Part shown: one piece after another, positions 1-24,476 of the stretch
Layout: each line of letters starts with the position of its first letter
Position numbering within the stretch: the first letter of the stretch is position 1
NCBI GenBank assembly: GCA_003517675.1
Contig: DPAC01000095.1
Location: forward strand, 1,159-25,634
Source: Porphyromonadaceae bacterium
Lineage (GTDB): Bacteria > Bacteroidota > Bacteroidia > Bacteroidales > Dysgonomonadaceae
DNA: 24,476 nt
Direction of reading: 5' to 3'
Notes under the pieces: generated by a model
What the model was told of the DNA's origin: nothing
What the model saw: only the letters and a program-made list of their open reading frames with translations
Databases searched by the model: none
Program-made: the position numbers and the translations under genes

Positions 1-500
1 TACATGCCGTTGGGGTTGGGACGATCCAGCACGATCATCTTTTTACCGTGTTCCGCGCAGGCATCCATCAGGCGCGCCATGCTGGCGTAATAGGTGTAGA
101 ACCGCAGTCCCACATCCTGCAGGTCGAACAGCAGCACATCAAACTGCTCCATTTTGTCGGCCGACGGTTTACCGCTTCCGCTGCCGTAAAGCGACCAGAT
201 GGGGATGCCTGTCTTTTCATCGATCGAACTGGCTACGTGCTCTCCGGCATCGGCGGTGCCGCGAAAACCATGCTCGGGCGAGAAGATACCCACTATGTTG
301 AAATGGTTCCTCTTCAGCAAATCCACCAGGTGCTCTTCCCCGGCCATTCCGGTCTGGTTGGTCATTACCGCCACCCGTTTTCCTTTCAACAGCGGAAAAT
401 AAGCATCGGTAAGTTCAGCACCTACTTTTACGGACACGTCATTTTGTGCGTGGATAAAAGCAGAAAACAAAATAATCGGCAGCAATAAATATTTTCTCAT
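1..500 (-). CDS. NamZ-like exo-beta-N-acetylmuramidase (DUF1343), N-terminal part
   Basis: The gene starts at 500 and runs off the left edge, so only about 166 N-terminal residues are present; the family is usually about 390-430 residues. The protein opens with a signal peptide (MRKYLLLPIILFSAFIHAQ), implying export. Family blocks seen by translation are MTNQTG, IFSPEHGFRG, a FDLQDVGLRFYTYY block and LDRPNPNG near the edge. These are hallmarks of DUF1343, whose characterised members release terminal N-acetylmuramic acid from peptidoglycan fragments (cell-wall recycling or turnover). A near-consensus -7 element (CATCTTTG, 519 to 512) lies just upstream on this strand. The 84 bases to the next gene hold no other feature I can see. 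Family assignment is firm; the exact substrate is inferred. Confidence 0.85.
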   Translation of the reverse strand, partial: MRKYLLLPIILFSAFIHAQNDVSVKVGAELTDAYFPLLKGKRVAVMTNQTGMAGEEHLVDLLKRNHFNIVGIFSPEHGFRGTADAGEHVASSIDEKTGIPIWSLYGSGSGKPSADKMEQFDVLLFDLQDVGLRFYTYYASMARLMDACAEHGKKMIVLDRPNPNGM

Positions 501-584
501 ACCGTTGTAAACAAAGATGAAATGATCATATTTTGGTAGTAGAGTTGAAATACGCGGTTCCGTCTTGAAATGAACAGCTTGTCC

Positions 585-980
585 TTATTCTTCTGTGGCT
601 TTTTTTGCGTATTTCTGCATGTCGTGTAGTTGATCGAACGCCTCTTCGAGCAGTAACAGCTCTTTTTTTATTTCCATCAGCCTGCTAATTGCTTCCGCCC
701 GTTTTGCCTCGTCATCTTTTTTTGATTTCAGGGTCTGACGTGCGCCTTCCAATGTCATCCCCTTTTCTTTCACAAGATGATAGACGATCTCTACCTGCTG
801 GATATCTTCCCGGGTATACTGGCGCGTACCACCTGCTGTTTTTCTGGGTCTGATATTCTCGAATTCCTTCTCCCAGAAACGCAGCAGGGAGACATTGACC
901 GCGAAATGGTCGGCTACTTCCTGGATGGAGTAGAAGAGCCGTTTCTCATCGAATCGGATTGGTTTCTTTCGTTTACCCAT
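585..980 (-). CDS. MerR-family transcriptional regulator
   Basis: 131 residues. An N-terminal winged helix-turn-helix of the MerR type spans about residues 15-75: the recognition region has FAVNVSLLRFWEKEF, followed by a wing (TAGGTRQYTREDI) and helix EIVYHLVKEKGMTLEGA. A charged coiled-coil helix (about residues 85-125) for dimerisation follows. No C-terminal metal- or ligand-binding domain or Cys cluster is present, so it is a short MerR of the kind common in Bacteroidetes, with unknown signal. It has its own promoter (TTTG / 20 bp / TATTTTTG) about 45 bases upstream. Role and target genes cannot be told from sequence. Confidence 0.85.
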   Translation of the reverse strand: MGKRKKPIRFDEKRLFYSIQEVADHFAVNVSLLRFWEKEFENIRPRKTAGGTRQYTREDIQQVEIVYHLVKEKGMTLEGARQTLKSKKDDEAKRAEAISRLMEIKKELLLLEEAFDQLHDMQKYAKKATEE

Positions 981-1025
981 AATTTTGGTTGTCAGTAGTC
1001 AGTAACTCAGTTTTTCGTGAACTTT

Positions 1026-1057
1026 CAAAAATACTGTTTTCTGCAAGAAACGACAAA
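1026..1057 (-). promoter_or_regulatory. Bacteroidetes-type promoter of the MerR gene
   Basis: Read on the minus strand: a -33 TTTG (1057-1054), a 20-bp spacer, then a -7 box TATTTTTG (1033-1026) matching TAnnTTTG. The start point would be near 1020, leaving about 40 nt of 5' UTR to the start codon at 980. A second -7-like box, TAAATTTG, overlaps the -33 (1061-1054). Confidence 0.6.
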
Positions 1058-1087
1058 TTTATTCGTCCTTCGCCGGGGCAGACGGTC

Positions 1088-1990
1088 TTATTTCTTTTTA
1101 ACGATATAGATCAGAGAGCTCGATTGCTCCGGCTTGCGCAAAGATCGCAAAAAACCTGTCGCTCCCACCCGGAATGCTCTGCCATATTGTTTCCACAGGT
1201 TGCTGCCCTTGTACTTCTCACTCAGCATTGAAATATAGAAGGCATCAAGGGGCATGCGGTGAATATCAATGATTTTCAGATGATGTTTGTTGAGCAGTTT
1301 TTCAATGGCGTCAGGGGAGAAATGCCAGAGATGCCGGGGTACATCGTATGCTGCCCAGAATGTTTGATAGAAGTGCGCGTCGTAAGCGTGGTGGTTGGGC
1401 AGCGCAATCACCATGGTACCATCGGGAGTCAGGATCCCGTTCATCTTTTCCAGGCTTTCATTCAGCTTTTCCAGATGCTCCAGCACATGCCAGAGTGTGA
1501 TCACGTGGAATGATGTGTCTGCAATATCAAAAAAACTTTTCTCATCTTTTACATCCAGCCCGAAATGGGTGATTGCATGCGTTCTTGCCAGGTCATTTTT
1601 CTCGATGCCGGCAACGGTGAACCCTCTTTCTTTGGCAGCCTGCAGGAAGTAACCGGTGCCGCAGCCGATATCCAGCAGTCTTCTGTTTTGACCATCGACG
1701 TACCGGTTGACCAGATTCATCTTTCGGGTCAGCATGTATCTCCTCATGCGGTGATAGAGCTTGTTGATCAATCCTTTATTGCTATCAGAATGAGAGATAT
1801 AGTCAGGCGAGTCATAATATTTTCCGATCGTATCCTCAGCGGGGAAATTGTTTGTAAAACGAAAGCCGCACTTCCGGCAATCACACACCGGAAAAACCTC
1901 ACCGCTTGAGAAGTGATCTGCAGCGTCAAAAACTTTTTTAATATCTCTGCTGCCACAGACAGGACAGCTTGTAAGGGTGATGATGGGCAT
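1088..1990 (-). CDS. Class I SAM-dependent methyltransferase with N-terminal zinc ribbon
   Basis: 300 residues. The N-terminus has a four-cysteine ribbon (CPVCGS at residues 8-13, then CDCRKCGF). A Rossmann methyltransferase domain follows: SAM-binding motif LLDIGCGTGYFLQAA around residues 105-119, acidic strand end VAGIEKN, and post-motif LWHVLEHLEKLNESL with LPNHHAYDAHFY. This architecture is common in Methyltransf_11/23 proteins acting on sugars, lipids or secondary products; the substrate cannot be assigned. The stop of the upstream antitoxin gene lies 23 bases before this start, so it may be co-transcribed with the toxin-antitoxin pair, though I see no functional link. Confidence 0.8.
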   Translation of the reverse strand: MPIITLTSCPVCGSRDIKKVFDAADHFSSGEVFPVCDCRKCGFRFTNNFPAEDTIGKYYDSPDYISHSDSNKGLINKLYHRMRRYMLTRKMNLVNRYVDGQNRRLLDIGCGTGYFLQAAKERGFTVAGIEKNDLARTHAITHFGLDVKDEKSFFDIADTSFHVITLWHVLEHLEKLNESLEKMNGILTPDGTMVIALPNHHAYDAHFYQTFWAAYDVPRHLWHFSPDAIEKLLNKHHLKIIDIHRMPLDAFYISMLSEKYKGSNLWKQYGRAFRVGATGFLRSLRKPEQSSSLIYIVKKK

Positions 1991-2013
1991 ATAGGATGAT
2001 TGACATGCTCGTT

Positions 2014-2322
2014 TTATAGCATTGAAGCCGATTTCCTGATTTCGGCCAGACGTTCGGCAAATGATTTATCTTGTTTTGCTATACGCATATTGCATTTCAA
2101 TTGCATGCGCATCAGTAAATCAGCATCTATTCCCAAGGCTGCTTCAAACATCATTGCCGTGGTTGGGGTGAGTGGACGTCGTTCATTTAATATGTGATTC
2201 AACATTTTATATGATATCCCCATCTGGCTGGCGAGTTTAGCTTGTGAAATGCCGCGATATTCAATCTCTTCTTTCAAAATTTCACCCGGATGTACGGGGC
2301 GTGCACAAATATATTTTTCCAT
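2014..2322 (-). CDS. higA: HigA-type antitoxin (XRE family HTH)
   Basis: 102 residues. The N-terminus VHPGEILKEEI is typical of HigA/VapI antitoxins. A helix-turn-helix follows (GISQAKLASQMGISYKMLNHILN, about residues 24-46, with recognition helix and NERRPLTP tail), then MMFEAALGIDADLLMRMQ. The protein should bind its own promoter and neutralise the toxin encoded immediately upstream, 7 bases away. Toxin-first gene order is characteristic of higBA loci. Confidence 0.85.
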   Translation of the reverse strand: MEKYICARPVHPGEILKEEIEYRGISQAKLASQMGISYKMLNHILNERRPLTPTTAMMFEAALGIDADLLMRMQLKCNMRIAKQDKSFAERLAEIRKSASML

Positions 2323-2329
2323 AGTTGGT

Positions 2330-2647
2330 TTATTTATAGTGCTTTGATAATTCTAAAATATTACATATTGTTGCGACCGTTTCGGAGACGACCTGGCTGG
2401 TTTTGAACTCAATGCGATATTGGTTGTTTACGCGTATCGAAGAGATACCTTTCTTGTCTCCCTTCAGTACTTCATAATGTAATGAGTGAATACTCAATAG
2501 CTCTTCAATCTTTTCTGCGTTCTCAAGTATTTCAATACGAGACTGATATCGTTTGATCACATCAGGTTGGAACCTGTGCTTTTTGTCGGTTGTTCTCCCG
2601 AATTCGTACAATTCGCGCAGATACTTTTGAGTAAACTTTATTTCCAT
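2330..2647 (-). CDS. higB: HigB-type mRNA interferase toxin (RelE superfamily)
   Basis: 105 residues from the ATG at 2647. A longer reading to 2710 would add 21 residues rich in Lys, Ser and aromatic residues that do not fit the family and would cover the promoter-like repeats. The body matches RelE/HigB: an N-terminal helical stretch (YLRELYEFGRTTDKKHRF), a central LHYEVLKGDKKGISSIRVNNQYRI block with the YRI strand, and a C-terminal strand-helix ending CNILELSKHYK. HigB toxins cleave mRNA on the ribosome. The antitoxin follows directly. By eye the locus is AT-richer than the neighbouring alaS, consistent with horizontal acquisition. Confidence 0.8.
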   Translation of the reverse strand: MEIKFTQKYLRELYEFGRTTDKKHRFQPDVIKRYQSRIEILENAEKIEELLSIHSLHYEVLKGDKKGISSIRVNNQYRIEFKTSQVVSETVATICNILELSKHYK

Positions 2648-2666
2648 ATTCAGCGTTTGACCGCGA

Positions 2667-2687
2667 TAAAGATATGCGGTAAAGATA
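2667..2687 (-). promoter_or_regulatory. Candidate higBA promoter/operator with direct repeats
   Basis: The octamer taaagata occurs twice on the plus strand (2667-2674 and 2680-2687), 13 bp apart, 20-40 bases before the toxin start. On the minus strand each reads TATCTTTA, one mismatch from the -7 consensus TAnnTTTG. The pair may be promoter plus HigA operator. This is inference from position. Confidence 0.35.
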
Positions 2688-2793
2688 GATGATTTTTTTA
2701 TTATCTGCAAAAAAAGTAGACATTTTAGGGATGTTTCGTTATCTGTAGCCGCATTAGAAGCTGATAAGGAATCATTCGGTTTTATTCAGCTGC

Positions 2794-2824
2794 TTGTGGA
2801 TACGAAGTTTTTCGTGTATTTTTG
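2794..2824 (+). promoter_or_regulatory. Bacteroidetes-type promoter of the alaS leader/alaS unit
   Basis: A TTG at 2794-2796 (-33), a 20-bp spacer and TATTTTTG at 2817-2824 (-7, exact TAnnTTTG). Initiation near 2831 would give a leader of about 220 nt before alaS, which contains two tiny ORFs. Confidence 0.6.
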
Positions 2825-2857
2825 CATTTTGTTTCGAAGCAAAAAATAGGAGTAAAA

Positions 2858-2959
2858 ATGGAGAAAAGAATAACGGGAAACCAATCACTCCTGTTTAGAG
2901 GTAATCCGGTGCGCTGTTGCGCTTACTCCCCCAGCTTGTTGTGTATATGTTGCGCTTGA
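2858..2959 (+). CDS. Putative 33-residue Cys-rich leader peptide upstream of alaS
   Basis: An ATG at 2858 is preceded by a good purine-rich site (aggag, 2848-2852) and opens a 33-codon frame beginning MEKRITGNQSLLF. Five cysteines lie in its second half, in two CC pairs (VRCCAYSPSL and CICCA at the end). Its TGA overlaps the ATG of a second small frame (TGATG). It sits about 27 nt after the predicted transcription start. I do not recognise the peptide. It could be a leader peptide controlling alaS, a small protein, or chance; the Shine-Dalgarno, unusual in this phylum, argues for translation. Confidence 0.4.
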   Translation: MEKRITGNQSLLFRGNPVRCCAYSPSLLCICCA

Positions 2960-3008
2960 TGCACCTGTGTTGTGCTTATTTTGTTTATGCCGGGCTTATC
3001 GTGGGCTT
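2948..3008 (+). repeat. Degenerate ~20-nt direct repeats in the alaS leader
   Basis: Units starting at 2948 (tgttgcgcttgatg), 2968 (tgttgtgcttatt) and 2988 (tgccgggcttatc) are phased exactly 20 nt apart around a GCTT core. Related copies lie at 2915 (tgttgcgcttact) and 3005 (gggcttatt core). Decay between copies is considerable. The copies at 2915 and 2968 encode the CCAY motif shared by the two mini-ORFs. Confidence 0.5.
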
Positions 3009-3033
3009 ATTGCGTATACGCCAAGCATTATAA
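2959..3033 (+). CDS. Putative 24-residue peptide, coupled to the first leader ORF
   Basis: It begins at the ATG overlapping the previous stop (TGATG, 2957-2961) and ends in TAA at 3031-3033, 19 bases before the first alaS ATG. It starts MHLCCAYFVYAGL and is hydrophobic in its middle. It shares the CCAY tetrapeptide with the first ORF because the underlying DNA is repeated. Translational coupling is inferred from the overlap; no family is recognised. Confidence 0.3.
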   Translation: MHLCCAYFVYAGLIVGLLRIRQAL

Positions 3034-3052
3034 TTTATAACAGACAACTTGT

Positions 3053-5674
3053 ATGATGACTTCCAAAGAAATCCGCCAGTCGTTCAAAGACTTTTTTCAG
3101 TCGAAGCAGCACCAGATTGTACCCTCGGCGCCGATGGTCATCAAGGATGACCCTACGCTGATGTTCACCAATGCCGGTATGAACCAGTTTAAGGATATCA
3201 TCCTTGGTAATGCTCCGGTGAAGTACCCGCGGGTGGCCGACTCACAGAAGTGCCTGCGGGTGAGCGGGAAGCACAACGACCTGGAGGAGGTGGGGCATGA
3301 CACCTACCACCACACCATGTTCGAGATGCTGGGCAACTGGTCGTTCGGCGACTATTTCAAACGGGAGGCGATCGCCTGGGCATGGGAGTATCTCACCGAA
3401 GTGCTGAAGCTCGACAAGGAGCGGCTGTATGTCACTGTTTTTGAAGGTGCTGGTGATGAGAACCTTGAGCGGGACGATGAAGCTGCATCCTACTGGGAGC
3501 GATACCTGCCCAAAGAGCGTATTATCAATGGCAACAAGAAAGACAACTTCTGGGAGATGGGCGATACGGGTCCCTGCGGTCCCTGCTCCGAGATTCACAT
3601 CGATATACGCCCCGACAGCGAGCGGGAGAAAGTGAGCGGGCTGGCGTTGGTGAACCAGGGGCATCCTCACGTCATCGAGATATGGAACCTGGTTTTCATG
3701 CAGTACAACCGCAAGGCCAACGGTTCGCTGGAGCCATTACCGGCGAAAGTGATCGACACCGGCATGGGTTTCGAGCGCCTCTGCATGGCAGTACAGGGCA
3801 AGCTGTCGAACTACGACACCGATCTGTTCCAGCCCATCATTCGCAGGATCGCGGAGATCACCTCTTATCCCTACGGTGAGGATGCGAAGAGGGATATCGC
3901 CATGCGGGTCGTTGCCGACCACCTGCGCACCATCGCTTTCTCGGTCACCGACGGTCAGCTACCCTCCAACGCACGGGCAGGTTATGTGATCCGCCGCATC
4001 CTCCGGCGTGCCGTGCGTTATGGCTATACTTTCCTGGGGATGCATGAGGCGTTCATCTACCGGCTGGTACCCACCCTGATCGAGGTAATGGGTGATGCCT
4101 ATCCCGAGCTGCAGGCACAGCGGACGCTGATTGAGAAGGTTATCAAAGAGGAGGAGGAGTCGTTTCTCCGCACCCTGGAGACCGGTATCAGGATGCTGGA
4201 GAAGAGTATCCCTGAGAGCAAAGGTGAATATCTCAGTGGTGAGGTAGCTTTCCAGCTCTACGATACCTATGGCTTTCCGATCGACCTTACGGAGCTGATC
4301 CTGCGGGAGCATGGCATGCGAGTCGACCTGGCCGGATTCGATGCTGAGATGCAAAAGCAGAAACAGCGGGCGCGAAATGCCGCTGCTACGGAGACGGGCG
4401 ACTGGATACAGGTGCACGAAGGTGAGCCGGCGTTCGTGGGTTACGACGAAACGGAAAGCAGCACGCGCATTCTCCGCTATCGTGCCGTGAAACAGAAGAA
4501 CAAGCACTATTATCAGCTGGTGCTCTCCCGTTCACCCTTCTATGCCGAGATGGGGGGACAGGTGGGTGACAGTGGTACCCTTACAGCGGCTGATGGAAGT
4601 GAACGGATCCCGATCTTCGATACCAGGCGGGAGAACAACCTGGCGTTGCACCTCACCGATAAGCTGCCCACAAACCTTGAAGGGGAGTTCATTGCACGCA
4701 TCGACGAAGAGAAACGCACCGCTACCGAATGCAACCATACCGCCACCCACCTGATGCATGAGGCACTGCGTGAGGTACTCGGCAACCATGTGGAGCAGAA
4801 AGGATCGTATGTCTCTCCCGAGGTGCTGCGGTTCGACTTCTCCCACTTTCAGAAGATGACGCCGGAAGAGATCCGTGCCGTGGAGAAGAGGGTGACCGCT
4901 GCCATCAGGAGCGACTACCCAATCGAGGAGCATCGCAATGTTCCCATTGAAGAAGCCAAAGCAGAGGGAGCAATGGCGCTCTTCGGTGAGAAATATGGTG
5001 AGGAGGTGCGAACGGTTCGTTTCGGATCCTCCATCGAGCTGTGCGGTGGCACGCACATCTCCTCCACCGGCCGTATCGGCACCTTCCGCATCGTGAGCGA
5101 GGGAGCCATCGCCGCCGGCGTGCGCCGCATCGAGGCTGTGACTGCCAAGGTATGTGAGGAGTACCTCTATGCCAAGGAGGATGCGATACTTGAGATCAGA
5201 AAGCTGCTCAATAACGTACCCGATATCATGCAGGGGATACATCGCCTGTTGCTGGAGAACGAAGAGATGAAGAAACAGCTGCAGGAGTTCATGAAAGAGA
5301 AGAGCGAGCAGCTGCGGAAACAGATCATCGAAAAGCGGGAAGAGATGAACGGCATCACCCTGTTCCGTGTGGAACTGCCGGTGGTGCTGCCCGATGTGAT
5401 GAAAGATATCGCATTCCAACTGAAATCGCAGTTTCCCGAGAGGATGCTCTTCGTGGCCGGCACCATGGCGAACGGCAAGCCCTCACTCACGGTGATGCTG
5501 AGCGACGACCTGGTTGCCGAAGGGTTGCATGCCGGCAACATGGTACGCGAAGCAGCGAAGCTGATCCAGGGCGGTGGTGGTGGACAACCCCATTTTGCTA
5601 CTGCCGGCGGGAAGAATGCCGAAGGACTGCATGCCGCCGTGGAGGCAATCGTGCAGCACCTGGCGCAGCACTGA
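3053..5674 (+). CDS. alaS: Alanyl-tRNA synthetase
   Basis: 873 residues (872 if the second ATG at 3056 is used), full length for AlaRS. It charges tRNA-Ala in the cytoplasm. Visible blocks: class II catalytic core with [12 protein letters not shown] (about residues 38-49) and [23 protein letters not shown] near 236; the editing-domain zinc motif [13 protein letters not shown] near 559-571 and CGGTH near 662, which hydrolyse mischarged Ser/Gly-tRNA; a coiled-coil linker around 710-770; and the C-Ala domain with the glycine-rich loop [15 protein letters not shown] near 837-851. The gene stands alone, preceded by a structured leader with two mini-ORFs and followed by a convergent acyltransferase gene. 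Confidence 0.98.
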
Positions 5675-5716
5675 AGATGCTGCCAGACCCCGCAGAAGAG
5701 AAACAGGGATCGTGAA

Positions 5717-7027
5717 TCAAAGCCTGATCAGTGCCAGCAGCTGCTTCCACTGATCAGGCTTCTCTGTGGCAAAGCGGTGAACTTTACGGTCACGCTGCAG
5801 CTGCTTCCACCACTTGCGCCAGTAGAGGGCAAAGTAAAAGGTGGCCGGCATCAGCAGGAAGTAGGCGAGTGCCGGCAGCCATTCACCGGTGATGAACCGC
5901 ACGGCGAGCGACTGCAACAGATCGAACAGTGGCACGAAGATGAGACCTGCGGCATATCGCACCGAAGCCACGAACTGCTTGTCTTTGAACAGTGTCTGCA
6001 GCTTCTTCTGAATCAATAGGGGGAAGATGCCGTTAAGGAATCCGAAAAGCATCACCGGAGTAGTGAGTAGCAGTGCAGCAGCGCGGCTTCTCAATTCTGC
6101 GCTCGTTCTGGGCTTCCAAAGCCGATCGGTTGATCGCAGTCCCTCCTCTTTCATCAATGTAACCGCCTCGCGGAACCCGGCCATCTTTGCTTCAAAAGCG
6201 ACCTGATCCTGTTCCTGTAGCCGGTCCAGCTCACGCACGATATGGAGCGACGCCTGCAGAAAGTCATCTTTCCGTCCCTTGTAAAGCTCCTCTGCCAGAC
6301 GGTCGCCGTTCCAGTCGATTGCACGGCGATAGGCTTCGTAATGCTCCTCATTCCGAATGTTCACCACCATCGACTGCAGACGCTCCTCCAGCTCCTGTCG
6401 GAGCGCGTTTACCGCCTGCACCGGGTTTTCGTAGTAGAGATCCCTGTATGAATGAACCTCTATCGGGGTGCCGAAAGTGACATAGACGTCAGAAAGAAAG
6501 CCGAAGATGTCGCGGTAGTAGATGGATACCGGCACGATCTGACTGTTCAGGGTGAAGCCCGTTGAGGCCTCCGTAGGCAGTACGATGCGGGGTACCGCCT
6601 TGCGTATGGGCAGCAGTGACTGTTTCGGGTTGTGTACCCCCTCGGGAAAGATCGCCAGGGTGTTGTTCCCTTTCAGGATCCGGGCTGCATTGTTGAAGGT
6701 CTCATTGTTCTTGTCCAGGTTATCTTTTCCGTCGCGGATGCGGAACACCGGCATGATGCGCATCCCTCTCAGGACCCATGCAATCAGTTTCTGCTTGAAG
6801 ATGTCGGCCCGTGCCAGGAAGACCACCTGCTTCATGTGATAGCTGGCATATACCACCAATAGTGCGTCGATCAGTGCATTGCGATGGTTGGGAGCGAAGA
6901 TCACCGGCCGCCGTTTCGATACATTCTCTTTCCTGCCGGTAATGACTATTTTATGGAAGTTGAGCCTCAGTGCGATATCAATGTGGAGTCGGGCAATCGT
7001 ATAGCGGAAGTCGTAACGATATAGCAT
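5717..7027 (-). CDS. PlsC-like glycerolipid acyltransferase with C-terminal membrane region
   Basis: 436 residues. The N-terminal half is an LPLAT/PlsC domain: NHRNALID (His48 and Asp54 of the HX4D catalytic motif), a DIFKQKLIAWVLRGMRIMPVFR block, and FPEG at 127-130 for glycerol-phosphate binding. The family transfers acyl chains to glycerol-3-phosphate or lysophosphatidate for phospholipid synthesis at the inner membrane. A charged helical middle (about 210-300) is followed by hydrophobic segments near 316-335 and 370-405. It is longer than the typical 240-residue PlsC and resembles the larger Bacteroidetes acyltransferases; whether it uses the sn-1 or sn-2 position is not clear. It starts 12 bases after the transporter gene and is probably co-transcribed. 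Its last codons form a perfect inverted repeat. Confidence 0.85.
   Translation of the reverse strand: MLYRYDFRYTIARLHIDIALRLNFHKIVITGRKENVSKRRPVIFAPNHRNALIDALLVVYASYHMKQVVFLARADIFKQKLIAWVLRGMRIMPVFRIRDGKDNLDKNNETFNNAARILKGNNTLAIFPEGVHNPKQSLLPIRKAVPRIVLPTEASTGFTLNSQIVPVSIYYRDIFGFLSDVYVTFGTPIEVHSYRDLYYENPVQAVNALRQELEERLQSMVVNIRNEEHYEAYRRAIDWNGDRLAEELYKGRKDDFLQASLHIVRELDRLQEQDQVAFEAKMAGFREAVTLMKEEGLRSTDRLWKPRTSAELRSRAAALLLTTPVMLFGFLNGIFPLLIQKKLQTLFKDKQFVASVRYAAGLIFVPLFDLLQSLAVRFITGEWLPALAYFLLMPATFYFALYWRKWWKQLQRDRKVHRFATEKPDQWKQLLALIRL
5720..5761. terminator. Perfect 14-bp inverted repeat between alaS and the convergent acyltransferase gene
   Basis: Arms aagcctgatcagtg (5720-5733) and cactgatcaggctt (5748-5761) are exact reverse complements around a 14-nt loop. 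The element lies 45 bases after the alaS stop and covers the last 14 codons of the acyltransferase gene. A shared stem-loop terminator for alaS is plausible, but no T-run follows on either strand, so it would not be a standard intrinsic terminator. Confidence 0.5.
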
Positions 7028-7039
7028 AGCTGGGATGTT

Positions 7040-8002
7040 TTAGAGGGTGACCGTTCTTGCGGGATGTTTGCGCCAGTAGAAAGCCAGGAGCAGCCCCGCT
7101 ACAATGTGCCAGATGCCCCACCAGGCCGCGATGAAAGCCATACCGCCCAGGTTCAGCTCGGGGGGGAAGATGCGGGGGTTGAAGATGAGCGCCAGTCCCA
7201 GTCCAGAGTTCTGGATACCGGTCTCGATGGAGATGGTTCTACTGTTCAGCTCATTCACCCCGAAGAGATGCGGCAACGAATAGCCAGCCAGAAAAGCCAG
7301 TCCGTTGTGAATCAGTACCAGCAGGAAAGTGAGGTGGATGTAGCGGAGGAAGATGCTGAAGTTGCCTGCCATGGCTGCAGTGATGAAACCGATGAAGAAG
7401 ATGATGGATGCGGCCTGAACGGTTGATTCCATTTTTTTTACAAACCGGGGGAACTTCAGCCCCACGATCATTCCCAGGATCACCGGGATACCGAGGATCA
7501 GGAAGACGGTACGGAACATCTCCACGGGATCGATGGTGATGGGCACTAACAGAGGGGAGTGGTTCGCGTAGAGGCTGCCCCAGAAAGCGAAGTTGAGCGG
7601 TGTCATGAAGAGGCTCAGGATGGTGGTAATACCTGTGAGGCTCACCGAGAGGGTGATGTTCGATTTTGAGATGGCGGAGATCAGGTTGGAGACATTCCCG
7701 CCGGGGCAGGAAGCCACCAGGATCATTCCCAGCGCTACCGAGTTGCTGGGTTGCACCACCAGCACCAGCAGGTAGGTGAGTGCCGGTAAGAGAAGATATT
7801 GCGCCACCACTCCCAGTAATACCGGTTTGGGGCGCATGATGACAACTCTGAAATGTTGTGGTTTGATGCCGAGCGCAACGCCAAACATGATAAAGGCAAT
7901 GGCGATATTCATCAGGTTGACGCTCTCCTGGTTAAAGTTCAACCGGACATGGTTAAGGGGTTCCATATTGCCGAAAAGCGACATGATCGGGGCAATTTGC
8001 AT
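7040..8002 (-). CDS. Bile acid:sodium symporter (BASS) family transporter
   Basis: 320 residues, almost wholly hydrophobic with about nine or ten membrane segments. Family landmarks: MFGVALGIKPQHF near the N-terminus, GMILVASCPGGNVSNLISAISKSN (the crossover region with the PGG-N-S motif) and ISIETGIQNSGLGLALI in the second half. BASS proteins carry organic anions with sodium; bacterial members often move pantoate, keto acids or other metabolites rather than bile acids, so the substrate is open. The start at 8002 lies about 25 bases downstream of an exact TATCTTTG -7 box. The acyltransferase gene follows 12 bases after the stop. Confidence 0.9.
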   Translation of the reverse strand: MQIAPIMSLFGNMEPLNHVRLNFNQESVNLMNIAIAFIMFGVALGIKPQHFRVVIMRPKPVLLGVVAQYLLLPALTYLLVLVVQPSNSVALGMILVASCPGGNVSNLISAISKSNITLSVSLTGITTILSLFMTPLNFAFWGSLYANHSPLLVPITIDPVEMFRTVFLILGIPVILGMIVGLKFPRFVKKMESTVQAASIIFFIGFITAAMAGNFSIFLRYIHLTFLLVLIHNGLAFLAGYSLPHLFGVNELNSRTISIETGIQNSGLGLALIFNPRIFPPELNLGGMAFIAAWWGIWHIVAGLLLAFYWRKHPARTVTL

Positions 8003-8027
8003 ACGCTACTTTTTGACTTTATGGTTG

Positions 8028-8035
8028 CAAAGATA
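8028..8035 (-). promoter_or_regulatory. -7 promoter element of the BASS transporter/acyltransferase unit
   Basis: Minus-strand TATCTTTG (8035-8028) is an exact TAnnTTTG match 25 bases before the start codon. No convincing -33 TTTG is seen. Confidence 0.5.
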
Positions 8036-8159
8036 CAATTTTATTGAGCCGCTGAAAAGAATGGGGTCTATTTCCATCTGTTTGAATTGGATCACTTTCA
8101 GGTCTGTTGTAGCTGATCTCTCACCACGTATGAGTTATGCAATCTCTCTATAATTTCCT

Positions 8160-8167
8160 TATCTTTG
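8160..8167 (+). promoter_or_regulatory. -7 promoter element of rarA
   Basis: TATCTTTG at 8160-8167 is an exact TAnnTTTG match 33 bases before the rarA start. It forms a divergent pair with the box at 8028-8035; both use the same octamer. Confidence 0.5.
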
Positions 8168-8200
8168 TGTGACGAGAGATATCGATAAAAATGAACGACG

Positions 8201-9487
8201 ATGAGCGCACCCCTTGCTGAGCGGCTCCGCCCGCAGAATCTTGATGAGTTTATCGGCCAGAAGCACCTGGTGGGTAAGGGTGCCGTGTTGCGCCGCATGA
8301 TTGAATCGGGAAGGATCCCCTCCCTCATCTTCTGGGGTCCGCCGGGTGTGGGGAAGACCACCCTGGCCAACATCATCTCCAACACGCTGAAAGCTCCTTT
8401 CTACAAGCTGAGTGCCATCAACTCGGGGGTGAAGGATGTGCGGGATGTGATTGAAAAGGCGAAGAATGCCCGTTTCTTCGACAGTGCTGCCCCGATCCTC
8501 TTCATCGATGAGATACACCGCTTCAGCAAGTCGCAGCAGGACTCACTGTTGCATGCAGTGGAGACCGGCACGGTGACACTGATCGGAGCTACTACCGAGA
8601 ACCCCTCGTTTGAGGTGATCCGTCCCCTTCTGTCGCGCTGTCAGGTCTATGTGTTGAAGTCGCTGGAGAAGGAGGATCTGGAGGTTTTGTTGCAGCGGGC
8701 GCTCACCGAGGATCTGATTCTTAAGGAACGTAAGATCAAGGTGTTGGAGCGTGATGCACTGTTTCGCTTCTCCGGTGGTGATGCCCGTAAGCTGCTCAAC
8801 ATACTTGAGTTGACGGTTGCTTCCGATGATGCTCCGGAGAAGAGCGAAGAGGAGCTGGTGATCACGAATAAGCTGGTGACCGAACGGCTACAGGAGAACC
8901 CGGCTGCTTACGACAAAGGTGGTGAGATGCACTATGACATCATCTCTGCCTTCATCAAATCGATCCGTGGCAGTGATCCCGATGCAGCGATCTACTGGCT
9001 GGCGCGGATGGTGGCCGGTGGGGAGGATCCCAGGTTCATTGCCCGCCGGCTGGTGATCTCCGCCGCCGAGGACATTGGCCTGGCCAATCCCAATGCGTTG
9101 CTGCTGGCCAATGCCTGTTTCGATACGTTGCAGAAGATCGGATGGCCGGAAGGGCGTATCGTGCTGGCAGAGACCACCCTCTACCTGGCCACCTCCCCCA
9201 AGAGCAACTCTGCCTACCTGGCCATCGACAAGGCGCTGGCAACCGTGGAGCAGAGCGGTAACCTGCCGGTGCCGCTGCACCTGCGCAATGCCCCTACCTC
9301 GCTGATGAAGGAGCTGGACTATGGGAAGGAGTATAAGTATGCGCATGACTACAAGGACAATTTCGTGCAGCAGGAATATCTGCCGAAGGAGTTGATGAAG
9401 AGCCGTTTCTGGGATCCACAGTCCAATCCCTCTGAAGTGAAGATGCAGGAGTGGATGCAGAAGCTCTGGGGAGATAAAAAGGGTTAG
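8201..9487 (+). CDS. rarA: Replication-associated recombination protein A (RarA/MgsA AAA+ ATPase)
   Basis: 428 residues, full length. RarA is a clamp-loader-like AAA+ ATPase that acts at stalled replication forks. Visible features: N-terminal PLAERLRPQNLDEFIGQKHL, Walker A GPPGVGKTT (46-54), Walker B ILFIDEIHRF (about 100-109), sensor 1 GATTENPSFE, arginine finger region RPLLSRCQVY, and the C-terminal tetramerisation/helical domain with MVAGGEDPRFIARRLVI and AAEDIGLANPNAL. The start at 8201 gives the standard N-terminus. The stop overlaps the stop of convergent lptD. Confidence 0.97.
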   Translation: MSAPLAERLRPQNLDEFIGQKHLVGKGAVLRRMIESGRIPSLIFWGPPGVGKTTLANIISNTLKAPFYKLSAINSGVKDVRDVIEKAKNARFFDSAAPILFIDEIHRFSKSQQDSLLHAVETGTVTLIGATTENPSFEVIRPLLSRCQVYVLKSLEKEDLEVLLQRALTEDLILKERKIKVLERDALFRFSGGDARKLLNILELTVASDDAPEKSEEELVITNKLVTERLQENPAAYDKGGEMHYDIISAFIKSIRGSDPDAAIYWLARMVAGGEDPRFIARRLVISAAEDIGLANPNALLLANACFDTLQKIGWPEGRIVLAETTLYLATSPKSNSAYLAIDKALATVEQSGNLPVPLHLRNAPTSLMKELDYGKEYKYAHDYKDNFVQQEYLPKELMKSRFWDPQSNPSEVKMQEWMQKLWGDKKG

Positions 9488-12426
9488 TACCAGTTGGCAC
9501 CCCTGTCGTAAGGCGAGCTGCGCTGTTCATATTTCAAGTCTTGCAACAGCGTGGAGTTTGCGCGGATGGTGAAGTTGTAAGATTTGTAGGGCCCGATCGG
9601 GATGAAACTGGCCGACATGCTCCAGCAGTGCAGGTTACGGTTCACCGAGCAATTGATATTCGTAAACTTTTTAAGTTCAAAATTATAATCGGTGTTGAAG
9701 GTGAAGTTCCAGTTTTTTGTAGGTTGCAGCGAGCCGCTTAACCCGAAGTTATGGGTGAGTCGTCCTTTGTATTCCATCTTCTCCTTGTCGAACTCACCAT
9801 AGCCATACCGCAACGAGTAGTTGAAGGATAGGTTCCAGTTGACCGCATTTTTCAGGTAGCCGTCGGGATCAAATTCGCCCATTGAGTTGTCTCCCTGGCT
9901 CATCGAATTGACTCTACCGGCCGTTTCATAGGGATTTTCCCCCATGGTGCCGTCGTCAGGCACCATGGCATTGGAGTTATCTGTATCATCCTCTTCGCTC
10001 TTTTCCCTGCTGAACAGCTTCTTGAAGGTATCCTGGTTGAGCGAGTAGGAGAAGCTGGTGCCGGTGTTCATCAGCTTACCGATGCCCTTGCCGTTGAGTG
10101 CCCGCAGCTTGTCCACCTGCCTTGGGTTACCGTTCTGGTCCAGCTCGTATAGGTAAGGATCCCAGGTGGCATTCAAGCTGAGGGTGTATGATTTGGAGAA
10201 CTTCAGCCGGATGTTGGAGTTGATCATGCTCCATTTCATGGAGTCGGCCATCATGTTGTAGCTGAACCCGATGCCCAGGTCGTCGATCAGGCTGATTTTG
10301 CGCGTGCCGGTGGAGTCGCTGTCGTCCCGTATTTTCATCTCCAGGTTGTTCTTGAAGTCGAAGCCGATGCTTCCGCTTTCCCCCCTGGGGGCGGTACCGA
10401 ACATCATGGAGGAGTAAGGGGAGTAGGTATATTCCACATCTTCACCATATTCGTTCTTGTAGGTGTAGGTCTCATAAAAATTGTACTTCGGGTCGCTGAA
10501 GTCGGGTCGGTAGCTGAGGCTGATGCTGGGTGAGAAGACATGTCGGATGGCCTGCACCTTGTCGCCGAACATCTTCCAGGGGGTGTACATCCCATAGATC
10601 TTGGTCTGCGCGCTGAGCGAGGCGTTGTAGTCGTAAACCCGCTTGAAGCCCAGCACGGTATCCACCGGTACATTTCTCCTGGCTATCGGGTCCCAGGCCT
10701 GCTTGTGGGCACCGGTATACCACCGTTCGGTGTAGTTGATGGAGGGAGACAGCTGGATGAAGTCGAACAGTGAGAAAGTGGCGCTCACCGGTATGTTGTG
10801 GCGCATGCCGTTGGTCCAGTCCCTCACCAGGTTAGACTTGAGGAACTTGTCCTCCTTGGTGGTGATGGAGTTGCGGAACTCACCGGAGTAGCTCATCGAT
10901 ATTTTTTCGTACCACCGCTCATCACCTACCGCATTCTTGCGCTTGAAAGGGTAGATGCGGCTCATGTTCATCGAGAGGTTGGGTAGCGTGGCGGCGATGG
11001 TGGAGTCGCGCGACACCTGGTTGATGCTCATGGTAGCCGAGAGGCTCCAGGGTGAGTCGGGGAAGCGCTGTGTGATGTTCACACTCGAGCTCTTGGTGTT
11101 GTTGGAGGCCTCGCGTGAGTAGAGGCGGCTGAGATCGCGATGGTTGTTGCGGCTGGTAGAGAAGTTGACGCTGGCCGATAGGGTGCGGTACATGTTGGCC
11201 TTGGGATCCTGCGAGTGCGACCAGTTGATGCGCAGGTCTTTGGCCACGGAGTAGGCCTCCGGCACCACATCTTTCAGTTCCCGTTCACCGATGACGGTGT
11301 TGAGATAGTAGATATTCACATTGCCGGAGTACTTATACCGTTTACGGTAGTTGGAACGGGCGCCGATACCCCATGACCCTTTTGTGTATATCTCGCCTGT
11401 CACGGCCAGGTCCACATAGTCATTCAAGGCAAAGTAATAACCGCCATTTTGCAGGTAGAAGCCGCGGGTCATTTCATCGCCGTAGCTGGGCATGATGATA
11501 CCGGATGAGTAGGTAGTGGTGAAAGGGAAGAAGGCGAAAGGCAGCACAATGGGGAAAAGCGGCACGTCGGCCACCACCATCCAGGCGGGGCCGGTCACCA
11601 CATCTTTCTCGGGTCGCACCTTTGCCTTGGAGAGGTTGAGGTAGAAGTGCGGGTGGTCGTGGTTGTCGCAGGTGGTGTACTTGGCGTTGCGCATGAAGAA
11701 GGAATTGTCGGCGTTCATCTTGGCTTCGTTGGCCACTATATGTCCTTCTCCCTGCTGTGTGACCACATTGTGTATGAAAGCCTTGCGTGTCTCGAAGTTG
11801 TAACGTACTTTTTTCATCTCATACTCGGTGCCACCCTCCGAGAATACCGGATAGCCAAACTCTTTTCCCAGTGAGTCCAGCCCGAAGGTAGCGGAGATGA
11901 TGCTGCTATCCATGTCCATGGTGATCTGCTCCCCTTTGATTCCCAGCTCTCCATATTTGATGTCCGCCTCCCCGAAGAGGTAACCCATGTTATCGGCGGT
12001 GAAGATCATTGAATCTTTGGCGGTGTAAAAAACAGCCGCTTCCAGGATCTGCTTCTCAGTGGCTTGCAGTGAGTCTTGCGGGGTGGCCGTGAGGGAGTCC
12101 TGAGCGGATAAGGCGAGTGAATCCGGTGGTGTGAGCGTCAGGGAGTCAATCCCGTCTTGCAGGGTGTCGCTTAGAGCAGTCAGTGATCCGGCGGCCTCCA
12201 CCAGTAGTGTTGTGTCAACCCTCAGGGTGCTGTCGCTTGCTGTACTGTTGGTGAGAGAGGATGAAAGCGTGTCACGATCAGTAAGCACCGTATCGGCCGG
12301 TAAAGCTTCCGATGCAGCGGGCTGACCTGTCTGATCTGCTGTGCTCGTGGCCTGTCGGACGGAGGAGCAGTGGATGAAGAATGTCAACAGGAGAAGAAGA
12401 TATGTAACACGTAACAATCGCCTCAT
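9484..12426 (-). CDS. lptD: LptD-like LPS assembly outer-membrane protein
   Basis: 980 residues. A hydrophobic signal segment (residues 1-20, then CSS) is followed by a low-complexity Ser/Asp/Thr/Leu region to about residue 125 containing three octapeptide repeats (PPDSLALS, AQDSLTAT, PQDSLQAT). An OstA/LptA-like beta-jellyroll follows (about 130-270, with VFYTAKDSMIF, GELGIKGEQITMD and HIVANEAKMN). The rest, rich in alternating aromatic strands, is the outer-membrane beta-barrel. It has the Bacteroidetes LptD hallmark VADVPLFPIVLPFAFFPF. LptD with LptE inserts LPS into the outer leaflet. The Cys at 21 lacks a normal lipobox (FIHC), so lipidation is uncertain. Its own -7 box is present upstream. 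The 3' end overlaps the rarA stop by 3 bases. Confidence 0.88.
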   Translation of the reverse strand: MRRLLRVTYLLLLLTFFIHCSSVRQATSTADQTGQPAASEALPADTVLTDRDTLSSSLTNSTASDSTLRVDTTLLVEAAGSLTALSDTLQDGIDSLTLTPPDSLALSAQDSLTATPQDSLQATEKQILEAAVFYTAKDSMIFTADNMGYLFGEADIKYGELGIKGEQITMDMDSSIISATFGLDSLGKEFGYPVFSEGGTEYEMKKVRYNFETRKAFIHNVVTQQGEGHIVANEAKMNADNSFFMRNAKYTTCDNHDHPHFYLNLSKAKVRPEKDVVTGPAWMVVADVPLFPIVLPFAFFPFTTTYSSGIIMPSYGDEMTRGFYLQNGGYYFALNDYVDLAVTGEIYTKGSWGIGARSNYRKRYKYSGNVNIYYLNTVIGERELKDVVPEAYSVAKDLRINWSHSQDPKANMYRTLSASVNFSTSRNNHRDLSRLYSREASNNTKSSSVNITQRFPDSPWSLSATMSINQVSRDSTIAATLPNLSMNMSRIYPFKRKNAVGDERWYEKISMSYSGEFRNSITTKEDKFLKSNLVRDWTNGMRHNIPVSATFSLFDFIQLSPSINYTERWYTGAHKQAWDPIARRNVPVDTVLGFKRVYDYNASLSAQTKIYGMYTPWKMFGDKVQAIRHVFSPSISLSYRPDFSDPKYNFYETYTYKNEYGEDVEYTYSPYSSMMFGTAPRGESGSIGFDFKNNLEMKIRDDSDSTGTRKISLIDDLGIGFSYNMMADSMKWSMINSNIRLKFSKSYTLSLNATWDPYLYELDQNGNPRQVDKLRALNGKGIGKLMNTGTSFSYSLNQDTFKKLFSREKSEEDDTDNSNAMVPDDGTMGENPYETAGRVNSMSQGDNSMGEFDPDGYLKNAVNWNLSFNYSLRYGYGEFDKEKMEYKGRLTHNFGLSGSLQPTKNWNFTFNTDYNFELKKFTNINCSVNRNLHCWSMSASFIPIGPYKSYNFTIRANSTLLQDLKYEQRSSPYDRGANWY

Positions 12427-12463
12427 GCGGTATATGCAGATAGTCTCCTATGGTTTTTACCCG

Positions 12464-12497
12464 CAAAACTACTCATTAAAGAATAATTTTGCAGCAA
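12464..12497 (-). promoter_or_regulatory. Promoter of lptD
   Basis: Minus-strand -7 TAGTTTTG (12471-12464) with TTTG at 12497-12494, spacer about 22 bp. It lies in the 88-base gap after thrC, suggesting lptD is not simply part of the threonine operon. Confidence 0.45.
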
Positions 12498-12514
12498 AAA
12501 TAATAAAAAGAAAC

Positions 12515-13819
12515 TTAAGAGAGGCGGAATAGGGCTTTTTTAAAGAGGTTGAAGTCGTTTGGAAGGGGCATGGCCTGTTTTTTGCCCTGCATGAATGCTG
12601 CCAATCCATCTGGAATTTCCAATGCCTTGCCGGTGCACTCCTCCACTGTCTCTTTGAACTTGGCCGGGTGGGCGGTGGCCAGGAAGATACCCGTTTCACC
12701 CGGTTGCAGCCCCTCCTTCAGGGCCAGGTAACCACAGGCACCATGTGGGTCGAGCAGGTATCCTGTACGTTGTTTGGTTTCCCGGATGGTCTCTTGAATC
12801 TCCTCGTCGTTGTAACGATAGGCTGAGATATCGCCAGTGATGGCGCGATGGTCGTGTCCGTAGAGATCCAGGATGCGGTCGAAGTTGCTGGGGGCACCCA
12901 CATCCATGGCGTTGGCGATTGTTTGTACCGACGATCTGGGTGAATATTTACCTGAAAGCAGATATTCGCGAAACACATCGTTACGGTTGTTAGCGGCGAT
13001 GAATCGCTCCACGGGCAGTCCCATCCGCTTAGCAAAGAGGCCGGCGGTGAGGTTGCCCAGGTTGCCGCTGGGAACAGAGATCACAGTCCGTGCATCGGGA
13101 TGGTGTTGCTTCAGTTGTGCCCAGGCGTGGAAGTAGTAGAACGACTGTGGCAGGAACCTGGCGACGTTGATGGAGTTGGCGGAAGTGAGGCACAGCTTGA
13201 GGTTGAGCTCCTCGTCCATGAAAGCGTTCTTCACCAGCGCCTGGCAGTCGTCGAAGGTGCCGTCCACCTCCAGTGCTGTGATGTTCTGCCCCAGTGTGGT
13301 GAATTGAGCCTCCTGGATGTCGCTCACCTTTCCGGAGGGATAGAGCACGAACACACGGATTCCCTCCACACCCAGAAAACCGTTGGCCACAGCGCTGCCG
13401 GTATCGCCGGAGGTGGCTACCAGCACCTTCACCTCGTCCTGCTGTTGTTTCTTCACAAAGTAAGAAAGCATGCGCGCCATAAACCGGGCACCCACATCCT
13501 TGAACGCGAAGGTGGGGCCGTGGAAGAGCTCCAGCACCCAGATGTTCTCCTCCACCTGGCGGAGTGGAATTTCGAAGCTGAGGGTGTCGGCAACAATGGC
13601 ATCCAGTTCCTGTTGAGGGATATCTTCGCCGAAGAAAGAGCGAGCAACGGTCTGGGCGATCGCTGTCAGGTTCATTTCCTCTATTTCGTTAAAAAATGAG
13701 GAGGGTAGTTGTCCAATGGTTTCAGGCATATACAACCCTCTGTCGGGAGCCAGTCCTTTCACCACTGCTTCCCGCAGTGAAACGAGGGGGGCCTTTTTAT
13801 TGGTGCTGTAATAGTGCAT
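12515..13819 (-). CDS. thrC: Threonine synthase
   Basis: 434 residues from the ATG at 13819 (MHYYSTNKKAPLVSLREAV), the normal N-terminus of bacterial threonine synthase. A further in-frame extension to 14059 overlaps the upstream gene and codes for His/Arg/Pro-rich sequence, so it was rejected. The enzyme is PLP-dependent and converts O-phosphohomoserine to threonine. The PLP lysine is in HGPTFAFKDVGARFM (about residue 107), and the phosphate-binding region VATSGDTGSAVANGF is clear, as are SANSINVARFLPQSFYYFHA and VPSGNLGN. It is the last gene of the thrA-apgM-thrC operon, 29 bases after the apgM stop. Confidence 0.97.
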   Translation of the reverse strand: MHYYSTNKKAPLVSLREAVVKGLAPDRGLYMPETIGQLPSSFFNEIEEMNLTAIAQTVARSFFGEDIPQQELDAIVADTLSFEIPLRQVEENIWVLELFHGPTFAFKDVGARFMARMLSYFVKKQQQDEVKVLVATSGDTGSAVANGFLGVEGIRVFVLYPSGKVSDIQEAQFTTLGQNITALEVDGTFDDCQALVKNAFMDEELNLKLCLTSANSINVARFLPQSFYYFHAWAQLKQHHPDARTVISVPSGNLGNLTAGLFAKRMGLPVERFIAANNRNDVFREYLLSGKYSPRSSVQTIANAMDVGAPSNFDRILDLYGHDHRAITGDISAYRYNDEEIQETIRETKQRTGYLLDPHGACGYLALKEGLQPGETGIFLATAHPAKFKETVEECTGKALEIPDGLAAFMQGKKQAMPLPNDFNLFKKALFRLS

Positions 13820-13848
13820 ATTTTTTAGCTTATCGTTTACAGCTGGAA

Positions 13849-15063
13849 TTATTTTCCGAATAATATTTTCATCAACTGGTCGCCCTGGAGCAGGCCGTAG
13901 CTGCCTTCGCGGGCTGCAAACTCGTCGTACGTCTGTACATAGTCGGCTTGTATATCCCTGTGCCAGATCAGAAAGGGAATGGCATCGCGGGTATGCGTAC
14001 GGATGGCGCAGGGGGTGGGGTGATCGGGCAGGATGGCGATGGTGACCCGCTCGTTCCATTTCATTGTCTCCTCGTAAATTGTTTTGACGATCCGTGCATC
14101 GAGATATTCGATTGTTTTTACTTTCAGTGCCACATCACCCTCATGGCCCGCCTCGTCACTCGCCTCCACATGAAGGTAAACGAAGTCCCTGTCTTTCAAT
14201 GCCTTGAGGGCAGCCGCTGCTTTTCCCTCGTAATTGGTGTCATAGAGTCCCGTGGCACCCTCCACCATGATCACCTCAAGCCCTGCATAGACCCCGATGC
14301 CGCGGATCAGGTCCACTGCCGAGATCACCGCACCGCTGCGGATGGGGTAGAGTTCGCTCAGGGGTCGCATCTGCGGGCGGTAGCCGGGCGACCAGGGCCA
14401 GATGCTGTTGGCCGGATGCTTTCCCTGGGCGATTCTTTTTCTGTTCACCGGATGATCGCGTAGCAGCTCCTGTGATCTCAGGATCAGTCTGTTCAGCGCG
14501 TCAGCGGTAGCTTCGGCATCAGGATGGGCAGCTTTGACCAGGTGGGGACGGAAGGGATGTTTTGGGATGTCGTGCGGTGGGGTGCACGTGAGCCGCTTGT
14601 CACCTCCCTGCATCTTCAGCAGGTGCCGATAGGAGACCCCGGGGTAGAAGTGGAAGATCTCATCACCCAGCTTTCCGTTCAGGAAGTGAATCAGCTCCTC
14701 GGCCTCCTCGCTGCTGATGTGTCCGGCAGAGTGGTTAACCAGTTGTTCGCCATTGATGCAAACGAGGTTGCAGCGCATGGCCAGCTCACCGGGAAGGATT
14801 TCCACCCCCATGCTGGCTGCTTCCAGCACACCTCTTCCCTCAAAGACGGAAGGGAGGTCGTAACCCAGCACCGAGAGGTTGGCAATCTCACTCCCGGGTG
14901 CAAATCCGTCGGGGACGGTGTTCAGCAGCCCGTTTCTTCCCATTCGGGCAAGCAGGTCCATATAGGGGGTCTCTGCTGCCTGCAGCGCTGTTTTGTTTCC
15001 CAGGGCAGGAATTGGCTCGTCGGCCATTCCATCGCCCAGAATGATGATGGTTTTATGCGTCAT
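13849..15063 (-). CDS. apgM: ApgM-type cofactor-independent phosphoglycerate mutase family; probable homoserine kinase of the thr operon
   Basis: 404 residues from ATG 15063 (MTHKTIIILGDGMADEP); a 14-residue extension to 15105 lies inside thrA and was rejected. The sequence is an archaeal-type iPGM/alkaline-phosphatase superfamily protein: metal-binding GDGMAD at the start, the APGSEIANLSVLGYD block (Ser nucleophile region), VEASDEAGHEGD and AILPDHPTPCAIRTHTRDAIPF with DH and H ligands. It lies between thrA and thrC, one base from the thrA stop codon, where a homoserine kinase (thrB) is expected, and no GHMP kinase is present in the window. From memory, fitness studies in Bacteroides assigned homoserine kinase function to such a paralogue; I cannot verify that here. 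Family is sure, activity inferred. Confidence 0.85.
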   Translation of the reverse strand: MTHKTIIILGDGMADEPIPALGNKTALQAAETPYMDLLARMGRNGLLNTVPDGFAPGSEIANLSVLGYDLPSVFEGRGVLEAASMGVEILPGELAMRCNLVCINGEQLVNHSAGHISSEEAEELIHFLNGKLGDEIFHFYPGVSYRHLLKMQGGDKRLTCTPPHDIPKHPFRPHLVKAAHPDAEATADALNRLILRSQELLRDHPVNRKRIAQGKHPANSIWPWSPGYRPQMRPLSELYPIRSGAVISAVDLIRGIGVYAGLEVIMVEGATGLYDTNYEGKAAAALKALKDRDFVYLHVEASDEAGHEGDVALKVKTIEYLDARIVKTIYEETMKWNERVTIAILPDHPTPCAIRTHTRDAIPFLIWHRDIQADYVQTYDEFAAREGSYGLLQGDQLMKILFGK

Positions 15064-15064
15064 T

Positions 15065-17509
15065 TTATCGGATATTGGCAATAGAGATGATATCGGCAAA
15101 GACACCGGCAGCTGTTACGCTGGCACCGGCACCGTAACCCTTGATCACCATCGGGTACTCGTTGTAGCGTTCGGTGGTGATCATGATGATGTTGTTGCTC
15201 CCCTCCAGGTCGTAAAAAGGATGTCCCTTCTCCACCTCGCGGAGCCCCACTTCGCACCTGCCGTTGTCGTACGAAGCTACGAAGCGCAGTCTCTTCTCCT
15301 CCCTGGCCAGCTTCCGGCGGCGTTCCTCAAACGAGGCATCCAGTTCAGGGATGGTCTGCCAGAACGTTTCCAGGCTTCCCTCGAAATATTGTTGTGGGAC
15401 AAACAGTTTTTTTACCACGTCCGACTGTTCGATGCGTGCGCCCGCCTCACGTGAGAGGATCACCAGCTTGCGTGTGACATCCTGTCCGCTCAGGTCGATA
15501 CGCGGGTCGGGCTCGGCATATTGAGCCTCCACTGCCAGGCGTATAGCCTTGCTGAAAGGAATCTCCTCACTGAGCGTGTTGAAGATGAAGTTAAGCGTGC
15601 CGGAGAGCACCGCCTCCAGCTTCACGATCTTGTCGCCCGAATTGGTGAGCGAGTTCATGGTGTTGATGATGGGCAGTCCGGCCCCCACGTTGGTTTCAAA
15701 GAGAAACTTGACTCCGCTCTTGCGGGCTGTTTCTTTCAGGTGGAGATAGTTGTCATAGGCCGATGAGGCGGCGATCTTGTTGGCGGTGACCACCGAGACG
15801 TTCCTTGCCATCAGCTCACCGTAGAGCTCGGCGATCTGTGGACTGGCGGTGCAGTCCACAAATACGGAGTTGAAGATATTCATCTTCAGGATCTCATCCC
15901 GGATCAGTTCCGGGGAGCTCTTCATCCCGTGTTCCATCAGGTTGTCGAAGTATCCCTCCAGTGGAATGCCGTCGCGCGAGAAGAGCGCTTTTCGCCCGTT
16001 GGCGATGCCAACGATGTTGATCCGCAGCTTGTTTTGCTCTTTCAGTGTCTGTTGCTGCTGTCTGATCTGCTCCATCAGGCGGCTGCCCACGGTACCGGTA
16101 CCGGTGATGAAGAGGTTCAGCTCCTGGTAGGGGGAGAGGAAGAAAGAGTCGTGGATCACGTTGAGCGACTTTTTAAGGTCTGTCCGCGAGATGACGCAGG
16201 AGATGTTTGTTTCGCCGGCACCCTGTGCGAGGGCGATCACGCTGATTCCATTTCTCCCCAGGGCGCCGAAAAACTTACCGGCGATGCCCGGCACATGCTT
16301 CATGTTCTGTCCCACGATGGCGATGGTGGCCAGGTCATATTCTACCAGGATTTCGTTGATGCTGCCCATGGCGATCTCCGGCTCAAACTCCTTGTTCAGT
16401 ACCTTCTGTGCCGTGGGTGCATCCTGCGTACGAACACCGATGGAGGTGCTGTTCTCCGAGGAGGCCTGAGAGACGATGAAGACGCTGATGCCGTTGTCGG
16501 CCAGTGCGGAGAAGATCCGTTTGTTCACCCCGATCACGCCCACCATGCCGAGGCCCTGGATGGTGATCAGGGCAGTGTCGTTGATGGAGGAGATCCCTTT
16601 GATGATCTGTCCGTTGGGATTGGGAGCGATGTTACGGATCAGCGTTCCTTCACTTTCCGGACGGAAGGTGTTCTTCACCCGGATGGGGATGTTCTTGTGA
16701 TATACCGGGAAGATGGTAGGGGGATAGATCACCTTTGCTCCGAAGTTGGAGAGCTCAATTGCTTCGGTAAAGGAGAGCTCCTCAATCACATAGGCCGAGT
16801 TGATGATCCTGGGATCGGCAGTCATGAAGCCATCCACGTCGGTCCAGATCTCCAGCACCGAAGCATTCATGGCGGCAGCGATGATGGCGGCAGTGTAATC
16901 CGAGCCGCCGCGGCCCAGGTTCGTGATATCACCATTCTCGCTGCTTGAGGCGATGAAGCCGGGGACGATAGCTACCTGAGGGGGCGGCATCTCGGAGAAG
17001 GTCTTTCGTATCAGCTGGTTGCAGCGAGCCAGGTCGGGCAGGTGATTTCGGAACTGCTGGCTGGTCTTAATAAAGAGTGTGGGGTCGTAGAGCTCTGCTC
17101 CTTCTATCACCCGGCTGATGATCAGTGAGGAGAGGCGTTCTCCATAGCTGACGATCTTATCGGAGGTCTTTTGAGAGAGGTCGCCAATCAGGAAGACCCC
17201 CCGCAGGATGTTACGCAGCTCCTCGAAGAGTTGCTCTGCTTTTTGGGCGACCTCTTCACGCTGGCCTGAGGGGGCAACCATCTTTTCAATGATCTCCCTG
17301 TGACGCACGATGATCTCCTCGAGGAGGCTCTTGTATCCGGCGTTGTTGTTCAGCGCAAAGTCGGCAGCCAGCAGCAGGCGGTCGGTTACACCACCCAGGG
17401 CGGAGACTACTACGATAACCGGCTCTTTTTCCTTTTCTATGATCTGCTTGACCAGCTGTAAGCTGTCGGGACTACCCACGGAGGTTCCTCCGAATTTCAT
17501 CACTTTCAT
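15065..17509 (-). CDS. thrA: Bifunctional aspartokinase / homoserine dehydrogenase
   Basis: 814 residues from ATG 17509 (MKVMKFGGTSVG); a longer reading to 17599 would run back through the candidate attenuator terminator and was rejected. The N-terminal aspartokinase domain has KFGGTSVG (5-12), LIGDLSQKTSDKIVSYGERLS and GRGGSDYTAAIIAAA. Tandem ACT domains follow (around 320-460, ALITIQGLGMVGVIGV and LATIAIVGQNMKHVPG), the usual site of threonine feedback inhibition. The homoserine dehydrogenase domain starts near 466 with ITGTGTVGSRL and continues with VVTANKIAAS, FLFETNVGAGLPII and LSGTLNFIFN. It catalyses the first and third steps from aspartate to threonine. It is first in the operon and is preceded by a candidate Thr-rich attenuator. 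Confidence 0.97.
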   Translation of the reverse strand: MKVMKFGGTSVGSPDSLQLVKQIIEKEKEPVIVVVSALGGVTDRLLLAADFALNNNAGYKSLLEEIIVRHREIIEKMVAPSGQREEVAQKAEQLFEELRNILRGVFLIGDLSQKTSDKIVSYGERLSSLIISRVIEGAELYDPTLFIKTSQQFRNHLPDLARCNQLIRKTFSEMPPPQVAIVPGFIASSSENGDITNLGRGGSDYTAAIIAAAMNASVLEIWTDVDGFMTADPRIINSAYVIEELSFTEAIELSNFGAKVIYPPTIFPVYHKNIPIRVKNTFRPESEGTLIRNIAPNPNGQIIKGISSINDTALITIQGLGMVGVIGVNKRIFSALADNGISVFIVSQASSENSTSIGVRTQDAPTAQKVLNKEFEPEIAMGSINEILVEYDLATIAIVGQNMKHVPGIAGKFFGALGRNGISVIALAQGAGETNISCVISRTDLKKSLNVIHDSFFLSPYQELNLFITGTGTVGSRLMEQIRQQQQTLKEQNKLRINIVGIANGRKALFSRDGIPLEGYFDNLMEHGMKSSPELIRDEILKMNIFNSVFVDCTASPQIAELYGELMARNVSVVTANKIAASSAYDNYLHLKETARKSGVKFLFETNVGAGLPIINTMNSLTNSGDKIVKLEAVLSGTLNFIFNTLSEEIPFSKAIRLAVEAQYAEPDPRIDLSGQDVTRKLVILSREAGARIEQSDVVKKLFVPQQYFEGSLETFWQTIPELDASFEERRRKLAREEKRLRFVASYDNGRCEVGLREVEKGHPFYDLEGSNNIIMITTERYNEYPMVIKGYGAGASVTAAGVFADIISIANIR

Positions 17510-17529
17510 CGTGTATGAATATATGTTAC

Positions 17530-17543
17530 CGTTCAGAAACGGG
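17530..17543 (-). promoter_or_regulatory. Small hairpin just upstream of thrA
   Basis: Minus-strand CCGTTTCTGAACGG, a 5-bp stem with a 4-nt loop, ends about 20 nt before the thrA start codon. It may modulate translation initiation; significance uncertain. Confidence 0.25.
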
Positions 17544-17547
17544 GTTG

Positions 17548-17591
17548 AAAAAAAAATTGTGAATTGTAAACTGCAAACCGGTCGATTTGCA
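17548..17591 (-). terminator. Candidate attenuator terminator in the thr leader
   Basis: Minus-strand TGCAAATCGACCGGTTTGCA (17591-17572) can form an 8-bp stem (one G-U pair) with a GACC tetraloop. A run of nine T (17556-17548) follows after 15 nt. The T-run is further away than in a textbook intrinsic terminator, which lowers confidence, but position between leader peptide and thrA fits an attenuator. Confidence 0.5.
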
Positions 17592-17594
17592 AAT

Positions 17595-17650
17595 GGCAAG
17601 CAGCGTTGCCGTGCGGTTGTGAAGCATTACATAACCCCCCAAGGGGTCAT
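17595..17650 (-). promoter_or_regulatory. Upstream attenuator hairpins of the thr leader
   Basis: Two further minus-strand stems: ATGACCCCTTGGGGGGTTAT (17650-17631), 8 bp with a TTGG loop (one G-U pair), overlapping the last leader-peptide codons; and GGCAACGCTGCTTGCC (17610-17595), 5 bp with a 6-nt loop. A ribosome stalled at the threonine codons would disturb the first stem, the arrangement expected of transcription attenuation. Confidence 0.5.
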
Positions 17651-17692
17651 GGTCATTGAAGTGGTGAAGTATGTTGAATACAGTCTCTGCAT
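17627..17692 (-). CDS. Thr-rich leader peptide of the threonine operon (thrL-like)
   Basis: A 21-codon frame from ATG 17692 to TAA 17627. Five of 21 residues are threonine (positions 7, 10, 11, 14, 16: TYFTTSMTMTP), encoded by ACA, ACC, ACT, ACC and ACC. It lies about 15-20 nt after the predicted transcription start and about 120 nt ahead of thrA, followed by hairpins and a T-run. The layout is like the E. coli thrL attenuator, with no recognisable sequence identity. Threonine enrichment at this exact place is unlikely by chance, but translation is inferred. Confidence 0.6.
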   Translation of the reverse strand: MQRLYSTYFTTSMTMTPWGVM

Positions 17693-17713
17693 TGCGAACA
17701 TATTAATTTGATG

Positions 17714-17721
17714 CAAAGGTA
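17714..17721 (-). promoter_or_regulatory. -7 promoter element of the thr operon
   Basis: Minus-strand TACCTTTG (17721-17714) is an exact TAnnTTTG match. Initiation about 5-7 nt further on places the start near 17708, immediately before the leader peptide ATG at 17692. No clear -33 element is seen. Confidence 0.55.
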
Positions 17722-17765
17722 ACGGAATAATTGATAAAATGAAAGAAAAAGCAAAAAAAGATAAC

Positions 17766-17876
17766 CTAAAACGCAATCTCATCATCTACAACGGCTAAAG
17801 CATCGCCATTAAGGTGGATGTTTTGCCTGATGATCACGCTACCTGCCTTGATCTCTTTGGGATATCGGAACGACAA
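17766..17876 (-). pseudogene. C-terminal fragment of an unidentified protein
   Basis: A 36-codon open stretch ending in TAG (17768-17766) reads like genuine protein C-terminus: FRYPKEIKAGSVIIRQ, then NIHLNGDALAVVDDEIAF. It is in a different frame from the sulfatase remnant that abuts it at about 17878. It has no start codon of its own. It may be the tail of another deleted gene of the same locus, joined to the sulfatase by deletion. Family not recognised. Confidence 0.35.
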
Positions 17877-18251
17877 TCAGTTTGAGGTCGTGTCCCCACA
17901 TCATATCACGGTTTACCTCCATCTCCTGTTCTTTTGCCGCTCTTCCTCTGCCAGCGTAATCGTCAGAAAAGGTTTCGGGTAAATCGAAAGTTTTGTCGTC
18001 GTTCAGGTTTACATATTCAGGTGCCGGCAGCCAGTTGCGGTGGGCGCTTTTTGGTGATAGAGCACACAGAACGATTTCACCGGGCCGCGTTTGTTTTTCA
18101 GCCCGTATCCGTAAGCGTTGATGGCCTGATAGGCGTGATCATCGCTCATGATGAAGATGATGTTTGGCCGTTGGGGCTCTTTCTCCTGGTTCCGGCAGGC
18201 GCCAGGTAATGCCAGGGAGCCGAGGGCGGCCCATTTCGCCGGGATAACCAA
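17877..18251 (-). pseudogene. Sulfatase remnant (internal deletion plus frame change)
   Basis: The N-terminal part has a lipobox-like ALPGAC and the arylsulfatase start RPNIIFIMSDDHAYQAINAYGYG (metal ligands DD; residues split across two blocks). About 130-150 family residues are then missing, including the CxPSR/SxPSR formylglycine site. Sequence resumes with KSFCVLYHQKAP, a family block, and after a frame change at about 18050 continues HRNWLPAPEYVNL, TFDLPETFSDDYAGRG and MMWGHDLK, also sulfatase-like. The C-terminal third is absent. No ATG start is visible; only a TTG at 18251. The gene is dead. It would have encoded an exported sulfatase for sulfated glycans. Confidence 0.75.
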
Positions 18252-18335
18252 GTTATATCGTTTCCTGGCGTCTAAATTTAAAGTTGACGCAAATAAACAT
18301 TTTACCTGTGGTATGAATGGTTTACCGGTACGTTT

Positions 18336-19616
18336 TTATTTCAAAAGGTTTTTGAATAACCAGTTGTTTTTCTGCTCCTGTTGCTCGGGGAAAGTCCAGT
18401 GTTGGGTTTCCTGGAAAAGGTGTAACTCTTTGGGTGCGGTAATAACATTATAGGCGGCGTGCATCGATGTGGGCGGGCATACATTGTCGTTATATCCCCA
18501 GCTATACCACCCGGGCACTTTGACGAAGCGGGCAAAATTCACCACATCGTAATATTTTGAGGTTTCCACTTTTTCCGGTTTATTGGTGAAATTGTCTTTG
18601 AACATGTGAGGCCATCCCCCGGCACGGCCGTGCAGATAGCCGGTTAAGTCGGAAAGAGCCGGGTAGAAGGCTGCCAGATAATCGATACGGTTGTCCAGTG
18701 CTGCGGTGATAATGGAAAGCGCTCCACCCTGGCTTCCGCCTGTTACCGCGATATCCCGGCCATTAAAACATTCGAGTGACTCGATAAAGTCCACTGCCCT
18801 TACACAGCCGAGGTAAACGCGTTTGTAATAATAATTGTCTTTGTCGTCCAGATTGGCGATCTGGTAGCCATTGAGCGCACCGGTACCCAGATTGTCGTAA
18901 ACCTTTTGTTCAAGGTTCACCGGAATACCGTGAATGCCGATCTGGAAGGTGATGAACCCGTTTTCTGCACTCCATACATCGCCGTAGTAGGGGCGGATAC
19001 CTGCACCCGGGACATGCAGGATAGCCGGATATTTCCCTTCGGCCTTGGGTTTACATAAGATGCCGTAAATCTTACCTTTGATATTGTCGATGCTCACATG
19101 ATACACCTCCACTTTGTCGGTGCATCGTTCGGGCATCAGCGTGAATACAGGTTTCATGGGTATTTTGGCTAATTCCGTTTTAGCGTCATCCCAAAACTGT
19201 TCGAAGTCGGATGGCAGTGTCGTGGTCGGCTTAATCTGTTCCGGAGAAAAACCGGCAGTCGCGTAGGAGGAGTAGGTTTTTCCATCTACCTCTACCGATG
19301 CGTGGCATCGCAAAAAACCGGCTTCAGTAAACTGTTTGGCTTTTACCGTAGCTCTTCCTTTCTCAAGTATTACGGTTTTCTCTTCCCATGCATCCATCAA
19401 TTCGGGGCCAATACTGTATCTCACGTCAATGCCTTCCAACGGAACATTGTTTTTCAGCACCGTGATCTGAAATTGCGCCTGTTCGCCTTTTTCATAGGTC
19501 CAATCGGCTTTATCGGGTGTCACGATCACTTGTACCAATTGCCTTGCAGGCTGAGAAAATGACTGTAAACAAGTAAATAAAATAAAGAAACAGGGTAAGA
19601 ATAGACGATTTTTCAT
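18336..19616 (-). CDS. Exported AXE1-family acetylxylan esterase / cephalosporin-C deacetylase-like
   Basis: 426 residues with a signal peptide (MKNRLFLPCFFILFTCLQSFSQ). Residues about 25-125 form a beta-sandwich-like N-terminal domain. The AXE1 alpha/beta hydrolase follows: LPSDFEQFWDDAKTEL (135-150), GILCKPKAEGKYPAILHVPGAG, the nucleophile elbow GGSQGG with Ser295, then Asp377 (WGYNDNVCPP) and His406 (TQHWTFPEQ), a complete triad. The family removes acetyl groups from xylan or other acetylated sugars, acting in the periplasm or outside. It is the only intact carbohydrate enzyme of the eroding region. It is preceded by a perfect inverted repeat 60-80 bases upstream. Confidence 0.9.
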   Translation of the reverse strand: MKNRLFLPCFFILFTCLQSFSQPARQLVQVIVTPDKADWTYEKGEQAQFQITVLKNNVPLEGIDVRYSIGPELMDAWEEKTVILEKGRATVKAKQFTEAGFLRCHASVEVDGKTYSSYATAGFSPEQIKPTTTLPSDFEQFWDDAKTELAKIPMKPVFTLMPERCTDKVEVYHVSIDNIKGKIYGILCKPKAEGKYPAILHVPGAGIRPYYGDVWSAENGFITFQIGIHGIPVNLEQKVYDNLGTGALNGYQIANLDDKDNYYYKRVYLGCVRAVDFIESLECFNGRDIAVTGGSQGGALSIITAALDNRIDYLAAFYPALSDLTGYLHGRAGGWPHMFKDNFTNKPEKVETSKYYDVVNFARFVKVPGWYSWGYNDNVCPPTSMHAAYNVITAPKELHLFQETQHWTFPEQQEQKNNWLFKNLLK

Positions 19617-19674
19617 ACGATAATATTTTATTCTTTTACATTAAGGTCGTATGGAACTTTTGCGTTAAACGAGA

Positions 19675-19698
19675 GCAGTGTAAATTTACTTACACTGC
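19675..19698. promoter_or_regulatory. Perfect 9-bp inverted repeat upstream of the esterase gene
   Basis: Arms gcagtgtaa (19675-19683) and ttacactgc (19690-19698) flank the hexamer atttac. It lies 59 bases before the esterase start, in its promoter region. Size and symmetry suit a dimeric repressor or activator operator. No T-run is adjacent, so a terminator is less likely. Confidence 0.45.
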
Positions 19699-19874
19699 CG
19701 AGTGCAGCAAAAGTCTAACTTTAGTGAACTCGCAGTTATCATCTGCTTGTGTGAAAAACATGTTCATGCTCGTTTCAGCTGATTACCTGGAATCCGCAAT
19801 CATATTTTCTTAAAATGGAGCAAAGCATTATCAAATAAACAGTTGCAACGCTTTTCCGTTAAAAAAATTTTCAC

Positions 19875-19882
19875 TAATTTTG
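19875..19882 (+). promoter_or_regulatory. -7 promoter element ahead of a small ORF
   Basis: TAATTTTG, an exact TAnnTTTG match, 65 bases before the ATG at 19947. No -33 at the right distance. Confidence 0.35.
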
Positions 19883-19946
19883 GTGATTGCCACAACAAAA
19901 TGCAGTGAATTTTCAGATTGTAAACATACAAAAAATATCAAACAAC

Positions 19947-20069
19947 ATGACTCTTTTTGCAGGAATTTCTTTTATAAACAATGAATTCGACCGTATCGGT
20001 CTTGGGAAACTGTTGACACTCAGCCCGGCATTACGGTATCAACCTGAAAATGAAGTGATTTGTGGTTAG
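19947..20069 (+). CDS. Small hypothetical ORF (40 residues) or 5' gene remnant
   Basis: ATG 19947 follows an A-rich stretch (aaatatcaaacaac), the usual Bacteroidetes start context, downstream of an exact -7 box. It encodes 40 residues starting MTLFAGISFINNEFDRIG and ending ENEVICG before TAG. No domain is recognised. It may be the surviving 5' end of a deleted gene in this eroding region, or a genuine small protein. The flanking stretches 19699-19874 and 20070-20146 show no further gene that I can support. Confidence 0.3.
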   Translation: MTLFAGISFINNEFDRIGLGKLLTLSPALRYQPENEVICG

Positions 20070-20146
20070 TTTCATTTGTCCAGATGATCCTATAGGCCAG
20101 TTTAGATATTTGTTCCCGATAATATGCGCAATAGAAAAATTATTTA

Positions 20147-20154
20147 TACTTTTG
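20147..20154 (+). promoter_or_regulatory. -7 promoter element of the acidic-tail hypothetical gene
   Basis: TACTTTTG at 20147-20154, exact TAnnTTTG match, about 90 bases before the preferred ATG at 20242. Confidence 0.45.
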
Positions 20155-20241
20155 TTCGCTGCATCTATTCAAACGTTTGGCTGATCTTTTTTGGATCTTG
20201 TTTTCGAATCTCTGCTTCATCATCTTAAACGCGATAATCCA

Positions 20242-20949
20242 ATGGCAAAAAAACAAAATCCCCAAATTCTTTCCCCCGAGAACTATATCCGTCAGAGAGC
20301 CCGCAATATGCCTATCTTCAAATGTTATGTCAATGATGGATGGGATGAGGGTGGTTTGGCGCAGGTAACCGTTTCCCGTTGTCATGTAAACGGAAATATT
20401 ACCTTCTGTTCCTACCTGGTCGATCTCCACTGCCTGGGGATCAAAGATACCCTGTTTGACTTTAATATTCCCAAAGGCCTATTCGATGAATTTATCGAGG
20501 AGATGTCACAGGAATTTGAGTTGATTGAGTGCGATTATGTACTGGCACATAACATCATTTATGCCGGATGGGAGTTCGCTGCAGAAATAGGATTTAAACC
20601 CCACAAGGATTTTCTCTCCACCACGCAATATATGCTGGAAGAAGACAACGATACGATTCCGCTCCTTCAGATTAATTGCGGCGATACCGACGGCAAACCC
20701 CTCTATATTCATGGGCCCTTTGAGGATGAGGCCATGGCCAATCGTATTATCAACACATTGGAAAAGAATGTTGGAGCAGGGAATTATCATTATATAGTAC
20801 TGGGTGAGGATTTGCTCTTTGATGATTGGGATGAAGAAGCAGACGAAGAGGATGATGATTATGACGACGATGAATATGAGGGTGACGTGCCATCCGAGGA
20901 TTGGGAAGAGGATGCTGAAAACCCACCACTTGGGGATGAAAATCGATGA
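20242..20949 (+). CDS. Conserved hypothetical protein with acidic C-terminal tail
   Basis: 235 residues from ATG 20242 (MAKKQNPQILSPENYIRQRAR), preferred over an in-frame ATG at 20191 because the added 17 residues look non-native. The folded part (about 1-195) includes MPIFKCYVNDGWDEGGLAQV, SYLVDLHCLGIKDTLFDFNI, DYVLAHNIIYAGWEFAAEIG and LLQINCGDTDGKPLYIHGP. I recognise the pattern as a hypothetical protein type common in Bacteroidetes but cannot name a family or function. No signal peptide or membrane segment, so cytoplasmic. The last 45 or so residues are nearly all Asp/Glu (EEDDDYDDDEYEGD), a disordered tail that might bind basic partners. It is convergent with the broken PHP gene. Confidence 0.75.
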   Translation: MAKKQNPQILSPENYIRQRARNMPIFKCYVNDGWDEGGLAQVTVSRCHVNGNITFCSYLVDLHCLGIKDTLFDFNIPKGLFDEFIEEMSQEFELIECDYVLAHNIIYAGWEFAAEIGFKPHKDFLSTTQYMLEEDNDTIPLLQINCGDTDGKPLYIHGPFEDEAMANRIINTLEKNVGAGNYHYIVLGEDLLFDDWDEEADEEDDDYDDDEYEGDVPSEDWEEDAENPPLGDENR

Positions 20950-21013
20950 TCAACTTTCTATCCGTTCGATGTCTGCTTTATCATTCTTCCCCTTCCGTGA
21001 TGGATGTTGTAGC

Positions 21014-21865
21014 TCATGTTTCAATGGAAGTTCTCTTTTTGGGATTATCGGCTGCTTTCCTGCTGCGAAGTGATTTGTGGGACACTGCTGAAAAGTGTGA
21101 GGGCGACAGTTCCACGCATGCCCGGAAGAGTGCACGCAGATGTTCCTCTTTCCCTGCCAGGTATTTGCCTGCCCAGGCAACGGTTCTGCCGGCATCGAGC
21201 GCTTCACGGATTGCTTCAGGAGTCCGTTCACTTGCCATCACCAGCGTCATGGAACGATGCACGTAATCCTTGTTTCTGTCGTAGTCATGTGCCACCAGGT
21301 CGATCCACTCGTACGATCCCTCAATGCCGGGTTGTCATCCGGGATGGTTCCAGAAGATAAAGGCTTTCTGTTCAGCAGTTTTCATGACAGCTGCCCGATC
21401 CATTTTGCTGGATCTCTCTTCAATAAAACCCGAAGCATCGTCGATAAAGATGGCGTTAAAATGTCCGGGAGGGGTGTTGCGGGTGATCTCACTCCCTTTA
21501 ACCAGGATGAGGTTGTTTTTCGCGGCGTCATCCTTCAGCAACTCATATCCACGGTTGTGAGCCACCTTCACATCTTCCCTTTGGGGAGTGTATTCAATGT
21601 GATCGGTGATGGCCAGTGCATCGAGGCCCTCTTCCCATGCCTCCTGATTGCGAACGTTGGGCCATACATGGCCGTCAGAAAAAACGGTATGCGTATGGAA
21701 GTCGCATTTCAGTACTTTGTATCCCCTCACATCGGGGATAATAATGTTTTCCCGGTACACGGGGCGGCGGTTTTCATCGAGATAAAGCATCCCGTTGCCG
21801 TCGTTTCTCTGTGAATAGGCAAAGGTGGAGACAAAAATGAGTCCGAACAGCAAAAGTTTTCTCAT
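21014..21865 (-). pseudogene. PHP-domain phosphoesterase, interrupted by an in-frame TGA
   Basis: Start at 21865 with a signal peptide (MRKLLLFGLIFVSTFAYSQ). PHP motifs are intact up to the break: CDFHTHTVFSDGH (54-66, metal ligands His57/His59), LAITDHIEYTP, VKGSEITR (122-129) and FWNHPG (171-176). Codon 177 is TGA (21337-21335); the same frame then continues with QPGIEGSYEWIDLVAHDYD and ERTPEAIREALDAGRTVAWAG, clearly homologous sequence. A single TGG-to-TGA change would explain it. After about residue 250 the reading (SHKSLRSRKAADNPKKRTSIET) no longer looks like the family and stops early, so the C-terminus is probably damaged too. The protein would be an exported metal-dependent phosphoesterase. 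It lies 63 bases after cstA. Confidence 0.75.
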
Positions 21866-21928
21866 AGCAATTATTATTTGGGTGCCCTCTTCCGGCACCT
21901 GCAACACCTGACCGCAGGATCGTATTTG

Positions 21929-23356
21929 TTACTTTGAGGGATTTTTCTTTTTGTAAATCACGAAAAATATAAGTACCGCTAAAGCAGTTAAAAATCCCGT
22001 ACCATAAGATATCGGCTTGGAGAGCGCAAACCCTTCCGGAGCCAGCATGATATAGGTTGTCACAACAGAAGTCATAAACAGCGCCGGCAGTAATGTTATC
22101 CAATATGGCTTTTTCTTTTGCAGCAGATATACCGTAATGGTCCACAGCACCACGGTGGCGAGCGTCTGGTTGGCCCATGCAAAATAGCGCCAGATGATGT
22201 CGAAGTTGATTCTGGTCAGTAAAAAACCGACTGCAAATAATGGGATGATGATTATCAGGCGGTTACGGATCAGCTTCTGTGGCGTTTTAACAAGGTCGGC
22301 AATCGTCAGTCTTGCGCTTCTGAAAGCGGTGTCGCCCGACGTGATTGGTGCGGCCACGACTCCCAAAACGGCCAGGACGGCCCCAAAGGTTCCCAAAAGG
22401 GTGTCTGACACTTCGTTTACTACCCATGCCGCATTTCCATTCTGTGCGATCATCACCTCGTTCAGCTTATCCACACTGCCGAAAAAACTCATGCTGATGG
22501 CGGCCCAAATCAGGGCGACAACGCCTTCGGTGACCATGGCACCGTAGAAGACCTTTCGTCCCTCTTTCTCATTCTTCAGACAGCGCGCCATGAGTGGCGA
22601 CTGCGTAGCGTGAAACCCTGAGATAGCGCCGCAGGCAATGGTAATGAAAAGCATGGGGAATATCGGAAACCGCTCTTTGTCGTAATGAAAATTCCGGAAG
22701 TTTTCCGCGTTCAGTTCGGGAATCTGATACCCCTGCACCAGAAGCGCGATGATCAGGCTGATCGCCATGAAGATCAGGGCGAACCCGAAGATCGGGTAGA
22801 TTTTCCCGATGATCTTGTCGATGGGAAGCAGGGTCGCCAGGATATAATAGACGAAGATGACCCATACCCAGAAGGTAAAATCGAGCGATGTAGAGGTAAG
22901 TCCGGCGAGCAGTCCGGCCGGTCCGGAAATGAAGACGACTCCGACAAGTATCAGCAAAATAATCGTGAAAAGGGTCATGATCTGCTTGGCATATTTTCCC
23001 AGGTAGATACCGATTATTTCGTTAATGCTCTTGCCATTGTGCCTGACGGAAAGCATTCCGGAAAAATAGTCGTGCACTCCTCCCGCAAAGACCGTTCCGA
23101 ATATAATCCACAGAAATGCGACCGGTCCCCACATCGCACCGGCAATGGCGCCGAATATCGGTCCCAGCCCGGCGATATTCAGAAATTGAATGAGATACAC
23201 GCGCCACAAGGGCATCGGTACGTAATCGATCCCATCATTCAGGGTGATTGAGGGCGTAGGCCGGCCGGCATCGACCTTCATCACTTTATCCAGAAATCTG
23301 GAATAAAAGATGTAACCGGCTGATAAGATGGCCAGGGAAATCAGGAAAGTAATCAT
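21929..23356 (-). CDS. cstA: Carbon starvation protein CstA-family transporter
   Basis: 475 residues, strongly hydrophobic with about 12 membrane segments. CstA signatures: DYVPMPLWRVYLIQFLNIAG near 45-64, AGLGPIFGAIAGAMWGP, GGVHDYFSGMLSVRHNG, and ACGAISGFHATQSPLMARCL near 240. The family imports pyruvate or peptides; this is a short, Bacteroidetes-type member (E. coli CstA is about 700 residues), substrate not assignable. The frame is intact even though genes on both sides are broken. No good TAnnTTTG box is seen directly upstream; it may have been transcribed from the lost upstream oxidoreductase gene. Confidence 0.92.
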   Translation of the reverse strand: MITFLISLAILSAGYIFYSRFLDKVMKVDAGRPTPSITLNDGIDYVPMPLWRVYLIQFLNIAGLGPIFGAIAGAMWGPVAFLWIIFGTVFAGGVHDYFSGMLSVRHNGKSINEIIGIYLGKYAKQIMTLFTIILLILVGVVFISGPAGLLAGLTSTSLDFTFWVWVIFVYYILATLLPIDKIIGKIYPIFGFALIFMAISLIIALLVQGYQIPELNAENFRNFHYDKERFPIFPMLFITIACGAISGFHATQSPLMARCLKNEKEGRKVFYGAMVTEGVVALIWAAISMSFFGSVDKLNEVMIAQNGNAAWVVNEVSDTLLGTFGAVLAVLGVVAAPITSGDTAFRSARLTIADLVKTPQKLIRNRLIIIIPLFAVGFLLTRINFDIIWRYFAWANQTLATVVLWTITVYLLQKKKPYWITLLPALFMTSVVTTYIMLAPEGFALSKPISYGTGFLTALAVLIFFVIYKKKNPSK

Positions 23357-23404
23357 TTTCTTTTACGTGTAGTTTTCTATTGGAAGTTTGCATGAAAGTG
23401 ATTT

Positions 23405-23632
23405 CTATTCAATTTCAAGTATCTGCTTTTTGCTTAATAATTTCTCCTTTAACAGTACGTAGTCGATATCCTGAACCGCTTCTCTCCGGTCAATTGCCAT
23501 GCTGGCAGCGGTGGCAGCGGATTGCCCCAGAATCATAAATACCGGCTCCATGCGGATCGAGCCAAAGGCGATGTGGCTGGACGAAACACAAACAGGTACC
23601 AGTAGATTGGTGCATTCCTCCTTATTCCTGCA
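23405..23632 (-). pseudogene. 3' stub of an FAD-dependent oxidoreductase gene
   Basis: 75 codons ending in TAG (23407-23405) match the C-terminus of the exported FAD-dependent oxidoreductase family seen in polysaccharide loci: [31 protein letters not shown] and [14 protein letters not shown]. The frame meets a TAG at 23635-23633, and nothing beyond resembles the family, so the FAD-binding N-terminus and about 85% of the gene are missing. From 23636 to 23880 I see no gene; the sequence is AT-rich and featureless apart from the rnpB promoter at its end. Confidence 0.7.
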
Positions 23633-23880
23633 CTACGTGACCTGCCTCAGGGAATAGGTCCGCTGTCGATGGTTCACGGTCTATTTTACCAGATGATCGC
23701 TGCCTGGGAAACTTTAGGGCCGAAATATACAAAAAAATGAAATAAAATGTCTCCCCTGTTACCATATTGATAGATTTTTCTGAAAATATGTGCCAATATA
23801 GATATTTCCTTTGTGGCAAAAGGATGAAGCAAAGATCAAGAAAAAACAGGTGAAACGGGTACTAAATCATAACTTATTAT

Positions 23881-23888
23881 TACTTTTG
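23881..23888 (+). promoter_or_regulatory. -7 promoter element of rnpB
   Basis: TACTTTTG, exact TAnnTTTG match, placing the start at about 23894, where the RNase P RNA begins. Confidence 0.6.
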
Positions 23889-23893
23889 CAGTT

Positions 23894-24254
23894 GCAGCAG
23901 GTCGGTTTGTCGCTGCGACACCCTTGTCGCAGAGGAAAGTCCGGGCAACGCAGAGCGCCATACTTCCTAACGGGAAGCTGTTCGTGAGGGCAGATGAGCG
24001 TAACAGAAAAAAACCGCCGCGGCCTTGTGCCGGGGTAAGGGTGAAAAGGTGGGGTAAGAGCCCACCGGGTGCCGTGGCAACACGGCATGCCGTACGCGTT
24101 ATGGGTTGCAAGGCCATGTATACCGGATAACAAGGGTTGCTCGCCCGATGCCGGGGGGTAGGCCGCTAGAGGCTGGTGGTGACACCTGTCCCCAGATAAA
24201 TGACAGACACCCCGTCTTGAACGGGGCACAGAACCCGGCTTACAGACCAGCTGC
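23894..24254 (+). ncRNA. rnpB: RNase P RNA (M1-type catalytic RNA)
   Basis: About 360 nt. Universally conserved core elements are present: gaggaaagtccgggc (23931-23945) near the 5' end and acagaacccggcttacag (24227-24244) near the 3' end, which pair to form P4. The outermost stem is seen as gcagcaggtc (5' end) with gaccagctgc (3' end). The architecture is type A. It processes the 5' ends of tRNA precursors together with RnpA. A run of seven T (24255-24261) directly after the closing stem acts as terminator. End positions are good to a few bases. Confidence 0.95.
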
Positions 24255-24278
24255 TTTTTTTATGTAACTGACCCAGGA

Positions 24279-24476
24279 ATGGCAAGAAGAAGGAAGCAAC
24301 GCGACTATGACGAAGAGGAGAAGCCGGGCAGGCTCGAACGGATGAAGATCCGGATGAAGAAGCTGCTCCAGTTCCTCTCCTATGGTATCTGGCGGCAGAA
24401 TCCCGAAACGCTCTCCAACAAGAAGAATATCCTCTACAACATCATCAAGACGATGATCCTCACCGTGCGCAATGTG
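24279..24476 (+). CDS. YihY/BrkB-family inner-membrane protein, N-terminal part
   Basis: 66 codons run off the right edge. The start ATG at 24279 has a short purine-rich site (cagga) and begins MARRRKQRDYDEEEKPGRL, a basic/acidic cytoplasmic head. QFLSYGIWRQNPETLSNKK then NILYNIIKTMILTVRNV match the N-terminal lead-in of Bacteroidetes YihY/virulence factor BrkB proteins (once called RNase BN), multi-pass membrane proteins of unclear function. It lies 17 bases after the rnpB T-run. The membrane part is outside the window, so assignment rests on this lead-in. Confidence 0.7.
   Translation, partial: MARRRKQRDYDEEEKPGRLERMKIRMKKLLQFLSYGIWRQNPETLSNKKNILYNIIKTMILTVRNV

Follow-up and report, generated by a model that had tools for sequence, protein, structure and literature searches.

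A conserved threonine-rich leader ORF and hairpin upstream of thrA: a candidate leader-peptide regulator of the thr operon in Bacteroidales

The thrL leader of E. coli (Thr_leader, RF00506) carries threonine and isoleucine codons, while the tnaC and Salmonella leaders exemplify Rho-dependent leader regulation; attenuation was reportedly surveyed comparatively by Lopatovskaya in 2010. Leader-peptide attenuation is not a new idea in the phylum to which the sequence analysed here belongs, as the Bacteroid-trp element (RF01692; PMC2864571) and Flavobacterium psychrophilum attest. For the latter (same phylum, but a different order), a main text that mentions neither threonine nor tryptophan presents 'strong clues' for attenuation by leader peptides ahead of amino-acid operons (PMC9723704). 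Ryan et al. 2020, in whose main text thrA and BT_2403 are absent, described short ORFs within long B. thetaiotaomicron 5′ UTRs as 'reminiscent of leader peptides' (PMC7366714). In the mainly open literature that we searched we found no described thr attenuator of Bacteroidetes, though an earlier prediction may exist.

The window (the whole stretch of DNA that was analysed, 24,476 nucleotides) derives from an incomplete genome (1.85 Mb, 59.55% complete), whose thrA is closest, among named organisms, to that of Proteiniphilum (92, 86 and 85% identity over the best segments). It encodes thrA, an apgM-family gene and thrC, which plausibly account for the greater part of the pathway leading from aspartate to threonine as judged from profile matches, and the intergenic elements listed below precede thrA:
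17714–17721, minus strand: Bacteroidota −7 promoter box TACCTTTG, fitting TANNTTTG.
17627–17692, minus strand: leader ORF of 21 codons, MQRLYSTYFTTSMTMTPWGVM followed by a stop (ATG at 17692, TAA at 17629–17627), from ORF reading and relatives.
17630–17651, minus strand: hairpin S1 (CAUGACCCCU/GGGGGUUAUG) over the last codons, its 5′ arm containing the final Thr codon.
17615–17623, minus strand: spacer 3′ of the stop, reading UUCACAACC in the window and often UUCACAUCC among relatives (alignment).
17595–17610, minus strand: hairpin S2 (GGCAA/UUGCC), from a per-sequence stem search.
17572–17591, minus strand: hairpin S3 of 8 bp (UGCAAAUC/GGUUUGCA), from the consensus fold and double changes.
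17548–17571, minus strand: G-poor linker and T9 run (T9 at 17556–17548, beginning 70 nt after the leader stop).
17529–17542, minus strand: hairpin S4 (CCGUU/AACGG), between the U-run and the thrA start.
15065–17509, minus strand: thrA, bifunctional aspartate kinase/homoserine dehydrogenase I (ATG at 17509; NCBIfam NF006959, 1001.8 bits, cut-off 726).
13849–15063, minus strand (predicted start): apgM-family gene, the proposed homoserine kinase (TIGR02535, 544.5 bits, cut-off 446.3).
12515–13819, minus strand (predicted start; frame open from 14059): thrC, threonine synthase (TIGR00260, 312.5 bits, cut-off 167.1).

The apgM-family gene also exceeds the cut-offs of NF003242 and TIGR00306 (phosphoglycerate mutase models). 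The original prediction had described the −7 box, the 21-codon ORF with five threonines (residues 7, 10, 11, 14 and 16), three stems and the T9 run, all of which lie where it placed them, and its caveat that 15 nt separate the last stem (S3) from T9 is equally accurate. A second in-frame ATG stands at 17701, and relatives L003, L006, L012 and L032 carry the inner ATG only. Elsewhere in the window, a bacterial class A RNase P RNA was found on the plus strand (23894–24258, 252 bits).

The locus resembles E. coli thrL in its short Thr-rich leader ORF just 3′ of a promoter, in the thrA-kinase-thrC operon and in the hairpins before thrA. Unlike thrL, the Bacteroidales leader is enriched in Met (with Ile at 0.5-fold) and has no conserved hairpin directly followed by U's. 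The Thr_leader model matched none of 61 family genomes over the gathering cut-off and gave no match over the cut-off in the window; weaker matches occurred in 22 of the 61 genomes, and none of those listed fell at the leader place defined by our covariance model R2. Over the cut-off, the same model matched one of 14 control genomes (E. coli being among the four listed). The suggestion that the leader arose independently of that of E. coli is consistent with these results. No known riboswitch or T-box was matched by Rfam at the leader, and no Rfam family matches it convincingly.

Bacteroid-trp offers a further comparison: it is a leader-peptide element present in this bacterial family, and its short ORF is rich in the amino acid under regulation (WW/WWW). 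Its model exceeded the cut-off in 26 of the 61 family genomes, with no match in the window or in seven loci with thr leaders. All nine elements scored (L178–L186) combine WW/WWW leader peptides with terminators and stand upstream of a gene that we take to be trpB-like. In Bacteroid-trp a strong hairpin is directly followed by U's, whereas no such hairpin is conserved in the thr leader; these elements make a good matched control for attenuation tests in Bacteroidota.

We assembled thrA upstream regions from the 61 family genomes (30 loci returned) and 80 named contigs; the resulting 111 loci yielded 109 upstream regions (L030, in which the thrA start was not located, and L039, without upstream DNA, were left out) and 104 after dropping identical 300-nt ends. 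A leader was called where an ATG-started ORF carried an in-frame Thr codon within the 5′ arm of a CCC/GGGG hairpin and stopped close by. By this definition 66 of the 104 distinct Bacteroidales regions carry a leader (with Ala for Thr in L023). Fifty rounds of dinucleotide shuffling gave 0.2 on average and never more than 1, and for the other ORFs of these loci 8 of 474 upstream regions qualified. The definition was framed after viewing the sequences and the rows are mutually related (L019 is a near-duplicate of L034 among the 66), so the weight rests on the shuffles rather than on the count.

Grouped by genus (as named in the records), the leader was called in Bacteroides (13/13), Parabacteroides (4/4), Phocaeicola (4/5) and Proteiniphilum (3/3). 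By the same definition it was absent from 38 of the 104 regions, including those of Alistipes (0/3), Prevotella (0/3), Tannerella (0/4), Dysgonamonadaceae (0/4), Dysgonomonas (0/2) and Paludibacter (0/2). In 32 of the 61 family genomes the covariance model R2 found one match apiece (E ~1e-5 or better); 23 of these 32 had supplied model sequences and 9 were independent. By coordinates all 32 lie just upstream of thrA, and there was no other strong match. All 12 genomes of the window's genus (its own included) have a leader match; the start and Thr codons, whose conservation had been named as a check on the original prediction, are kept in these close relatives. Four weaker R2 matches (E 0.0096–0.046) were set aside as coding or CRISPR-like repeat sequence by eye. 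A second model (R1, Bacteroides-type) recovered 10 of 149 genomes across the order at E <= 0.05, one of them strongly; as it finds so few matches, it was not used to judge the spread of the leader. Overall, the weak matches of both models that were read (L153–L156 and L143–L152, minus L146) were dismissed by eye as coding, repeat or chance sequence, with the exception of L143, which lies before thrA. The single-sequence fold of the window leader is weakly distinguished from background (z = −2.0; 5 of 200 shuffles equally stable), and it is conservation that raises the observation above chance, indeed far above it on these sequence comparisons.

Codons were counted in 65 leaders (one near-duplicate removed). 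Threonine accounts for 271 of 1129 codons (24%, against a background of 5.1%; 4.7-fold enriched), with a median of 5 per leader (range 2–10), and falls to 5.8% and 3.0% in the +1 and +2 frames. The four triplets are all in use (ACA 114, ACC 69, ACT 66, ACG 22), which shows that the amino acid is conserved and not one triplet. Methionine is enriched 6.6-fold (156 of 1129). An ATG immediately precedes the S1 Thr codon in 57 of the 65 leaders; after excluding it together with alternative starts, Met still makes up 81 of 1030 codons (7.9% vs 2.1%) and Thr 268 (26%). Variable columns in three small aligned leader sets were distributed over the first, second and third codon positions as 3/1/7, 4/2/5 and 3/5/7, so that third positions are the most variable, in small numbers. 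The leader ORF is conserved as a protein in these alignments, and, in keeping with an attenuator, it appears as a short ORF enriched in codons for the regulated amino acid.

Within the peptide, the constant element is the Thr codon in the S1 arm together with further Thr codons 5′ of it. The C-terminus is variable: translation would end within the loop of S1, in the S1 3′ arm or just beyond, and the endings (MTPWGV, MTPRG, MTLRG, MTP) vary with hairpin loop and stop, while the Thr codons persist. One could suppose that the product of the short ORF is itself a functional or arrest peptide, or that the RNA is a trans-acting small RNA, with no relation to threonine sensing, and a Tyr-rich N-terminal part does recur (Tyr 2.9-fold in leaders). 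We consider this very unlikely, given that the C-terminal residues vary where the Thr codons stay and that strong model matches occur before thrA only. The leader is very probably a leader-peptide sensor serving the thr operon, as far as comparative sequence evidence can tell. As to the methionines, ThrA is the sole full-length match per genome within the genus (the second match is partial and aspartokinase-like); homoserine for methionine is thus probably also supplied through ThrA, which makes joint sensing of threonine and methionine plausible. Constraints on the RNA may also account for the Met codons, as the ATG before the S1 Thr codon sits in the S1 stem. Two variants were seen: L111, a Bacteroidales MAG, has a near-pure Thr run (MMFWQLHITTTTTTTPAGV) in a leader ~176 nt upstream of thrA, and the Parabacteroides-type leaders L041, L043, L044, L046, L049 and L051 read YYTWAL or close to it, with few Thr codons and one Trp before S1 in each.

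The promoter motif TANNTTTG lies at most 60 nt upstream of 54 of the 65 leaders (shuffles: mean 2.7, maximum 11) and between leader and thrA in three of the 65 (shuffled mean 5.7). A transcription start downstream of the leader start had been named as a point against the original prediction; at the level of the motif, the promoter seems to stand 5′ of the leader, with no excess downstream of it or before the structural gene, an arrangement proper to an attenuator.

Hairpins S1 and S3 were assessed in 25 Proteiniphilum/Petrimonas-type sequences, where 89.5% of cells are paired and 29 cells show double changes, against 9.4 in shuffled alignments (0 of 500 as high). Nineteen of these are in S3, in which 7 of 8 pairs have changes on both sides and 80.2% of cells are paired, and ten are in the outermost pair of S1. 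Apart from that pair S1 is nearly invariant (96.8% of cells paired) and hence contributes little covariation. S2 also takes the form AAGCAG/CUGCUU or AAACAA/UUGUUU among relatives. Among 22 Bacteroides-type sequences 88.2% of cells are paired, with 21 double-change cells against 8.4 shuffled (0 of 500 as high); further pair types were not above shuffles in this set (361 of 500 as high). Covarying stems had been proposed as a check on the original prediction, and the stems do keep pairing through double changes in relatives. As in attenuators, the presumed regulatory codons adjoin or sit inside the first conserved hairpin.

What follows S1 differs in the Bacteroides-type leaders, where another hairpin has an invariant UACG in its loop and some sequences have a third stem, in which only 69.8% of cells are paired. 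CUACG at the loop of the post-S1 hairpin is invariant in 22 of 22 sequences, with a partly variable stem, and is possibly a contact for protein or RNA; L089, whose loop differs, was folded and excluded from the counted 22-sequence alignment. The leader ORF and S1 are therefore common to the lineages and the downstream part is lineage-specific.

As S1 is a near-perfect dyad, it might instead be a DNA operator for a repressor, with the ORF as a by-product. This we regard as extremely improbable: one S1 pair is G·U throughout both alignments (25 of 25 and 22 of 22), which breaks the DNA symmetry and preserves RNA pairing and the ATG codon, and threonine is conserved at the codon level.

In an attenuator as originally predicted, the last stem with T9 would act as an intrinsic terminator, and it is here that the comparison departs from the prediction. 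A hairpin directly followed by a U-run was found in 4 of 66 leaders at dG <= −8 and in 10 at dG <= −5, rising to 8 and 18 when a gap of up to 3 nt was allowed. With the same scan, terminators were recovered in 9 of 9 scored Bacteroid-trp elements (dG −15.4 to −20.8), a selected control in that the Rfam model itself covers one arm of the terminator hairpin (10 loci were returned, of which L177, near a contig end, was left unscored). Convergent gene ends gave 10 of 14 (7 pairs, 400 kb, one same-genus relative), and a smaller control of gene ends 0 of 10. Whether or not the gap was allowed, the 66 leaders gave no conserved canonical terminator, and this feature was rejected; an intrinsic terminator ahead of the structural gene is an attribute of attenuators that most thr leaders lack.

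Nor did a 2:3 antiterminator appear in the consensus folds, whether region 1 was hidden or a ribosome was placed at the stop. These results bear on a classical E. coli-type attenuator, in which S3 (or S2 or counterparts) with the U-run would form the intrinsic terminator and the S1 3′ arm would pair with the S3 5′ arm as antiterminator. By eye, the S1 3′ arm GGGGUUAU resembles the S3 3′ arm GGUU(AU), as regions 2 and 4 should, and short GGUU/AACC complementarity is present in the alignment; the U-run is conserved, and in some relatives (e.g., L014, L016, L046, L068, L050, L100) a hairpin does run straight into U's. We nevertheless think the classical arrangement unlikely, considering how few leaders have such a terminator beside Bacteroid-trp and that, with region 1 hidden, the consensus fold retains S3 at probability 1.00 and forms no 2:3 helix. 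Two other pairings were tried and discarded: that between the conserved spacer and the 3′ arm of S1 (probability 0.51), by eye broken in Petrimonas-type sequences, and that of the U-run with an A-rich sequence near S4, absent from the consensus fold. Of the thrL-like attenuation originally envisaged, the putatively translated Thr leader upstream of the thr operon thus stands and the terminator is not borne out.

The U-run itself is retained. Of the 66 leaders, 43 contain a T>=6 run (8.8 on average and at most 17 in mononucleotide shuffles). Among 23 Proteiniphilum/Petrimonas-type leaders of standard length, 14 have a T>=5 run beginning at +60 to +78 from the leader stop (shuffles: mean 1.3, maximum 6), and the remaining 9 have no such run at this near-fixed place. 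The 12 nt preceding the near-fixed run contain 3% G. The thr leaders resemble Rho-dependent leaders (tnaC, Salmonella) in having a leader ORF, no conserved intrinsic terminator and an unpaired G-poor stretch. They differ from them in that the ribosome-position logic is here deduced only and that a rut site is not evident, the UTR being only mildly richer in C than in G (20.5% vs 17.2%).

In L004/L037, L005, L007, L010, L006 and L013, S1 lies 194–380 nt from thrA, the intervening sequence being unrelated and partly repetitive, and the leader and S1 are retained (the interval of L037 contains repeated GACCGAAGGGAGTCAAAT-like units). Leader translation might alternatively act on translation or mRNA stability, by altering folding near the thrA start (S4 and a weak start-codon hairpin) or by protecting the message. 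Of 31 Proteiniphilum/Petrimonas-type UTRs, 21 have a CCGUU/AACGG-like stem (S4) as their best, as such control would have it. UUCAU before the thrA start and AUGAA at it (window 17505–17525, minus strand) can also pair over the start codon, with a probability of 0.74–0.85 in the consensus fold of 21 Proteiniphilum/Petrimonas-type sequences. This pairing has 5 bp, however, with a single C-G, and is by eye absent from the Bacteroides-type sequences viewed; the loci with 194–380 nt between S1 and thrA argue against a direct link with the ribosome site of thrA. Translational or stability control therefore strikes us as improbable, and transcriptional control is favoured because ORF and S1 are kept at such distances and the U-run is kept too.

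Taken as a whole, the element would be a leader-peptide regulator that acts in cis and whose output is transcriptional and non-canonical, a reading whose chances we see as evenly balanced. The comparisons show an ORF conserved at the protein level, Thr/Met enrichment, S1 and S3, set positions of promoter motif and U-run, and placement ahead of thrA alone. On this model of transcriptional control, transcription would start just 3′ of the −7 box, ahead of the leader ORF, and a ribosome would translate the short Thr/Met-rich ORF, either stalling on its Thr/Met codons or standing at the stop in or just after S1. Its position would set whether S1 and the following RNA fold, and the folding state would determine the passage of RNA polymerase into thrA. 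With charged tRNA-Thr plentiful the leader would be completed and transcription would mostly end near the U-run, ~70 nt past the stop; with charged tRNA-Thr scarce it would continue into thrA. Stalling, the direction of the response and premature termination as the output are the parts of this scheme that we infer.

As no canonical intrinsic terminator is conserved, termination would probably be factor-assisted, most plausibly by Rho, a factor described as active in the mRNA leaders of bacteria and essential to B. thetaiotaomicron (PMC13269538). The fully specified version, in which one leader reads both Thr and Met codons and Rho-dependent termination occurs at the near-fixed U-run behind a G-free linker, without an intrinsic terminator, is put forward tentatively and is probably not correct in every part.

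Ribosome-mediated attenuation requires that transcription and translation run in step. Bacteroidota ribosomes use few Shine-Dalgarno sites, and to our knowledge transcription-translation coupling has been little tested in this phylum. A compact conserved leader in named Bacteroides, Parabacteroides and Proteiniphilum isolates makes the question of coupling testable. The leader is a candidate Rfam family, and its codon content suggests joint sensing of threonine and methionine. Were its output Rho-dependent, it would constitute a leader-peptide switch with a non-textbook stop signal, beside the textbook-like trp attenuators of the same family. For common gut bacteria it also provides a candidate control element of threonine synthesis.
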